Shown here: positions 1 through 64,000 of the stretch, one piece after another
Position numbering within the stretch: position 1 is the first letter of the stretch
How the letters are laid out: each line of letters starts with the position of its first letter
Assembly: GCF_000739555.1 (NCBI RefSeq)
Contig: NZ_BBJN01000009.1
Coordinates: 1 to 64,000 of the forward strand
Reading direction: 5' to 3'
DNA: 64,000 bases
Source of the DNA: Halolamina rubra
GTDB taxonomy: Archaea; Halobacteriota; Halobacteria; Halobacteriales; Haloferacaceae
Position numbers and translations under genes: made by a program
The notes under the pieces: model-generated
What the model was told of the DNA's origin: nothing
What the model saw: the letters and a program-made list of their open reading frames with translations, nothing else
The model's database searches: none

Positions 1-60
1 GGAAGACGGTCGCCTCGCTTCGCTCGGCGCTGCGACTTCCAGGGGTTCAAATCCCGCTCG
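1..60 (+). other. degenerate tRNA 3'-end-like fragment
   Basis: Bases 45-57 have the TTCAAAT T-loop followed by CCCGC, the 3' side of a typical haloarchaeal T-arm. The 5' side of the stem (AGGGG) pairs only in part, and no complete cloverleaf is visible within the window. This may be the scar of an older insertion at a tRNA gene, or the end of a tRNA lying mostly outside the window. It lies on the chromosomal side of the element's left end. Confidence 0.3.
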
Positions 61-66
61 TGTGAG

Positions 67-103
67 TTCTGCGCCGCTCGCGACCGTTGCTCGCGGCGCA
101 GAA
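67..103 (-). terminator. inverted repeat just outside the left end of the element
   Basis: Perfect 11-bp arms TTCTGCGCCGC (67-77) and GCGGCGCAGAA (93-103) surround a 15-base spacer. Only three bases separate it from the displaced 3' end of tRNA-Ala at 107. Before the element inserted, this hairpin would have lain directly downstream of that leftward tRNA gene, so a tRNA transcription terminator is a reasonable reading. That role is inferred from position and structure only. Confidence 0.4.
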
Positions 104-106
104 ACA

Positions 107-140
107 TGGACTCGCTGGGATTTGAACCCAGGGCCTCTTC
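107..140. repeat. attL: 34-bp direct repeat of the tRNA-Ala 3' half
   Basis: This is a perfect copy of 10576-10609, which is nucleotides 39-72 of the tRNA-Ala(CGC) gene: anticodon-stem 3' strand, variable loop, T-arm, acceptor 3' strand and discriminator base. Identity stops abruptly at both edges. This is the displaced half of the original tRNA gene left by site-specific integration. The integrase gene starts 131 bases further in. Confidence 0.9.
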
Positions 141-228
141 GCTTGGCGAATAGCCTCCCCCGAGACCGCAAAGGGAGGCCGCCAAGCGGTCGTGAGGAAG
201 GGCACGCAATGCACTACTCTGCGTGCCC
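141..228. promoter_or_regulatory. two strong inverted repeats between attL and the integrase gene
   Basis: Hairpin 1 has stems GCTTGGCG (141-148)/CGCCAAGC (180-187) and, four bases further in, GCCTCCC (153-159)/GGGAGGC (173-179). It begins at the base directly after the att core. Hairpin 2 has perfect 8-bp arms GGGCACGC (200-207) and GCGTGCCC (221-228). Both lie upstream of the integrase start. Possible roles are recombinase arm-binding or excision-factor sites, a transcription terminator facing the tRNA, or control of int expression. Confidence 0.5.
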
Positions 229-271
229 GCATCCAACTGCGTGGGCGCGTTCGGTGATTCGAGGTACGAGA

Positions 272-1279
272 ATGAACGCAATCCCACCGCACGAAGCGAT
301 GAACCGCTACCTGAAAGACAAATCTACAGACGTTACGGATTCGACGCTGTCGAATTATCAGACCACGCTAAACGGTTTCTGTGATTGGTTATGTGATGAG
401 GCAGGAGTGAAGACGCTCAACACGCTGTCGAGCGACGAAATACAACAGTTCAAAGAGTGGCGGCTGGAGCGCGTGAAGACAATCACGCTCAAGACCGATA
501 TGACCTGCATCAAGGGGTTTGTCCACTTCTGCGAACACATCGACGCCGTCCCCGAGGGGATGCACCAGTTGGTTCGTGTTCCGAAGCCGAACCGCGAGGA
601 CGAGGTTGCAGATAGCATCCTGACGAGCGACGAGGCGACCGAGATTCTGACCTATCTGGATAAGCACGAGTACGTGAGCCTCCGTCACGTCATCTTCTCT
701 GTTCTGTGGAAGACCGGAATGCGACGGAGTTCGCTGTACGGACTCGACAAGCGTGACTTTGAGGACGGTGCGAACCCATACCTCCGTGTTCGTCATCGAC
801 CGGAAACCGAAACGCCGCTGAAGAACAAGAGTCGGGGAGAGCGTGACGTGCGCATAACCGACGAGGTTGCCAGCGTGCTACGGGACTATCTTCGGTTCAA
901 CCATCCCGATGATGAGGATGAACACGGACGCACGCCGCTACTCACGTCGTCTCACGGAAAACGATGCGAACCTTCCACCATCCAGCGGAACATCTACACG
1001 GTGACTCGCCCCTGTCACTACACAGGAGAGTGTCCAATGGAACGCGACCTCGATGAGTGCGAAGCGACCTCTTACAATACCGCGAGTAAGTGCCCTGCTT
1101 CCGTGAGTCCTCACGCGCTTCGACGGGGGTACGTGACGGAATCCTTGAACGCTGGTCAGCCGAAGGACGTGACTGCTGACCGCGTGGATATGAGCCACGA
1201 GGTAATGGACAAGCACTACGACAAAGCGACGAAAAACGAGCAGATGGAACGGCGAGAAGATTACCTGATAGATGTCTGA
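272..1279 (+). CDS. int: tyrosine recombinase/integrase of the element
   Basis: A 335-residue site-specific recombinase that should integrate and excise the element at tRNA-Ala. An N-terminal SAM-like core-binding domain covers roughly residues 1-110. The catalytic domain shows Arg in TGMRRSSL, the HALRR box (H-x-x-R), and the Tyr nucleophile candidate in DKHYDKAT near the C-terminus. A Cys/His-rich insertion (CHYTGEC to ASKC) precedes the HxxR box, as in many haloarchaeal integrases. I chose the ATG at 272. The frame stays open further upstream, but that sequence is the att site and hairpins. It lies next to attL and converges on the following leftward gene with only 7 bases between. Confidence 0.9.
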   Translation: MNAIPPHEAMNRYLKDKSTDVTDSTLSNYQTTLNGFCDWLCDEAGVKTLNTLSSDEIQQFKEWRLERVKTITLKTDMTCIKGFVHFCEHIDAVPEGMHQLVRVPKPNREDEVADSILTSDEATEILTYLDKHEYVSLRHVIFSVLWKTGMRRSSLYGLDKRDFEDGANPYLRVRHRPETETPLKNKSRGERDVRITDEVASVLRDYLRFNHPDDEDEHGRTPLLTSSHGKRCEPSTIQRNIYTVTRPCHYTGECPMERDLDECEATSYNTASKCPASVSPHALRRGYVTESLNAGQPKDVTADRVDMSHEVMDKHYDKATKNEQMERREDYLIDV

Positions 1280-1286
1280 CTTAGAT

Positions 1287-1832
1287 TCACTCAAAGAACT
1301 CCCGAATCTCTTCTACTAAGTCCTTCGTTGAGGTCGCATCAAATTTAAACTCTTTAGTTATTTCCTTCTCTTGGTTCCCCTCTTCATCAACTTGCACCAC
1401 CTCTTTTCTCCGATACTCAATACCCCCGATGACCCATAGCACGGCGATAAATAGACTGCTTCCAGTTAGACCAATTAGAAGCGGACTTTCTTTTTGAATC
1501 CGCCTAATATTCAGGCCCTCATATTCATCGCTCAAGTAGATATATCGACGTACGCGTGACTGTGGGTCGTAGTGTGGCTGTAGATCGCGAATGTCGCCTA
1601 ATACTCCGTATCTATGGAGACGGCCTACGAAAGTGTCTCTGGCAGTGTCATCGTAAAACACCTCTTCGTTCATCTGAGATGGGGATATATCTTGGATTAC
1701 CCCTGAGTTCCTTATAAATGTCTGATATAGGTCTTCGAGTTGCGACAATAATTCTGCTAATTCAGAAGCCGGTGTGTCTTCTTCATTTGTGAACTGTATC
1801 TCGGCATAAACACGTTCTTCATATTCTACCAT
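1287..1832 (-). CDS. small membrane protein, function unknown
   Basis: A 181-residue protein I do not recognise. Residues 1-115 are acidic and helix-rich. One clear hydrophobic segment spans about residues 117-138. A short charged tail of about 40 residues follows. No Cys motif, P-loop or catalytic signature is visible. Codon and base usage are AT-richer than the chromosome, like its neighbours in the element. It is the first of two leftward single-TM genes between int and the RM gene, so it may be accessory to the element or a defence effector; that is inference. Confidence 0.65.
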   Translation of the reverse strand: MVEYEERVYAEIQFTNEEDTPASELAELLSQLEDLYQTFIRNSGVIQDISPSQMNEEVFYDDTARDTFVGRLHRYGVLGDIRDLQPHYDPQSRVRRYIYLSDEYEGLNIRRIQKESPLLIGLTGSSLFIAVLWVIGGIEYRRKEVVQVDEEGNQEKEITKEFKFDATSTKDLVEEIREFFE

Positions 1833-1981
1833 AGGATGCTATCCATCCACAATCAAAAAGAGTGTTACCCCACTCTAATACGCATCTGATTCACTGAACA
1901 AAAGACGACAGCCCCAATTCCTTGGAAGTCCGTTCTGTTTTGCTCGACTGAGTTGATACGCGAGGAGGCGGGGAGCCGGAG

Positions 1982-2602
1982 TCACCCATCTCCCACTTCA
2001 GTCTCCTCCACAGCTTGATGTTCCTCGATCTCCTGTTCGACCGCCTCCTCGATTAAATTGAAGAACGTTTTGAGTTCTCTGTCAACCTTTCTCGGCCGGG
2101 TTGAGAATATCTCTATGTCTTGTTTACTGAATCCCGAACGGGCTACCTTTCCGTCAAACTCTCCGGTATCGTCCAACTGACTGATGGCCCGTTCCAGATT
2201 TAGACCACCAAGTTCGGGCATCTCGTCGGGGAAGTCGTTCCATTTAATCGACAGTTTGACCATAGTATTACCATTACTCCCGAAAATGAGCCGCTTGACC
2301 CGGTAGTAACGAGAGGATTCGGGTTCGTAGCATTTGATGTAGTCTATTGAGATAATCAAAAATAACCGGCTGCTGTTGACGATGAACGGAATCGTTATCG
2401 GGTCATCGTCTTCATCGCTCAGATGTTCATTTCGGATTATTTCTTGCTGTGAGTAGAGGTCTCTGGATTCGCTACTTCTCCAAATCAGGAAAGAGAACAC
2501 GGCACCTACGATGGAGAAGAAGAGTATGGCCGGATTCAGATTCATTACGTTAATGAGAGAATCTGGTTTCTGTGCTAAAAACTTGTGTGGGCCTGCGTTC
2601 AT
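1982..2602 (-). CDS. membrane-anchored protein, function unknown
   Basis: A 206-residue protein with one N-terminal hydrophobic segment (about residues 23-41) and a long acidic soluble domain with no recognisable motif. The start at 2602 is preceded by GGAG five bases upstream and a TATA-like GTTATT about 25 bases upstream. An internal ATG at 2545 would place the membrane segment at the very N-terminus and is possible. It lies directly downstream of the RM gene on the same strand, separated by 67 bases that contain one copy of the element's GCGATGAGG motif. Function is not predictable from sequence. Confidence 0.65.
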   Translation of the reverse strand: MNAGPHKFLAQKPDSLINVMNLNPAILFFSIVGAVFSFLIWRSSESRDLYSQQEIIRNEHLSDEDDDPITIPFIVNSSRLFLIISIDYIKCYEPESSRYYRVKRLIFGSNGNTMVKLSIKWNDFPDEMPELGGLNLERAISQLDDTGEFDGKVARSGFSKQDIEIFSTRPRKVDRELKTFFNLIEEAVEQEIEEHQAVEETEVGDG

Positions 2603-2652
2603 ACAGCTCCATAGTGAGAATAACCCTCTTGTGAGTTGTGCGAGATCGAAGT

Positions 2653-2667
2653 GCGATGAGGCGGAGC
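2653..2667 (+). repeat. copy of element motif GCGATGAGGnnGGGR
   Basis: GCGATGAGGCGGAGC lies in the short gap between the RM gene stop and the next leftward gene. It matches copies elsewhere in the element at 7186, 7924, 8056, 8166, 8418, 8565 and 10026. It may be a regulator or maintenance-protein site. Confidence 0.5.
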
Positions 2668-2669
2668 AG

Positions 2670-5600
2670 TCAGAACACTTCGAGGTAGTCCTCCACGACC
2701 TCGCGCTCGTCCTCCGTCAAGTCAAACAGATCGTACACGGCGTCGTCGATCTCTGCTTCGAGGTCGTCGATGTTCGTCGCCGCCACCTCATCGCGGTCGT
2801 CATTGAGACGGCTCAGTAGTTCTTCGACGCCGTCGTCGCTCCGAGGGATGGGAATGGTCGTTTCCTCTCCACTCTTGACGTTGCGACCATCCACGGCGGC
2901 GTGGACGTACTCGGCGCGGCTCATCCGGGCTTCACGGTCTTCGGAGTACATCGCAGGATCGTTGATCACGTCCGACCGCCCGGCTTGTACCGTGAAGTCT
3001 CCCTCCACGTCACCTTGGACTTCAGCGTTGACTGGATACCTGCGGGTCTGCCATTCGTAGGAGATGTATTCCAGTTCCCCGTCATATTCGCCGAGATACG
3101 CTTCAGGGAAGCGGTCGGTCTTGCTGTCAAGGTCGATGGAGTCAACTATCTCTCCTGCTCGCTCACGCATTGTTCCGAAGACGCCTGCATCCTCCTCGGT
3201 GATGCAGGGAAGATTTTCGACGTACTGTGAACGGTATTCGTAGAATCCACCCATCTTGACCGTCGTGATGTGCTTGAAGTAGAAATCCAGAGCCTTCGAG
3301 TTGAGTTGGCAAGCCATCTCCTCGGTGAGGTCGCGATATGCGTCATCCAGTTCGATACCGTATGCTGTTTTGAAGTACCACATCCCTTCGCTATCCAGCA
3401 TAAACCGAGCCTTTGTGGAGATATGTGCGCCGATAATCTTTGGCTTCTCGAATCGCTCGTGACTCTTTGGATAGATGAACGCGTACCAATCTTCCCTCCC
3501 CCTCATTCGCCCGCTCTCCCGGCTTTCCAACTGTTCACGATGGGCATCGAAGTAGTCCCACGTCAGCGGAAGTTCTTCCTGTAGATACTCAGCATCGTAT
3601 GCCTTCGTTGTTGCGTCGTCTCCTTCTCCTTCGACGTAGTGAGGGAGAATAACGTGTAGGCCCGACCATTCGCCCCGCCATCGCTCAACGTCTTTCCCTT
3701 TCAGCCACGGACAGAGAAGGTCTGTTTCAATCTCATACTCGCGGTTTTCACCTGTAGGAACAACACGAACTGTTTCTCCCCCATCTTCCGGCTCAATCCG
3801 GTCAGCATTGACGGGCTTGACCAGATATACCTTATTCGCGCTCGTTTGCGTTCCCGCGAAGATGGCATCGGTGATCTCGCCGAAATTCTCGGTGCTTTCC
3901 GCTTCCAACTTCTCGAACACCTGCAACTCCTCGGGGGGCATCAACGGCCAGTATTCCTCTGCCGAGAGTTTCCGCTGTGGATAGTCGAACACGTCGATGA
4001 ACTCGTCAGAGTACCCCGGCTCGCTTCGATTCTCGCGTACCGACGCGATGATGGCCTCGTCCAACTCCCGGTCACTTTCCTCATCGGTATTCGCTTTGAC
4101 CCTCACGCATCGGATCTCGTTGTCTTCTCTCGCGGCCTCATCGGGTTCGTCTTCGAGAATGACGATAGCCGGGTAGTTTGTGGCGTCCTCGAACACCCCG
4201 GAGTCGCGGAAGTCGTACACCTCTCTGATTTCGCTATCTTCGAGCAGGACACGGCGAAGACCTTCCCCGTAGTCCGTGACCATAAACTGATTCGGCGTGA
4301 TGAATCCGAGTTTGCCGGTGTCCTCTCGAAGCCAGTCGAGTCCCCGCTCGTAGAACGGACAGTAAATGTCGTAGTTCCCCGTCGTCGCGTCGTAGAGGGT
4401 ATCCATCATTTCCTTCTGGCTGTCGGGGAGGTTCTGAATACGGACGTAGGGGGGGTTGCCCACGACGTAGTCATACTCCATATAGTTCTTCACGACCAGC
4501 GCCAGTACCGTATCCTCGAAGATCTTGAACAGCCGCCCGTCGTTGTGTTCCTCCTTGAGGTACCGAACGTTCTCAAGCATATCTTCGACGTAGGGGGTGA
4601 AGAACTCCTCCACGCCCGAATATTCCTGATCGGTGTGTTCGTTGATTCGCTCCTCAAGGCCGCTCTGGTACGTCCAGTCGAAGTCGTCGCCGAACTCCTC
4701 GGCGAGAGCCATATGGTCTTTGACGGTGTCCAGTACACCTTGCAGAGCCGCGAAATACTCCCCGAAGTTCCCAACACCAGTCTCCAACTGAATGGTGTCG
4801 AATAGCGGCATCCGAACGCGACGAACGAGGAACCCGTCTTCCGTTTCTGCGACTTCATCCTCGTCAACTTCGACGGGGAGCGGGACGGGAATCCTCACGT
4901 CCTGCTCGTCCTCGGTCATCGCATCGAACGTCATCTGTCGCGTCCCATCGTCGCCGAGATCAGCTCCCGTTAGTTCGCGCTCGTTCCGAAGGGTGTCCGT
5001 TCGGTAGATGGGGAGCCGGCGAATGGTGTAGTCCGGGTAGGACTGCTTCGCTTCGCGGTATGCCGGGAGAATTGCGACGACGAACCGAATCTGTGCCATC
5101 AGAACGGCGAACGGATGAATGTCGAGTCCGACGATTCGGGGGCGCGTACAGAGGTCTTGGAGGTGGTCTTTCCAGTCCGGGTCGTCCTCATACCGCTCTA
5201 CCTCTGTGAGGTATCGTTCGACGGCTTCGACAAGGAAGGTTCCAGACCCACAGGCCGGGTCGATGAGGCGCTCGTTTGAGACGCCACGCTCGTACCCGAC
5301 GCCGTCCATAATGTAGTCGATGACGGGTTGTGGAGTGTAGAACTCCCCAAGGGCTTTGCGCGTTTCCGGGTCGAAGTACCGTTGATAGAGGTCGCCGAGG
5401 AGGTCGCCTTCGACGTTACCGAAGTCGAACCGGAGAACGTTGAAGAAGACCTCGGCGACGGCGCGGCTGAAACGTTCTCGTGTTGGCTGGCTAATTCGCT
5501 CAATATCTGAGTCTCCCCGCCCCTCGGCGACGGCCTCGAACTGATTCGGCCCGGATTCGTGCCCTCGTGAAAGTTGCTCCTCGTAGCCATCAGTCCACCA

Positions 5601-6584
5601 CACGAAAATGTCGTCTTGGAACAGACCCTCCACTAACTGATCCTGCATATCGTCGATGAGGTTGTCGGCGGCGACGGGGAAGGCGTCGAGATTGATGCTT
5701 TGGCCGAACCCCTGCAAGCCCCGGAAATAGTCGTCCATCCCGTCGTATCCGGTTCCCGCGAAGAAGTCGTGGTCTTCCGTCGCTTTCGCAAGGAGGAGAC
5801 GCGCGAGGAGGGCGTGGCCGCTTTCGAGACAGAACATAAAGTCCCGTAGCGACTGGTTTCCGTCGATAAACGGCTCCCACGAGTCTGGTACCTCGTCCGG
5901 TTCGCTCGCGTAGGTCGCTTCCCAGAAATCGTACGCCCCCTTGACGAACTTCGCTTCCCGCTCATCGCGGAGTTCTTCGAGCAAGTCCATCATCCCGGTC
6001 ACGAGATCGGCGAACGGACTGCCTTCTTCGAGCCGGAAGGTGTCGAAAAAGTGTTCCTGCCCGAGTTCGGCCTGCTCGTCAAGGGGAATTGGGTCGAGAT
6101 CTTCGAGGAACTGGTTCACGTCATCCGCACTCGTTAGATCGAACTCGCGTTTCTGAAGCGCACTCACGAGGTCGCGAGCATCACTCTCAGTAATCGACGC
6201 CATCGACGCCACGAGGAGGGGTGAATCGACGCCGCGTCGATAGAGCCGCAACTCCTCCCCGTTAGTCAGTACTCCGTACTCGGCCCGCAAGAACTCCATA
6301 TACCCGAACAACTGCGATTCGTGAGTGGGTAGATCGCGTCCTGTCGTCTTGAACTCATACACCGCAGTCACAGCTTCGTTCGAGTCAAGAGTAATGTAGT
6401 CCGGGCGTCGGTCGTCGGGAAGTGTGAACTCGCTTCTCAGATCCGTGCCCGTGCCCTCGTAATCCAGGGCATCATAGAATCCGCGTTCGAGAAACAGATT
6501 CTCAACGTCCCGCTCGCTCATATCTTCGTCCGTCTGCTCAGCGATTGAACGCAAGGAGTCGTGGAGAGCGGAGGCGTCCGGCAT
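2670..6584 (-). CDS. type IIG-like restriction-modification enzyme (nuclease + N6-adenine methylase)
   Basis: A 1304-residue single-chain enzyme expected to methylate adenine at its site and cleave unmodified DNA. The N-terminal domain has a PD-(D/E)xK arrangement (P61-D62, then E77-x-K79 in YEFK). The methylase core has the SAM-binding motif DPACGSGTF (442-450), a helix with TPQPV just before it, and the catalytic NPPY tetrapeptide (710-713). Residues about 930-1150 resemble the target-recognition part of Eco57I/TaqI-class enzymes. No separate specificity, translocase or BREX/DISARM gene lies nearby, so a stand-alone type IIG system fits best. The gene appears intact. It is the main identifiable cargo of the element and probably works in defence against incoming DNA. 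Confidence 0.88.
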   Translation of the reverse strand: MPDASALHDSLRSIAEQTDEDMSERDVENLFLERGFYDALDYEGTGTDLRSEFTLPDDRRPDYITLDSNEAVTAVYEFKTTGRDLPTHESQLFGYMEFLRAEYGVLTNGEELRLYRRGVDSPLLVASMASITESDARDLVSALQKREFDLTSADDVNQFLEDLDPIPLDEQAELGQEHFFDTFRLEEGSPFADLVTGMMDLLEELRDEREAKFVKGAYDFWEATYASEPDEVPDSWEPFIDGNQSLRDFMFCLESGHALLARLLLAKATEDHDFFAGTGYDGMDDYFRGLQGFGQSINLDAFPVAADNLIDDMQDQLVEGLFQDDIFVWWTDGYEEQLSRGHESGPNQFEAVAEGRGDSDIERISQPTRERFSRAVAEVFFNVLRFDFGNVEGDLLGDLYQRYFDPETRKALGEFYTPQPVIDYIMDGVGYERGVSNERLIDPACGSGTFLVEAVERYLTEVERYEDDPDWKDHLQDLCTRPRIVGLDIHPFAVLMAQIRFVVAILPAYREAKQSYPDYTIRRLPIYRTDTLRNERELTGADLGDDGTRQMTFDAMTEDEQDVRIPVPLPVEVDEDEVAETEDGFLVRRVRMPLFDTIQLETGVGNFGEYFAALQGVLDTVKDHMALAEEFGDDFDWTYQSGLEERINEHTDQEYSGVEEFFTPYVEDMLENVRYLKEEHNDGRLFKIFEDTVLALVVKNYMEYDYVVGNPPYVRIQNLPDSQKEMMDTLYDATTGNYDIYCPFYERGLDWLREDTGKLGFITPNQFMVTDYGEGLRRVLLEDSEIREVYDFRDSGVFEDATNYPAIVILEDEPDEAAREDNEIRCVRVKANTDEESDRELDEAIIASVRENRSEPGYSDEFIDVFDYPQRKLSAEEYWPLMPPEELQVFEKLEAESTENFGEITDAIFAGTQTSANKVYLVKPVNADRIEPEDGGETVRVVPTGENREYEIETDLLCPWLKGKDVERWRGEWSGLHVILPHYVEGEGDDATTKAYDAEYLQEELPLTWDYFDAHREQLESRESGRMRGREDWYAFIYPKSHERFEKPKIIGAHISTKARFMLDSEGMWYFKTAYGIELDDAYRDLTEEMACQLNSKALDFYFKHITTVKMGGFYEYRSQYVENLPCITEEDAGVFGTMRERAGEIVDSIDLDSKTDRFPEAYLGEYDGELEYISYEWQTRRYPVNAEVQGDVEGDFTVQAGRSDVINDPAMYSEDREARMSRAEYVHAAVDGRNVKSGEETTIPIPRSDDGVEELLSRLNDDRDEVAATNIDDLEAEIDDAVYDLFDLTEDEREVVEDYLEVF

Positions 6585-6773
6585 TAATCAGCCCAATACG
6601 TTCGCTTGTCAAAAAGGTGAGTGAGAGGAATATGCCGTGCAAAAGGAGAGAGTTATACATAAGTAATCAGGTATATTGGGAGAACTACCAGAAAAATATA
6701 GTAAATTTTCACCTCTATTTCTGCCGAGCGATGGGAGAACACCTACTGCATCCCATCCGAAACGCACAGCAAG

Positions 6774-7682
6774 CCCACAGAGCAGTTTGTTTTCTTTAAT
6801 GAAGACTTCCTCTCGAAACCTTGTGGGATTATTCTGTGGGTCGTGTGTTGCCTTACGTAGATTCTCTCACCTTGCTCTGTCCGTAGCACTCGAAGGTGTG
6901 TTGAGATCGTCTGAACTCTGCTGAAATGCTCCACGTCACACAACGCGCTGTGCGGCCTCCTGTGCGGTTCTTTTTTGAGATGATGTAGGGTACACAAACC
7001 CCCGTAGTATTTCACCACGAGAGTGTCAGCTGCCTTAGAATCGCTCTACACTACGGGGCACAACTCACCGTCACATAGCCTCCTGCTTGCGCCCCACGCG
7101 TGCGCTCTGCGGTGTGCCGCTACTAATGGGCCACTACAGAGTGCTTCCTCATCAACAACTCATAGTTAAACTCGTAAAGTTCAATGCGATGAGGCAGGGG
7201 CTTATACTCCAGATTTGCTGTAGATATAGACCTTTGAGTTGAATATGAACTATCCACGGTACAGCTCTGTGGGTTGTAGTTCCGTAGTGTACTATTGAGT
7301 CGCATTTTGGATTGAGTACACGTTTGGCAGTCTCCTGAGTGGCCCCACAGAGAACGTAGAACAGTATGGCAACCCGTAGAGTGGCAACGCGATGTACCGG
7401 CTCGATCCTCGCGCCCTCATCGTGGTACCTCTCGTGGTTTTGGGCGCAGCGATAGTATGAGAACCCAAACTACCAGATAGTTTAGTATCCTGTAAATTTT
7501 ATACTACTCCGATCCCACTCTCTCGGGTGGCACCGATGTGAACTCCCATCCCCGGTAGACGTAGGCGTACTCCTCGTTCAGATACTCACGATACTCCTGA
7601 TCGTCGTCTTCCAGTCACTCCTTGATTTCTCGGCGACGCCCTGCGAACCAGTCGTTGTAGTCGAATAGCACAGACCCACAGC
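6774..7682. repeat. iteron-like repeats of CCCACAGA
   Basis: Exact copies of the octamer lie at 6774-6781 and 7344-7351 on the + strand and at 6833-6840 and 7266-7273 as TCTGTGGG. A 7/8 match lies at 7675-7682. Random expectation for one octamer on both strands over about 1 kb is well below one. Spacing is irregular. It lies within the gene-free region, so a replication-initiator or partition binding array is possible. Confidence 0.4.
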
Positions 7683-8580
7683 ACACCTACAAGATCCTGC
7701 ATACATTCAGTTCCCGAGACTCGTATGTCGAGAAATTCGACGCGTGAAGCGACGACAAAAGCTGCCCACTTGGAATCCGTCGAGAGCTGTCGAATGGTAG
7801 ATCTCCGAGATTGCAGTCAAAATCGACAGAATACTGAGGCGGGGTTACGTAAGTATGCGCACACGCCCGCTCCCCGGTGTCCTAACCGATGGGCGCTGTC
7901 CGTGTTTCTTCCCCATCCTTAACGCGATGAGGAGGGGGGTGTTCGCTTAAGCAGTCCCGGCTGATCTGCTGAGCATTGGCAGAAAAGAAGGAGAGAGACA
8001 ACAGAGAGAGGTAGTTCGCGGAGTAATTCAGAGGATTAACTCACCGAGTCCAATTGCGATGAGGCCGGGATAGACTTCGAGTAGTGGAGTTCACTTCTGC
8101 TGTGGATCCAACCGCTGTGGTCTGAAGTTCACGAATTGAATCCCACCGCTGAACTGAACCAACACTCCCGCCCTCATCGCGGTATAGATAGGACCGAGTC
8201 TTCCGGACAAACTACTCTGGATACCGATACTAATCAGCAATGCCGTACCGAACTACCACAGCAAAACCACATTACTCCGTCCGAATTGCCCTCACTCTAT
8301 ACACAACGTGTATCAGCATAAAGATACCGATATGTTTCTCTCAACGGTCTTTCTGCTGGTTTGGCTGATCTTCTATCGGGAACCACACAAGAGAGTTCCC
8401 CACCATTTTCGCGTCAACCGCGCCCTCATCGCGGAGCCGACGCAGTCGATAGTCAGCGTTCCGGCGCGTACAGCCGACCACGTCTGCCACCTCACCTGTG
8501 GACGCAGGTTGCCGATCACGAACCGCCTGTAGGAACTCCTCATCAGAATATTGCTGTCGTGAATCCCCGCCCTCATCGCT
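7186..8580. repeat. cluster of GCGATGAGGnnGGGR motif copies
   Basis: Copies, read in the GCGATGAGG direction: + strand at 7186-7200 (tail CAGGGG), 7924-7939 (AGGGGGG) and 8056-8070 (CCGGGA); - strand at 7412-7426 (variant ACGATGAGGGCGCGA), 8166-8180 (GCGGGA), 8418-8432 (GCGCGG) and 8565-8579 (GCGGGG). Further copies lie at 2653-2667, 10026-10040 (-) and a weaker one at 10367-10381 (-). A variant with GCGAGGAGG sits near 1961. Almost all are in gaps or at gene starts, which suggests a protein-binding site shared across the element. Confidence 0.6.
7504..7680 (-). pseudogene. decayed small gene
   Basis: On the minus strand a frame reads a protein-like acidic sequence (FDYNDWFAGRRREIKE, then an in-frame TGA, then LEDDDQEYREYLNEEYAYVY and about 15 more residues to a TAG at 7504-7506). 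The residues after the internal stop keep a haloarchaeal composition, so this looks like a gene inactivated by a nonsense mutation. No ATG start is evident. I cannot assign a function. Confidence 0.4.
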
Positions 8581-8583
8581 CAT
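8341..8583 (-). CDS. winged-helix DNA-binding regulator
   Basis: An 80-residue protein. Residues about 14-60 form a winged helix-turn-helix: a YSDEEFLQAV helix, a TGEVADVVGC turn and helix, RRNADYRLRRL recognition helix and a short wing ending in LVWF. It is probably a transcription regulator of the element. Its start codon region overlaps one copy of the GCGATGAGG motif. It is divergent from the SWIM gene, and the intervening 170 bases carry two palindromes flanking a TATA box. Autoregulation and control of the SWIM operon are therefore likely, but inferred. Confidence 0.75.
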   Translation of the reverse strand: MSDEGGDSRQQYSDEEFLQAVRDRQPASTGEVADVVGCTRRNADYRLRRLRDEGAVDAKMVGNSLVWFPIEDQPNQQKDR

Positions 8584-8614
8584 ACTCTCCGTTATCAGCC
8601 GTAGCCGTAAAGTT

Positions 8615-8657
8615 GTTTCCTACAAAGGAAACTATATATGGGCTTCCTGCGTAGGAA
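8615..8657 (+). promoter_or_regulatory. TATA box flanked by two palindromic operators
   Basis: Palindrome 1 is GTTTCC-TACAAA-GGAAAC (8615-8632). The TATA-like CTATATATG follows (8632-8640). Palindrome 2 is TTCCT-GCGT-AGGAA (8644-8657). The shared half-site TTTCC/GGAAA suggests one dimeric protein binding on both sides of the promoter. The winged-helix protein encoded divergently is the obvious candidate. The promoter points to the SWIM gene, whose ATG lies about 115 bases downstream. Confidence 0.6.
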
Positions 8658-8660
8658 AAG

Positions 8661-8727
8661 CCGAGGAGGTAGCCGTCCCTCGGGGCGTGGCTGTTCGGAA
8701 AACGCCCGGCGCTGGAGACGCCGGACG
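8661..8727 (+). other. structured 5' leader of the SWIM gene
   Basis: If transcription starts about 25 bases after the TATA box (near 8660), the message would have a leader of about 90 bases, unusual in a lineage with many leaderless genes. It folds into hairpin CCGAGG (8661-8666) with CCTCGG near 8678-8683, and a GC-rich hairpin CGCCCGGCG/CGCCGGACG at about 8703-8727. A regulatory leader or small RNA is possible. Confidence 0.35.
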
Positions 8728-8752
8728 GTGGCCTTCTGTGGAGAGAAAGCCA

Positions 8753-9283
8753 ATGGAAGATATACCGACTACGGCTGATAAGCGCATCGTTGAGGAACTG
8801 AGCTTTGGTGCGAAGACGGCGAAGCGCGTTGGGTGGGAGCAGTTCGAGTTTGGCGTCGAAGCACCCCACCTCGTTCGAGTGACGAACGCAAGTTACGGGT
8901 GTGAGAAAGACGACCACTCGTATCTCGTCGGCGTCGAAGATCGCGACGGGCTTCTCGTTCCCGCCGAGTGCGAGTGTCCCGCTGACAAGTATAACGAGGA
9001 GTACGACTGCAAGCACAAGGTCGCGCTGGCAACAATCGGCGGCCCGGTCGTTTTGCAAGCGGCTGTTGACTACTCTACCCCCACCCAAGACACCGAAGGA
9101 ATAGGTTCCAAGACCCTCGCCGAGCGGGTTCGCGCCGATGGTGGCGTGATTCCCAAGGAAAGACGCGAGGAGGCCGGCGGCGTCATCGACGACGAACGCG
9201 AGGAGTGCGATTGCTCGAAACTCTCAGGAGGCTTCCCGTGCTTCGACTGCTACCTCGCCGGCGAGAAGGAACTCCCCGACTGA
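8753..9283 (+). CDS. SWIM zinc-finger protein
   Basis: A 176-residue protein. A SWIM-type zinc finger (CxC...CxH) is formed by C73, C75, C86 and H88. A second Cys cluster near the C-terminus (CDC...PCFDC) may bind another metal. SWIM domains bind DNA or proteins, and their role in haloarchaeal elements is unknown. I chose the ATG at 8753, preceded by GAGAG, because the upstream in-frame sequence is the promoter and leader. The stop codon is separated by only two bases from the next ATG, so the pair is probably translationally coupled. Confidence 0.75.
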   Translation: MEDIPTTADKRIVEELSFGAKTAKRVGWEQFEFGVEAPHLVRVTNASYGCEKDDHSYLVGVEDRDGLLVPAECECPADKYNEEYDCKHKVALATIGGPVVLQAAVDYSTPTQDTEGIGSKTLAERVRADGGVIPKERREEAGGVIDDEREECDCSKLSGGFPCFDCYLAGEKELPD

Positions 9284-9285
9284 CT

Positions 9286-9432
9286 ATGCCTGTTGCTCAA
9301 AAGACCGACGAACCTTGCCCGCGCTGTGATGACGACCGCGACGTGTGGATGTTCGAGAAGGACGAGCCGACCGTCACAAAGGAACACTACACTTGTGAGG
9401 CGTGTGGGTTCGAGTGGACTGAGATGGAGTGA
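9286..9432 (+). CDS. 48-residue zinc-ribbon protein
   Basis: The start lies two bases after the SWIM gene stop. The whole protein is one zinc ribbon: CPRC (C11, C14) and CEAC (C37, C40), followed by GFEW, in the style of TFIIS/RPB9 ribbons. Small one-domain zinc proteins are common in haloarchaea and often act in nucleic-acid or protein contacts. No partner can be named beyond the co-transcribed SWIM protein. Confidence 0.7.
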   Translation: MPVAQKTDEPCPRCDDDRDVWMFEKDEPTVTKEHYTCEACGFEWTEME

Positions 9433-9960
9433 TTATACGACAGTCACAATAGACAAGGTTGCCCACAAGACTGCTAAGACGACTGTAATCGTGTGGCTCC
9501 TTTCTTGCGCTCTTAGGCGAGTGCCTCTGGACAACTTTTCCAGTTCGAGGGTGGTTGTTGGACTCCACGCCTCCCATCGGAGCAGTTCTTTCTGACCATC
9601 GGCTTCCTCAATGTAGAGTACTCCATTGTCCCCAATTCCGTACTGCATTCCGAACCCGGTGAACTCTCCCAAGTCTTTGGGACTACCAACAGCCAAACAA
9701 AGCCGCTCTGCGTCTCCATTGTAACCAAACATCAACTCCGCGACCTCAACAAGTTGTTTGAACCCATTCTCACCTTCTTCTAAGTACGCAAGTCGAACTT
9801 CATCGTGTTCCTCACGTACCTGTTGAAGTCGGTGAACGCCGTTGCGCGAACGACGTGAGAACAGAGAGTAGCGGGGGTAGAGAATTGGGGTAGAGACTAC
9901 TCCAAGGGATACCAATACGGTTGAAATTCGGAGTAGTGTCCCAACATCTATCTGGAACAT
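9433..9960 (-). CDS. small membrane protein with two TM segments, function unknown
   Basis: A 175-residue protein starting at the ATG at 9960, which has AGGTGA a few bases upstream. A longer frame to 10047 exists, but its extra N-terminus is read through a copy of the GCGATGAGG motif and is less likely. Hydrophobic segments lie near the N-terminus (about residues 6-28) and at the extreme C-terminus (last 20 residues), with about 120 polar residues between. I do not recognise it. It is convergent and adjacent to the zinc-ribbon gene. Confidence 0.62.
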   Translation of the reverse strand: MFQIDVGTLLRISTVLVSLGVVSTPILYPRYSLFSRRSRNGVHRLQQVREEHDEVRLAYLEEGENGFKQLVEVAELMFGYNGDAERLCLAVGSPKDLGEFTGFGMQYGIGDNGVLYIEEADGQKELLRWEAWSPTTTLELEKLSRGTRLRAQERSHTITVVLAVLWATLSIVTVV

Positions 9961-10025
9961 TGTCACCTGTTGTGGAGTCTTTCCCCTTAGGACTTCTCCG
10001 CAGACGTGAGAAGAACTAACCCACA

Positions 10026-10040
10026 TCCCCGCCTCATCGC
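10026..10040 (-). repeat. copy of element motif GCGATGAGGnnGGGR in a divergent gap
   Basis: GCGATGAGGCGGGGA on the minus strand lies between the divergent small membrane protein gene (start 9960) and the SH3-like gene (start 10053). It is close to the consensus and well placed to control both genes. Confidence 0.5.
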
Positions 10041-10052
10041 GTTCCAACGCGA

Positions 10053-10280
10053 ATGAACCGCTTCACCAACGGCGACCGCGTGCGGGTAGACATTCCCGAC
10101 GAAACAGATCCCGATCACGAACGGTACCACGGGGTTCACGGAACGGTCGTGAAGGTACTCGGCGACGACGGCGGCGTAGTGACCGGCGACGACCGCGACG
10201 CGACGATTTACCGTGTCGAACTCGAAAACGAGGAGACGGCTGATTTTCGCTGGCGTGACCTACGGCCGGCGATTGAGTGA
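10053..10280 (+). CDS. small SH3/KOW-like protein
   Basis: A 75-residue acidic protein. The N-terminal pattern GDRVRVDIPDETDPDHERYH, followed by GVHGTVVKVL, resembles the small beta-barrel (SH3/KOW-like) proteins often seen in haloarchaeal genomes and plasmids. No enzymatic motif is visible. Its start is 12 bases after a copy of the element motif. The role is unknown. Confidence 0.65.
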   Translation: MNRFTNGDRVRVDIPDETDPDHERYHGVHGTVVKVLGDDGGVVTGDDRDATIYRVELENEETADFRWRDLRPAIE

Positions 10281-10355
10281 GTCTATCCTACCAGATTTGT
10301 TCCACCGCGCTGTTGCGCGTTTCCGCATCTGAGTGTAGGTACTTCATCGGTGTAG

Positions 10356-10520
10356 TTTGATGAGTACCGCCTGCTCATCGCGCCGTTGAACGTGATTGGC
10401 GCGCGTGCCGTCATTATTGCTAACGGGTATACGGCTATCGGGTCGCTCAAAGAAATCATCAAAACACAACCGGCAATCGACGCCGAAGGACGGGGCGAAT
10501 ACGCGACTTTAACGGTGTAG
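10356..10520 (+). pseudogene. orphan C-terminal coding fragment next to attR
   Basis: A frame of 54 codons from a TAG at 10353 to a TAG at 10518 reads a protein-like sequence (LNVIGARAVIIANGYTAIGS, then KEIIKTQPAIDAEGRGEYAT, ending LTV). It has no ATG; a TTG or GTG near 10386-10392 would be the only starts. It looks like the tail of a longer protein truncated during an earlier recombination near the att site. I do not recognise the family. Confidence 0.35.
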
Positions 10521-10575
10521 TGGTTATATAAAGAAGGGCCGCCTTGTGGCGATTACCGAACGAGCGTAACGCGAG

Positions 10576-10609
10576 TGGACTCGCTGGGATTTGAACCCAG
10601 GGCCTCTTC
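10576..10609. repeat. attR: 34-bp direct repeat within tRNA-Ala
   Basis: Perfect copy of 107-140, covering tRNA nucleotides 39-72. It rebuilds a complete tRNA gene at this junction, the usual outcome for archaeal tRNA-targeted integration. Confidence 0.9.
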
Positions 10610-10647
10610 CTTGCGAAGGAAGCGATCTACCACTGATCTACGAGCCC
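10576..10647 (-). tRNA. tRNA-Ala (anticodon CGC)
   Basis: A 72-nt cloverleaf read from the minus strand. The acceptor stem GGGCTCG/CGAGTCC contains the G3-U70 wobble pair that defines alanine tRNAs. The D-arm is GATC/GATC, the anticodon stem CTTCC/GGAAG, the loop TTCGCAA with anticodon CGC, the T-arm CTGGG-TTCAAAT-CCCAG, and the discriminator base A. CCA is not encoded. The 3' half is the attachment core of the integrated element. Confidence 0.95.
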
Positions 10648-10756
10648 GCACCCGAATCGACGCGGGGGAGCGGTTTGAACGTTGCGCTTCCTCGTCGCCG
10701 GGGCGTCACCGGCGCCGTCGCTACCCGGCGGAGAAAACGTGAGAACGGAAGGCCGC

Positions 10757-11071
10757 TCAGTCCTCGAGGACGATCTCGATCGAGACGTCGTTCGGGACCT
10801 GAATCCGCATCAGCTGGCGGAGCGCGCGCTCGTCCGCGTCGATGTCGATCAGCCGCTTGTGGACCCGCATCTCCCAGTGCTCCCACGTGGCCGTCCCCTC
10901 ACCGTCGGGGGACTTCCGCGCGGGCACGTTGAGCTCCGTCGTCGGGAGCGGGATGGGCCCCGAAAGCGAGACGCCCGTCTTCTCCGCGATCTCGCGGACG
11001 TCGTCGCAGATGTCGTCCAGATCCTCCGGGCTCGTCCCCGTCAGTCGGACGCGGGCCTGTTGCTCGGGCAT
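10757..11071 (-). CDS. rps10: 30S ribosomal protein S10 (uS10)
   Basis: A 104-residue protein with the S10 fold and archaeal signature ([14 protein letters not shown], then [21 protein letters not shown]). It acts in the small-subunit head. The ATG directly abuts the stop codon of the EF-1alpha gene, the conserved archaeal tuf-rps10 pair, so the two are co-transcribed. Full length for the family. Confidence 0.96.
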
Positions 11072-12340
11072 CTATCGCTCTTCGACGCTCAGGACCTTGC
11101 CGGCCGCGATGGTCTGCCCCATGTCGCGGATGGCGAAGCTCCCCAGCTCCGGGATCTCGCTCGACGGCTCGATCGAGAGCGGCTTCTGGGGGCGGACGGT
11201 GACGACCGCGGCGTCGCCGGACTTGATGAAGTCCGGGTCCTCCTCGGCGACCTCGCCGGTCGACGGGTCGATCTTCTGGTCGATCGACTCGATCGTACAC
11301 GCGACCTGTGCGGTGTGGGCGTGGAACACCGGCGTGTAGCCGGCGGTGATCACGCTCGGGTGCTGCATGACGACGACCTGGGCCTGGAACGTCTCCGCGA
11401 CGCTGGGCGGGTCGTCGGCCGGGCCACAGACGTCGCCACGGCGGATGTCGTCCTTGCCGATGCCGCGGACGTTGAACCCGACGTTGTCACCGGGCGCGGC
11501 GCTGGGCACCTCCTCGTGGTGCATCTCGATCGTCTTCACCTCGCCGCCCACGTCGCTGGGCTGGAAGGAGACGTTGTCGCCCGTGTTGAGCGTCCCCGTC
11601 TCGATCCGTCCGACCGGGACCGTCCCGATGCCGGAGATGGTGTACACGTCCTGGATCGGCAGTCGGAGCGGCGCGTCCGTCGGCGGCTCCGGCTCCGGCA
11701 GGTCGTTGAGGGCCTCGAGCAGAGTCGGGCCGTCGTACCAGCCGGTGTTGTCGGACGCCTCGGCGACGTTGTCGCCCTCGAACGCCGAGATCGGGATGAA
11801 CGTGGTGTCGTCGGTCGCGAACTGGACCTGGTTGAGGAGGTTCGTGACTTCGTCGATGACCTCCTTGTAGGAGTCCTCGCTGTAGTCGACGAGGTCCATC
11901 TTGTTGATCCCGATGATGAGCTCGTTGATACCCAGCGTGCGGGCCAGGAACACGTGCTCTCGGGTCTGGGGCGCGACGCCGTCGTCGGCCGCGACGACGA
12001 GCACCGCGTTGTCGGCCTGCGAGGCGCCCGTGATCATGTTCTTCACGAAGTCACGGTGGCCCGGACAGTCGACGATGGTGAAGTAGTACTCGTCGGTGTC
12101 GAACTCCTGGTGGGCGATGTCGATGGTGACCCCTCGCTCACGCTCCTCGGCGAGGTTGTCCATGACGTAGGCGAACTCGAAGCCGCCCTTGCCCTTCTCC
12201 TCGGCCTCCTCCTTGTGCTGCTCGATGACGTGCTCGGGGACGCTCCCTGTCTCGTACAGGAGTCGGCCCACGAGCGTACTCTTCCCGTGGTCGACGTGGC
12301 CGATAATGGCCAAGTTCTGGTGCGGTTTGTCTTCGCTCAT
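11072..12340 (-). CDS. tef1a: translation elongation factor EF-1alpha
   Basis: A 422-residue GTPase that delivers aminoacyl-tRNA to the ribosome. Motifs seen: P-loop GHVDHGKST (14-22), DCPGH (91-95), NKMD (146-149), then the two beta-barrel domains with the [19 protein letters not shown] region. I chose the ATG at 12340 ([10 protein letters not shown]), matching archaeal orthologues; the frame stays open upstream, but that part is promoter. rps10 follows without a gap. A TATA-like GTTTTAC about 50 bases upstream of the start may drive the pair. Confidence 0.97.
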
Positions 12341-12466
12341 GGTGGATTCACGCGCTAAAGGCGCTGTGGGGAAACGTTCGGCAGAACGCCGTAAAACCAT
12401 TTCGATACGCACCACCGTAATCCGGCCGCGTACGGCGGTTTGTGCCACTGTACCGTGGTTCTGCCC

Positions 12467-13423
12467 TCAGCGGGGCGACAATCGCCCCACGTCGGAGAGC
12501 ACCGCCGACGCCGTCTCCGGGCCGCCGGCGCCGTGACCCGAGAGGTTCAGCCGGCCGGCGTGGGCGGTCTCGACCTGCACGATGTTCTGGGTGCCGGTCA
12601 CCGCCAGCGTCCCGTTCTGGGGCACCAGCCGCGGGCCCACCCGGACGCCGTCGGGCGACGCCTCGGCGATCAGCCGCACCGTCCGGCCGTCGTCGCCGGC
12701 CAGCGAGAGCGCGCTGACCGGGAGCTTCTCGATCCCCGCCACCTCGGCGTCGGCGAGCGAGAGCGCCTCCTCGCCGCGGGCCTCCCGGAGCACGTTCGCG
12801 ACGATCACGCCTTTCAGCGCCGCGTCGGTGCCGTCCACGTCGAACGTGGGGTCGGCCTCCGCGACGCCGAGCTCCTGGGCCTCCGCGAGCACGTGGTCGT
12901 AGCTCAGCCCCTCGGCGGCCATCCGGGAGAGCACGAAGTTCGCCGTGCCGTTGAGCACGCCCCGGACGCGCTCGACTCGGCTCGGCCCGAAGTCCTCGAC
13001 GGTCCGAACCGCGGGGATCGCGCCGCCGACGGTCGCCTCGAAGCGGAGTTCGCCGGCGCTGTCGCGGGCGGCGGCCCGGATCTCGTCGTACCGTTCGGCG
13101 ACCGGCCCCTTGTTCGCCAGCACGACGTGGCGGTCCCGGTCGAGCGCGGCGACGGCGTTGGAGAAGCCGGGCTCGGCGTCGCCGAGCGTCGTCGGCGTCG
13201 CCTCGACCAGCACGTCGTAGTCGGCGCCGAGCAGGTCGTCGTGGCGCTCGTCGCCGACGGTTCCCGTCTCGGATTTCCGCTCGAACGCCGCGGCCACGTC
13301 GAGCGGATCGCCCAGCGCCGCGCCGGTCGAGTCGGCGACCCCGACCACGTCGTGGCCGTACTCGCCGGCCAGCTCCGCGACGGATCGGCCGACGGCGCCG
13401 GCGCCGACGATTGCGAGCTTCAC
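12467..13423 (-). CDS. hom: homoserine dehydrogenase
   Basis: A 318-residue enzyme reducing aspartate semialdehyde to homoserine in threonine/methionine synthesis. The N-terminal Rossmann motif is GAGAVG (7-12). The catalytic domain has NKGP, the GGAIP box and the GVLNGTANF substrate-binding loop followed by an EADPTFDVDGTDAA segment. The start is a GTG at 13423 that overlaps the TGA of the upstream ACT-domain gene (GTGA), so translation is coupled. It lacks its own C-terminal ACT domain, and the neighbour probably supplies that function. Confidence 0.93.
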   Translation of the reverse strand: MKLAIVGAGAVGRSVAELAGEYGHDVVGVADSTGAALGDPLDVAAAFERKSETGTVGDERHDDLLGADYDVLVEATPTTLGDAEPGFSNAVAALDRDRHVVLANKGPVAERYDEIRAAARDSAGELRFEATVGGAIPAVRTVEDFGPSRVERVRGVLNGTANFVLSRMAAEGLSYDHVLAEAQELGVAEADPTFDVDGTDAALKGVIVANVLREARGEEALSLADAEVAGIEKLPVSALSLAGDDGRTVRLIAEASPDGVRVGPRLVPQNGTLAVTGTQNIVQVETAHAGRLNLSGHGAGGPETASAVLSDVGRLSPR

Positions 13424-13944
13424 GAGCCCGCCTCCAGCGGTTCGACGACGGTCAGTCCCTTCGCGTCGGCGATCTCGCGGACGCGGGCGAGCGCGGCGCC
13501 GCGCTCGCCCGAGCGGGCGCCCAGCCGCAGGTACGCGCTCGAGACCGCCTCGACGCCGTCCGGCGCCGACAGCGAGAGCTCCTCGACGGACACCGTCGAC
13601 GCGCTCTCGATCTCCCGCAGCGTCGCCGAGAGGTCGGTGTCGACGAGGTGGCCGGTCAACAGCACTCGGAACGCCTCGCCGTAGTACTCCTCGTCGGCGG
13701 CGACGACGGTCACGCCTTCCTCGCGCAGCCCCTCGATCACGTCGTCGAACCGGCCGGCGGGACAGTCGATGGCGACCTCGACGGGGATGCGCCCGCCGGG
13801 TGTGAGGTTCCCCCGCTCGTGGAACACCGAGAGCAGGTTCCCCCCGTTCTCGGCGATCGGCTCGAGCGCGGCCCTGAGCTCGCCGGGCTCGTCTGTGAGT
13901 TCGAGCCGGAGCGTGTGGGTGGTGACGCCGTCCTGCCGACTCAT
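13420..13944 (-). CDS. ACT-domain amino-acid-binding regulator
   Basis: A 174-residue protein with an N-terminal ACT domain (LRLELTDEPGELRAALEPIA, then GNLLSVFHERG) and a second ACT-like half. ACT domains sense amino acids. Its stop overlaps the start of homoserine dehydrogenase, so it is probably the separately encoded allosteric subunit that gives feedback control by threonine or a related amino acid. The ligand is inferred from context only. Confidence 0.85.
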   Translation of the reverse strand: MSRQDGVTTHTLRLELTDEPGELRAALEPIAENGGNLLSVFHERGNLTPGGRIPVEVAIDCPAGRFDDVIEGLREEGVTVVAADEEYYGEAFRVLLTGHLVDTDLSATLREIESASTVSVEELSLSAPDGVEAVSSAYLRLGARSGERGAALARVREIADAKGLTVVEPLEAGS

Positions 13945-14008
13945 TGCTGTACGGCACCTCGATCGAACGGATACGGACCAAGCACGTGTGGACGGAGCTT
14001 CCGGGCCG

Positions 14009-14017
14009 GTAAAAGCC
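14009..14017 (-). promoter_or_regulatory. TATA-like box of the ACT/homoserine dehydrogenase operon
   Basis: On the minus strand CTTTTACCGG lies about 65 bases before the ACT gene ATG, in the short gap after the EF-2 stop. It is the only TATA-like stretch there. Confidence 0.35.
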
Positions 14018-14086
14018 TTCCCGGGGTGTGTGAGCGGTCGCTACGGGGTCGAAAAAGCGCGGAGAGAAACCGCAGACGCCGCGGAG

Positions 14087-16276
14087 TTAGAGGTAGTCGA
14101 CCGACTCGGGCAGCTCGAGCTTCATCCCCTTGCGCTCGCGGATCTCCATGATCTTCTCGCGCTGGAGGTTGTCCGCCATCACGCGGAAGCCGGCGTTCTC
14201 GGTGTTCCAGGAGGCGCGCCCCTCGGTCGCGCTCCGGATGTCGCTGGAGAAGCCGATCATCTCCTCGACGGGCGCGACGCCCTCGACGACCATCAGGCCG
14301 CCCTCCTGGTACATGTCGTCGACGCGGCCGCGGCGACCCTGGATCTCGCCGGAGGCGGCGCCCATGTGCTCGCTCGGCACGTCGATGCGGACGTCCTGGA
14401 TCGGCTCCAGCAGCCGGATCTCGCCGTCGATCAGCGCGTGGTGGACGGCCTCACGGACGGCCGGGATGACCTGTGCGGGACCGCGGTGGATGGTGTCCTC
14501 GTGGAGGCGCGCGTCGTGCAGTCGGAGCAGCGTCCCCTGCACGGGCTCGGCCGCCAGCGGGCCGTCGTCGAGCGCCTCGCTCAGCCCCTCGACCACCAGC
14601 TCCATCGTCTCGTTCAGGTGCTGGATCCCCTTCGTGTCGTCGATGAGGATGTTGGTGCCGTGGATCGTCTCCACGTTCTGGGAGGTGTCCTTGTCCATGC
14701 CGGCGTCCTGCAGCGCCTCGCGGCGCTCCAGCTCGGGCATGTCCATGGAGACCTCGCCGCGCTGGATCGCCTCCACGATCTCCTGGCCCATCGGGTGGAT
14801 GGAGATGTAGAACTTGTTGTGGCGGTTGGGCGAGACCCCCTCGACCTCGCGGGACTCCTCCTGGGGCTGCTCGCGGTACACCACGATGGGCTCACCGGTG
14901 TTGACCGGGATCCCCTGCTCCTTCTCGATACGCTGGGTGATCACTTCGAGGTGGAGCTCGCCCTGCCCGGAGATGAGGTGCTCGCCCGTGTCCTCGTTGA
15001 TCTCGATCTGGATCGTCGGGTCCTCCTTGGCGACCTGCTGGAGCGTCTCGATCAGCTTCGGCAGGTCGTCCATCGTCTGAGCCTCGACGGACTTCGTGAT
15101 CACCGGCTCCGAGATGTGCTCGATCGACTCGAACGGCGTCATCTCCACGGAGGAGACCGTGGAACCGGCGATGGCGTCGCGCAGACCGGTGACGGAGGCG
15201 ATGTTCCCCGCGGGGACGCGCTCCACTTCCTCGCGTTCGCTCCCCATGAACAGCCCGACGGACTGGATCCGGTTCTTCCCGGCCGTCCCGGAGACGTAGA
15301 GGTCCTGGCCCTTCTCCAGCGTGCCGGAGAACACGCGACCCGTCGCGATCTCGCCGGCGTGGGGGTCCATCGAGATGTCGGTCACCATGAACACGACCTC
15401 GCCGTCCTCGTTGACCAGCCGCATGTCCTCCGCCAGCTCGGACTCGGCGTCGCCGCGCCAGATGCGCGGGACACGCCGGGGCTGGGCGTCGACGGGGTTG
15501 GGGAAGTGCTCACAGACCATGTCGAGCACCACGTCCGACAGCGGCGAGCGCTCGTGGAGCTCGTCGCGCTTGTCGTTGCGCTCCAGCTCGATGATGTCCT
15601 CGAAGGAGATGCCGGTGCGCTGCATCGACGGCATCGAGACGCCCCACTTGTAGAGCGCCGAGCCGAACCCGACGGTGCCGTCCTCGACGGACACCGTCCA
15701 GTCGTCGTCGATGTCGTCCATCTCCTCGATCATCCCGCGGATCAGCTCGTTCACGTCGGCGATGACGCCGAGCAGGCGCTCCTGCATCTCCTCCTCGCCC
15801 TCCTGGAGCTCGGAGATCAGGCGGTCGACCTTGTTGATGAACAGGGTCGGCTTCACGCCCTCGCGGAGTGCCTGTCGGAGCACTGTCTCCGTCTGGGGCA
15901 TCGCGCCCTCGACGGCGTCGACGACCACCAGCGCGCCGTCGACGGCACGCATCGCGCGGGTCACGTCGCCGCCGAAGTCGACGTGGCCCGGGGTGTCGAT
16001 CAGGTTGATGAGGTGGTTGGTGTCCTCGTACTCGTGGGTCATCGAGACGTTCGCCGCGTCGATGGTGATCCCACGCTCCTGTTCGTCCTCCTTCGTGTCC
16101 ATCGCCAGCTGCTCGCCGGCCGTCCCCTCGGAGATCATCCCCGCGCCCGCGAGGAGGTTGTCCGAAAGGGTGGTCTTCCCGTGGTCGACGTGGGCGGCGA
16201 TGGCGATGTTCCGGATGTTCTCCGGACTGTCCATCAGCCGCTCACACTCTTGGACAATTTTCTTGCGTCGGCCCAT
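14087..16276 (-). CDS. fusA: translation elongation factor EF-2
   Basis: A 729-residue translocase GTPase. Motifs: AHVDHGKT (28-35), switch II DTPGH (94-98), NKVD, and the domain IV loop [11 protein letters not shown], whose histidine is the diphthamide site in archaea and eukaryotes. Length and start ([15 protein letters not shown]) fit archaeal orthologues. Just upstream (minus strand) CGAAACACTACCCTTTTG looks like a BRE/TATA promoter about 30 bases before the ATG. Confidence 0.97.
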
Positions 16277-16396
16277 TACCGTCGAGTACCCGTGGCGGGG
16301 TCAAAAGGGTAGTGTTTCGCGTAGCCGGGTGTGCCACCGCCACACGGCGGTTTGGCCGTTCGTGCGGGTGATTTCGGGTCGACGCCTCCGACCGTT

Positions 16397-16474
16397 CGGA
16401 ATCGGCGGCTGACTGTCGCCGCCTTCTACCCGGTCCGGAATCGGCGGCTGACTGTCGCCGCCTTCTACCCGGTC
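16397..16474. repeat. 39-bp tandem duplication in the gap upstream of EF-2
   Basis: Units 16397-16435 and 16436-16474 are identical. Each contains a GGCGG/CCGCC hairpin around CTGACTGTCG. A further inverted repeat ACCGCC-ACAC-GGCGGT lies at 16336-16351. The gap separates EF-2 (leftward) from the HExxH gene (rightward), so these are divergent promoter sequences. The role is unknown. Confidence 0.7.
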
Positions 16475-16518
16475 CCCCCGAAACCGTCTTCCCCCTCTAC
16501 CCCGTGGTACTGACACAC

Positions 16519-17256
16519 ATGGATATACGACTCCCCGACAACGGCCCCGCGGAGCCGTTTCTCGGCGCAGCAGACCTACTCGAGACAGAGAGCGACATCG
16601 ATCTGCCGGTCCACGTCCGCGTCCGCGACGATCCGGACGAGCGGACCTGGGCGGGCCACTACGAGGACCGCCACGTGCTCAACATCTCCCGGCAGGCCGC
16701 GACCAGCGCGATGGCTCGCGAGCTGGCGCTCCACGAGCTCTCCCACATGGCGCGCTACGAGCAGGAACACCCCTCCCACCACCAGTCGACCCGGGAGGCG
16801 ATCTTCCTCGCGCTGGCGGGCAAGAGCGTCGAACGCCGCAAGCTGACCCACGTCCACCAGCTCGCCAACCACATGAAGGACATCTACGCCGACGACATCA
16901 CGCTCTCGGTCGCGCCCGGTGGGAAGCTCGTCACGTTCCTCGAGTCCCGGCTGGCCGACGCCGTCGCCGACCGCCCGCCCGCGGTGCCGACGGGCTGGCA
17001 GCTCGCGACGCCCGGCTCGGACCCGGAGATCACCGCGGTCAACGCCGCCTTCGCGCTCGCGCTGGTCGAGCGCCACGACCTCGTCGACGAGGGGCACCGC
17101 ATCTACGACCTCGCGCACGCGGCCGCGGACGACGCGCCCGAGATCGGCGTCGAGCGCTTCGCCGAGACGTTCCGCTCGCTGGCGGACGACCCCTCCGAGA
17201 GCGAGTACCGGAAGGCGCTGGTCGACGTGACCCGGAGCTACGTCGGCGCCGACTAG
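16519..17256 (+). CDS. haloarchaeal DUF5781-like protein with HExxH motif
   Basis: A 245-residue protein carrying H72-E73-L74-S75-H76 (HExxH) in a long helix, followed by an EQEHPSHH stretch that could supply a third ligand. This is the zincin-type metallopeptidase signature, but activity is unproven. I chose the ATG at 16519; a GTG at 16504 in frame is an alternative. No signal peptide is present, so it would act in the cytoplasm. It runs 4 bases into the convergent sugar dehydrogenase gene. Confidence 0.75.
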   Translation: MDIRLPDNGPAEPFLGAADLLETESDIDLPVHVRVRDDPDERTWAGHYEDRHVLNISRQAATSAMARELALHELSHMARYEQEHPSHHQSTREAIFLALAGKSVERRKLTHVHQLANHMKDIYADDITLSVAPGGKLVTFLESRLADAVADRPPAVPTGWQLATPGSDPEITAVNAAFALALVERHDLVDEGHRIYDLAHAAADDAPEIGVERFAETFRSLADDPSESEYRKALVDVTRSYVGAD

Positions 17257-18614
17257 GGCTCGCTGATCCGCACCAGCACGTCGTCGATCTCCCGCGGGAA
17301 CGGGTCCTTCGCCCGCCCGTCGCGGTTCGACGTGATCGCGTACAGCGCGCCGTCGGGCCCCTCCTCGAGGTGGCGGATCCGCCCCAGCTCGTTCACCAGC
17401 AGGTCGTGGCTCGTCACCGTGTAGGCGTCGTCGAGCCAGTCGGCGTCGTGGCGCACGCCGGTGTCGCCCAGCGCCGGCGGCTCGCCGTCGGGCGGCGTCA
17501 GCGTGAACGCCTTCAGCCGCTGGTGGACGAGACAGCCGACGAGCAGGCGGTTCGACAGCGTGGGCGCCGCGTCGCCGCGGTAGAACGTCGAGCCCGACGG
17601 CGCCCAGGTCGCACCCTCGACCTGCGAGCTCGCGACCGGCGGGCGGTAGTCGGTGTCGGGGTACTCCTCCGCGCTCGCCGCCTCCGGCCAGCCGTAGTTC
17701 GTCCCGACTTCCAGGGCGTTCAGCTCGTCGGGGCCGGTGCCGTGCTCGTTCTCGATCGGCGTCGCGTCCGGGAGCCAGCTGATCCCCTGTGGGTTGCGGT
17801 GGCCCAGCGTGAACACCCGCGGGTCGCCGCCGCTCTCGTTGCCGGCCGCGCCCTCGCCGGTGGGGGTGAGCCGGTGGATCTTCCCCGCCGGCGAGGAGGG
17901 GTCGGCCGCGAGGTCGCCGTCGCCGGCGTCGCCGGTCGTCACCCAGAGGTAGTTGGCCGGGCCGAAGCGCAGCCGGCCGCCGTTGTGGATGTTCGCCCTG
18001 GTCCCCTCCCGTGCGGGCGCCTCGAGCAGCACGTTCGCCGGCTCCGCGGGCCGGTCGCTCTCTGGGTCGAACGCGGCGACCCGGACGACGAGCTCCTGCT
18101 CGTCCTCGCCGACGTCGGCGGTGTAACAGACGTACAGGAGCGGCACGTCGGGGTAGTTCGGGTGGACTTCGACCCCCATCGTGCCGCCCTCGCCGCCGTC
18201 GACGAACCAGCTGGCCTCGTCGCTCCCGGGCTCGACGGCGCCGGCGTCGATGACGTCCGCCGGCTCGAACAGCGGCGTCACCTCGCCGTCGGCGTACCGC
18301 AGCACCTGCCCCGTGCGCTGAGTGAGGAACAGCTCGCCGTCCCCGGCAAAGGAGAGGTCCCACGGGATCTCGAGCGTCTCGGCCAGCACCTCGATCTCGA
18401 GTACGGGCTCGGCGGCGCCGGTCGGCGCCGACCAGTCGGGGTCGTAGCCGTCCCAGGCGGTCTCGTCGTGTTCGAGGCTCGGGTCGTACTCGGTCCCCCC
18501 GCCACCTGGCGAGTCGGTCGGCGAGTCGTCCGGCTCGTCGGGGCTGCTACAGCCCGCGAGACCGATCGTCGAGAGGGCCAGCATCGTCCGGCGGGAGAGC
18601 ACGTCGGGGTCCAT
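17253..18614 (-). CDS. PQQ-type soluble sugar dehydrogenase, lipoprotein
   Basis: A 453-residue secreted beta-propeller oxidoreductase of the glucose/sorbosone dehydrogenase family. The N-terminus has a twin-arginine-like SRRTMLALS followed by the lipobox LAGC (C22), then a Ser/Pro/Gly/Asp-rich tether. Propeller motifs: IPWDLSFAGDGELFLTQRTG, NIHNGGRLRFGPANYLWVTT, GHRNPQGISWLPD, and EEGPDGALYAITSN. It is likely anchored to the outer face of the membrane and exported by Tat. The substrate is unknown. Confidence 0.88.
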   Translation of the reverse strand: MDPDVLSRRTMLALSTIGLAGCSSPDEPDDSPTDSPGGGGTEYDPSLEHDETAWDGYDPDWSAPTGAAEPVLEIEVLAETLEIPWDLSFAGDGELFLTQRTGQVLRYADGEVTPLFEPADVIDAGAVEPGSDEASWFVDGGEGGTMGVEVHPNYPDVPLLYVCYTADVGEDEQELVVRVAAFDPESDRPAEPANVLLEAPAREGTRANIHNGGRLRFGPANYLWVTTGDAGDGDLAADPSSPAGKIHRLTPTGEGAAGNESGGDPRVFTLGHRNPQGISWLPDATPIENEHGTGPDELNALEVGTNYGWPEAASAEEYPDTDYRPPVASSQVEGATWAPSGSTFYRGDAAPTLSNRLLVGCLVHQRLKAFTLTPPDGEPPALGDTGVRHDADWLDDAYTVTSHDLLVNELGRIRHLEEGPDGALYAITSNRDGRAKDPFPREIDDVLVRISEP

Positions 18615-18741
18615 TGTCCGGCTATCCTCGAGCCGGGAGTAAAGGCCTTCTGTCGTCGGCGCTCCCCGCGGCGTCGACGCCGCCGGGATCGACGGCGCCG
18701 CCGCTGGCGGGCTGGAGAACGAGAGAGAGGGAGAGAACCGC

Positions 18742-19371
18742 TTAGCGGGCCGCGGCCGCGACGCGCTCGGTCTCCTCCTTCTGGGAGATCGGGTAGACGT
18801 TCACGTCGTAGTCGGCGGCGCCGATCAGCTGCTGGGCCAGCGCCTCCGCGACGGGGGTGGCCGTGTTGCGCGAGCCGTTGAGCGTGCCCTGCGCGATGAA
18901 CTTCAGCCCCTGGTCGACGCGGCGCTGGGGCGCCACGTCGACGGCTTTCGGGACGGAGATCCCGCCGTACTTCAGGCGGACGGTCTCCTCGCGCGGCGCG
19001 GCGTTCTCGACGGCCGTGACGAGCACCTGCGCCGGGTTCTCGTCGGTCTGCTCGTGGACCATCTCGAAGGCGTCGCGCACGATGCGCGTCGTCTTCTGCT
19101 TGTGGCCCGTGTTGTCCTCGGTCTGCATCAGCCGGTTGATCAGGCGCTCGACGACGCTGATCTCGGACTTCTCGAACTGCTTGCTCGCGTGGCGGCCCAT
19201 CGTGTGCGCGACGGGCGTCACGTTGAGATAGCGCTGGGTCGAGGGGTCGGAGTACTCGATCTCGCTCACGTCCCACTCGCCGAACAGGTCGGCGCCCGTG
19301 GTGGACGACTCCTCCGCGGCCTCGGCGTCGACCTCCTCGGTCTCGGCCTCGGCGGCTTCTTCCTCGCTCAT
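18742..19371 (-). CDS. rps7: 30S ribosomal protein S7 (uS7)
   Basis: A 209-residue small-subunit protein with an acidic N-terminal extension of about 30 residues and the S7 core ([20 protein letters not shown], ending [20 protein letters not shown]). The ATG overlaps the rps12 stop by 4 bases. It belongs to the rpo-nusA-rps12-rps7 transcription unit. Confidence 0.96.
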
Positions 19372-19796
19372 CTGACTGGCTTCTCCGCGTTCCCGCGAAC
19401 CAGTTCGATCAGCGACACGCCGTTGACCTTCTCGACCTTGTAGTTGACACCGGAGATGTCACCCATCGCACGACCCTTCGAGCCGCCGATCCCGGCGATC
19501 GTGACCTCGTCGTGCTCGTCGATGAACGAGATGGCGCCGTCACCGGGACAGAACGCGGTGACCTGCTTCCCGTTCTTGATGAGCTGGACCCGGACACACT
19601 TCCGGATGGCCGAGTTCGGCTGCTTCGCCTCGATGCCGACCTTCTCCAGCACGATCCCTCGACCCTGGGGCGCTCCCTCGAGCGGGTCGGACTTCTCCTT
19701 GAGTCCGCGTTCTCGGCGCGCGTACTCGGAGTCGGACCACCGCCGCTTCTGGCGGTCCTTCTTGAGTTTGCGCGCGGCGTATTTGCCGTTCGCCAT
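19368..19796 (-). CDS. rps12: 30S ribosomal protein S12 (uS12)
   Basis: A 142-residue decoding-centre protein with the highly conserved [18 protein letters not shown] and [15 protein letters not shown] segments. I chose the ATG at 19796 ([16 protein letters not shown]), the conserved archaeal start; eight extra upstream codons are open but not conserved. The rps7 gene overlaps its stop. Confidence 0.96.
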
Positions 19797-19902
19797 ACCC
19801 CAACTCCTCGACGGAGCCACTTAAGCGTCCCCTTTCGGGGAGGAGAAGACGGTTCGAGAGCGCGTTAGAGGTACCGCTACTCCGATCTGCGCCGGTCGCG
19901 CC

Positions 19903-20325
19903 CTACGCCAACTGCACGTCGTCGATGTCGAAGTGGCGGTCGGCCAGCCGTCGGGCGGCCTCGATCGACTCGCCGTCGGCGCCGATGGCGACGCCGCGGT
20001 CGGCCTGGGCGACCTCGACGTACGCGACCGTGCTGCCGCCCTGCGTCGAGAGCGTGACGTTACGCACGGCCGCGGGCGCGAGGCAGTTCGCGACGAACGC
20101 GGCGGGCTCGTCGGCGTCCTCCACGAGGTCGACGCGGGTGCCCAACCGTTCCTCGACGGCGTCGACCGTCCGGCCGTCGGGACCGATCGCCGCCCCCATC
20201 TCGCCCGCGGGGATCAGGAACACCGCGCGGTCGTCGTCGACGAGGCAGTCGACCGGCGTCACGCCGGTGGCCTCGTCGAAGGCGCCGATGTACTGCCGGG
20301 CCTCGTCCGACAGCGTCAGCGTCAT
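19903..20325 (-). CDS. nusA: NusA-like KH-domain transcription factor
   Basis: A 140-residue archaeal NusA: two KH domains only, with GXXG-type loops GAAIGPDGRT and GVAIGADGES, lacking the bacterial N-terminal and S1 domains. It probably binds nascent RNA and RNA polymerase. The ATG at 20325 has GAGGTGG seven bases upstream. It sits between rpoA'' and rps12, the standard archaeal order. Confidence 0.93.
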   Translation of the reverse strand: MTLTLSDEARQYIGAFDEATGVTPVDCLVDDDRAVFLIPAGEMGAAIGPDGRTVDAVEERLGTRVDLVEDADEPAAFVANCLAPAAVRNVTLSTQGGSTVAYVEVAQADRGVAIGADGESIEAARRLADRHFDIDDVQLA

Positions 20326-20374
20326 CGACGCCACCTCGGGGCTGGCTCGCGGGCTGGTGGGCGGCGCCGTCCCA

Positions 20375-21613
20375 TCAGTCGTCGGCCGACTTCATCGCGC
20401 TGCCCGAGCCCATGCGGAGGTCCACGTCGCCGGTGCCGATCGACACCGGCTTCCCGACGATGACGTTCTCGATCACGCCGTCGAGGTCGTCGACCTCGCC
20501 GTGGACGGCGGCGTCGAGCAGGTGGTTCACCGTCACCTCGAACGCCGCGCGGGCGAGCACGGACTCCTTCGAGCCCGAGATGCCGTGGCGGCCGATCGAC
20601 TCGATCGTCCCGCGGTTGGTCATGATGTCCGCCACCAGCATCAGGTGCCGGACGTTCACGTCGTCGAGCCCCTGTTCGGCCAGCGTCTCGTGGGTCTCGT
20701 TGATGATCGTCTCGCGGGCGGCCTCGATCCCGAGCTCCTGGTGGATCTCGTGGATGTTGTTACACGTCGAGCGCGTGGTGTCGACGCCCTCGATCTCGAG
20801 CACGTCGCCGAACGCCGACCCCTCGGTGTAGAGCACGAACTCCTCCTCCTCGCGGTCGTCGAGCTCCTCCTTGCGGATCACGACGCGGGTGACCTCCTCG
20901 ATCCCCTTGAACACGACCTCGCGGAGCTCCTCGACCAGCTGGAGCAGCTCGCGGTAGCTGGGCTGCTCGGGGCCGAACGCGATCGTCGTCCCCTTGCGCT
21001 TGGTCGCGACTTTGAGCTCGCTCTCGATGGTGTCCTGGATCTGCTCGGCGATCTCGCCCACGTCGTCGTAGGTGGGCCAGCGCTTCTGGAGCGTCTCCTC
21101 GTTGAGGTCGATCGTGACCTGCATGTCCGCGACGTTGGTCGAGACGTTCCCGAGCGCGAGGATCTTCGTCGCCTCGATCTGCCAGACGACCTCGCGGGCC
21201 TTGTCGCGGTCGGTCGCGTACTCCTCCTCGAGGTGGACCGTCATCGTCGGCGTGTCCGGCGTCTTCCGGGCGTCGACGAGCTCGATCAGCCGGGGGAGCC
21301 CCTGTGTCACGTCGATCTCCGCGACGCCCGCGAAGTGGAACGTGTTCATGGTGAGCTGGGTCCCCGGTTCGCCGATCGACTGCGCCGACACCGTCCCGAC
21401 GGGGTCGAGCGCGTCGACGCGGGTGTCCTCGTACCGGGCGACGACGGCCTTGACGATCTCCTCGATCTCCTCGGCGGTCGCGCCCTCGTTCTCCTCGATG
21501 GCGCCGTAGATGCGGTCCTTCAGCCGGCGCGGGAGCTCGGTGTCCTCGACCAGCGCCTCGGTCGACTCGTCGACGTGCTCGAAGCTCTCGGGGAGCGCCT
21601 CGGCGTCAGTCAT
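20375..21613 (-). CDS. rpoA2: RNA polymerase subunit A''
   Basis: A 412-residue C-terminal part of the archaeal split largest subunit. The trigger-loop region [20 protein letters not shown] is present, followed by the jaw and cleft domains ([38 protein letters not shown]). It overlaps the end of rpoA' by 8 bases in another frame, which couples translation of the two halves. Full length. Confidence 0.97.
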
Positions 21614-24530
21614 CGCTCACCCCCTGTCCCGCCTTGTTCAGGCCGGGACCGGCGAACTCCGAGAGGTTGGTCTCCTCGACCTGCTCGCCGAGGAAGCGCG
21701 CCTTCTGCTCCTCGCTGCTGAACTCGGCGTCCAGCACGCGCTGGGTGATCGCCTCCACGTCGACGGGGTCGTCCTCGTCGGAGGAGACTTTCACCGGCGA
21801 GGTGCCGTCCTCGCCGAACTCGAACTGGACGACGGTGCCCGAGGTGTCCCGGACGGTGCCGTCGTACTGCGCTTCCAGCTCCGAGAGCGCGTTGATCAGC
21901 CGGCGCTGGAGGTAGCCGGACTTGGAGGTCCGGACTGCCGTGTCGACCAGCCCCTCGCGGCCACCCATCGCGTGGAAGAAGAACTCCCGCGGGGTGAGGC
22001 CGGAGCGGTAGGAGTTCTCGACGAACCCGTGGGGTTTCGCCGAGAGGTCGCCCGGCTCGAAGTGGCTGAGCGTGCGGCCCTCGTAGCCGCGGTTGATGCG
22101 CTCGCCACTGACGGTCTGCTGGCCGACCGAGCCGGCCATCTGGGTCAGGTTCAGCATCGACCCACGCGCGCCGGACTGGGCCATGACCACGGCCGGGTTG
22201 TCGTCGGCGAAGTGGTCGTCGGCGATCTCCCCGGCGGAGTCACGCGCCTTGCCCAGCGTCTGCATGATCTTGAGCTCGAGCGTCTCGTCGACGGTCCGGC
22301 CGGGGATCGAGTTCAGATCGCCCGCCCGGTACGTCTCGATCAGCTCGTCGATGCGCTCGTGAGCGTCCTCGATCGCCTCGTCGACCTGCTCGCTCGCCTC
22401 CGGCGGGATCGACTCGTCGTCGATCCCGATCGAGAACCCGAAGTGCATGATCGAACGCATCGCGAGCGTCGCGACCTCGTTCACGAACACGCGGGCGCGA
22501 GTCTTCGAGTACTCCTTCGTGATGGTGTCGACGATGTCACCGCCGAACGCGCCGATGGCGCCCTCGTCGATGGTGCCCTGCAGGAGCTGGCCGTCCTCGA
22601 TGACGACCTCGTCGTCGGCCTCCGAGCGGAACTCGAGGTTGAGGTCGTCGGGCAGCAGCTCCGAGAACACCGTCCGACCCTCCCAGACCGGCTCGCCGTC
22701 CTCCTCGCCGTCGGGGTCGGGGAGCTCGTCGACGCTGGTCGCCCGCAGCAGGTCCAGCGCCTGGTTCTCGGTGAACGTCGGGTTGTTCCGGGTCAGCAGG
22801 TACGTCCCACTGATGTGGTCCTGGATGGCGCCGATGATGTTCTCGCCGAAGCGCGGGCTGAGCATCTGCTCCTGGACGCGCATCAGCACGCGGGCCTCCG
22901 CACGCGCCTCCTCGTTCTGGAGCGCGTGCATGTTCATCTCGTCGCCGTCGAAGTCGGCGTTGTACGGCGTACACACCGTCGTGTTCAGCCGGAACGTCTT
23001 GTACGGCATCACGACGACCTCGTGGGCCATGATCGACATCCGGTGCAGCGACGGCTGCCGGTTGAACACGATGATGTCGCCGTCGGTCAGATGCCGGGAG
23101 ACCTCCCAGTCGGGCTCGACCTTCTCGGCGAGCTCCTCGCAGTTCTTCTCGGTCACCTTCAGCCGGCGCCCGTCGGGGCGCTTGACGTAGTTCGCGCCGG
23201 GGTGGCCTTCGGGGCCGTTCCGGACGTACGTCCGCGCCTCCTCGATGTTGCGCTCGGAGACGTTCATCGTCTGGGTCATCTCCCGCGCCACGCGCTCGGG
23301 GACGCCGACCTCGTTGAGCGAGAGCGTCGGGTCCGGTGAGATGACCGTACGCGCGGAGAAGTTCACGCGCTTCCCGGAGAGGGAGCCACGGAACCGACCC
23401 TCCTTCCCCTTGAGCCGCTGGGAGAGGGTCTTCAGCGGCCGGCCGGAGCGGTGTCGGGCCGGCGGCGTGCCGGAGATCTCGTTGTCGACGAACGTGGTGA
23501 CGTGGTACTGGAGCAGCTCCCAGAGGTCCTCGATGATCAGCTGGGGCGCCCCCGCCTCGCGGTTCTCCATGAACCGCTGGTTGATGCGGATGATGTCGAC
23601 CAGCTTGTGGGTGAGGTCGTCCTCGGAGCGCTGGCCGTTGTCCAGCGTGATCGAGGGGCGGGTGGTCACCGGCGGCACCGGCAGCACCGTGAGGATCATC
23701 CACTCGGGCCGGGAGGTCTCGGGGTTGACGCCGATGTTCGCCAGGTCCTCGTCCGGGATGTCCTCGAACCAGTCCCGGATGTCGCTGGGCATCAGCTTGT
23801 TCTCGTCCTCCTCGGTGAGGTCGATGTCGAGCGCCTTCTCCAGCGCCTTGCGGTCCTCCTCGCGCGGGCGGAACTCGCCGCCGAGGATGTCGTTGATCCG
23901 GTCGAGCGCGATGCCGGTCTCGTCGGCGAGCTCCGTCGGGGCCATCCCCTCGTCGTCCTCGTCGTCGGGCTGCATCGCGTCGGCGATGATCTCGGAGTAC
24001 TCGCCGGCGAGCACGTCCTGGACCTCGTAGTAGGTGGTCGGCTTCTCGTGTTTGATGTCGTACTGGGTCTCGCCGCAGTACGGACACCGCGAGGTCTTCC
24101 GGGCCTGCCGGATCGCCGCCTTCAGCACGTCGTCGGGGTCGTCGCCGAGCTCCTTCGCGCGCTCCAGCCGGTCGGCGAACTCCGCCTGCTCGTCCTCGGT
24201 GAGCGAGATCCGGCCGCACTCCCGACAGGTGCCGCGCAGCAGGCGGCGGATCAGCTTCGCGAAGCCGACGTGGATCACCGGCGCCGCGAGCTCGATGTGG
24301 CCGAAGTGGCCGTTACACGAGCCGGAGTGCTGACCGCAGGTCCGGCACTCCAGCCCGGGGTCGATGACCCCCAGCCGGGGGTCCATCAGCCCCATGTCGA
24401 TGGGGTAGCCGTCGTCGTCGTACGTGTCGGCGGTGATCACCTTCGTGGCGCTCATGTCCCGGTACGTCTCCGGGTCCATCAGGCCGAAGCTGATCTTGCC
24501 GATCTCCTTGGGTGAGCCTGAGATTGACAT
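21606..24530 (-). CDS. rpoA1: RNA polymerase subunit A'
   Basis: A 974-residue N-terminal half of the largest subunit. The clamp zinc site begins [17 protein letters not shown] (C62, C65) with a second CPYCG site further on. The active-centre metal-binding loop [10 protein letters not shown] lies near residue 525. Its ATG directly abuts the rpoB' stop codon. Confidence 0.97.
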
Positions 24531-26363
24531 TTATACTGCGTCCTCCAGTTCGAGTTTGGGTCGGATGCCGAGCGCTTTCATCTCGTCGAGCAGCAGCTTG
24601 AACGCGTAGCTGACCTCCAGCTCGTGGATGTTGTCCTCGTCCTTCGTGATGGGGTCGTACACCCGGCGCTGCTCCACGTCCTCCACCGCGACCATCCCGG
24701 TGTCCTCCGAGATGTACACCGTCTCGCGGTCCGAGGAGTCGAGCAGGCGTTCCTTCAGCGCCATCGCGGCGCCGTGCCCGATCAGCACCTCGCGCTCCAT
24801 CTCCCCCACGCGCAGGCCACCCTCGCGGGCGCGCCCCTCGGTGGGCTGGCGGGTGAGCACCTGCACCGGCCCGCGGGAGCGGGCGTGCAACTTGTTGCTC
24901 ACCATGTGGTACAGCTTGTGGTAGAAGATGGTGCCGACGAAGATCTCGGCCTCGATCTTCTCGCCGGTGACGCCGGAGTACATGACCTCCTTGCCGGAGG
25001 ACTTGAACCCGTGCTCCTCGAGCGTGCCGCGGAGTTCGTCCTCGCCCTCGCCCTGGAACGCGGTGCCGTCGACGCGCCGGCCCTCGAGCGAGCCGACCTT
25101 GCCGCCGAGCATCTCCAGCACGTGGCCCACGGTCATCCGCGAGGGGAGCGCGTGGGGGTTCATCACGAGGTCGGGGATCAGCCCCTCCTCGGTGAACGGC
25201 ATGTCCTCCTGGGGTGCGAGGTGGCCGACGACGCCCTTCTGGCCGTGGCGGGACGCGAACTTGTCCCCGAGTTCGGGGATGCGTTCGTCACGCACCGAGA
25301 CCTTCGAGAGCTTCGAGCCGTCCTCGCCCTCCATCAGCGTGACCGTGTCGACGATGCCGTCCTCGCCGGAGCGCATCGTTACCGAGGTCTCGCGGCGCTT
25401 CTGGGGCGAGAGGCCGCCGAGGTCCTCCTGCTCCTCGAGGAACCGGGGCGGCGAGGTCTTCCCGAGCAGCACCGAGTTCTCGTCGACTTTCGTCTCGGGG
25501 TTGACGAGGCCGTCCTCGTCGAGGTGGGTGTAGGCGTCCTCGCCGCGTGCGCCGCGCACGTCCTGCGAGGGCGTCTCGAAGCGGTCCTCCTGGCCGCCGG
25601 GGTAGCGTCGCTCCTCACCCTCGTAGGTGCGGAAGAAGTGCGACCGGGCGAGCCCGCGCTCGACCGACCCCTGGTTCATCACCAGCGCGTCCTCGATGTT
25701 GAACCCCTCGTAGGACATGACCGCGACCGTGAAGTTCTGGGCCGCGGGGCGCTCGTCGAACCCGATCTGTTCGGTGGTCTGCGTCTTGACCATCGACAGC
25801 TGCGGGTAGTGCAGGAGGTGCTGACGGGTGTCCGGCCGGATGCGGTAGTTCGCCGACGGGAGCCCGAGGGACTGCTTCATCATCCCCGCGCCCATCGTGA
25901 TCCGTGGCGACGCGTTGTGTTCGGGGTAGGGGATCATCCCGGCGCCGATGCCGAAGATGAGCTGCGGGTCGACCTCGAGGTGGGTGTGTTTCTCGGTGAG
26001 GTCGTCCTCGTCGACGGCGACGAGGATGTCCTCCTCCTCCTCGGCGTCGATGAACTCGATGATCCCGCGGTCGACGAGGTCCTCGAACTCGAGCTCGTCG
26101 TTCTCGACGGCCTCGATGTGCTCGTCGGTCAGCCGCGGTTCGCCGTCGTCGACGACGATCAGCGGCCGTCGCGCGCGGCCGGAGTCCGCGTTGACGATGA
26201 CCTCGCGGGTCCGCTCCTTCACCGCGACGTTGACCATCTCGCTGACCTCGCCGTTGCGGCGGGACTCTCGGATCTGTGCTGCCAGCTCATCGGGGTCCGG
26301 ATGGGTCCCGACGAGGCTGCCGTTGACGTAGACCTTCGCAGGTCGTTCTTGTTTTCCTGCCAT
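24531..26363 (-). CDS. rpoB1: RNA polymerase subunit B'
   Basis: A 610-residue C-terminal part of the split second subunit. Hallmarks are [15 protein letters not shown] and [20 protein letters not shown] in the hybrid-binding domain. It follows rpoB'' after a single base, and its stop abuts rpoA'. Full length. Confidence 0.97.
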
Positions 26364-26364
26364 C

Positions 26365-27933
26365 TCAGTCGTCCGCGGGTGTTGCTCGTTCGACGCCCTC
26401 GATGCCGGGGATACCCTCCACGCCCATCTCGTCGAGCTCGCGCTTCAGTTCGCGCTCGTCGTCGACGTGCTGGGAGAGCTCCATCGCCTGGGCGAAGTTC
26501 TTCACCAGCCCACAGTTCGGCCCCTCCGGCGTCTCGGAGGGACAGATACGCCCCCACTGGGTGGCGTGCAGGTCACGCGCGTCGAAGTGGGGCTGGGAGC
26601 GACTCAGCGGCGACCGCAGCCGCCGCAGGTGGCTGAGAACGCCCATGTAGTCGGTGCGGTCGACCAGCTGGGAGACGCCCGAGCGGCCGCCGACCCAGTT
26701 CCCGGTCGCGATCGGGTGCTCCAGCCGTTCGGTGAGCACGTCCGACCGGACGACCGTGTTGACGCTGAGGTCGCGGTTCCGCATGTTGGCGCGCTCGAGC
26801 TGGTACTTCACGTCCCGGGAGAGCTTGTTCAGCGCGGTCCGGAACAGGTCTTTCATCAGGTCGCCGCTGACCTTGAGGCGCTTGTTGGAGTAGTGGTCCT
26901 TGTCGTCGGAGTCGCGGCGCCCGAGCGCGAGCTCGAAGCAGGCCTCGGCCATCCGACAGAGGTAGTACGCCTTGTTGATGCGCACGTCCTCCTCCTCGAC
27001 GCCCTCCTCGTGGAGGTGCGGGAGCAGGTAGCGGTCGATGACGTAGTTCGCGCGCTTCAGCTGGTAGTTCTTCCCCTGGCCGGAGGCGACGCGCTTCCCG
27101 AGGGTCTCGATCGCCTCCTCCTCGGTCTGGACGTCGGCCTCCTCCAGGTTCTCCAGCATGAACTTCACGATCTCGGGGTCCTCCGAGACGCGGTGGACGA
27201 TCTCCTCGTCGGACTCCAGCCCGAGCGCACGGACCAGCGTCACGAACGGCACCGAGCCGGAGACGGAGGGGAAGCTCACCTCGAGCAGCCCCTCGCGGTT
27301 GCGCTCACAGAGCACGAGCGCGCGGTAGCCACGGCGCTGGGAGAACGTCTTGGCCACCTGGATGTCGTCGCCGTACTTCGTGTCGTGCTCCGCGAGGATC
27401 TTGTTCGGCGCCAGGTCCTCGCTCGTCATCAGCACGCGCTCGGAGCCGTTGACGATGAAGTAGCCGCCGGGGTCGACGGGGTCCTCGCCGATGTCGATCA
27501 GCTCGTCGTCGGAGAAGCCGTCGATGTTACACTTGTTCGAGCCGACCATGATCGGCATCCGGCCGACCTTGGTCTCGGTCTGGTCGACGACCTCCTCGGG
27601 CTCGTCCTCGCCGCCGCGGACGATGGACATCTCCATGAACACGGGGGCGGCGTAGGTGATGTTCCGCAGGCGGGCCTCCTGTGGGTAGAGCAGCTCCTCT
27701 GAGCCGTCGGCCTCGCGGACGCGTGGGGTGAGGATGCGCACGTCGCCGAGCTCGACCCAGACGGGCTCCTGGCCCTCCTTGTCGCCGATGTCGGTGCCGA
27801 TCGTCTCCTTCTCGTCGACGACGTCCTGCATGCCGCGGTCGAGGAAGTTGTTGAACGACCGGAAGTGGTGCTCCGCCAGTCGCTCCTGGGAGAAGTACTC
27901 CCGGGAGACTGCGCGGCGACTCTCTCGGTCCAT
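26365..27933 (-). CDS. rpoB2: RNA polymerase subunit B''
   Basis: A 522-residue N-terminal part of the second subunit, holding the protrusion and lobe domains. Conserved stretches include [20 protein letters not shown] and [20 protein letters not shown] near the C-terminus. The start overlaps the rpoH stop by one base (TAATG). Confidence 0.97.
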
Positions 27934-28160
27934 TATTCGACCACCAGCCTGTAGACGACGGCGGTGTCGGTTGTACGGGAGTCGCGCTCGATGCGGACGA
28001 CGTCGCCGGGCTCTGCCTCCTTGGGCAGGGCAGGATCCCTGCGCTTGATCTTGGGTAGGTTCGTCTTCTTCACTTGGTACTCCTCCAGCACCTCCTCGAC
28101 CTCGGGCTCGTCGAGGAGCGTGTGCTCCGGAACCAGTTCGTGTTGGCTTACGTCTACCAT
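27933..28160 (-). CDS. rpoH: RNA polymerase subunit H
   Basis: A 75-residue archaeal Rpb5 homologue (C-terminal domain only), with [19 protein letters not shown] and [20 protein letters not shown]. It is the first gene of the rpo operon. Its stop overlaps rpoB''. Confidence 0.96.
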
Positions 28161-28202
28161 AGGTGTTGGGCGTTCAGAGAATCGGTCACGAGATACTACG
28201 GC

Positions 28203-28213
28203 TGTATTTTAGC
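28203..28213 (-). promoter_or_regulatory. TATA-like promoter of the rpo operon
   Basis: On the minus strand GCTAAAATACA lies about 45 bases upstream of the rpoH start and is the best TATA match in the gap. A second T/A-rich stretch (GTTATGTG) lies about 20 bases further upstream. Confidence 0.4.
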
Positions 28214-28326
28214 CGGCGGCACATAACGCTTGCTAATGTAGGTTGCGCGTGCGCGAGGCGTTGGCACCCGGCGCCGTCGACGCCCCGGCACGGGGTGGCG
28301 TCGCACGGCGGCGATGGATGGCAAGC

Positions 28327-28336
28327 CTTATTTACA
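28327..28336 (+). promoter_or_regulatory. TATA-like box upstream of tRNA-Asp
   Basis: CCTTATTTAC begins about 45 bases before the mature tRNA 5' end, the expected position for a short-leader archaeal tRNA transcript. Confidence 0.45.
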
Positions 28337-28371
28337 ACACGGCGGTACGATTGAGTGCAGCGAGGCAGCGT

Positions 28372-28444
28372 GCCCGGATGGTGTAGTGGCCCATCATACG
28401 ACCCTGTCACGGTCGTGACGCGGGTTCAAATCCCGCTCCGGGCG
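28372..28444 (+). tRNA. tRNA-Asp (anticodon GTC)
   Basis: A 73-nt cloverleaf: acceptor GCCCGGA/TCCGGGC, D-arm with AGTGG loop, anticodon stem CGACC/GGTCG, loop CTGTCAC with anticodon GTC, T-arm GCGGG-TTCAAAT-CCCGC and discriminator G. CCA is not encoded. Two decaying copies of its 3' end follow within 210 bases. Confidence 0.95.
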
Positions 28445-28557
28445 CTTTCTGCTGGACTCAACTGGCGAGCGAGAAGCTTGCTTCGAGCGAGCCCGAGTCC
28501 AGCGAAACGCCGACGAAGGGATTTGAATCAGGGAGTGAAGCGAAGCGAAACGACCGT

Positions 28558-28586
28558 GGTTCGAATCCCGCTCCGGGCGCTTTCTG
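28558..28586 (+). repeat. duplicated tRNA-Asp 3' end, copy 1
   Basis: 28 of 29 bases match the tRNA-Asp T-arm/acceptor plus downstream flank at 28423-28451; the only change is A to G in the T-loop. A displaced 3' half like this is what an integrative element leaves at a tRNA gene, so it may be an old att scar. Between the two copies there is no integrase, only inverted-repeat sequence. Confidence 0.65.
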
Positions 28587-28623
28587 TTGTGACAAACTAA
28601 CGAGCGTCGCCGCGATTCCTCAC

Positions 28624-28651
28624 GGTTCTAATCTCGCTCCAGGCTACTTCT
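28624..28651 (+). repeat. duplicated tRNA-Asp 3' end, copy 2 (degenerate)
   Basis: 22 of 28 bases match the same tRNA-Asp segment (GGTTC-T-AATC-T-CGCTCC core). It is more diverged than copy 1, consistent with an older event. Confidence 0.45.
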
Positions 28652-28680
28652 ACGGACGAGAAAACCGACGCTTCGACGAC

Positions 28681-30225
28681 TCAGTCGTCGTCGGCCGCCA
28701 CGACCCGCTCCCGGCCCGCCAACACGTCGAGCTGCGTCGCGAGCCACGCGTCGATGTCCTCGCCCCGAACCGACGCCTGCAGCGACGCCATCCGGTCGTG
28801 TCGCTCGGGCTCGCCCATCTCGAGCGCGTCCCTGATCGTCTCGGCGAACGCCGACACGTCGTAGGGGTTCACTGGGAGCGCGGCCGGGCAGAGCGACTCG
28901 GCGGCGCCGACGAACCGACTCAGGACGAGCGCGCCCGGGGCCCGGTCCCTGGCGGGGTTGTCGAGCCCCTCCGTCTGCGCGAGGCCGGCGTTGGGGAACG
29001 GCCGCCCCTGGGCCGCGACGAACTCCTTGGCGACGAGGTTCATCCCGTCGCGGCGGGAGCTCACCACCGCCACGTCCGCGTTACGGTACAGCCCCGCGAG
29101 CTCGCGGTCGTCGACGTCGTCCTCGATGTACAGCGCTGGCGTCCAGTCCTCGGTGCCGTGGACGCGGTCGAGCTCCGCGATCCGGTCCCGGACCGCGTCG
29201 TAGTAGCGTCGGTACGCCGGGATCCCCTCGCGGGTCCGCGTCCCCTTCTGGACGTACGTGAACTCGCCCGCGAGTTCGGGGGTCGTCTCCAGCAGGTGCG
29301 CGAGCGCGTCGAGGCGCTCGACGACGCCCTTCGTGTAGTCGAGGCGGTCGACGCCCAGCACGACGGGCCGTTCGGGGTCGAGGTCGTACCGGTCGACGAC
29401 GCGCTCCCAGTAGTGGGCCGCCGCGTCGCTCCGGGCGTTGTCGGCCACGCGCTCGGTGTCGACGCCGATCGGCGACGCGTACGTCTCGACCAGCCGCCCG
29501 TCGTAGCGGATCCCCGCGTCGGTCACCTCGGCGTCCGGGACGAACCGCGCGACGCAGTCCCGGAAGTTGTCGGCGTAGCGCTCGAGGTGGAAGCCGACGG
29601 CGTCGTTCCCCAGTAGCCCGCGGAGCAGTTCGGTCGCCTGCGGGCAGATCTCGAAGAACTCCGGCGTCGGCCAGGGGACGTGCCAGAACTGGACCAGCCG
29701 CGCGTCGGGTCGCTGCTCCCGGACGAACCTCGGCGCCAGCCCCAGGTGGTAGTCCTGGAACCAGACCACGTCCGGGTCCGCCGCGACGGCGCGCTCGGCG
29801 AACCGCCGGTTGGCCTCGCGGTAGGCGGGCCAGAACTTCGCGTCGACGGTCACGGGGTCGGCTTCGAGGTGGCAGATCGGCCAGAGCACCTGGTTGCTGT
29901 AGCCGTAGTAGTAGTTCTCCACCAGCCGGCGGGGGAGGTCCAGCCGGGCCAGCGTGTAGCCGGGGCGGTCGTCGGCGCTGTTTGCCCGCGCCTCGGGCGG
30001 CATCCGGACCTCGCCCTCCGGCGCGACTGCGGGGTCGAAGTCGGCGTCGCCGCTGCCCCAGGCGACCCACGTGCCCCCGGTCTCGGCGACGACGCCGTCC
30101 AGCGCGGTCACCAGCCCGCCCGCGGGGCGCTGGACCGCCGGCTCGCCGTCCGCGTACTCGTGGACGTACGGCTCGCGGTTCGACACCACCACGAGCGATC
30201 GGTCGCCGAGCGCGTCCTCTATCAC
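28681..30225 (-). CDS. otsA: alpha,alpha-trehalose-phosphate synthase (GT20)
   Basis: A 514-residue glycosyltransferase that makes trehalose 6-phosphate from a nucleotide-activated glucose and glucose 6-phosphate, a compatible-solute pathway. Motifs: VVVSNREPY at the N-terminus, WPICH, WFQDYHLGLAPRFVR, HVPWPTPEFFEICPQ, GVDRLDYTKGVVERLDAL and SSRRDGMNLVAKEFVA. I chose the GTG at 30225 (VIEDALGDRS), since upstream codons read through the promoter. No trehalose-phosphatase is adjacent. Confidence 0.9.
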   Translation of the reverse strand: MIEDALGDRSLVVVSNREPYVHEYADGEPAVQRPAGGLVTALDGVVAETGGTWVAWGSGDADFDPAVAPEGEVRMPPEARANSADDRPGYTLARLDLPRRLVENYYYGYSNQVLWPICHLEADPVTVDAKFWPAYREANRRFAERAVAADPDVVWFQDYHLGLAPRFVREQRPDARLVQFWHVPWPTPEFFEICPQATELLRGLLGNDAVGFHLERYADNFRDCVARFVPDAEVTDAGIRYDGRLVETYASPIGVDTERVADNARSDAAAHYWERVVDRYDLDPERPVVLGVDRLDYTKGVVERLDALAHLLETTPELAGEFTYVQKGTRTREGIPAYRRYYDAVRDRIAELDRVHGTEDWTPALYIEDDVDDRELAGLYRNADVAVVSSRRDGMNLVAKEFVAAQGRPFPNAGLAQTEGLDNPARDRAPGALVLSRFVGAAESLCPAALPVNPYDVSAFAETIRDALEMGEPERHDRMASLQASVRGEDIDAWLATQLDVLAGRERVVAADDD

Positions 30226-30351
30226 GGTGGATTGTGGTCGCCGGGCGGTGTTGAACCCATCGGGAGCGGCAGTCCGCCGCCGCGGTGGCGTCGACGCCGA
30301 CCCGGGGGCCGGTTCCAGCACGCTTTAGCCCGCGCCGCCGGACGCTGAACC

Positions 30352-31566
30352 ATGAACCCCGTCGACATCGCCGGCCTCCCCGTCGGGGACGGCCACCCGC
30401 CGCGGATCATGGGCGTGCTGAACATGAGCGTCGAGTCGAACTACGACCCCAGCACCTGGGGCGACGTGGACGGCGCCGTCGAGCACGCCGAACAGATGGC
30501 CGAGAACGGGGCCGACATCATCGACGTGGGGCTCCAGTCCTCGAACCCGAAGAACCCGTGGCAGGCCGTCAACACCGAACTCGACCGGCTCGAAGGCGCG
30601 CTCGAGGTCGTCGACCGCGCGGACTGCGACGCGGTCTGGTCGATCGAGACGCGCTACGCCGAGGTCGCCGACGCCGCCCTCGAGGGCGGGTTCGACATGG
30701 TGAACGACGTCTGCGGCTTCGCCGACCCCGACATGCCCGGCGTCTGCGAGGCCCACGACGCCGCGGTCGTGAAGATGGCGTCGCCGCCGGACATCCAGTC
30801 GCCGGGCCACCTGCAGTCCATCGACGACTGCTTCGCCGCGCTCGAACGCGGGGGCTTCACCGAGAAGACGATCATCGACCCCGCCTTCGGCGGCTGGTAC
30901 GACGAGAAGACCCACGAGGACAACTGGGAGATGTTCCGCCGGCTCCGGGAGTTCCGCGCCTTCGGCCGGCCGATGCTGACCGCGACGAACCGCGAGGACT
31001 TCCTCGGCGTCGTCGCCGACCGCCCGGAGACCGAGGACCAGCTCGCGGTCAGCCTCGCGGCGGCGACGATGGAGGTCGAGCGCGGCGCCGACATCGTCCG
31101 CACCCACGACGTTCCCGAGACGGCCGACGTGGTCGCCGTGGCGGAGTTCCTCGGCGACGGCGACCGCGCGAACGACGGTGAGGCCGACACAGCGGCTGCG
31201 ACCCTCCCGAGCGTCGCCGCCCGCGAGGTCGAGCGGAACGTCGGCCTGCGCGGCCACAACGGCGTCGACCCCGGCGACGCGGCGACGCTGTCCTTCCGGA
31301 CCAGCGACCTGGCGGCGTCGACCCGCGAGCGCCTCGCCGAGATCGGCGCCGACCACGGCGTCCTCGTCGCCGCCGGCGGCGACGACCGCCCGTCGCCCGA
31401 GAACGTCGCCGGCGGGCGCGGCGACAGCCCCGCCAGCGAGGGAACGTTCGTCGCCGGCACCGCGTCGGCGTTCGAGGCGGCGCTCCCGGATCTCGCCGCG
31501 GTCGACGGGCTGGAAGCGCTCGCCGGGCGAGTCCGTCGGACGCTCGCCCGCGAACGCCTCGCCTGA
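30352..31566 (+). CDS. folP: dihydropteroate synthase
   Basis: A 404-residue protein. Residues about 18-275 form the TIM-barrel pterin-binding domain: IMGVLNMS, GADIIDVGLQSS, DMVNDVCGF, IIDPAFG, TATNRE and ADIVRTHDV. It condenses the pterin diphosphate with the aryl-amine precursor in folate or related C1-carrier synthesis. Residues 280-404 form an extra acidic C-terminal region (RGHNGVDPGDAATLSF) not needed for the core fold, whose role I cannot name. It is divergent from otsA. Confidence 0.87.
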   Translation: MNPVDIAGLPVGDGHPPRIMGVLNMSVESNYDPSTWGDVDGAVEHAEQMAENGADIIDVGLQSSNPKNPWQAVNTELDRLEGALEVVDRADCDAVWSIETRYAEVADAALEGGFDMVNDVCGFADPDMPGVCEAHDAAVVKMASPPDIQSPGHLQSIDDCFAALERGGFTEKTIIDPAFGGWYDEKTHEDNWEMFRRLREFRAFGRPMLTATNREDFLGVVADRPETEDQLAVSLAAATMEVERGADIVRTHDVPETADVVAVAEFLGDGDRANDGEADTAAATLPSVAAREVERNVGLRGHNGVDPGDAATLSFRTSDLAASTRERLAEIGADHGVLVAAGGDDRPSPENVAGGRGDSPASEGTFVAGTASAFEAALPDLAAVDGLEALAGRVRRTLARERLA

Positions 31567-31579
31567 TGGGCCCCTGGTC

Positions 31580-31846
31580 CTAGTCGCCGCGCATCAACAG
31601 CGTCACGGCGCCGATCCCCCCGAGCACGACGGCGAGCGCCAGCACGCCGACGCCGAGGATCACCACCCACTCGACCGTGCTGAACGCGAGCACGGTCGCG
31701 ACGAAGAACACCAGCGCGAGCAGGAGCAACAGCAGGATCCCGACGCCGCGGATCGGGTTCTGTCGGACGGCCAGTCTGAACCGCTCGCGGAGCGTCGGCG
31801 CACCCTCGTCCCACGCCCGGTCGGCTCGGTCGTCTGAGCGACTCAC
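31580..31846 (-). CDS. small two-TM membrane protein
   Basis: An 88-residue protein with a charged N-terminal 30 residues and two hydrophobic segments at about 34-54 and 58-83. Function unknown. Its ATG overlaps the stop of the upstream HerA-like gene by 4 bases, so the two are translationally coupled. Confidence 0.72.
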   Translation of the reverse strand: MSRSDDRADRAWDEGAPTLRERFRLAVRQNPIRGVGILLLLLLALVFFVATVLAFSTVEWVVILGVGVLALAVVLGGIGAVTLLMRGD

Positions 31847-32978
31847 AGGTCCACGTTCGCCCGCTCGTACCTGTCGCTTTCCCTTCGGCCGTCGGCCGGC
31901 TCCGCCCCGGCGACCTCGCTCGCCCGCGGCGTGTGGCCGCCGTGGGGGGTGTGCCGCTCACGAACCCGGATCGTGTGCGTCGACTCCGTCCGGTCGTCGA
32001 CGACCAGCGCCTCGCCCCGGCCGCTCGGGAGCCGCTCCCGTACTGTCCCCGAGAGATACGTCGGGTTCGCCCGCTCCAGCGCGTCGATGTCGGGCTCGCT
32101 GGTGAGCCGGTGGGCGATCAGCAGGTCGGCCTGCGAGGCCGCCACCGGCGGGAACGCCGAGGGGCGCTGGGTCGCCAGCACCAGCGAGACGCCCGGCGCC
32201 CGGCCCCGGGTCAGCAGCGTCCGGAGCGCCGACCCCGCGACGCCGTCGACGGCGACGTGGGCCTCGTCGACGATCAGCCACGGCAGCCGGGGCGGGGGGT
32301 CCTCGCCCGCACGAGCGTCGTACAGCAGGCGCGCCACGGCGGCGACCACGGCGCTCGTCGGCGCGTCGTCGACACCCGAAAGCGAGAGCACGGTCGCCGC
32401 CGGCCCGAACAGGTCGCCGGCGCCGAGCCCGTCCGGATCGAAGATCCCCCACTCCCGCGCCCGACCGAGGTGGTTCGCCGCCGCGCGGCGGGTCGCCCGC
32501 TCGCACTCGACCGCGTCCACCCGATCGAGCATCCCCGCGAGCGTCGACGCCGACGCGGCGGCCTCCCAGACAAGCGCGCCCGGCCCCGATTCGGGGTCGA
32601 GACCGACCAGTGGCGGCCAGTTCGACGGGGGGACGGCGCTGGCGCGGATCCGCGGCGCCTCGACCACGCGCGCCGGAACGGGCTCGCTGTCGTCGGCCGA
32701 GTCGCTCGCCAGCCCCGAGAACGCGCCCATCGGATCGACGACGACCGGCGCGACGCCGCGGCCCGCGCAGTCGCCTCCGCGAGCACGCCGAGCGTGTGCG
32801 ACTTCCCGGCGCCGCGTTTCCCGACGACGAGACCGGCGTGTGGCCGGTCGAGGTCGATCCCCACGGCCGCGCCGGCGCTCCCGTCCCGGGCGAGATAGCG
32901 CCCCAGGCGACCGACCATCGACGGCGACGACGGTTCGCCGTCCAGCTCTGGCTCCCGCTCGCGTCCGACGACGTGCAT
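31843..32978 (-). pseudogene. HerA-like P-loop ATPase, frameshifted
   Basis: The N-terminal part (ATG at 32978, MHVVGREREP) has Walker A GKRGAGKSHT. The C-terminal part, in another frame, has VVVDPMGAFSG, Walker B PWLIVDEAHVAVDG, a TRGRAPGVSLVLATQRPSA sensor region, and a complete C-terminus. The frames switch within the GC run at about 32755-32772. Joined, they give a protein of about 378 residues typical of haloarchaeal HerA/FtsK-type ATPases for DNA or complex remodelling. No other damage is visible, so a one-base sequence error is as likely as real inactivation. Confidence 0.75.
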
Positions 32979-33052
32979 GGCGGGGGTGGCCGCGTCATCC
33001 CCCTTGAGTGCTCGCCCGGCGATTCAAGTGCGATGACGGGACCACCCACCCC

Positions 33053-33535
33053 ATGCTCGATCCGAGCCGTGCTCGAGACGCCGTCGCCGACCGACTCGCC
33101 GAGCTCCGCGGGGACGAGCGGGCGATCGAGGGGCTGCCAGTCCGCCTCGTGGTCTCGCTGGTCGTCGGCGCCGCCTGCCTGAGCGTGATGCTGAACCTGG
33201 TCAACGGCGTCGGCGGGCTCGCGGCCGCCGAGGTCGACGTGCGCCCGACGCCGGAGGTGGTCGAGACCGGGCCACAGGAGCTGACGCTGCGGGTCGTCGA
33301 CGCCGAGGGCGACCCCGTCGCGGGCGCGACGGTGATCGTCGACGGCGGCACCGCGAGCCTCGACGGGGTCGCGACGGCGAGAACCGGCGAGAACGGCACC
33401 GCGACAGTCTCGGTCGACCCCCAGCTCGGGGCGAACCAGGCCGAGGGGACGTTGACGCTCGACGTGAAGCCCCCGGCCGGCGGCTCCTACGTCGATCGCC
33501 GCGAGAACAGCCACGTGCTGGTGATCCGGGAGTGA
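33053..33535 (+). CDS. membrane-anchored Ig-like protein
   Basis: A 160-residue protein with one TM segment (about 29-50) and an extracellular domain of carboxypeptidase-regulatory/Ig-like type (LRVVDAEGDPVAGATVIVDG, then ARTGENGTATVSV). I chose the ATG at 33053 (MLDPSRAR). It may be a surface or envelope protein. No catalytic motif. Confidence 0.72.
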   Translation: MLDPSRARDAVADRLAELRGDERAIEGLPVRLVVSLVVGAACLSVMLNLVNGVGGLAAAEVDVRPTPEVVETGPQELTLRVVDAEGDPVAGATVIVDGGTASLDGVATARTGENGTATVSVDPQLGANQAEGTLTLDVKPPAGGSYVDRRENSHVLVIRE

Positions 33536-33659
33536 GCCGTACCGGGCGGCCGGCGGGCAACTGCGGCCCAGAACCGGCCCAGCGGTCGCTCCCGCGCTAC
33601 CTGCTCGTCGGGCCGGCGTTGCGAGGGGCGGCACCGGGAGACGTGGCTACTGCGTCGCC

Positions 33660-34460
33660 CTACCGCCGGTCGCCGTAGTCGCCCCAGTTGGGCGCGCCGT
33701 CGCTCCGCTCCCGGCCCGAGAGCCGCTCGTCCCAGTCGAGCCACTCGTGCTCCCAGCCGGGGTCGGGGCCGCTCTCGGCGTGTTCGCGGTCCTCACGGCG
33801 GGTGCGGTTCCGCGTCACGCCGGGCTGCTCGCCGTCGACCAGCAGCGGCGCGAACCGGACCGGCCCGCGCTCGTCGACGCGCCGGTAGCCGTCGGCCGCG
33901 TCGTCGTCGGGCGTCACGGCGACGAGCGTCTGGTCGGTGTTCCCCTTCGGGAACACCAGCCGGCCGCCGTCGGCCAGCTGGTCGAGCAGGTCGCGCGGGG
34001 GTTCGACGGCCGCGGCTTCGACCAGAATCCGGTCGTAGGGCGCGTACTCCGGGAGCCCCGACGACCCCTCGCGGCAGTCGACGAGCACGCCGCCGTAGCC
34101 GGCGGCCTCGAGGTTCGAGCGGGCGCGGTAAACCTGCGGCCGCGCGATGTCGAGCGCGTGGACGCGGCGGTCGTCGAGTATCTCCGCGAGCACGGCCGCG
34201 GTGTAGCCGGCGCCGGCGCCGACGATCAGCGCGTCGTCCTCCTCGCGGGGGTCGAGCGCGGTCAGCAGGCGGGCGACCGTCCCGGGCGCGAGCGTCACGG
34301 CGCCGTCGACGGTCGACGGCCGGTTGTCGTAGGGGGCGTCTTCGACGAACTCCCGACGCGGCACCGTCCGCATCGCGAGCCCGATGGCCTCCGGGAGCGG
34401 GCGACCGAGGGCGTGTTCCAGCCCGTCGACCATGTCGTCCCGGAGCACCGCGGGGTCCAT
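33660..34460 (-). CDS. PCMT-like methyltransferase paralogue
   Basis: A 266-residue protein with the fold of protein-L-isoaspartate methyltransferase: PRREFV near the N-terminus, SAM motif IVGAGAGYTAAVLAEIL and YDRILVEAAA. The conserved isoaspartate loop GQTIS is replaced by DGAVTL, and a C-terminal charged tail of about 70 residues is added. It may therefore act on another substrate. The true pcm is three genes away at 35497. Confidence 0.78.
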   Translation of the reverse strand: MDPAVLRDDMVDGLEHALGRPLPEAIGLAMRTVPRREFVEDAPYDNRPSTVDGAVTLAPGTVARLLTALDPREEDDALIVGAGAGYTAAVLAEILDDRRVHALDIARPQVYRARSNLEAAGYGGVLVDCREGSSGLPEYAPYDRILVEAAAVEPPRDLLDQLADGGRLVFPKGNTDQTLVAVTPDDDAADGYRRVDERGPVRFAPLLVDGEQPGVTRNRTRREDREHAESGPDPGWEHEWLDWDERLSGRERSDGAPNWGDYGDRR

Positions 34461-34502
34461 ACCCGCGAGTCGGTGATGCGGCTATTTGAACTCGGCGGTG
34501 CG

Positions 34503-35450
34503 TCAGACGTTCGACCCTTCGTCCGGCCGCCGTCCGGCGATCGCCTGGTAGGGCGTCTCCGGCACCTCGCTCGTCTCCACCGCCTCGAGGCCGGCGTCGG
34601 CGAACCACTCGCGGACCGTCGCCTCCGGGTACGGCCGGCCGTTCCCGGTCGCGAGCGCCGCGGCCGCGACGGAGACGCCCGCGCTGGAGCGGTCCCGGAG
34701 CGGTTCGACGCAGACGGCCGCGCCGCCCGGGGCGAGCGCGGCGGCGACCGCGAGCGTCGTGAACCGGTTCTCCGCGGGGGACTGGCGCCACGCCGCGTCG
34801 ACGGTGAGCACGAGGTCGAACGTCGCCGCCACGTCGGCGAGGCTCCCGGTCCGGAGCGCCACGTCGGTCCGCTCCAGCAGCGGCTCGACGACGGCGGCCA
34901 CGTCCGCGCCCTCGAGCAGCGTCACGTCGAGCCCCCGGTCGGCGAGCGCGCGGGCGTGTCGGCCGGGGCCGTCGGCGACGACGAGCGCCCGATCAGCGTC
35001 CGGGTTCGCCGCCAGCGCGGCGTCGACGGTCGCGCGCACTGTCGCGTCGTCGAGCGCCTCGGCGGCGCCCAGGCGGTGGCGGATACGCGACTCTGGATCG
35101 GACTCGATCGGCGGGACGCCGCTCTCCATCGTCCGCGGGAGCGCGGCGTAGGCGTCGAAGCGGTCCAGCGCGGTCGGAACGTCGCCGATCGACCGGAGGT
35201 CACGGGTCGCGAGCAGGCCGAGCGCGCGGTTCGTCGGTTCGACGCCGTCGCCGACGCGGCGCAGGAACTCGAGTTCTACTAGCGCGTCGACGACGATCGA
35301 GGCCGCGCGCTCCGTGACGCCCGTCGCGTCGGCGGCCGCGGCGGCGCCGCCGGGGGCGCGGAGCAGCGCCTCGAGCAGCCCCGTCTCGCGGGCGGCCCAC
35401 AGCAGCGCGAGCGACGGCACGTCGAGGTCGGTGTCTCCAGCGGTCGGCAT
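34503..35450 (-). CDS. SAM-dependent methyltransferase with N-terminal wHTH
   Basis: A 315-residue protein with the layout of O-methyltransferases: a winged-helix dimerisation domain (residues about 8-70) and a Rossmann SAM domain with ALVVADGPGRHARALADRG and FDLVLTVDAAW. The SAM motif is divergent from the usual DxGxG. The substrate is unknown. It sits between the two PCMT-fold genes on the same strand. Confidence 0.75.
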   Translation of the reverse strand: MPTAGDTDLDVPSLALLWAARETGLLEALLRAPGGAAAAADATGVTERAASIVVDALVELEFLRRVGDGVEPTNRALGLLATRDLRSIGDVPTALDRFDAYAALPRTMESGVPPIESDPESRIRHRLGAAEALDDATVRATVDAALAANPDADRALVVADGPGRHARALADRGLDVTLLEGADVAAVVEPLLERTDVALRTGSLADVAATFDLVLTVDAAWRQSPAENRFTTLAVAAALAPGGAAVCVEPLRDRSSAGVSVAAAALATGNGRPYPEATVREWFADAGLEAVETSEVPETPYQAIAGRRPDEGSNV

Positions 35451-35496
35451 GTCTCCCAGACGAGGGGGTCGGGTAGAAAGCGGTTGGGATCGGCGA

Positions 35497-36126
35497 CTAC
35501 TCCCCCTGCATCCGGACGAACCGCACGCCCTCGAACGCCTCGCGCTCCGTCCGGCCGTCCTCGCGGAGCGTCAGCCGCACCAGCTGCTGGCGCCGATTGC
35601 CGACGGGGGCGAGCACCCGGCCGCCGGGGCGGACCTGCTCGACGACCGCCTGCGGCACCGACTCGGCCGCGCAGGTGAGGTAGGCGGCGTCGTACGGGGC
35701 GTGCTCCGGCCAGCCCTCGTGGCCGTCGCCGGTCCTGATCGCGACCTCGTAGCCGAGTCGGTCGAGCGTCTCCCGGGCCTTGTCGGCCAGCTCGGGGACG
35801 TACTCGACGGAGAACACGTTGCCGTCGCCGACGACCTCCGCGGTGACCGCGGCGTGGTAGCCACAGCCGGTGCCGATCTCCAACACGCGATCGCCCGGCT
35901 CCAGCGCGAGGCGGTCGACCATCGACGCCACCATGTGCGGCGCGGAGATCGTCTGCCCCTCGCCGATCGGGAGGGGTCGGTCCCGGTAGGCGCCGCCGCG
36001 CTCGTCCGCGGGGACGAACTCGTGGCGGGGCACCGCGCGCAGCGCGTCGGCGGTCGACTCGCGGTCGATCGCGCCCCGCTCCCGGAGCCGCTCGACCATC
36101 CGCTCGCGGCGCTGTTCGAACGCCAT
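35497..36126 (-). CDS. pcm: protein-L-isoaspartate O-methyltransferase
   Basis: A 209-residue repair enzyme that methylates isoaspartyl residues in damaged proteins. Motifs: PRHEFVP, GEGQTISAPHMVA (substrate/SAM loop), VLEIGTGCGYHAAVTAEV (SAM motif I) and YDAAYLTCAA. Full length. First of three methyltransferase-fold genes on the minus strand. Confidence 0.92.
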   Translation of the reverse strand: MAFEQRRERMVERLRERGAIDRESTADALRAVPRHEFVPADERGGAYRDRPLPIGEGQTISAPHMVASMVDRLALEPGDRVLEIGTGCGYHAAVTAEVVGDGNVFSVEYVPELADKARETLDRLGYEVAIRTGDGHEGWPEHAPYDAAYLTCAAESVPQAVVEQVRPGGRVLAPVGNRRQQLVRLTLREDGRTEREAFEGVRFVRMQGE

Positions 36127-36212
36127 ACCCCGACGGTTGGGTCGGCACGGATAAAGGCGTTCGGCGAGCGCGTGCCGAAACTACTTCCCTCCCCGGTCGG
36201 AGAGGGTCACCT

Positions 36213-37358
36213 ATGCAGACCGCCGGCTACGCGGACGCGATCGCGAGGGCCGAGCGGTTCGCCCAGCAGAACCCCGAACTCGTCGCCGCCGCCGCGGCGG
36301 TGGTGATGGTGTCGATCGTGGCCGCGCTGGCGCTGCTGCGCTACCGTCGCCCGATCGGCGTCCGGTTCAAGGAGGCGCTGGCGAACAAGGAGCGGGTGGC
36401 GGTGTTGATGCATCCCGACCCCGACCCCGACGCGATGGCGGCCGCGATCGGTATCGCCCGACTCGCCGAGCAGGTCGGCTGCGAACCGACGGTGCAGTTC
36501 ACCGGGCAGATCCGCCACCAGGAGAACCGCGCGTTCAGGAACGTGCTGGACCTCGACATCGAGGCGATCGACCACGTCTCGGAGCTCGCCGCCGAGGCGG
36601 TGGTGCTGGTCGACCACAACCAGCCACGGGGGTTCGAGGGCGCCCACGGCGTGCTGCCGTTCGCCGTCGTCGACCACCACCCCGGCGAGGGGACCGGCGA
36701 GGAGTTCACCGACGTGCGGACCGACTACGGCGCGGCCGCGAGCATCGTCGCCGAGTACTTCCAGGACGTGGGCGGGAAACCCGTACCGCCGGACGTGCAC
36801 GAGAGCGAGGTCGACGCGCGGTTCACCCTCCCCTCGCGGGAGTCGACGGGGCTACTGTACGGCATTCTCGCGGACACGCGCCACCTCACGACCGGCGCCG
36901 CGGCGGCGGACTTCACCGCGGCGGCGTCGCTCGCGCCGGGCGTCGACGAGGACGCGCTGGACCGCATCGCCAACCCGCAGGTCAGCGGCGAGACGCTCGA
37001 CGTGAAAGCCCGCGCCATCGCCGGCAGGCAGGTCGAGGGCTCGTTCGCCGTCAGCGACGTGGGGACGCTGTCGAACGCCGACGCGATCCCGCAGGCCGCC
37101 GACGAGCTGATCACGCTCGAGGGGATCACCGCCGTCGTCGTCGTCGGCGAGCGCGAGGGGACGGTCCACCTCTCGGGCCGCTCGCGGGACGACCGCGTCC
37201 ACATGGGCCGGGCGCTCGAGAACGCGGTCGAGGACGTGCCCAACGCCGGCGCCGGGGGGCACGCCCGCATGGGCGGCGGGCAGTTCCCGGCGGACGAGGA
37301 GGTGTCCCGCGAGGCGCTCGTCGAGCGCATCTTCGACAGCCTCGAGGGCGACGTGTAG
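36213..37358 (+). CDS. membrane-anchored DHH-family phosphoesterase
   Basis: A 381-residue protein with one N-terminal TM helix (about 21-42) and a DHH/DHHA1 domain. Motifs: HPDPDPDAM (67-75), LVDHNQP, VVDHHPGEG, and the C-terminal GGHARMGGG. Such enzymes hydrolyse oligonucleotides, cyclic dinucleotides or similar phosphodiesters. The membrane anchor is reminiscent of bacterial GdpP-type layouts without the PAS/GGDEF parts. The substrate is not known. Confidence 0.85.
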   Translation: MQTAGYADAIARAERFAQQNPELVAAAAAVVMVSIVAALALLRYRRPIGVRFKEALANKERVAVLMHPDPDPDAMAAAIGIARLAEQVGCEPTVQFTGQIRHQENRAFRNVLDLDIEAIDHVSELAAEAVVLVDHNQPRGFEGAHGVLPFAVVDHHPGEGTGEEFTDVRTDYGAAASIVAEYFQDVGGKPVPPDVHESEVDARFTLPSRESTGLLYGILADTRHLTTGAAAADFTAAASLAPGVDEDALDRIANPQVSGETLDVKARAIAGRQVEGSFAVSDVGTLSNADAIPQAADELITLEGITAVVVVGEREGTVHLSGRSRDDRVHMGRALENAVEDVPNAGAGGHARMGGGQFPADEEVSREALVERIFDSLEGDV

Positions 37359-37422
37359 GGAGTCGGGCGTCGACGACCGCTCGAACGGCAGCCCTATCCG
37401 GATCGGTGCCGTTCCCCCGACA

Positions 37423-38523
37423 ATGGCGACCCACGACGCGACGTGGCGCTACCGCGAGCGCTTCGGCGACCGGTACGGCCGCACGTACTTCCGCCGGTTC
37501 GGCCCCGGCGTCGTCTCCTCCGTCGGCGCCGGCAGCTACCGCGGCGAGCCGACCCCGGCCGTCGACGAGCGCCACCGCGACGCGCTGGTCACCGCGCTCG
37601 AGAACGGCTGTAACGTGCTCGACACCGCGCCGGACTACCGGGCCGGCCGCGCGGAGCGCGTCGTCGGCGACGCGCTCGCCGCCGCCGACGTGGACCGCGA
37701 CGCGGTGCTGCTCGCGACGAAGGGCGGGTTCGTCCCGTTCGACGGCGAGCGCCCCGACGACCCCTCGGCGTACGTCCGCGAGCGGTTCGTCGAGCCCGGC
37801 GTCGTCGACCCGGCGGATCTCGCCCGCGGGAGCCACGCGATGACGCCCCGCTTCCTCGAGGCGATGCTCGACCGCTCGCTCGACGCGCTGGGCGTCGACG
37901 CGGTCGACTGCTACTACGTACACAGCCCCGAGACGCAGCTGGCCGCGCGCTCCCGGGAGGCGGTGTACGACCAGCTCCAGGCCGCCTTCGAGCAGCTGGA
38001 ACGCGAGATCCAGCGGGGCCGGATCGGCCGCTACGGCGTCGCCTCCTGGGAGGCGTTCCGGGTGCCGCCCGATCACGAGCGGCACCTCTCGCTCGCTCGG
38101 GTGCTCGACCGCGCCCGGGCGGCCGCCGAGTCGGTCACCGGGGATCCCGACGACCACGGGCTCGCGGCGCTCCAACTGCCGTTCAACGTCCACATGGCCG
38201 ACGCGTTCACGAGCGCCCACCACGAGGACCCCGAGAGCGGCGAGGCGGTGAGCGCGCTCGAGTTCGCCCACCGCGAGGGGCTGTCGGTGTTCGCGAGCTC
38301 GGCGCTGCTGGGCGGCGATCTGGTCGAGGGGCTGCCGCCCGACATCTCGGCGGAGCTGGCGGGCGACAGCGCGGCCCAGCGCGCGATCAACTTCTCGCGC
38401 TCGGCGCCGGCGGTGGTGTCGGCGCTCGTGGGGATGGGTCGCGAGGCGTACGTGCGGGAGGATCTGGCCGCCGGGACGTTCGACCCGCTCGGCGCGGCGG
38501 CGTTCGACGCCGTGTTCGAGTAG
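37423..38523 (+). CDS. aldo/keto reductase
   Basis: A 366-residue NAD(P)H-dependent oxidoreductase fold. The catalytic residues of the family are recognisable: D in DTAPDYRAG, Y a few residues later, K in LLATKGGF and H in YYVHSPET. The substrate is unknown. It is preceded by GGCAGCCCTATCC rather than a clear TATA. Confidence 0.85.
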   Translation: MATHDATWRYRERFGDRYGRTYFRRFGPGVVSSVGAGSYRGEPTPAVDERHRDALVTALENGCNVLDTAPDYRAGRAERVVGDALAAADVDRDAVLLATKGGFVPFDGERPDDPSAYVRERFVEPGVVDPADLARGSHAMTPRFLEAMLDRSLDALGVDAVDCYYVHSPETQLAARSREAVYDQLQAAFEQLEREIQRGRIGRYGVASWEAFRVPPDHERHLSLARVLDRARAAAESVTGDPDDHGLAALQLPFNVHMADAFTSAHHEDPESGEAVSALEFAHREGLSVFASSALLGGDLVEGLPPDISAELAGDSAAQRAINFSRSAPAVVSALVGMGREAYVREDLAAGTFDPLGAAAFDAVFE

Positions 38524-38604
38524 CCGCGCGCGTCGACGCCGCGTCGTCGATCCGACCCGTCGCCGACCCGAACGGTTTTCCCCGGGAGTCCGCAACTCGT
38601 CCCC

Positions 38605-38913
38605 ATGGCAGACGATAGCGAAGGCGACGGGGAGATCGTCGCCGAAGCGACGGCGGCGGAGGACGAGGAGCAGCCCCGCGAGATCCACCTCGTCGAGGAG
38701 GAGAACGGCTACTGGACCCTGGTCGACACCGAGCGCGGCGCCATCGGCGACGCGCCGTCGAAGGCCGCCGGGCTCCACCTGATGGAGCAGGTGCTCGAGG
38801 AGATGGACGGCGTGGAGATCCCCGACGTGGAGCCGGAGGAGCCCAGCGAGCGCCCGGACCGGGACCCGAAACTGCCGCCCGAGCCGTCGATGCCGGACCG
38901 CGACGACGCGTAG
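38605..38913 (+). CDS. acidic conserved haloarchaeal protein
   Basis: A 102-residue, very acidic protein. The central core (EEENGYWTLVDTERGAIGDA, then PSKAAGLHLMEQVLEEM) looks folded; the N- and C-termini are low-complexity Asp/Glu/Pro. No known function. Confidence 0.7.
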   Translation: MADDSEGDGEIVAEATAAEDEEQPREIHLVEEENGYWTLVDTERGAIGDAPSKAAGLHLMEQVLEEMDGVEIPDVEPEEPSERPDRDPKLPPEPSMPDRDDA

Positions 38914-38949
38914 CGTCGGCGGCGGCAACCACCCGGGCGTCCGGAACCT

Positions 38950-38958
38950 TCTTTATCT
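38950..38958 (+). promoter_or_regulatory. TATA box of ppsA
   Basis: CTTTATCTG lies about 25 bases before the ATG at 38980, a spacing that implies a leaderless transcript. Confidence 0.55.
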
Positions 38959-38979
38959 GTAGCCCGGATTTTTGAACTG

Positions 38980-41247
38980 ATGGGAGTACTCTGGCTCGAC
39001 GACGTTCGCGCCGCGGACCTGGAGACGGTCGGCGGGAAGGGCGCTTCCCTCGGTGAACTCACTGGGGCGGGGCTTCCCGTGCCGCCGGGATTCGTCGTCA
39101 CGGCGGGGACGTATCGGGCGTTCATCGAGGAGGCCGGCATCGACGAGGAACTGTTCGCGGCGATGGACGTCGATCCGGAGGACTCCGCCGCGCTCAAGGC
39201 GGCCTCCGAGACGGCCCACGAGCTGATCCTGGAGACGCCGTTCCCCGAGGAGGTGCGCGAGGAGATCCTCGCCGCCTACGACGACCTGGGCAACGGCGAG
39301 GCGTTCGTCGCCGTCCGCTCCTCGGCGACCGCCGAGGACCTGCCCGACGCCTCCTTCGCGGGCCAGCAGGAGACGTTCCTCAACGTCACCGAGGAGGCCC
39401 TGCTCGAACGCGTCAAGGAGTGCTGGGCGTCGCTGTTCTCCCAGCGCGCCATCTACTACCGCGAGCGCAAGGACTTCCCGCACGACGCGGTCGACATCGC
39501 CGTCGTCGTCCAGCAGATGGTCGACGCCGAGAAGTCCGGCGTGATGTTCACCTCCCACCCCTCGACGGGCGAGCCGCGCCTGATCATCGAGGCCGCGTGG
39601 GGGCTGGGCGAGGCGGTCGTCTCGGGCACGGTCTCCCCGGACAACTACGTCTACGACCGGAACAGCGACGCCGTCGAGGAGGTGACCGTCGCCGACAAGA
39701 AGGTGAAGATGGTGAAGGACGAGGACACCGGCGAGACCGTCGAGCAGTCCGTCGAGCCCGACCGCCGGAACGAGCGCGTGCTCTCCGACGACGAGATCGA
39801 AGCGCTGGTCGAGCTCGGCGAGCGCGTCGAGGACCACTACGGCGAGCCACAGGACGTCGAGTGGGCGATCGTCGACGGCGACATCTACATGCTCCAGTCC
39901 CGGCCGATCACCACGATCGACGACGACGACGCCGACCTGGAGGAGGAGCGCGAGACCGAGAGCGACGACGACGGCGACGTGCTCCTCCGCGGGCTCGGCG
40001 CCTCGCCGGGCGTCGTCTCGGGCGAGGTCCGCGTCGTCACCGAGCTCGACCAGCTCGACAAGGTCGGCGAGGGCGACGTGCTCGTCACCGAGATGACGAT
40101 GCCCGACATGGTGCCCGCGATGAAGCGCGCCGCCGGGATCGTCACCGACGAGGGCGGGATGACCAGCCACGCCGCGATCGTCTCCCGGGAGCTGGGCGTG
40201 CCCGCCGTCGTGGGGACCGGCAGCGGCTCCCGCGAGCTCGTCGACGACCAGGTCGTCACGATCGACGGCGACCGCGGCAGCGTGATCGACGGGCGGGCCG
40301 AGCCGGCCGAACCCGACCACGAGCCCGTCGAGGAGGTCCGGCCGAAGACGCCGGTCAAACCCATGACCGCGACCGAGGTGAAGGTCAACGTCTCCATCCC
40401 CGAGGCCGCCGAGCGCGCGGCCGCGACCGGCGCCGACGGCGTGGGGCTGCTCCGGATGGAGCACATGGTGCTCACGCTGGGGAAGACCCCCGAGCGCTAC
40501 ATCGCCGACGAGGGCGGGGAGGCGTACGAGCAGCAGCTCGTCGACGGGATCCAGGGCGTCGCCGAGGAGTTCTACCCCCGGCCAGTTCGGGTGCGCACGC
40601 TCGACGCCCCGACCGACGAGTTCCGGACGATGGAGGGCGGCGAGGACGAGCCGAACGAGCACAACCCCATGCTCGGCTGGCGCGGGATCCGGCGGAGCCT
40701 CGCCAAGCCCGGCGTGTTCGAACACGAGCTCGCCGCGTTCCGCAAGCTGTACGAGATGGGGTACGACAACGTCGAGCTCATGCTGCCGCTGGTCAACGAC
40801 GCCGAGGACGTGATCCAGGCCAAGCAGCTGATGGAGGACGCCGGCATCGACACCGAGAAGCGCAACTGGGGCGTGATGATCGAGACGCCCGCGAGCGCCC
40901 TCTGCGTCGAGGAGATGGCCGAGCAGGGGATCGACTTCGCCTCCTTCGGCACGAACGACCTGACCCAGTACACGCTGGCGGTCGACCGCAACAACGAGCA
41001 CGTCGCCGACCGGTTCGACGAGCTCCACCCCGCGGTGCTCGAGCTCATCAGCGACACCATCCAGACCTGCCGCGAGCACGACGTGGACACGTCGATCTGC
41101 GGGCAGGCCGGCTCCAAGCCGGAGATGGTGAACTTCCTCGTCGAGGAGGGGATCTCCAGCATCTCCGCGAACATCGACGCCGTGCGCGACGTGCAGCACG
41201 AGGTCAAGCGCGTGGAGCAGCAGCTGCTGCTCGACTCGGTGCGCTAA
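38980..41247 (+). CDS. ppsA: phosphoenolpyruvate synthase
   Basis: A 755-residue gluconeogenic enzyme that makes PEP from pyruvate and ATP. Domains in order: ATP-grasp ([40 protein letters not shown]), phosphohistidine domain with [20 protein letters not shown] (catalytic His), and PEP-utilising TIM barrel with [15 protein letters not shown] and the catalytic Cys in [12 protein letters not shown]. Full length. Confidence 0.96.
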
Positions 41248-41279
41248 CCGCCGCCGCCGCGACCCCGTTTTACTAAGCA

Positions 41280-41289
41280 TTATTAACGA
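41280..41289 (+). promoter_or_regulatory. TATA-like box of nikR
   Basis: TTATTAACGA lies about 25 bases upstream of the nikR ATG at 41309. A second T/A stretch (TTTTACTAAG) lies just before it. No clear nickel-operator palindrome is visible. Confidence 0.45.
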
Positions 41290-41308
41290 ACGGCGCCTCG
41301 GTTGCTAC

Positions 41309-41782
41309 ATGACCGTCGTCAGCGTCTCGATGCCCGAGGAACTGCTGGAGCGCATCGACAGCTTCTCCGAGGAACACGGCTACACGGGCCGCAGCGAGGT
41401 GATGCGCGAGGCCGCCCGGAACCTGCTGGGCGAGTTCGAGGACCGCCGGCTCGAGGACCGCAACCTCATGGCCGTCGTCACCGTGCTGTTCGAGTACGAG
41501 ACCACGAGCGTCGAGGAGCGCATGATGCAGCTGCGCCACGAGCACGAGGGGCTGGTCGCCTCGAACTTCCACTCCCACGTGGGCGAGCACCACTGCATGG
41601 AGCTGTTCGTGCTAGAGGGCACGCTGGAGGAGGTGTCTGCGTTCGTCGGCAAGATCCGCGCGACCCGGGACACCCTCACCGTCGACTACTCCGTCACGCC
41701 CGTCGACGGGTTCGACCCCGCGTCCGGACTCGGCCCGCTCCCCGGCCACGAGGACGGCGACGCCGGGAGCCACGACCACTGA
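41309..41782 (+). CDS. nikR: NikR-type nickel-responsive regulator
   Basis: A 157-residue protein with a ribbon-helix-helix DNA-binding N-terminus ([17 protein letters not shown]) and a regulatory ACT-like domain with the nickel ligands H77 or H79, H88, H90 and C96 (HxHx5C). It represses nickel uptake in other organisms. The tail is His/Asp-rich ([11 protein letters not shown]). No nickel transporter is adjacent. Confidence 0.88.
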
Positions 41783-41807
41783 GCCGGCCCGCTCGGAGCC
41801 GGCCCGC

Positions 41808-43238
41808 TCAGAGCCAGCCGTCGTCGACGGCGTCGACGAGCGCCGAGTCCGCGCCGCGCCAGTCGTCGCTCGCCCGCTCGTACAGCGCCGCCGCCCGTTC
41901 GGTCGCCTCGTCGACGGCCGCCGCGGGGTCGGCGTCGACGAACGCCCCGTCGCGCAGCAGCGCCTCGCCGGCTACGAACACGTCCCTGACCTCCCGCCCG
42001 GTCGTCGAGTAGACGAGGTTCGGCACCGCGGTGTGGAGCGGCGACTCGACGGCCGGCGCGGTCGAGAGCCGGTCGGTGTCGACGACGATCAGGTCCGCGC
42101 GGGTGCCCGCCGCCAGCGTCCCGACCTCGTCGGCGATCCCCAGCGCCTCGGCGCCGCCGACAGTCGCGATCCGCAGCGCTTCCGGCGCCGTGAGCGCCGT
42201 CGGGTCCGCCTGTTCGACTTTCGAGAGCGTCGCCGCCGTCCGCGCCTCGCGGAGCGTCGAGTGGTGCCCCGGCCCGGGCGCCTGGTCCGTCCCGATCCCG
42301 ACCGGAGCGCCGTACTCGCGGAACTCGGCCACGGGCGGGACGATCCCGTCGATCGCCGCGATCGAGGAGGGGCAGCCGAGCATCGCCGCCCCGCCCTCGG
42401 CGAGACGGCGGCGCTCCGCGGGCGTCGCGCCGTGGCAGTGGACCGCGACCAGCGAGTCGTCGACGATCCCGAGCTCGTCGAGCACCGACACCGTCGACGC
42501 GTCGTCGCCGTAGCGCTCCTCGATCTGGATCGCCTCCCGCTCGCCCTGGGCGGTGTGGACGTGGAGCTTCGCGCCGCGCTCGTGGGCGTGGCTCTGCACG
42601 GTCTGCAGGAGGTCTGGCGACACCATGTCCAGCGCCTGCGGACCGTACGCCGGCGTCACCAGCGGGTCGTCGCCGAACCGCTCGAACAGGCGATCCGCCC
42701 GCGCCAGCGCGCGGTCGCCCTGCTCGCGCTCGAAGGGGTACAGCTCCCGCGGGCCGAGGTCGTCGCGCTCGTCGGGCACCTCGTTGATCGTCTCGACGGC
42801 GACCACGGCGACGCCGAGCGGTCGGTACACCTCCTCGACGAGCGTCCCCACCTCGCTCGCGTACTCGGCGATCGTCGTCGCGCCGCCGCGGACGGCCTCC
42901 AGCACGCCCAGCCGTGCGCCGGCGACGCGGTCCGCCTCGTCGGTGTGGGCCGACAGCGGCCCGAGCGCGCGGTTCATCCACTCGATCTCGGGCACGTCCT
43001 GTGCGCCGCCGCGGAGGAGGGTGTGGGCCGTGTGGGTGTGGGCGTTGACGAGCCCGGGCATCACCACCGCCCCCGAGGCGTCGACGACCTCGTCGGCGTC
43101 GCTCGGGGCCGGCGCCTCGGCCGCCGGGCCGACGTAGCCGATCCGGCCGTCCTCGATCCCTACCGCGCCGTCGTCGACGACCCCGAGGCGGTCGCCCCGC
43201 ATCGTGAGCAGCGTCCCGCCGGTGACGAGCGTGTCCAT
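41808..43238 (-). CDS. amidohydrolase (SAH/MTA deaminase-like)
   Basis: A 476-residue metal-dependent amidohydrolase. Motifs: MPGLVNAHTHTAHTLLRGG (metal site), VHTAQGEREA, VHCHGATP and IGTDQAPGPGHHSTLREARTA. This pattern is typical of TRZ/ATZ-type deaminases such as 5'-methylthioadenosine/S-adenosylhomocysteine deaminase. The substrate is inferred. I chose the ATG at 43238 (MDTLVTGG). Confidence 0.85.
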   Translation of the reverse strand: MDTLVTGGTLLTMRGDRLGVVDDGAVGIEDGRIGYVGPAAEAPAPSDADEVVDASGAVVMPGLVNAHTHTAHTLLRGGAQDVPEIEWMNRALGPLSAHTDEADRVAGARLGVLEAVRGGATTIAEYASEVGTLVEEVYRPLGVAVVAVETINEVPDERDDLGPRELYPFEREQGDRALARADRLFERFGDDPLVTPAYGPQALDMVSPDLLQTVQSHAHERGAKLHVHTAQGEREAIQIEERYGDDASTVSVLDELGIVDDSLVAVHCHGATPAERRRLAEGGAAMLGCPSSIAAIDGIVPPVAEFREYGAPVGIGTDQAPGPGHHSTLREARTAATLSKVEQADPTALTAPEALRIATVGGAEALGIADEVGTLAAGTRADLIVVDTDRLSTAPAVESPLHTAVPNLVYSTTGREVRDVFVAGEALLRDGAFVDADPAAAVDEATERAAALYERASDDWRGADSALVDAVDDGWL

Positions 43239-43331
43239 GCCGGGGGGCTCGGCGGGCGGGCGCTTGAAGCTTCGCCGGGCCGCGGACGCCGCTACCCGGT
43301 AGCTTTTCCGGGCACACCCGTTGGAGACGGT

Positions 43332-43988
43332 ATGTCCGAAACCGACAGCGTCGTCGACCGCGACGACGCCGCCGACGAAGTGGTCGTGTTCAGCGACTAC
43401 GTCTGTCCGTTCTGCCGCCTGGGTCGTGCCTCGCTCGAACTGTACCGGGAGGACCGCGACGCGCCGCTGTCCGTCGAGTGGCACCCGTTCGACCTCCGGG
43501 GGTACAAGCGCGACGAGAGCCGCGAGATCCAGTCCGACGTGGACGACGGGAAGGACGACGACTACTTCGAGCAGGTCCGCGAGAACGTCGAGCGACTGAG
43601 CGAGGAGTACGGCGTCGACGCCGACATCGACGCGGTGCCCGACACCGACTCCTGGAACGCCCAGCAGGCCGCGTTCTACGTCCGCGAGGAGCAGCCGGAG
43701 CTGTTCGACGCCTTCGACGACGCGCTGTTCGCGGCGTACTGGGACGACCACCGCGACATCGGCGACCCCGACGTGATCGCCGACGTCGCCGACGCCGTCG
43801 GCCTCGACGCCGAGGCGATCCGGGCGGCCGCGACCGACGACGCGTGGGCCGACCGGCTGGAGGAGCAGTTCGAGGAAGCCCGCGAGCGCGGCGTCACGGG
43901 CGTCCCCACCTTCGCCGCCGACGGCCACGCCGCCCGCGGGGCGGTGCCGCCGGAGCAGCTCGAGCGCCTGATCGAGGGCGGGAACTGA
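43332..43988 (+). CDS. DsbA/FrnE-like thioredoxin-fold protein
   Basis: A 218-residue cytoplasmic protein with the CPFC motif (VFSDYVCPFCRLGRASLELY) and an alpha-helical insertion of the FrnE/DsbA family, ending with the cis-Pro loop TGVPTF. It is a thiol-disulfide oxidoreductase or isomerase; the partner is unknown. No signal peptide. Confidence 0.87.
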   Translation: MSETDSVVDRDDAADEVVVFSDYVCPFCRLGRASLELYREDRDAPLSVEWHPFDLRGYKRDESREIQSDVDDGKDDDYFEQVRENVERLSEEYGVDADIDAVPDTDSWNAQQAAFYVREEQPELFDAFDDALFAAYWDDHRDIGDPDVIADVADAVGLDAEAIRAAATDDAWADRLEEQFEEARERGVTGVPTFAADGHAARGAVPPEQLERLIEGGN

Positions 43989-44199
43989 GCAGTACCCACG
44001 AAGCACTTATACCTCGACTGTAGACCATAAGGTGTCGCGATGCCGACCCGGTTCGGGGTAGGGGCCTTCCGGGACGGCACCGCGGCGGTGCGCGCATCGC
44101 CGTGGTCGGCCAGACGTGGCCGGTCACCCACGGCGGTTTATCGGCGCGATTCACGCCCGCCAGCGACCCGCAGGGCTTTAGCCACCGACACACCGAGAG

Positions 44200-46890
44200 A
44201 TGGGCATGTCGCAGGGTATCGTCGACGAGTTCCTCTCTCTGAAGGCCGAGACCGACGCGGACCTCCTGCTGATGCAGTGTGGCGACTTCTACGAGTTCTT
44301 CGCCGAGGACGCCGAGATCGTCGCCGACGAGCTCGACCTCACGATCTCCCAGAAGTCCTCCCACGGCTCCTCCTACCCGATGGCGGGCGTCCCGCTCTCG
44401 GAGCTCACCCCCTACCTGACCGCGCTGGTCGAGCGGGGCTACCGCGTCGCCGTCGCCGACCAGTTCGACGCCGAGGACGGCTCGAAGTACCGCGAGATCA
44501 CCCGCCTCGCCTCGCCGGGGACGCTCGTCGAGACGACCGACGACGACGCGCAGTATCTCGCGTCGGTCGTCGAGGGGGCCGGGCGCGACGGCCAGTACGG
44601 GCTCGCGTTCGCCGACATCACTACGGGCAGGTTCCTCGTCACGGCCGTCGACGGCGCCGACGCCGCGAGCGCCGAGCTCTACCGCTTCGCGCCGACCGAA
44701 CTGCTCCCCGGCCCCGAGGTGCGGAACGACGACGCCCTCCTCTCGCGCCTGAAGGAGCGCCTCGACGCCACCCACACGCTCCGCCCGAGCGACGAGTTCG
44801 GGCCGGGTCGGGCGCGCCACCGCGTCCGGGAGCGCTTCGGCGAGTCCACCCTCGAGAGCATCGGGCTCGACGAGGACTCGCCCGCGGTGCAGGCCGCGGG
44901 CGCCGTCCTCGCGTACGTCGACGACACCGGGCTCGGCGTCGGAGCGGCGATGAGCCGGCTCCAGCGCTACCGCCCGGACGACCACCTCGACCTCGACGCG
45001 ACCACCCAGCGCAACCTCGAACTGGTCGAGACGATGCAGGGCGGGAGCGAGGGGTCGCTGTTCGACACGATCGACGCCACCGTCTCCTCGCCCGGCCGGC
45101 GGCTGCTCCGGGAGTGGCTCACCCGGCCGCGCCGGGACCGCGAGCTGCTGGCGCGCCGTCACGACGCCGTCGAAGCGCTCGCCAGCGCGGCGCTCGCCCG
45201 CGAGGCGCTGCGGGACTGTCTCGACGACGCCTACGACCTCGAACGGCTCGCTTCCCGAGCCGCCTCCGGCTCCGCCGACGCCGGCGACCTGCTCGCGGTG
45301 ACGCAGACGCTGGCCGTGCTGCCGGCGCTCGAGGACGCCATCGACGGCACCGCGCTGGCGGACTCGCCGCTGCCGGACGTGCTCGAGAAGCCGGACCGCG
45401 AGGCTGCCGCCGCCCTCCGGGAGGAACTCGACGCGGCGCTCCGCGAGGAGCCGCCCAAGACGGTCACGCAGGGCGGGATCTTCCGCGAGGGGTACGACGA
45501 CGAACTCGACGAGCTGATCGAGCGCCACGAGGAGCTGGAGGCGTTCCTCGACGGGCTCGCCGACCGCGAGAAGCAGCGACACGGGCTCTCCCACGTCACC
45601 GTCGACCGCAACAAGACCGACGGCTACTACATCCAGGTCGGCAAGAGCGTCGCCGACCAGGTGCCCGAACAGTACCGCGAGGTGAAGACGCTCAAGAACT
45701 CAAAGCGGTTCGTCACCGAGGAACTGGAGGAGAAGGAACGGGAGATCATGCGCGTCGAGGAGGCCCGCGGCGACCTCGAGTACGAGCTGTTCGAGCAGCT
45801 CCGCGAGCGCGTCGCCGACCGCGCCGAACTCCTGCAGGACGCCGGCCGCGCGATCGCCGAGGTCGACGCGCTGGCCTCGCTCGCCGACCACGCCGCGCGC
45901 AACGACTGGACCCGGCCCGAACTCACCGACGGCGACGCGCTGCACGTCGAGGCCGGCCGCCACCCCGTCGTCGAGACGACGACGGAGTTCGTCCCCAACG
46001 ACCTCCACCTCGACAGGGAGCGGCGGTTCCTGATCGTCACGGGCCCGAACATGAGCGGGAAGTCGACGTACATGCGCCAGGCGGCGCTGATCACGCTGCT
46101 CGCCCAGGCCGGGAGCTTCGTCCCCGCGGACGCGGCCGAGGTCGGCCTCGTCGACGGCATCTACACCCGCGTCGGCGCGCTGGACGAACTCGCCCAGGGT
46201 CGCTCGACGTTCATGGTCGAGATGCAGGAGCTCTCGAACATCCTCCACTCCGCCACCGAGGACTCGCTGGTGATCCTCGACGAGGTCGGCCGCGGGACGG
46301 CGACGTACGACGGCATCTCGATCGCGTGGGCCGCCACGGAGTACCTCCACAACGAGGTGCGGGCGAAGACGCTGTTCGCGACCCACTACCACGAGCTCAC
46401 GACGCTCGCGGACCACCTCGACGGCGTCGCGAACGTCCACGTCGCCGTCGACGGCGAGCCCGGCGAGGAGAACGACGTAACCTTCCTCCGCACGGTGCAG
46501 GACGGGGCGACCGACCGCTCCTACGGGATCCACGTCGCGGATCTCGCGGGCGTCCCCGGCCCCGTGGTCGACCGCGCGGGCGGCGTGCTCGACCGCCTGC
46601 GCGAGGACAAAGCCATCGAGGCCCGCGGCTCGGGCGGCGACGGCGGGACGAAACAGGCGGTGTTCGACCTGAGTTCGGGCAGCTTCGCCGGCGGCGCCGA
46701 GTCCCGGGAGTCGGCCGACCGCGCGGACGCCGTCGGCGACGGCGGCGGGGCGAGCGTCGATCACGAACCGGCCGTCGACCCCGAGGCCGCCGACGTGCTC
46801 GAAGAACTCGACGACGTGAACGTCGCGGAGCTCTCGCCGATCGAGCTCATGCAGCGCGTCCAGGAGTGGCAGTCCCGGCTGGAGGACTGA
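44200..46890 (+). CDS. mutS: DNA mismatch repair protein MutS
   Basis: An 896-residue mismatch-recognition ATPase of bacterial type. The mismatch-binding F30-x-E32 (CGDFYEF) is intact. The C-terminal ATPase has Walker A TGPNMSGKST, Walker B LVILDEVGRGT and the signature DGISIAWAATEYLH. An acidic linker and a helix-turn-helix tail follow. The ATG at 44200 is used; a second Met two codons later (44206) is possible. mutL follows after 85 bases on the same strand. Confidence 0.95.
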   Translation: MGMSQGIVDEFLSLKAETDADLLLMQCGDFYEFFAEDAEIVADELDLTISQKSSHGSSYPMAGVPLSELTPYLTALVERGYRVAVADQFDAEDGSKYREITRLASPGTLVETTDDDAQYLASVVEGAGRDGQYGLAFADITTGRFLVTAVDGADAASAELYRFAPTELLPGPEVRNDDALLSRLKERLDATHTLRPSDEFGPGRARHRVRERFGESTLESIGLDEDSPAVQAAGAVLAYVDDTGLGVGAAMSRLQRYRPDDHLDLDATTQRNLELVETMQGGSEGSLFDTIDATVSSPGRRLLREWLTRPRRDRELLARRHDAVEALASAALAREALRDCLDDAYDLERLASRAASGSADAGDLLAVTQTLAVLPALEDAIDGTALADSPLPDVLEKPDREAAAALREELDAALREEPPKTVTQGGIFREGYDDELDELIERHEELEAFLDGLADREKQRHGLSHVTVDRNKTDGYYIQVGKSVADQVPEQYREVKTLKNSKRFVTEELEEKEREIMRVEEARGDLEYELFEQLRERVADRAELLQDAGRAIAEVDALASLADHAARNDWTRPELTDGDALHVEAGRHPVVETTTEFVPNDLHLDRERRFLIVTGPNMSGKSTYMRQAALITLLAQAGSFVPADAAEVGLVDGIYTRVGALDELAQGRSTFMVEMQELSNILHSATEDSLVILDEVGRGTATYDGISIAWAATEYLHNEVRAKTLFATHYHELTTLADHLDGVANVHVAVDGEPGEENDVTFLRTVQDGATDRSYGIHVADLAGVPGPVVDRAGGVLDRLREDKAIEARGSGGDGGTKQAVFDLSSGSFAGGAESRESADRADAVGDGGGASVDHEPAVDPEAADVLEELDDVNVAELSPIELMQRVQEWQSRLED

Positions 46891-46975
46891 GCCCGAGCGC
46901 ATCGTTCTTTGCGACGCGGCCTGTGGGTCCGCGCATGCACCGAGCGCAGCACGCCGACGGGAGGGGGCGCTGAGT

Positions 46976-49276
46976 ATGGCCGACCCGCGCGACGGCGACG
47001 GGCCGAGCATCGCCGCGCTCGACGAGGAGACCGTCCAGCGGATCGCCGCCGGCGAGGTGGTCGAGCGCCCCGCCTCCGTGGTGAAGGAGCTGGTCGAGAA
47101 CGCCATCGACGCCGACGCCTCCCGCGTGTCGGTCGCGGTCGACCGCGGCGGGAAGGACGGCGTCCGCGTCCGGGACGACGGCGTCGGGATGACCGCCGAG
47201 GAGCTCGACCTCGCGGTCCGGGACCACCACACCTCGAAGATCGGCGACATCGGCGACCTCGAGGCCGGCGTGGGCACGCTCGGCTTCCGGGGCGAGGCCC
47301 TCGCGGCCATCGGTGCCGTCTCGCGGCTCACCGTTCGCTCGAAACCCCGCGGCGGCGAGATGGGCCACGAGCTCACCGTCGAGGGCGGCGACATCGGCGA
47401 GCCCGAGCCCGCCGGCTGTCCCGAGGGGACCGTCGTCGAGGTCGACGACCTGTTCCACAACGTGCCCGCCCGACGGAAGTTCCTCAAAACCGACGCCACG
47501 GAGTTCGACCACGTCAACACCGTCGCGACGCAGTACGCGCTGGCGAACCCCGGCGTCGCCGTCTCGCTGGAGCACGACGACCGCGAGGTGTTCGCGACCG
47601 ACGGCACGGGGAACCGGCGCTCGACGGTGCTGTCGGTGTACGGCCGCGAGGTCGCGGAGTCGATGGTCGACGTGGAGTGGACCGCGGCGGGGGGCGACGC
47701 CGCCGTCCAGTCCGTCCGGGGGCTCGTCTCCCACCCCGAGACCACCCGCGCGGGCCGGGAGTACCTCTCGACGTTCGTCAACGACCGCTACGTCACCGCG
47801 TCGACGCTCCGGGAGGCGGTGCTCGACGCCTACGGCGGCCAACTCGCGCCGGATCGCTACCCGTTCGCGGTGCTGTTCGTCGAGCTCGACCCCGCCACCG
47901 TCGACGTTAACGTCCACCCCCGGAAGCTGGAGGTGCGCTTCGACGACGAGGCGGGCGTGAAGGAGGCGGTCACCGAGGCCGTCGAGGAGGCGCTGCTCGG
48001 GGAGGGGCTGATCCGCAGCTCCGCGCCCCGCGGGCGCTCGCAGGCCGAGGAGACGCCGGTCCGTCCCGGAACCGACGACGAGACGGCGGTCGGCGGCGCC
48101 GACACGCGCCACGAGGCGGCAAGCGGCGTCGCCGACCGACGCGCCGAGCGAAGCGGCTGCGTCCGGAAGCGCTCGGGGCTCGACGGGGCGGACGAGTCGG
48201 CCGCCGAGGCGTCGACGGCGGACGCCGCCGACGCCGGCGTCAGAGACGATGCCGGTTCCACCTCGACCGACCTCGACGACTGGGGCGAGGACGCGGCCCC
48301 TGAGGCGACCGATCCGCAGGCCGGAGACGACGGTACCGACGACTGGTCGGTCGACCTCTCCGGCGGGTCGAGCGCGTCGTCGCCGACGGGCGAGGAGTCG
48401 TCGACGGAGGGGTCGGCGACGCAGGAGTCGGCGACTGGCGGCGGACTCGGGGGCGCGGAACCGGGCAGTCCGGAGCGCGACGACCGCACGCCGGACTCCG
48501 CACGCGGCGGCGCCACCGACTACGAGGCCGACCCAGCCTCGGAGGCCGACCCGGCGCCCACGACCGGCTCCCGGGACGCGGCCGCGGACCGCGAGCGCTC
48601 GTTCTCGACGGCGACCCAGCGGGCGCTGGGCGGCGGCAGCGCGGAGGCCGGCGGCGAGTTCGACTCGCTGCCGACGCTGCGGGTGCTCGGGCAGTTACAG
48701 GACACCTACGTCGTCGCCGAGACCGACGACGGGCTGGTGTTGATCGACCAGCACGCCGCCGACGAGCGCGTGAACTACGAGCGCCTCCAGCGCGAGTTCG
48801 CCGACGGGATGGCGAGCCAGGCGCTGGCGACGCCGGTCGAGCTGGAGCTCACCGCCCGGGAGGCCGAGCTGTTCGCGAGCCACGCCGACGCGCTGGCGGA
48901 GATCGGGTTCGAGGCCGAGCCCGCGGCGGAGCGAACGGTGGAAGTCACTGCGGTGCCGGCGGTGTTCGACGCGACGCTCGACCCCGAACTGCTGCGCGAC
49001 GTGCTCTCGTCGTTCGTCGCCGACGGCGACGGCGAGGCGGCGGTCGACGACGCCGTCGACGAGCTACTCGGCGATCTCGCGTGCTACCCGTCGGTGACGG
49101 GGAACACCTCGCTCACCGAGGGCTCGGTGAGCGAGCTGCTGTCGGCGCTGGACGACTGCGAGAACCCGTACGCCTGCCCGCACGGTCGGCCGGTGATCGT
49201 CGAGATCGCCGGCGAGGAGATCGGCGAGCGGTTCGAGCGCGACTACCCCGGTCATGGGGACCGGCGACGCGAGTAA
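46976..49276 (+). CDS. mutL: DNA mismatch repair protein MutL (endonuclease type)
   Basis: A 766-residue protein. The N-terminal GHKL ATPase has ELVENAIDADA, DDGVGMT and GFRGEALAAIG. The C-terminal domain has the metal-binding DQHAADERVNYE (DQHA-x2-E-x4-E) and ACPHGRP motifs that mark MutL homologues able to nick DNA, so strand incision does not need MutH. A very acidic, low-complexity linker of roughly 200 residues joins the domains and contains one short basic patch (ADRRAERSGCVRKRSG). It is co-directional with mutS. Confidence 0.95.
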   Translation: MADPRDGDGPSIAALDEETVQRIAAGEVVERPASVVKELVENAIDADASRVSVAVDRGGKDGVRVRDDGVGMTAEELDLAVRDHHTSKIGDIGDLEAGVGTLGFRGEALAAIGAVSRLTVRSKPRGGEMGHELTVEGGDIGEPEPAGCPEGTVVEVDDLFHNVPARRKFLKTDATEFDHVNTVATQYALANPGVAVSLEHDDREVFATDGTGNRRSTVLSVYGREVAESMVDVEWTAAGGDAAVQSVRGLVSHPETTRAGREYLSTFVNDRYVTASTLREAVLDAYGGQLAPDRYPFAVLFVELDPATVDVNVHPRKLEVRFDDEAGVKEAVTEAVEEALLGEGLIRSSAPRGRSQAEETPVRPGTDDETAVGGADTRHEAASGVADRRAERSGCVRKRSGLDGADESAAEASTADAADAGVRDDAGSTSTDLDDWGEDAAPEATDPQAGDDGTDDWSVDLSGGSSASSPTGEESSTEGSATQESATGGGLGGAEPGSPERDDRTPDSARGGATDYEADPASEADPAPTTGSRDAAADRERSFSTATQRALGGGSAEAGGEFDSLPTLRVLGQLQDTYVVAETDDGLVLIDQHAADERVNYERLQREFADGMASQALATPVELELTAREAELFASHADALAEIGFEAEPAAERTVEVTAVPAVFDATLDPELLRDVLSSFVADGDGEAAVDDAVDELLGDLACYPSVTGNTSLTEGSVSELLSALDDCENPYACPHGRPVIVEIAGEEIGERFERDYPGHGDRRRE

Positions 49277-50437
49277 TCAGTCGCCGAGAACCTCGGCCAA
49301 CTGCTCGGCGACCACCGCTCCCAACTCCGGCTTGCTGCCCGTGAACTCCGAGTACCCCTCGCCGCGAACCAGCAGCGCCCGGGTCTCGTCGTCGCCCATC
49401 ACGCCCGCGTCGTTGGCGACGACGAAGGCGAGCCCGGCGCGGTCGAGGATCCGCCGCGCCTCGCCGGCGAGTTGCTCGTCGCTGGCGCCGGTCTCGGCCT
49501 TGAAGCCGACGATGGGGAGCTCCGGGTGGGCGTCGCGGACCGAGTCGATCAGCTTCGGCGTCGGGGTCAGCGTCAGCGTGCGCTCCTCGCCGGACTTGAT
49601 CTTCGAGTCGGCGGCGTCGACGGTGAAGTCCGAGATCGCCGCGGCCGAGACCAGCGCGTCGGCGCCGTCGTCGGCCGCCGCGAGCACGGCGTCGCGCATC
49701 GCCGCCGCCCGCTCGGCCCGCCGCACGTCGGCGTAGGGCACGTCGTCGCCGTCGTGGACCAACGTCACGTCGGCGCCGCGGACGTAGCAGGCTTTGGCGA
49801 CCGCGCGGCCCGTTTTCCCCGACGCGCGGTTCGTGATGGTGCGGATCGGGTCGATCGGCTCGCTGGTCGCGCCCGCGGTGACGACGACGTGCTCGCCGGC
49901 GAGCGAGTGGGGGGTCGTCGCCCGGGCGACTTCGGTGACGATGGCCTCCTCCGTGGCGATCTTGGCCTTCCCCTCCTCGATCCGGGGGTCGACGAACTCG
50001 ACGCCCCAGGACTCGACGCGCTCGATCGCGTCGAGCACGCCCGGGTGGTCGTACATCGGCTCGTGCATCGCGGGGGCGACGACGACCGGCACGTCGGCGC
50101 CGATCGCGGTCGTCGCGGTCGTCGTCACCGGCGAGTCGTCGACGGCGGCGGCGACCTTCCCGACGGTGTTTGCGGTACAGGGCGCGATCAGGAGCACGTC
50201 GGCCCAGCCGTCGCGGCCGCAGAGCTCGACGTGCTCGACGCGCCCGGTGAGCTCGGTGACCGGCTCGTAGCCCGTCGCGAACTCCACCGCCCACGGGTGG
50301 ACGATCCCCTGCGCGCTCTCGGTCAGCACGCCGCGGACCGCAGCCCCCTGTCGGCGGAGCTCGTGGGCGAGCTCCACGACTTTCACCGCGGCGATGCTGC
50401 CGGTGACCCCGAGCGCGACGTTGACGCCTTCGAGCAT
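49277..50437 (-). CDS. coaBC: phosphopantothenoylcysteine decarboxylase/synthase
   Basis: A 386-residue bifunctional coenzyme A enzyme. The N-terminal flavoprotein CoaC part has GVTGSIAAVKVVELAHELRR, APCTANTVGK and PAMHEPMYDHP. The C-terminal CoaB part has VVVTAGATSEPIDPIRTITN, NRASGKTGRAVAKA, AAAISDF and KIKSG. I chose the ATG at 50437. Its stop directly abuts the convergent mutL stop. Confidence 0.93.
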   Translation of the reverse strand: MLEGVNVALGVTGSIAAVKVVELAHELRRQGAAVRGVLTESAQGIVHPWAVEFATGYEPVTELTGRVEHVELCGRDGWADVLLIAPCTANTVGKVAAAVDDSPVTTTATTAIGADVPVVVAPAMHEPMYDHPGVLDAIERVESWGVEFVDPRIEEGKAKIATEEAIVTEVARATTPHSLAGEHVVVTAGATSEPIDPIRTITNRASGKTGRAVAKACYVRGADVTLVHDGDDVPYADVRRAERAAAMRDAVLAAADDGADALVSAAAISDFTVDAADSKIKSGEERTLTLTPTPKLIDSVRDAHPELPIVGFKAETGASDEQLAGEARRILDRAGLAFVVANDAGVMGDDETRALLVRGEGYSEFTGSKPELGAVVAEQLAEVLGD

Positions 50438-50492
50438 CGACCGTCCGGTCGAACGCCGCGGGCTTAAACACCCGCCGCGCGTACTCGACCCC

Positions 50493-51257
50493 GTGTGTAC
50501 GCTGACGCTCGCCTGGCAGGTGTTCGAGGACGCGCCCGTCGCGGTCGCCGCGAACCGCGACGAGCAGCGTGATCGTCCCTCCGAGTCGCCGGCGCTGATC
50601 GAGGAGGAGCCGGCCGTCGTCGCCCCCCGGGACGCGAAAGCCGGGGGGACGTGGCAGGGGTACAACGAGTCGGGGCTGTTCGTCGGCGTGACGAACCGCT
50701 GGACCGACGCCGAGCTCGCGGGCGAGCGCTCGCGCGGACTGCTCGTCCGCGACGCGCTCCGGGAGCCCTCGGCGGAGGACGCCGTCCGAACGGTCGAGCA
50801 CGCCGTCGAGGAGCACGAGTACGCCGGGTTCAACCTCGTGCTCGCCGACGAGAACGCCGCGTTCCTGCTGGAGTGGGACGGCCGCCTGCTGGTCCGCCAG
50901 CTGGAGCCGGGCGTCCACGTCGTCGTCAACGTCGGCGCCAGCGACGCGCCGGCGATCCCGGCCTCCGCCGCCGAGCGCGGGCGGGAGCAGGCCGAGGACG
51001 CCGCCGCGGTCCGGACCGCGCTGCTCCCCGAGCCCGACGAGGAGCCCGACGCGTGGCTCGACCGCGCGGCGTCGGTGCTCGGCGACCACGAGTTCGGCGT
51101 CTGCGTCCACGAGAACGGCTACGGCACCGTTTCGGCGTCGCTCATCGCGCTCGGCGGCGGCGATGACGGGTTCGCCGCCGACGACGTGCGGTTCGAGTTC
51201 GCCGACGGCCCGCCCTGCGAGACGGCGTTCGAACCGGTGGACGCGACGCTGGAGTGA
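50493..51257 (+). CDS. NRDE family protein
   Basis: A 254-residue protein starting with GTG-TGT, so Cys is residue 2 and would become N-terminal after Met removal, as expected for an Ntn-hydrolase-type nucleophile. The family name motif NRDE is present (AVAANRDEQRDRPSE), with GGTWQGYNESGLFVGVTNRW following. The family links to Golgi and T10-like proteins in eukaryotes; its role in archaea is unknown. Confidence 0.83.
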   Translation: MCTLTLAWQVFEDAPVAVAANRDEQRDRPSESPALIEEEPAVVAPRDAKAGGTWQGYNESGLFVGVTNRWTDAELAGERSRGLLVRDALREPSAEDAVRTVEHAVEEHEYAGFNLVLADENAAFLLEWDGRLLVRQLEPGVHVVVNVGASDAPAIPASAAERGREQAEDAAAVRTALLPEPDEEPDAWLDRAASVLGDHEFGVCVHENGYGTVSASLIALGGGDDGFAADDVRFEFADGPPCETAFEPVDATLE

Positions 51258-51308
51258 GCGGCGCGACCCCGGACTGAAAAACCCGAAGAAACGGACCGAA
51301 ACCGCGTG

Positions 51309-51587
51309 TTAGCGTCGGATGGCCGCGCCGGCGACCGCACCGACGGCGACGCCGGCCGCGAACCCCGCGGCGGCGACGCGGCGGCGCCGGGCGGCCACCT
51401 CGGCGGGGAAGTACTCCTCGGTCAGGTCGAGCGTCCGCTCGGCGAGCCGGTGGCGCGCCGCCGCGGCCTCGTCGCTCTCGGCCGCGCGGGCCCGGAGCGC
51501 CGCGAACCGCGCCCGGAGCTGTTCGGTCGTGAGGTCGGCGTCGACGGCTCGGCCGCCCGCGTACTGCTGAATCTGGCTGAGTTCCAT
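51309..51587 (-). CDS. small membrane-anchored haloarchaeal protein
   Basis: A 92-residue protein with a predicted helical hairpin (residues 18-65) and a C-terminal Ala/Gly/Val-rich hydrophobic segment ending in RR. No known function. Confidence 0.68.
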   Translation of the reverse strand: MELSQIQQYAGGRAVDADLTTEQLRARFAALRARAAESDEAAAARHRLAERTLDLTEEYFPAEVAARRRRVAAAGFAAGVAVGAVAGAAIRR

Positions 51588-51658
51588 ACACTGTCTTCGC
51601 CCGGAGACGAGATAACTGTTGCGTGGCGAAGGTCAGAAGTTGCCACGGTCGAGGTCGC

Positions 51659-52237
51659 TCAGAGCGGGAACCGCGCGATCGTCTCGTGCTCGGCGCGGTC
51701 GTCGTCGAGGATCGATCGCTTCAGCCGGAGCTCCTCGGCGGTGAAGCGGCCGACGGTAGGGTCCGTGTTCCGGAGCCGGTCCTGGACGAGCTCCTTCCCA
51801 CGGGCGTCGTCCATCCGGGCGAGCGTGACGTGGGGCGTGAACTCGTTGTCCGCCTCGGCGAACCCCCGATCGGTGGTCTCGGTTTCCAGTGCGTCGGCGA
51901 GATCGTGGAGCCCGGCCGCGCCGTCGCGGACGCCGGCCCAGACCACCGAGATGTACTCCTCGGAGGGGAACGCGCCGAGGCCGCCGACCTCGACCTCGAA
52001 CGGCGACAGGTCGGCGGCGTCGACGGCGGCGGCGCCGGCGACTTTCGCGTCGTCGACGGTCGGTTCGTCGCCCCCCGTCTCGTCCGGGGTCGGCGTGTCC
52101 CCCAGGAACTTCATCGTCAGGTGGGCCTGCGCGGGGTCGGTGAGGCGGAGCCCCTCGGCGTCGGCGAGGTCGTCCTGGAGCGCGGCGAACGGCTCGCGGA
52201 GCGCCTCGGGGAGGTCGATCGCGAAGAACAGGCGCAT
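51659..52237 (-). CDS. thpR: RNA 2',3'-cyclic phosphodiesterase
   Basis: A 192-residue 2H-phosphoesterase. Two HxTx motifs are visible: HLTM (H39) and HVTL in the second half. It opens 2',3'-cyclic phosphates on RNA or tRNA ends. The start MRLFFAIDLP matches the family. It is divergent from the TPR gene. Confidence 0.92.
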   Translation of the reverse strand: MRLFFAIDLPEALREPFAALQDDLADAEGLRLTDPAQAHLTMKFLGDTPTPDETGGDEPTVDDAKVAGAAAVDAADLSPFEVEVGGLGAFPSEEYISVVWAGVRDGAAGLHDLADALETETTDRGFAEADNEFTPHVTLARMDDARGKELVQDRLRNTDPTVGRFTAEELRLKRSILDDDRAEHETIARFPL

Positions 52238-52318
52238 ACGCGGCGGCAGGTGCCGGCGCGACTAAGCGTTGGTGCCGGACGCGTAACCCTTACCCCCGAC
52301 GGCCGCAAATCACGGGTA

Positions 52319-53062
52319 ATGAGTGATAACCCCCGTGAGGACCGAGACCACCAGTTCTCGGAGGGGCAGGGGCTCCCCGACGAGTTCGAGGAGTTCGACA
52401 TCGACCCGCCGGAGCTGAAAGTCGACCCCGACCAGGTCGACCCCGTGGACAGCCGGGTGCTGTCGGACCTGCTCGACGAGCGCTCGATCCCGAAAGACGA
52501 GGTCGACACCGACCAGCTCATCGACGTCGGCGTCTCCTACACGCAGATCAACCGCTTCGAGGAGGCGACCGAGACGTTCGAGCGCGCCGCCAACTTCGCC
52601 GAGGACCCGCTGAAGGAGCAGGAGGCCTGGGTGAACAAGGGCGCCGCCCACGCCGAACTCGAGGAGTACGACGCGGCGATCGGCGCGTACAAGGAGGCCA
52701 TCGACATCGACGACGACTCCGAGCACGCCGCCACCGCCGAGACGAACCTCGCCTACGCGCTCTGGGAGTTCGGCCAGAGCGAGGAGGCGCTGCGCCACGC
52801 CGAGAACGCCGTCGAGATCGACCCGCGGTTCGCGCAGGCCTGGTACAACCGCGGCTTCTTCATGCTCGAACGCGGGCTCGCGGAGGACGCCGTCGACTGC
52901 TTCGAGAACGCCCAGCGGCTCGGCATGTCCAACCCCGAACTGCTCGAGGAGAAGGTCCGCGCGCTCGAGGAGGTCGGCCGCGAGGAGGAGGCCGAGGAGG
53001 TGCGCCAGCGCGCCGAGGAGCTGCGCGAGGAGGCCGAGCAGCGGATGGTCGACGAGCACTGA
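52319..53062 (+). CDS. tetratricopeptide-repeat protein
   Basis: A 247-residue acidic protein with about four TPR units (for example DVGVSYTQINRFEEATETFE, AWVNKGAAHAELEEYDAAIG and AWYNRGFFMLERGLAEDAVD), a scaffold for protein contacts. The N-terminal 60 residues are disordered-looking. Its stop overlaps the DUF424 start by one base (TGATG). Confidence 0.87.
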   Translation: MSDNPREDRDHQFSEGQGLPDEFEEFDIDPPELKVDPDQVDPVDSRVLSDLLDERSIPKDEVDTDQLIDVGVSYTQINRFEEATETFERAANFAEDPLKEQEAWVNKGAAHAELEEYDAAIGAYKEAIDIDDDSEHAATAETNLAYALWEFGQSEEALRHAENAVEIDPRFAQAWYNRGFFMLERGLAEDAVDCFENAQRLGMSNPELLEEKVRALEEVGREEEAEEVRQRAEELREEAEQRMVDEH

Positions 53063-53364
53063 TGCTGCTGCGCGAACGGGAGACCGAACGCGGGCTGCTC
53101 GTCTCGGTCTGTGACGCCGACCTGCTGGGCCGAACGTTCGAGAACGGGGAGGTGTCGATCACGGTCGAGGAGTCGTTCTACGGCGGCGACAGCGCCGTCG
53201 AGGCCGACGCCGACGCCGTCATCGACGGCCTGCGGCGCGCGTCGGTCGCGAACCTCGTCGGCGAGGAGTGCGTCGGCGTCGCCGTCGACGCGGGCATCAT
53301 CGACGAGGGGGCGGTGCTGGAGATCGGCGAGACCCGCCACGCTCAGTTACTGCAAATCCAGTAG
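53062..53364 (+). CDS. DUF424 family protein
   Basis: A 100-residue archaeal conserved protein (LLVSVCDADLLGRTFENGEV, then RRASVANLVGEECVGVAVDA). The family is thought to be linked with translation, but its function is unproven. It is translationally coupled to the TPR protein. Confidence 0.87.
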   Translation: MLLRERETERGLLVSVCDADLLGRTFENGEVSITVEESFYGGDSAVEADADAVIDGLRRASVANLVGEECVGVAVDAGIIDEGAVLEIGETRHAQLLQIQ

Positions 53365-53418
53365 CGGGGTCCCGAACGACACGTCCGACCGAGACGCCGC
53401 GCCCGGGGGCACCGACGC

Positions 53419-54246
53419 TCAGAGTTGGGCGCTGACCTGCTCCCAGATCGCACACCAGTCCTCGGTCGCGACGTACCCCTCGACCTTCGCACAGGCGCCC
53501 CAGCCGTCGCCGTTCTTGTCCGGGATGTACTGCGAACAGTTCCCGCAGGACTGGCCGGGGCGGGCGACCTCGTCCGCGATAGCGTCGACGGACTCCATCA
53601 CCTGCACGTCCTCCTGGCTCAGGAGCTCGTCGGGGTCGCGCGTTACGCCGACCTGTGAGTCCGCAGTCCGGTACTCTTCTGGAACGTCGGCGGTCGCGAG
53701 GTCGGCCTCGTCCATCCCCTCCGGCACCGCTGGCTCGGGGAGGGACTCGTAGATCGTACACCAGGCCGCGCCGTCGATGTACCCTTCGACCTCGGCGCAG
53801 GCGCCGAACTCGTCGCCGTTCTTGTCCGGGATGAAGTCGCCGCAGTTCGCACAGCACCTCCCCGGTTGGTGGGCCTCGTTCTCCAGTGCCGCCTCGTAGT
53901 CGGAGAAGGCGACGTCGGCTTGGGCGTTCAGGTTCTCGGGGTCGCGCTGCTCGTTCGCGAGCGACGTCGCCGACAGGTACACGTCCGGGACCGGCCCGTT
54001 GACGAACTCCTCCTCGGAGACGCCCGCTGGGCGGTCCTCGTCGCCGTTCGCCGTCTCCGTCGGCGGCTCGGTATCGGTTGGGGGTTCTGTATCGGTATCC
54101 GTCGGCGGCTCCGTCGTCTCGGTGCCGTCACCCGTCCCTCCGCAGCCGCTCAACGCGGCGACGCCGACGGTGGCTACGAGGTAGTGCCGCCGCGTCCACA
54201 TGTCGTAGATCGACGCGCTCTCGTCCGACTGTTCTCGCTGTGACAT
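53419..54246 (-). CDS. lipoprotein with two tandem HiPIP-like domains
   Basis: A 275-residue exported protein. A twin-arginine-like TRRHYLVATVGVAALSGC (lipobox Cys35) precedes a Thr/Glu/Pro/Asp spacer. Two domains follow with identical Cys spacing, C-x2-C-x14-C-x12-C: C132, C135, C150, C163 and C234, C237, C252, C265. Each also carries PDKNGD and a closing WC, a pattern fitting high-potential iron-sulfur proteins that carry one [4Fe-4S] cluster. It probably acts as a two-cluster electron carrier on the outer membrane face. The ATG at 54246 has TTAATTAT about 30 bases upstream; an ATG at 54201 is possible. Confidence 0.75.
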   Translation of the reverse strand: MSQREQSDESASIYDMWTRRHYLVATVGVAALSGCGGTGDGTETTEPPTDTDTEPPTDTEPPTETANGDEDRPAGVSEEEFVNGPVPDVYLSATSLANEQRDPENLNAQADVAFSDYEAALENEAHQPGRCCANCGDFIPDKNGDEFGACAEVEGYIDGAAWCTIYESLPEPAVPEGMDEADLATADVPEEYRTADSQVGVTRDPDELLSQEDVQVMESVDAIADEVARPGQSCGNCSQYIPDKNGDGWGACAKVEGYVATEDWCAIWEQVSAQL

Positions 54247-54271
54247 TTCGATCCGACTTTGCGAGGGTCAC

Positions 54272-54280
54272 GGATAATTA
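54272..54280 (-). promoter_or_regulatory. TATA-like box of the HiPIP lipoprotein gene
   Basis: TTAATTAT on the minus strand lies about 30 bases before the ATG at 54246, a leaderless spacing. Confidence 0.5.
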
Positions 54281-54444
54281 AGCGGAGCTTTCTGAACCCG
54301 TTGGCTTGGCTGGTGTTACGGTCGTCGCGGGTGACGAGAAGGGATCGCCGGCAGGAATCGCCCGCTGCGGCGCGGTTCGGCCGGTGTGACAGCGTCCCAC
54401 CCCCTACCGAAGGGGTGTTACTTCTCCAGCCCCTGGTTCCAGTA

Positions 54445-55718
<1,274 letters not shown>

Positions 55719-55793
55719 CCCGGCGTCGGGGCGCCAGTGACGCCCGGGTGCGGGCCCGGAACCCTTTTCCGGTGAAACCGCCTGTTTCGAGCC

Positions 55794-56213
55794 ATGAGTG
55801 GCTCGGACATGTACCGCCAGCAGATCCTCGATCACTACAAGAACCCGCGCAACTACGGGGAGATGCAGGAGCCGGACTTCTCGCACGTGGGCGAGAACCC
55901 CTCCTGTGGCGACACGATCAAGGTCGACGTGAAGCTGGCCGACGACGACGAGACCATCGAGGAGGTCTCCTTCACCGGCGACGGCTGCGCCATCTCCCAG
56001 GCCGCGGCGTCGCTGCTGACGAAGGAGCTGCCCGGCAACAGTATCGAGGAGCTGCAGGCGATGGACACCGACGACATCACCGAGATGCTCGGCGTCGAGA
56101 TCTCGCCGATGCGGATCAAGTGTGCCGTGCTGGCCCGACAGGTCGCCCAGGACGGCGCGAAGCTGTACCGCGGCGAGCTCGACGAGAAGGAGCGCACGAT
56201 CACCGAAGAGTAG
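55794..56213 (+). CDS. sufU: SufU/IscU-type iron-sulfur scaffold
   Basis: A 139-residue protein with the three scaffold cysteines in NPSCGDTIKVD, GDGCAISQAA and IKCAVLAR. It works with SufS to build or transfer sulfur for Fe-S clusters. A TATA-like CCCTTTTCC lies about 30 bases upstream. Confidence 0.9.
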   Translation: MSGSDMYRQQILDHYKNPRNYGEMQEPDFSHVGENPSCGDTIKVDVKLADDDETIEEVSFTGDGCAISQAAASLLTKELPGNSIEELQAMDTDDITEMLGVEISPMRIKCAVLARQVAQDGAKLYRGELDEKERTITEE

Positions 56214-56298
56214 CCGTTATCGGAACTGATTCTGGCCGGTCGCCGACGGTCCAGTGTGGCGGTACGTTTTTGGAACACCGTCTCATCTGCGATAACGA

Positions 56299-56640
56299 AT
56301 GGCCTCGGACGAGATCCTCGAGGTGCTCGGGAACAAGTACAACCCGGAGATCCTCGAAGCGGCGAGCGAGCCGAAATCCGCACAGGAGCTCTCGGACCAG
56401 CTCGACGTGCCGATCGCGACCTGCTACCGCCGCATCGACGAGCTGACCGAGGCGGACCTGCTGGAGCTACACGACCGCCCGCTGTCGGAGGAGCACCGCC
56501 GCATCAAGGTGTACCGTCGCTGCATCGACGAGATCTCGATCGACTTCCGTGAGGGGCTCAGCGTCGAACTCGAGCAGCGCTCGGACGTGACCAACAAGCT
56601 CGACGAGGTGTGGCGCCGGATGTCCCAGGGGCAGAGCTAG
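56299..56640 (+). CDS. ArsR-like HTH regulator
   Basis: A 113-residue winged-helix protein (EILEVLGNKYNPEILEAASE, AQELSDQLDVPIATCYRRID, ELTEADLLELHDRP). It ends overlapping by 4 bases the convergent KaiC-like ATPase gene. A local regulator role is plausible; the signal is unknown. Confidence 0.82.
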   Translation: MASDEILEVLGNKYNPEILEAASEPKSAQELSDQLDVPIATCYRRIDELTEADLLELHDRPLSEEHRRIKVYRRCIDEISIDFREGLSVELEQRSDVTNKLDEVWRRMSQGQS

Positions 56641-57365
56641 AACCCCGGCCGCTCCTCGCTGCCCATCATCGAGAAGCCGCCGGCCCGCTCGTACACCGTG
56701 ATCCCGCCCTGGCCGATCTCCATCGGGAAGATGTCGGTGTTGATGTCCTGTTTGCGCATCTTCGCGACCCAGATGTAGCGGTTCACGCCGTTGTCCGTCG
56801 GCGTCTGGATGAAGTAGATGTTGCCGTCGGTGAGGAAGTTCTCCAGCCCGATCTCGGTCTCGGGGAACACCGCCCCCTGCTCGTTGATCAGCAGCGAGGT
56901 GAGCCCGTTCTTCTTGAGGATGTCCGAGAACTTCAGCAGGTAGGTGCGCTTCTCGGTCTCGTCGTCGAAGAAGAGGCTGAACATCGTCAGCGAGTCGAGC
57001 ACCAGCCGGTCGTACGTGGTGCCGGCGAAATCCTGGAGCAGGCGGTCGATCGCGGTGTTGAAGTCCTCCTCCCGGAGCATCGTCGACTTGTCGTACACCT
57101 TGATGTCGCCGTCGTCGACGAGCTCGCCCCACTCCTCGAAGCCGACCGACTCCGCGGCCTGCTGGATGTCCTCGGCGTTCTCCTCGAAGGAGATGTAGAT
57201 CCCCCGCTCGTCGAACTCCCTGACGCCGTTGTACAGGTACTGGATGCCGAAGATGCTCTTCCCGGTTCCGGGGTTCCCGCTGACCAACACCGTCGAGTCA
57301 TCGACGATACCGCCGTTGAGAATCGCGTCGAGACCGTCGACCCCGGTCTCGGTAACGTCGACCAT
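56637..57365 (-). CDS. RAD55/KaiC-like RecA-fold ATPase
   Basis: A 242-residue single-domain ATPase. Walker A is SGNPGTGKS (29-37), and the Walker B-like strand is DRLVLDSLTMFSLFF. Family members act in signalling or DNA-linked processes, often paired with HTH or response-regulator proteins as here. Minus-strand GCTTAATTCC lies about 30 bases upstream of the ATG (leaderless). Confidence 0.85.
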   Translation of the reverse strand: MVDVTETGVDGLDAILNGGIVDDSTVLVSGNPGTGKSIFGIQYLYNGVREFDERGIYISFEENAEDIQQAAESVGFEEWGELVDDGDIKVYDKSTMLREEDFNTAIDRLLQDFAGTTYDRLVLDSLTMFSLFFDDETEKRTYLLKFSDILKKNGLTSLLINEQGAVFPETEIGLENFLTDGNIYFIQTPTDNGVNRYIWVAKMRKQDINTDIFPMEIGQGGITVYERAGGFSMMGSEERPGF

Positions 57366-57532
57366 GAGTAGCGTGACGTAGCGGCGCGGGGGGAATTAAG
57401 CCCACCGGGTCGGTCACCGTTCTCCCGGCGGTCCCGGGGGCGATCTGCCCCGAAACCGCCTGGAGGGCGGCGCGGGCTCGCCGAACCGTGGTGACGGTAC
57501 AGTTAACTGTTGGCGGCCGAACTGTAGCCACC

Positions 57533-58146
57533 ATGAGCGAGGCGGGGTCCGATTCGGGGCAGACAGGCCGAACCGACGAGCGGGGGGACGCGGCCCGGGT
57601 GTTGATCGTGGAGGACGAGCCCGACGTGGCCGAACTCTACCGCAACACCGTCGAGGCGGAGGGGTACGACGTCGACGTCGCGAACAGCGTCGGCGCCGGC
57701 GCGACCGCCTCTCCGCCGCGTACGACATCGCGCTGCTGGACCGGCGGCTCCCGGACGGCCACGGCGAGGAGCTGCTGGCGACGATCCGGGACCGCGAGCT
57801 CGACATCCGGGTCGGGATGGTGACCGCGGTCGAGCCCGACTTCGACATCGTGGAGATGGGGTTCGACCTCTACGTGCTCAAGCCACTCTCCCAGCGCGAA
57901 CTCGTCGACGCCGTCGACCGCCTCGGCAGCCGGAGCGAGTACGACGACCGGCTCCAGCGAACGGCGGCGCTGGCCTCCAAGCGGGCGACGCTCGAGGCGG
58001 AGAAACCCCGTGAGGCGCTGGAGCGCAGCGAGCGCTACCAGGAGCTGACCGACGAGCTGGCGGAACTGGACGCCGAACTCGAACGGCTCACCGAGCAGTT
58101 CGACACCCAGGACTACCGCCGGCTGTTCGAGGATATCGGCGTCTAG
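57533..58146 (+). pseudogene. HalX-type response regulator, frameshifted
   Basis: The receiver domain starts RVLIVEDEPDVAELYRNTVE. After a frame switch near 57695-57710 it continues DRLSAAYDIALLDRRLPDGH, holding the phospho-acceptor Asp, then a VLKPLSQRELVD segment. The C-terminal half is the haloarchaeal HalX coiled-coil domain (LERSERYQELTDELAELDAE, then LERLTEQFDTQDYRRLF). Joined length is about 204 residues. No other damage is seen, so a base-call error is likely. The cognate histidine kinase is not in the window. It ends overlapping the convergent RecJ-like gene by 4 bases. Confidence 0.78.
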
Positions 58147-59576
58147 TCCACCTGATCGCCGACGATCCGGTCGGCCTCCTCGACGAACGCGTCCCGTTTC
58201 TCCCGGGGGATCGTCGCCCCCGCCGCCACGTCGTGGCCGCCGCCGCCCCCGCCGACCGCTGCCGCGGCCTCCGACATCACGACCGAGAGATCCAGCCCGT
58301 CGCGAACGAGGAACCCGCTCCCCCGCGCCGACACTTTGAGCTCCTCGTCGTTCTCCTGGGCGAACGCGACGATCGGCTGATCGCGCCGGACGCCCTCCGC
58401 GCCCAGCGCCATCCCGGCGATGATGCCGACGATGGTCTCGCGGATCCGGGTGCCGGCGTCGAACCACTGGAGGTTGTCGGCCTGCTCGACGCCCTCGGTC
58501 TTCACCCACTCCAGCCCCTCCGAGAGGTTCCGGCGGTGGGTGCGGAGCAGCGTCCGCGCCTCCTCGAGCGCCTCGCCGCGGTAGCCCAAACACACTGCCA
58601 GCCCCACGTCTGCCCGTTCGTAGCGGGCGGTCGCGTTCAGCACCGTCGAGAACTCGCTCACGTCCCGGAGCTCGGTGCCGACCTCCTCCGCCGAGAGCGT
58701 GTACGTCGTCGTCGTCACGCCGTTGACGCGCTCCGGGGGGACGCCCCGCGAGATGGCGTGCTGCATCAGCGCGCTGGCGACGGTCTGTCTCTCCTCGAAG
58801 GAGAGATCCACCCAGCGCCGCCAGTCGCCGTCGACTTTGAGGTCGATGTCCAGCTCCGAGAGGAAGCGGATCGCACCCTCCTCGTCGCCGGAGATCCCGG
58901 GGATCCGGAGCTCGCTCGCGTACTCGAGCAGCTTCGGGAGGGGGCGGGTCTGCCGGCCGTACAGCGAGATGTCCGTCACCTCCTCGATGGCGCCGGCGTC
59001 GACGCCCTCGGCGACGATCCCCTCGTTGGCGCCCAGCAGCCCGCCGTCGGTGTCCTGCATGTCGCCGACGGCGCCGACGACCGCCAGCGCCGCGAGATCG
59101 CGGTTGTCGACGCCCTCGCGCTCCATCGCGCGGGCGAGCACGTACGTCGCCCCCGCGCCGGAGAGCTCCGACGCGCCGTCGATCCCGAACAGAAGCGGGT
59201 TGAGGTGGTGCTCGATCTCGGGCGGCTCCGCACCCTCTTCTGCGGTCGCCGGCTGGTGGTGGTCGGCGACGACGGCGTCGAACGCGCCGGCGCGGTGGTG
59301 GGGGAGGATCTCGTCGAGCTGACCGCTGCCGAAGTCCGTGAACAGCGCGACCTCGTGGTCGGTCGCGGCGATGCGCTCGATCGCGTCGGCGTCCAGCTGC
59401 TTCTCGAACGTCGTCTCGAAGGGGATCCCCGCCCGCTCCAGCGCGGTGGCGGCGATGGCGCCGCTGGTGAGGCCGTCGGCGTCGATGTGGGAGGCCAACA
59501 CCACGGAGTCGGCGGCCAGCACCCGCTCGGCGCAGGCGTCGGCGCGGTCGGCCATCGCGGGGACGGGGTCGCTCAT
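58143..59576 (-). CDS. recJ: RecJ-like DHH nuclease
   Basis: A 477-residue DHH/DHHA1 exonuclease of the archaeal RecJ/GAN type. Motifs: LASHIDADGLTSG, LFTDFGSG, VVADHHQP, GAVGDMQDTDGG and C-terminal GGGGGGHDVAAGA. In archaea such proteins act in replication or repair with the CMG helicase. Full length. Confidence 0.88.
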   Translation of the reverse strand: MSDPVPAMADRADACAERVLAADSVVLASHIDADGLTSGAIAATALERAGIPFETTFEKQLDADAIERIAATDHEVALFTDFGSGQLDEILPHHRAGAFDAVVADHHQPATAEEGAEPPEIEHHLNPLLFGIDGASELSGAGATYVLARAMEREGVDNRDLAALAVVGAVGDMQDTDGGLLGANEGIVAEGVDAGAIEEVTDISLYGRQTRPLPKLLEYASELRIPGISGDEEGAIRFLSELDIDLKVDGDWRRWVDLSFEERQTVASALMQHAISRGVPPERVNGVTTTTYTLSAEEVGTELRDVSEFSTVLNATARYERADVGLAVCLGYRGEALEEARTLLRTHRRNLSEGLEWVKTEGVEQADNLQWFDAGTRIRETIVGIIAGMALGAEGVRRDQPIVAFAQENDEELKVSARGSGFLVRDGLDLSVVMSEAAAAVGGGGGGHDVAAGATIPREKRDAFVEEADRIVGDQVD

Positions 59577-59618
59577 CGCTCTGGTCGAACTGGGGGCGGC
59601 TTCCGGTAAAAAATCTCG

Positions 59619-60899
59619 TTAGTCGTTCGGGACGACCTCGGGCGACCGGATCGTCTCGGGGTCGCCGTCGAGCGTCGCGAGCACCATCGCCGCCGTCAGC
59701 ACGGCGAGGCCGGCACAGACGAGGTACTCGACCTGCATGCCGACGACGGAGGCGACCGGTAGCGCCACGAGCGGCCCGATCGTCGAGCCGAGGTCGCCGA
59801 ACACGTTGTAGACGCCGCCGAGCTTCCCCACGTCGCCGCCGGGGGCGATGTCGCCGAGGTACGCCATCAGCGGCGGCCCCGTGCCGCCGACGCCGATCCC
59901 CACGAGCGCGACACCGACGACCGTGCTCTCGACGCTGGGGACGAGCGCGAGCAGCGCGAAGCCGGCCGCGAGCAGCCCCAGCGCCGGGATCACGGTGTAC
60001 GTCCGCGAGGGCAGCGTGTCGGAGAGGCGCCCGACCACGAGCGTCGTCACCGACATCGCGAGCACGGAGATCGCCATCACGATCCCGCTGACGCCCGTCG
60101 ACGCCAGGGCGCCGAGCCCGATGTCGAACTCCCGGGTGTACAGCACGACCGTCGAGAGCAGAATCCCCGCGTACAGCAGGCGCACCGCGAAGTTCGTGGC
60201 GCCGATGCCGAGCACCCGGGCGTCGGCGCGAACGACCGCCGGGAGGTCGCGCAGGCGCGTCGTCGCCGACGCGCTCCCCTCGACGTTGGGGAGGACGACG
60301 AACGCGACGAACGCCGCGAACAGCCCCAGCCCGCCGGCGACGGCGAACGCCTCGCTGTAGCCGTAGAGATCCGTCAGGATCCCACCGAGGACCAGCCCCG
60401 CGGGGAAGCCGAGGCTCTGCCCGCCGCGCATGTACCCCACCCACTTCCCGCGGTTCTTCGCGGTCGTGACGTGGGTGACGGTGGAGAACGCGCCGACGAA
60501 CACGAACGCCGAGCCGACGCCCCACAGCGCCCGCGAGAGGAAGAAGATCGCGGCGCTGGACAGCGGGATCGGCCCCGGATCGAGCGCGATCACGTAGCCG
60601 AACGGCACCATCCCCTGCACGAGCAGGCCGAGCAGCATCGGGCGGCGGGTGCCGAGGCGGTCGAGCACCTGCCCCGCCGGCGTGTTCAGCAGCAGGCGCG
60701 TGAACCGGTTGACCGAGAGGATCAGCCCGACGACGAACGCGGAGATGCCGAGCACCGTCCCCAGCGCCGGCAGCGTGGGGAACGCGACGCCGCCGCCGAC
60801 GCCGCCGAAGAACACGCCGGCGATCACCGCGCCGACGACGACCGGCACGCTGGGCTCCTCGTCGTCGATCGCGGGGCTCGTGAGGGTGGGGAGCTGCAC
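59619..60899 (-). CDS. MFS transporter
   Basis: A 426-residue integral membrane protein with twelve predicted hydrophobic segments in two six-helix halves, and the loop-2 motif (DRLGTRRPMLLG). The substrate cannot be predicted. Its start is seven bases from the stop of the next leftward amidohydrolase gene, so they may form an operon. Confidence 0.85.
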   Translation of the reverse strand: MQLPTLTSPAIDDEEPSVPVVVGAVIAGVFFGGVGGGVAFPTLPALGTVLGISAFVVGLILSVNRFTRLLLNTPAGQVLDRLGTRRPMLLGLLVQGMVPFGYVIALDPGPIPLSSAAIFFLSRALWGVGSAFVFVGAFSTVTHVTTAKNRGKWVGYMRGGQSLGFPAGLVLGGILTDLYGYSEAFAVAGGLGLFAAFVAFVVLPNVEGSASATTRLRDLPAVVRADARVLGIGATNFAVRLLYAGILLSTVVLYTREFDIGLGALASTGVSGIVMAISVLAMSVTTLVVGRLSDTLPSRTYTVIPALGLLAAGFALLALVPSVESTVVGVALVGIGVGGTGPPLMAYLGDIAPGGDVGKLGGVYNVFGDLGSTIGPLVALPVASVVGMQVEYLVCAGLAVLTAAMVLATLDGDPETIRSPEVVPND

Positions 60900-60906
60900 G
60901 GTCGCG

Positions 60907-62094
60907 CTACCAGGCGTACTCCTCGCGCGGGTCCGTCGCGTCGGCCTCGCGATCGAACACGTGCTCGCCGTCGACGAACACGTGCTGGGTCCGGCTGTCG
61001 ACCCGCCAGAACTCGCCGTCCCAGACCGCCACGTCGGCGTCGGTGCCCGGCTCGAGCGTGCCGACGCGGTCCTCGATGCCCAGGATCTCCGCGGCGTTGA
61101 CCGTCACGGCGTCGAGGGCGGCCTCCGGCGGGAACCCCTCGCGAACCGCGAGCCCGACGCAGACGTCGAGATGCTGCTGGGGCAGGATCGGCGCGTCGGT
61201 CTGGATCGCGACTTTCACGCCGGCGTCGTGGAGGATCCCCGGCGTCTCGAAGGTGATGTTGCGGAGCTCGTACTTCGTCGCCGAGGAGATCGACGGGCCG
61301 ACGACGGCCGGCACGTCGCGCTCGACGAACTCCTCGGCCATCACGTGGCCCTCGGTCGCGTGCTCGATCGAGAGATCGTCGATGCCGAACTCGTCGGCGA
61401 TCCGGAACACGGTCCGGATGTCGTCGGCGCGGTGGGCGTGGACTCGGAGCGGGAGGTCGCCGGTGAGCACCCGCGAGAGGTTCTCCATCCCGAGGTCGCG
61501 CTCGAACTCGTCGTCCTCGTCGGCGTTGGCCTTCCGGTCGAGGTAGTCCTCGGCGGCCATGAACTGCTCGCGGAGCGTGGCGGCGACGCCCGGCCGGGTG
61601 GAGGGCTGGCGCCCCTCGCGCTCGCCGTGGAACCGCTTGGGGTTCTCGCCCATCGCGGCCTTCATCCCGTCCTCCCTGATCAGCATCTCGTCGGCGCGGT
61701 CGCCGTAGGTCTTCATCGAGACGATCACGCCGCCGATGACGTTGCCGCTGCCCATGCGGCTGGAGACGCTGGTGACCCCGTTCTGGAACGCGTGTTTGAG
61801 CTCCTCGTCGCGCGGGTGGAACCCGTCGAGCGCGTTGACGTGTGGCGTCGTCGCCGACGTGCCCTCGTTGAAGTCGCCGTCCTCGGGCTCGCCCCACTCC
61901 GCCATCCCGGCGTGGGAGTGGGCGTCGACGAGCCCCGGCGTGACGTGGGCGCCGTCGACGTCGATCTCCTCTGCGTCGGCCGGCACGTCGACGTCGCCCA
62001 CGTCGACGATCTCCCCGCCCTCGATCAGTACGTCGCCCTCGACTGTTCCGCGTTCGGTCTGGGTGTGCACGACCCCGTTCCGGATGGCTCGCAT
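60907..62094 (-). CDS. amidohydrolase (imidazolonepropionase-like)
   Basis: A 395-residue amidohydrolase. Metal-site motifs: TPGLVDAHSHAG, LRVHAHRADD, IEHATEGH and IQTDAPILPQQ. The reaction and substrate are unknown. The MFS transporter gene directly downstream may import its substrate. Confidence 0.82.
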   Translation of the reverse strand: MRAIRNGVVHTQTERGTVEGDVLIEGGEIVDVGDVDVPADAEEIDVDGAHVTPGLVDAHSHAGMAEWGEPEDGDFNEGTSATTPHVNALDGFHPRDEELKHAFQNGVTSVSSRMGSGNVIGGVIVSMKTYGDRADEMLIREDGMKAAMGENPKRFHGEREGRQPSTRPGVAATLREQFMAAEDYLDRKANADEDDEFERDLGMENLSRVLTGDLPLRVHAHRADDIRTVFRIADEFGIDDLSIEHATEGHVMAEEFVERDVPAVVGPSISSATKYELRNITFETPGILHDAGVKVAIQTDAPILPQQHLDVCVGLAVREGFPPEAALDAVTVNAAEILGIEDRVGTLEPGTDADVAVWDGEFWRVDSRTQHVFVDGEHVFDREADATDPREEYAW

Positions 62095-62261
62095 ACTCGC
62101 GAGTAGCAGCGGTGGGACAAATGATTTCGGTTCGAAGCACGCCCGGCCGCGGCGCGGGGCTGGCGTCTCGCCGTGCGAGGGATTAACACCCCCGGAGTAG
62201 AGTTAAGTGCCACCGCGTCAGAGCAACTGACAGGTCGAACGATGCGCCTCCCGACATCCCT
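62095..62261. other. gap with TATA-like boxes upstream of a candidate RNA
   Basis: No reading frame is convincing. ATTAACAC (around 62182) and AGTTAAGTG (around 62204) are the best TATA-like stretches. A rightward transcript from the second would begin near 62230, just before the hairpins. Confidence 0.35.
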
Positions 62262-62417
62262 CCCGATGCTCGCAGGGCTCAATAGCTCTGCGCTCGGGTC
62301 TACCGGAGCGGACCGGTTCGGGTACGTCGGGATTATTGCATCCGTACGTCCGCAGGTTCGTTCCGGTCGGCTCGCAGCGTGAATCCGTTCACGGCGGCCC
62401 GGTCGGTGCGAACCTGC
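62262..62417 (+). ncRNA. candidate structured RNA
   Basis: Three strong stem-loops follow one another. Stem A is CCCGA (62262-62266)/TCGGG (62294-62298) enclosing GCAGGGCT (62272-62279)/AGCTCTGC (62284-62291). Stem B is ACCGG (62302-62306)/CCGGT (62313-62317). Stem C is GCAGGTTCG (62352-62360)/CGAACCTGC (62409-62417), enclosing CGTGAA (62378-62383)-TCCG-TTCACG (62388-62393). Further short hairpins continue towards 62500. I do not see the SRP RNA or RNase P RNA signatures. It could be an independent RNA or a long leader of the next gene. Confidence 0.38.
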
Positions 62418-62506
62418 ACTCTCCTGGAGCCGTCTGTTCACGCTGTGGGCCAACTCCCACGGGAGCTGGTCCCCCCAGCACGTTCGAGTCGTGGTGGGAG
62501 CATGCG

Positions 62507-62815
62507 ATGAGCACCAAAAGCTCCGACGGGTCGGCGGTTCGCCGCCAGCCCGTCGGCGTGGACTGTACAGTCAGCGTCCCGCGCAACGCCGCCGGCGACC
62601 TCGAGACCGGCGTCCGCGACCGCCTCGGCGGCGCCGACGGCGTCGACGCGGTCGAGGAGGTCGACCTGCAGGGCATCCGGCCCGGCCTGAACGACCTGAC
62701 GGTCACGGTCTCGGCGTCGCTCGTCGTCGACGACGGCGCCGAGACGGCCGCCCGGCTGGAGGACCGCTTCGGCGTCAGCGAGGTCGAGGTAGAGTTACGC
62801 ACGGGGCCGCCCTAG
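62507..62815 (+). CDS. acidic conserved haloarchaeal protein
   Basis: A 102-residue protein (VDCTVSVPRNAAGDLETGVR, then GVDAVEEVDLQGIRPGLNDL). The composition is typical of a real haloarchaeal gene, but I recognise no family. The in-frame sequence upstream to 62336 is open but overlaps the structured RNA region, so the ATG at 62507 is preferred. Its stop lies at the first unit of the tandem hairpin array. Confidence 0.6.
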   Translation: MSTKSSDGSAVRRQPVGVDCTVSVPRNAAGDLETGVRDRLGGADGVDAVEEVDLQGIRPGLNDLTVTVSASLVVDDGAETAARLEDRFGVSEVEVELRTGPP

Positions 62816-62999
62816 CCAGTCACGGCGCGTGACCTGCGGCGACCTCCGTGTCGCCGCGACGGAACTTGATGCCGTGACTGTGCGTAGCCAACAACGGCGC
62901 GTGACCAACCGCCGCCTCCGTGCGGCGGTTACGGAACCTACGCCGTGACTGTGTATAGCCAACTACGGCACGTGACCAACCGCCGCCTCAACCACTCGC
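62814..62999. repeat. tandem hairpin units (about 72 bp, 2.5 copies)
   Basis: Units start at 62814, 62886 and 62957; the third is cut short. Unit 1 has outer arms GTCACGGC (62819-62826)/GCCGTGAC (62871-62878) and an inner stem GCGGCGAC (62836-62843)/GTCGCCGC (62850-62857). Unit 2 has an inner stem AACCGCCGC (62907-62915)/GCGGCGGTT (62922-62930). The inner stems differ in sequence but both pair fully, with the same loop CTCCGT, so changes are compensatory. This implies selection on structure. Confidence 0.65.
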
Positions 63000-63133
63000 C
63001 GCCGGCACTCGTCCCCGCCGGCGAACGAGCCCTCCGTCTACGGGGCCGCCGACGCGGCCTCGATTCTTCGACCCACCAGCCGCGCCGCCGGGGAAGGGCA
63101 AGGTAGTTACCCGTTCCGCCCCCGACTCCCGCC

Positions 63134-64000
63134 ATGAGCGTACTGGAGGACGCCCGCGCCGTGCTCGCGGTCGACGGGGTCTGCGACGCCTGTCTGGGCC
63201 GCGTGTTCGCCGACCGGAGCCACGGCCTCACCAACCGCGACCGGGGGCGGGCGCTGCGCACCGTCGTCGGCCTCGAGGACGACGAGCCGCCGGAGTACGT
63301 CGACCCCGACGGCTGCTGGGTCTGCGAGGGCCGCTGTGGCGAGTTCGACGAGTGGGCCGAGCGCGCCGCCGCCGCGGTCGAGGACGTGGAGTTCGAGAGC
63401 TACCAGGTCGGCACCCGCCCGCCGGCGCTGATCGAGGAGAACGAGCGCATGCTCCGGGAGGACGCCGGGCTCGACACCGACGCCGGCGAGCGGTTCAAGA
63501 GCGAGTTCAACCGCGAGGTCGGCAAGCGCGTCGGCCGGCTCACCGACACCGAGGTCGACTTCGAGCGCCCGGACGTGCAGTTCCTGCTCGACCTCGAGGA
63601 CGACGCCGTCGAGGCGCAGGTGAACTCCGCGTTCGTCTACGGCCGCTACCGGAAGCTGGAGCGGGGGATCCCGCAGACGAAGTGGCCCTGCTCGGCCTGC
63701 AACGGCAGCGGGCGACAGGGCCGGGAGCCCTGCGAGGAGTGTGACGGGCTCGGCTACCGCTACCCCGAGAGCGTCGAACAGCTCACCGCGCCCGTCGTCG
63801 AGGACGTGATGGACGGCGTGGGGGCGACGTTCCACGGCGCCGGCCGCGAGGACGTCGACGCCCGGATGCTCGGCACCGGCCGGCCGTTCGTCATCGAGGT
63901 CGAGGAGCCCCGCCGGCGCGTCGTCGACACCGACCGCCTGCAGTCGGACATCAACGCGTTCGCCGAGGGGAAAGTCGAGGTCGAGGGGCTGCGGCTCGCG
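63134..64000 (+). CDS. pus10: tRNA pseudouridine synthase Pus10 (partial)
   Basis: The gene runs off the right edge; 289 codons are visible. The N-terminal zinc/THUMP-containing part has CDACLG and CWVCEGRC. A second zinc pair (CSACNGSG and CEECDGLG) sits before YPESVEQL. The catalytic Asp lies in GREDVDARMLGTGRPF. It makes pseudouridine at tRNA positions 54/55. Part of the C-terminal catalytic domain is outside the window. Confidence 0.93.
   Translation, partial: MSVLEDARAVLAVDGVCDACLGRVFADRSHGLTNRDRGRALRTVVGLEDDEPPEYVDPDGCWVCEGRCGEFDEWAERAAAAVEDVEFESYQVGTRPPALIEENERMLREDAGLDTDAGERFKSEFNREVGKRVGRLTDTEVDFERPDVQFLLDLEDDAVEAQVNSAFVYGRYRKLERGIPQTKWPCSACNGSGRQGREPCEECDGLGYRYPESVEQLTAPVVEDVMDGVGATFHGAGREDVDARMLGTGRPFVIEVEEPRRRVVDTDRLQSDINAFAEGKVEVEGLRLA

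Follow-up and report, generated by a model that had tools for sequence, protein, structure and literature searches.

We identified a DNA motif in Halolamina rubra that is carried by an integrative element, differs between the lineages of this element family and is tied to a mobile type IIG restriction-modification locus. The element lies in a stretch of 64,000 nucleotides (contig NZ_BBJN01000009.1, positions 1 to 64,000), referred to here as the window. No description of the motif was found in the literature searched, and matches to GCGATGAGG in that literature were unrelated sequences. For the coordinates of all features see Table 1.

The element and its motif copies

The element is a low-GC stretch of about 10.5 kb (54% GC vs 71% outside in the window), bounded by a 34-bp direct repeat (107–140 and 10576–10609) that corresponds to the 3' end of tRNA-Ala(CGC). 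In the window and in the loci L107, L108 and L122 this tRNA-Ala lies beside the EF-1alpha/S10 genes, which is apparently a recurrent insertion site of type IIG-bearing elements in several genera. The gene at 2670–6584 combines in a single chain, as type IIG genes do, a nuclease, an N6-adenine methyltransferase and a specificity domain, and PD-X14-EFK is conserved in the alignment of its homologues. Judged from sequence, its product is a type IIG-like enzyme with predicted cleavage and methylation activity. It resembles Eco57I/MmeI/PglX-like enzymes in its PD-(D/E)XK N-terminus, N6 methyltransferase and TaqI_C domain, a domain layout also present in type IIG gene fragments of H. volcanii (HVO_A0006 and HVO_A0237; PMC4389544, PMC5867850).

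Table 1. Features of the integrative element. Mismatches refer to the 15-mer GCGATGAGGNNGGGR; scores come from a 25-bp matrix built on 24 sites at loci other than the window.
Feature	Position	Strand	Score	Remarks
Tyrosine integrase gene	62..1279	+		
Integrative element	107..10609			bounded by 34-bp direct repeat; GC contrast
Motif-like stretch	393..407	+	16.4	2 mismatches; in integrase gene, codes CDEAG
Motif copy	1960..1974	+	23.5	1 mismatch; GCGAGGAGG core; intergenic
Motif copy	2653..2667	+	19.1	2 mismatches; directly after enzyme stop codon; orthologues in L103, L107, L108, L109
Type IIG-like restriction-modification enzyme, 1304 aa	2670..6584	-		PD-(D/E)XK N-terminus, Eco57I/N6 methyltransferase, TaqI_C specificity domain
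Motif copy	2780..2794	-	18.9	1 mismatch; in enzyme gene 3' end (RDEVAAT)
Noncoding region, 1.75 kb	6585..8340			upstream of enzyme gene; five motif copies
Motif copy	7186..7200	+	27.9	exact; noncoding; orthologues in L107, L108, L109
Motif copy	7409..7423	-	19.3	2 mismatches; noncoding
Motif copy	7924..7938	+	19.3	exact; noncoding
Motif copy	8056..8070	+	26.3	exact; noncoding
Motif copy	8166..8180	-	19.8	exact; noncoding; convergent pair with 8056
Winged-helix (wHTH) protein, 80 aa	8341..8583	-		HTH_20
Motif copy	8418..8432	-	12.8	1 mismatch; within wHTH gene
Motif copy	8565..8579	-	17.3	exact; over wHTH gene start
Motif copy	10026..10040	-	28.1	exact; between divergent genes
Weak motif copy	10367..10381	-	11.0	2 mismatches; near right end of element

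The genome-wide count that an earlier note on this DNA had called for shows that the 15-mer GCGATGAGGNNGGGR is not equally frequent in the chromosome. It occurs exactly seven times in the whole genome (2.96 Mb), and six of these copies lie in the element; the seventh (C64:45664) has flanks that by eye are unlike the motif. With up to two mismatches the window contains 29 matches vs 9.6 ± 3.1 in dinucleotide shuffles, none of 100 of which reached 29. The 25-bp matrix gave 13 scores above 15 in the element and one in the 53.4 kb of flanking chromosome, where the earlier note had noticed no copies. At a threshold of 12 it found 16 places in the element, as compared to a mean of 0.46 in block-shuffled element sequence.

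The copies listed in the earlier note were all located at the 15-mer sites, the one given as 7412(-) at 7409(-). Its description of an element-wide repeat holds, but the motif is about 25 bp rather than 15 bp long, and the copy at 1960, which had been called weak, ranks among the better copies when scored with the extended matrix. The copies do lie mostly in gaps, but not at promoters. Strong copies are mostly intergenic, several of them 8–23 bp past a stop codon, and the sites have neither a fixed distance to gene starts nor TATA-like boxes nearby. A reading as promoter elements fits this placement and these surroundings worse. In lying as short repeats between the genes of a haloarchaeal mobile genome the copies resemble the intergenic repeats of halovirus HF2 (PMC8707807). 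Those repeats, 29 and 58 bp long, are AT-rich promoters, whereas our motif is G-rich and devoid of TATA-like neighbors.

Two of the copies lie in longer similar stretches (7912–7943 and 8161–8192, 78% identity over 32 nt). The copy in the 3'-terminal part of the enzyme gene is found in the six lineage-A loci and is absent from the other homologues aligned. The stretch in the integrase gene may be a chance match. A second, TTCAGCGGTGGGATTCAA-like box was observed at approximately +25/26 from the motif core in three orthologous site groups; it is present at window positions 8121–8162 and in the upstream regions of L107, L108 and L109.

The extended motif and its cores

Relatives of the enzyme were found in 53 of the 392 genomes of the class. 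We compared 43 loci, namely the window, L057, L058 and 40 loci fetched from the enzyme search. The motif recurs around homologous type IIG genes of about 1300 residues (PD-(D/E)XK, Eco57I and TaqI_C domains) in integrative elements of other haloarchaeal genera. Most of 171 genomes of the family contain zero to three unclustered copies of GCGATGAGGNNGGGR. The exception is G090, with three exact copies within 10 kb. There, a tRNA-Glu gene is the site of a homologous element, which encodes a type IIG-like enzyme of about 1300 residues that is 79% identical to that of the window; the 9-bp core is repeated nine times in a 20-kb stretch, and the closest relative of the wHTH protein (76%) is also found in G090. 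Two or more matches to an 18-mer version within 10 kb were observed, among the 392 genomes, only in the elements of the window and L107, in both cases at the enzyme.

The enriched word beside the enzyme gene differs by locus and is CGATGAGG, CATCGAGG or CATTGAGG. From 53 intergenic sites in 12 loci (fewer than 12 of them independent, as lineage-A sites are often orthologous) we derived a motif of about 25 bp with constant flanks around an 8-bp core, RnGnTnnAMYG-[core]-SSGGGR. All 53 sites share the Y two bases ahead of the core. The core varies with the element lineage: CGATGAGG in the lineage of the window, CGATGACG as a lineage-A variant in L107, and CATCGAGG and CATTGAGG elsewhere.

As a safeguard against circularity, flank weights were taken from lineage A alone (31 sites) and all 8-mers elsewhere were ranked by the quality of their flanks. 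The top 8-mer was CATCGAGG in L118, L130, L132 and L136, CATTGAGG in L116 and CGATGAGG in L101 and L145. Conversely, flanks from outside lineage A ranked CGATGAGG first in the window, L057, L108 and L109, and CGATGACG in L107. No clear top word emerged in L103 and several other loci. In L058, L101 and L102 the core is present with weak flanks, and no motif was detected at many homologous enzymes (L100, L104–L106, L110–L115 and most clade-B loci). Unseeded expectation maximization on whole loci recovered codon periodicity only, a scan of Viral_contigs yielded no relative, and the word CGAGCAGG in L105 and L112 looks like coding background. The homologous enzyme locus L137 (G127:C25) contains unrelated, strongly repeated words (GGAAAACC, AACCGCTG and CCAGTGAC).

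Orthologous sites are 77% identical vs 63% for their gapped flanks. L107 has GATGACG where its relatives have GATGAGG, which implies that the copies within one element changed together. The suggestion of the earlier note that the motif is a recognition or binding sequence of the element is thus well supported at the level of sequence, by its concentration, the cross-validated flanks, the lineage-specific core and a conservation above that of the surrounding intergenic DNA.

A comparison of the enzymes indicates that the core follows the N-terminal and methyltransferase part together with the lineage of the locus, and not the specificity domain. In the six lineage-A loci with the window core or CGATGACG, residues 1–428 are at least 89% identical to the window enzyme, and the specificity domains come from five clusters; the lineage-A motif (CGATGAGG, or CGATGACG in L107) extends across clusters 9, 2, 4, 8 and 6. 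Window-like specificity domains (cluster 9) are also seen at loci whose flanks are weaker, and a cluster 8 domain is combined with CGATGAGG in L103 and with CATCGAGG in L132. Overall, the same core is found with specificity domains that are about 50% identical, and different cores with domains that are 74–94% identical. For residues 1–200 the identity is 0.88–0.96 within a lineage vs 0.69–0.87 to others. In blocks of 50 residues the within-lineage excess is largest at residues 1–150, and at residues 701–1150, the exchanged region, within-lineage identity is below that to others. Within lineage A, the N-terminal 300 residues are about 88–97% identical; the specificity region (residues ~760–1150) has been exchanged and shows about 40–60% identity over most of its length.

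Possible readers of the motif and alternative explanations

Of the genes at the motif-bearing loci, only that of the enzyme recurred at every one. No further gene family was shared by all of these loci in a comparison that could miss proteins of less than 50 residues or shared RNAs. Both cores occur in different species of one genus, g15 (G062 with L108, G063 with L132), which argues against a host-encoded reader. By elimination, since the wHTH protein is missing at most motif loci, no other gene is common and g15 contains both cores, the enzyme would be the reader. Its constant part is the likeliest candidate because the gene is present at all motif loci and the core tracks this part.

We infer that a protein reads the motif as DNA, that the enzyme could be this protein and, from there, what the sites might be for. 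Tentatively, we favor as a possible, though not yet probable, reading that the ~25-bp sites are recognized by a factor travelling with the type IIG elements, most likely the constant part of the enzyme (residues ~1–760). The motif copies would be individual DNA-binding sites of about 25 bp for a factor of the element family. The reader would consist of the nuclease, connector and methyltransferase portion (residues ~1–760), with the specificity domain being exchanged freely. Site reading would let the enzyme control the genes of the element or, alternatively, would keep the enzyme attached to its own element or label this element. A structure model of residues 1–425 (mean pLDDT 59.9; mostly below 50 for residues ~200–425) is confident only for the PD-(D/E)XK nuclease, and no DNA-binding part able to read 25 bp was seen in it.

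It seems unlikely that the motif goes as far as being a lineage-specific self-tag, which the constant part of the enzyme would read on its own element no matter which specificity domain has been swapped in. If true, the restriction target could change without loss of control or of immunity of the element's own DNA. Type IIG systems travel from host to host as a single gene and exchange their specificity domains, and sparing a new host from killing is a general problem of restriction-modification systems. An element-wide set of sites that keeps to the constant part through exchanges of the specificity domain would offer a concrete and testable handle on control or self-recognition. The motif also provides a sequence tag for finding such type IIG elements.

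The sites could instead be operators of an element-wide regulon under a regulator other than the enzyme, encoded by element or host, such as the wHTH protein or a small protein that was missed. This would be in line with the sites at the wHTH start and near two other gene starts, and with the wHTH relative in the G090 element. However, relatives of the wHTH protein (E ≤ 1e-3) are absent from L108 and L103, which have the window core, and from the CATCGAGG loci L118, L125, L130, L132 and L136, so that its role as general reader, considered in the earlier note, is not supported. No shared regulator was found, and many sites follow stop codons or lie far inside noncoding DNA, with no TATA-like boxes and no fixed start distance, which leaves an independent regulator somewhat unlikely. 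The wHTH gene may rather be a target of the motif reader, since it holds the copies 8418 and 8565 itself. The sites do resemble the C-boxes of type II controller (C) proteins in being short, system-specific, likely regulatory and close to a mobile restriction-modification locus. C-boxes, however, are few, lie at the R/C promoter and are recognized by an HTH protein that is small, separate and conserved along with them, whereas here about ten sites are spread over the element, off promoters, and no HTH protein is common to the loci. A 70-bp stretch beside the wHTH gene (window 8264–8333) is 93% identical in L108, which lacks this gene; within it lies an inverted repeat, TATACACAACGTGTATC, a possible operator.

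Alternatively, the core might be the methylation or cleavage target of the enzyme, a 7-bp type IIG site (NNNGAGG/NNNGACG) enriched on the carrier element. In their format the cores are like type IIG m6A targets, and the G-to-C change at one core position in L107 is reminiscent of known type IIG specificity variants. A type IIG target would, however, change with the specificity domain, and the core is independent of the TaqI_C domain. Type IIG systems are not defined by a clustering of sites on the carrier, the constant flanks reach well past a type IIG site, and virus relatives have the word CATCGAGG equally often whether or not they encode the enzyme. This explanation is therefore improbable in our view, even though the m6A motif GCGGAGG of Halorubrum sp. 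BOL3-1, whose methyltransferase is not assigned, hints at a target-like format (PMC6509532).

At the RNA level, copies in opposite orientation could base-pair in hairpins or by antisense contact, and all copies would then be forced to change jointly. Close pairs are indeed mostly convergent (14 convergent, 5 tandem and 2 divergent; about 7:5:2 without orthologues), and 20 of 24 arm positions match in the L132 pair. Strong single copies without a partner nevertheless reach only 12–15 of 24, near background, and arms that form a pair are no better matched than arbitrary combinations of two copies. In L107 and L109 a single arm changed in the 3'-terminal part of the enzyme gene, and no Rfam family was matched. 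An inverted repeat kept by compensatory change, as in REP/BIME-like hairpin repeats or structured RNAs, was not found, and pairing as the cause is quite unlikely.

A role in replication or partition (iteron- or ORB-like sites), raised by the earlier note, appears very unlikely. Several inverted copies lie in the 1.75-kb noncoding region and the G-rich 3' end of the motif loosely recalls haloarchaeal Orc1/Cdc6 ORBs, which likewise occur as inverted copies in noncoding DNA with a 3' G-run and initiator-specific variants. The element, however, has neither an initiator nor a partition gene, the motif matrix is negative on the ORBs found near the hosts' orc1/cdc6 genes, no motif cluster was observed near the orc loci examined, and the copies are spread across the whole element. 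A passive repeat, arising from short duplications or linkers at gene boundaries and kept in the element family by recombination without any reader, would account for the longer similarity of some copies and for the second box, but is highly improbable given the same flanks around different cores in distant lineages and unrelated neighborhoods, and sites better conserved than their flanks.

Haloviruses with related enzymes

Homologous enzymes were found in 19 records of haloarchaeal tailed viruses. In HRTV-5 and HJTV-1 the word CATCGAGG occurs about once per kb, and two enzyme-bearing genomes contain 81 and 85 copies. A link of these viral copies to the enzyme was rejected, because the density is the same with another or no restriction cassette (e.g. 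HRTV-8) and the motif flanks are absent. Every Haloferacalesvirus examined (L161, L162, L163–L174) has about one CATCGAGG per kb, type IIG gene or not, which is about 20 times the second-order Markov expectation. This abundance is probably driven by Ile-Glu codons. In L161–L174, a slot between ribonucleotide reductase and tRNA-Thr/integrase holds varied restriction cassettes among close haloviruses: three kinds of type IIG genes, an Eco29kI system, or nothing.

Follow-up and report, generated by a model that had tools for sequence, protein, structure and literature searches.

The window analysed here is a stretch of 64,000 nucleotides from Halolamina rubra (contig C63 of a 2.96-Mb genome). Toward its 3' end, an upstream gene of 102 amino acids is followed by two units of about 70 bp and a truncated third (62812–62953 onward), and both hairpins described in a first-pass annotation made from the sequence are present. 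The features are as follows.

62507–62815, + strand: upstream gene, 102 aa; its stop codon, TAG at 62813–62815, overlaps the 5' edge of unit 1
62812–62882, + strand: unit 1, complete, 91.0 bits; outer and inner stems both perfect
62817–62826, + strand: outer left arm of unit 1, CAGTCACGGC
62836–62857, + strand: inner hairpin of unit 1, GCGGCGAC-CTCCGT-GTCGCCGC; stem 62836–62843 / 62850–62857, loop 62844–62849
62871–62880, + strand: outer right arm of unit 1, GCCGTGACTG; the 10-bp outer arms pair perfectly
62884–62953, + strand: unit 2, 78.3 bits; inner stem perfect, outer left arm weak
62907–62930, + strand: inner hairpin of unit 2, AACCGCCGC-CTCCGT-GCGGCGGTT; stem 62907–62915 / 62922–62930, loop 62916–62921
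62954–62987 (ends approximate), + strand: third unit, truncated, left half alone; blast match at 62956–62989, 94% to unit 2
63134–64000, + strand: downstream gene, named pus10 by the first-pass annotation; codirectional and outside the element

Adjacent units had been said to keep a common architecture. The inner stem and the loop CTCCGT do recur in both; full outer arms are found in unit 1 alone, the left outer arm of unit 2 (CAACAACGGC) pairing only in part. Folded as slices that started about one base ahead of each unit, unit 1 had a z-score of −4.6 (0 of 200 shuffles equally stable) and unit 2 one of −2.1 (5 of 200). A plain inversion of the stem was ruled out, as the loop has the same reading direction in the two units and both arms differ. 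The 102-aa gene has no Pfam match; the nearest named pus10 loci are those of Halolamina pelagica (92–93%) and H. salifodinae (86%). At gathering score, Rfam recognized two tRNAs alone in the window, and its further hits all lay far below gathering. Separately, the segment at 62210–62480, which precedes the 102-aa gene, has a conserved counterpart in H. salifodinae (L078) and gives by eye the impression of structure; Rfam gave no match to a known non-coding RNA there.

Copy number, distribution and docking at stop codons

Does the unit occur elsewhere? A blastn search of the H. rubra genome with a 71-nt query returned 34 matches at E ≤ 10. The genome-wide search proposed in the first-pass annotation, carried out with a covariance model built from 24 units of the first loci, gave 103 matches at E ≤ 1 in the same genome, a copy number far beyond chance; the 99 matches at E ≤ 0.01 form 51 arrays of one to five units each. 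After a second search of the flanks, the working set for this genome (G000) held 52 arrays and 106 units, 8 antisense overlaps among 114 rows having been dropped before counting; from a second set of 79 rows, six rows of L077/L145 and nine weak, antisense or insert-bearing rows were removed. The dropped opposite-strand matches were weak and overlapped stronger units. Within an array, the units (median 70 bp, two nested stems) run head to tail, all pointing away from the stop codon, and they abut with a period that is mostly 70–73 nt and with no spacers. We rejected a CRISPR for this reason: the units abut and unique spacers are absent. The existence of about 50 such arrays in the genome, like the start of the array at a stop codon, is new relative to the first-pass annotation. 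In the draft assembly, a number of arrays are situated at contig ends or close to them (C10, C15, C23, C65 and C66), as is expected if repeats break assembly, so that the copy numbers are perhaps lower bounds.

All seven Halolamina genomes in a search of 60 carried 17–83 matches, and the other 53 had 0–2. When 392 genomes were drawn evenly from the order and the 12 best candidates of each were scored, six had a match at E ≤ 1e-5, all of them Halolamina (1 of 95 genera). A 180-nt query had no match in plasmids or phages, and we found no description of this repeat family in the open-access papers searched. The repeat is genus-specific, dispersed and non-coding, and REP-like repeats at gene ends occur in haloarchaea. 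A report on REP-like palindromes in archaea has no word beginning with "halo" in its main text (PMC12306157). In another genus (G027), three degenerate related units (L057, 1429–1643) lie at the end of what seems, by eye, to be the same gene as at the Halolamina site L210, so that the origin of this site may go back beyond the genus. Several Halolamina genomes contain a second family of palindromes, frequently hairpin pairs edged by TGCCA and GACG, inserted within units or between the stop codon and the first unit (L281, L282, L384, L371, L311, L325, L333, L184, L246, L258 and L270).

Presence at orthologous sites is patchy. The array of the window is found in five of the seven genomes and is absent from G001 and G003, whose gene ends with TGA at the same place. 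Strong units occurred in two, two and four of the seven genomes at three other sites, and the stop position was unchanged at the empty sites inspected among those three. Site sharing is common: 22 of the 34 G004 arrays correspond to a G000 array.

With upstream genes called from codon-position GC and without annotation, the first unit was located within −3 to +5 of the stop codon of a same-strand upstream gene at 39 of 41 arrays in G000, 24 of 29 in G004 and 33 of 41 in G006. The same docking was evident in the smaller sets (G001, 10/14; G002, 2/2; G003, 2/2; G005, 3/3). Arrays called "anti" numbered 8 of 52 in G000, 5 of 34 in G004 and 5 of 46 in G006, and for three further arrays in G000 no upstream sequence was available; judged by their orthologues, some of the "anti" calls (L224, L239) seem to be wrong. 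At the G006 exceptions L311, L325 and L333, a second hairpin element lies between the stop codon and the unit. The spacing from stop to left arm is variable, so that all three reading phases are found. At four more arrays, of which G006 has two and G000 and G004 one each, the frame ends at a TGA within the left arm, at an offset of +18. Such a frame, entering the left arm and ending at its TGA, was noted at L234 (2001), L268 (6417), L310 (1593) and L339 (1540); where the frame runs into the left arm, the repeat provides the C-terminus and the stop.

The upstream genes are mutually unrelated. Seven of the ten that were scanned had a Pfam match, each to a family of its own (pyrophosphatase, nitroreductase, acyl-CoA dehydrogenase, superoxide dismutase, sulfatase, rhodanese and a KH protein), and three had none. 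Both strands are represented among the downstream genes: 17 and 17 in G000, with 7 unclear, and 14 and 9 in G004, with 6 unclear. A stop-like trinucleotide (TAA, TAG and TGA mixed) stands at the 5' edge of 71/84 first units and 65/84 later units, the background being 20% of 11-mers within units. A simple stop-like DNA target was rejected as the explanation: a random choice among all stop-like trinucleotides on the 3' intergenic side, with 13 window genes as the control, predicts about 46% at stops versus the 63/70 seen. TAA was the stop at 25 of 63 arrays vs. 7 of 52 window ORFs (p 0.002), a rough comparison, given that composition served to call the background ORFs. Most puzzling among these observations is the docking, which is hard to account for by a DNA target alone; the positioning is unusually precise compared with that of known bacterial palindromic repeats. 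In the prokaryotic genomes considered in PMC1590033, stable stem-loops favour the 50 bp after stop codons.

Covariation, rate of change and strand symmetry

Covariation is usually read as proof of a functional RNA. That both sides of the inner stem change together, as claimed from the two units of the window, was borne out across the family: in the 24-unit alignment, 87.2% of cells were paired versus 78.6% after shuffling, and double changes occupied 61 cells versus 21.6 expected and touched all eight inner-stem pairs; these and the following pair counts come from model-fitted alignments, and the fitting favours pairing. We compared first units at 31 orthologous sites of G000 and G006, i.e. 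the G000 arrays with a pairable first unit among the 36 with an upstream match in G006. In the inner stem, 141 pairs were the same, 82 were double-changed, 11 were wobbles and 11 were broken in one genome, with 3 gaps. The corresponding numbers for the outer stem were 251 same, 22 double-changed, 6 wobble, 16 broken in one and 1 broken in both, with 14 gaps. Compensatory change is thus real and family-wide.

Divergence per base at these sites was 38% for the inner stem, 11.7% for the outer stem and 15.3% for third codon positions of the upstream genes. The inner double changes comprised 29 flips, 20 other transversions and 33 of transition type; those of the outer stem were of transition type in 19 of 22 cases. 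Because the types of change differ in this way, the outer stem looks to have evolved stepwise and the inner stem to have been rewritten in blocks at many sites.

The first-pass annotation had gone further, taking the paired changes as direct evidence of selection on pairing. As worded, this claim lacked support: the inner stem changes about 2.5 times as fast as third codon positions, and the non-Watson-Crick pairs of 175 distinct units scoring above 50 bits included A-C (99) about as often as G-U (111). Were the pairing of a sense RNA under selection, one would expect G-U to be tolerated and A-C not. In a control set of 12 distinct tRNAs, drawn from the window and from the named pus10 loci, there were 17 G-U and 0 A-C pairs, the program used itself preferring paired stems. 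Fold stability was likewise divided between the strands, the sense strand being better in 80 of the 175 units and the antisense strand in 91. Since G-U and A-C are equally common, there is no sense-strand RNA signature, which argues for a DNA-level cause. The pairing thus appears DNA-like and argues for maintenance by selection on the DNA or by template switching; the latter, as a strand-symmetric process, would yield such a pattern with no selection on RNA. Considered by itself, the inner stem leans toward G-U (29 vs. 18; 43 vs. 23 with weak units included), as do the two middle pairs (34 vs. 14), and this lean may reflect a partial RNA role.

Two further candidates were set aside. A pseudoknot between the loop TCCGT and a downstream ACGGA was unsupported, with 70.8% of cells paired and double change in one of five pairs. 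Ectopic gene conversion as the source of the inner stems was also rejected (nearest stem in the other genome, 19.7; in the own genome, 19.5; ties, 25.8). Identical inner stems at different arrays showed a modest excess in G000 (37 vs. 13.4 expected), which was less clear in G004 and G006.

Origin and maintenance of the repeat

The repeat is dispersed, docks at stop codons in fixed orientation, is patchy at orthologous sites and shows covariation, strand symmetry and fast inner-stem turnover; all of this is observed, and it probably reflects a genus-specific, REP-like, non-autonomous palindromic DNA repeat inserted at gene ends. An RNA structure, a protein-binding cruciform and a small mobile repeat had been offered as options in the first-pass annotation, and the last fits best; the circumstances that it had set against its own reading (a plain inversion, a lack of other copies, a lack of conservation) were each looked for, and none was found. 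A unit of roughly 70 bp, with an outer stem of 10 bp, an inner stem of 8 bp and, in most cases, the loop CTCCGT, would have been inserted directly after the stop codons of unrelated genes, in fixed orientation, and would then have multiplied locally into head-to-tail arrays of one to five. The mobilising enzyme would presumably be provided in trans, and the array would be transcribed as the 3' UTR of the upstream gene. A strand-symmetric process at the DNA level (template switching at replication hairpins, DNA-level selection, or both) would keep the palindromes paired, leaving the inner stem free to change fast while paired. Template switching would explain most economically why the changes are paired, strand-symmetric and multi-base; by itself it leaves the rate above third positions unaccounted for, and repeated replacement of units is possible. 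We found no donor signal for such replacement within the own genome. A Y1 transposase of the IS200 (RAYT) type (PF01797) is encoded in five of the seven genomes and is absent from the unit-bearing G001 and G002 (the latter 79% complete), and at the eight transposase loci examined, from 19 match rows, no confident unit lay alongside (best, 17.2 bits). No insertion event in progress was seen, and no target duplication was established.

How does such a repeat compare with known systems? Integron attC sites are imperfect inverted repeats with a variable inner part that lie just after or overlap stop codons in fixed orientation. The Halolamina units are alike in all of these respects, but attC sites belong to cassettes, whereas the flanks here are syntenic chromosomal genes; no attC core-site motif was recognized in the units by eye. 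REP sequences, described as GTAG- and CGTC-tagged superfamilies, resemble the Halolamina repeat as high-copy extragenic palindromes, mostly 3' of genes, with mobile-like patchiness and alternative complementary stem residues (PMC3733652). They differ in being 20–40 bp long (PMC3733652), whereas the present units have about 70 bp, two nested stems and a head-to-tail arrangement. In addition, the GTAG tag seems not to be strictly conserved in our family, a transposase link was not found and G-T pairing is not in excess; the family is also archaeal and confined to one genus. The GTAG termini of REPs often supply the stop codon of flanking ORFs (PMC3733652), whereas the orthologous empty sites here already have a stop. 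BIMEs likewise are clusters of regularly spaced REP-like palindromes, but they alternate in orientation (PMC2817692), whereas all units of an array here point the same way. Template-switch hairpins share the multi-base compensatory changes, the perfect stems and the lack of stepwise intermediates; they were shown for RNA genes (PMC8794818), whereas here they are proposed for a dispersed repeat.

Some of the evidence that sits uncomfortably with a REP-like repeat comes from the outer stems. Their outermost five pairs are 96.9% paired in first units versus 75.3% in later ones, and the left arm of the first unit pairs with later right arms at 93.1% of positions versus 84.4% for the later units' own arms. 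Two explanations present themselves: selection acts on the stop-proximal end of the array, or the left arms of later units erode as right arms are passed on by copying; the better outer stems of first units look like selection next to the stop, which counts against the REP-like reading. They would be expected, as would the exact position and fixed orientation, of a functional 3' UTR element, in which a post-stop hairpin fixes the mRNA 3' end (by termination or by shielding it from 3'-5' exonucleases) and the covariation results from selection for RNA pairing. A precedent exists in Haloferax, where one coding-region hairpin terminated 59% of reporter transcripts (PMC7237163). Haloferax intergenic termini, however, are marked by T-stretches (PMC7237163), and TTTT followed 0/84 arrays within 15 nt and 10/84 within 60 nt; for want of a T-run after the hairpin, we rejected an intrinsic terminator. 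The G-U excess of tRNA stems is absent as well, the same genes lack the array in sister species, and 386 of the 392 genomes of the order have no match. We thus consider the RNA element unlikely.

Strand-symmetric pairing, together with a conserved loop and outer arms around a variable inner stem, would also suit a DNA dyad bound by a candidate protein (a nucleoid protein, topoisomerase or recombinase), with selection for DNA shape or a cruciform maintaining the pairing. Binding sites usually keep their stem sequence, however, whereas the inner stem is the fastest-changing part that we measured, and such a dyad leaves the placement at stop codons unaccounted for; we regard it as improbable. Shared sites between species and the degenerate units at seemingly the same gene in another genus are what one would expect if a single ancient terminator per gene had been duplicated in tandem, the likeness between sites stemming from shared ancestry of function or from convergence, with no mobility. 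The close similarity of units at unrelated genes within one genome and the empty sites of sister species speak against this proposal so strongly that we give it very little credence.

Returning to the REP-like repeat, we put forward a more specific version tentatively, and with considerable doubt: a mobile DNA repeat that docks on functional stop codons rather than on mere stop-like trinucleotides, its insertion or survival being coupled to translation termination or the mRNA end, and whose self-correcting hairpin has an inner stem that is ever rewritten yet perfectly paired. The docking itself makes one ask by what route a DNA repeat arrives at the ends of reading frames. The family also constitutes a natural test set, in that its covariation is strong yet strand-symmetric and selection and template switching are therefore separable; it offers 34 to 52 mapped arrays in each of three genomes, with sites common across species.
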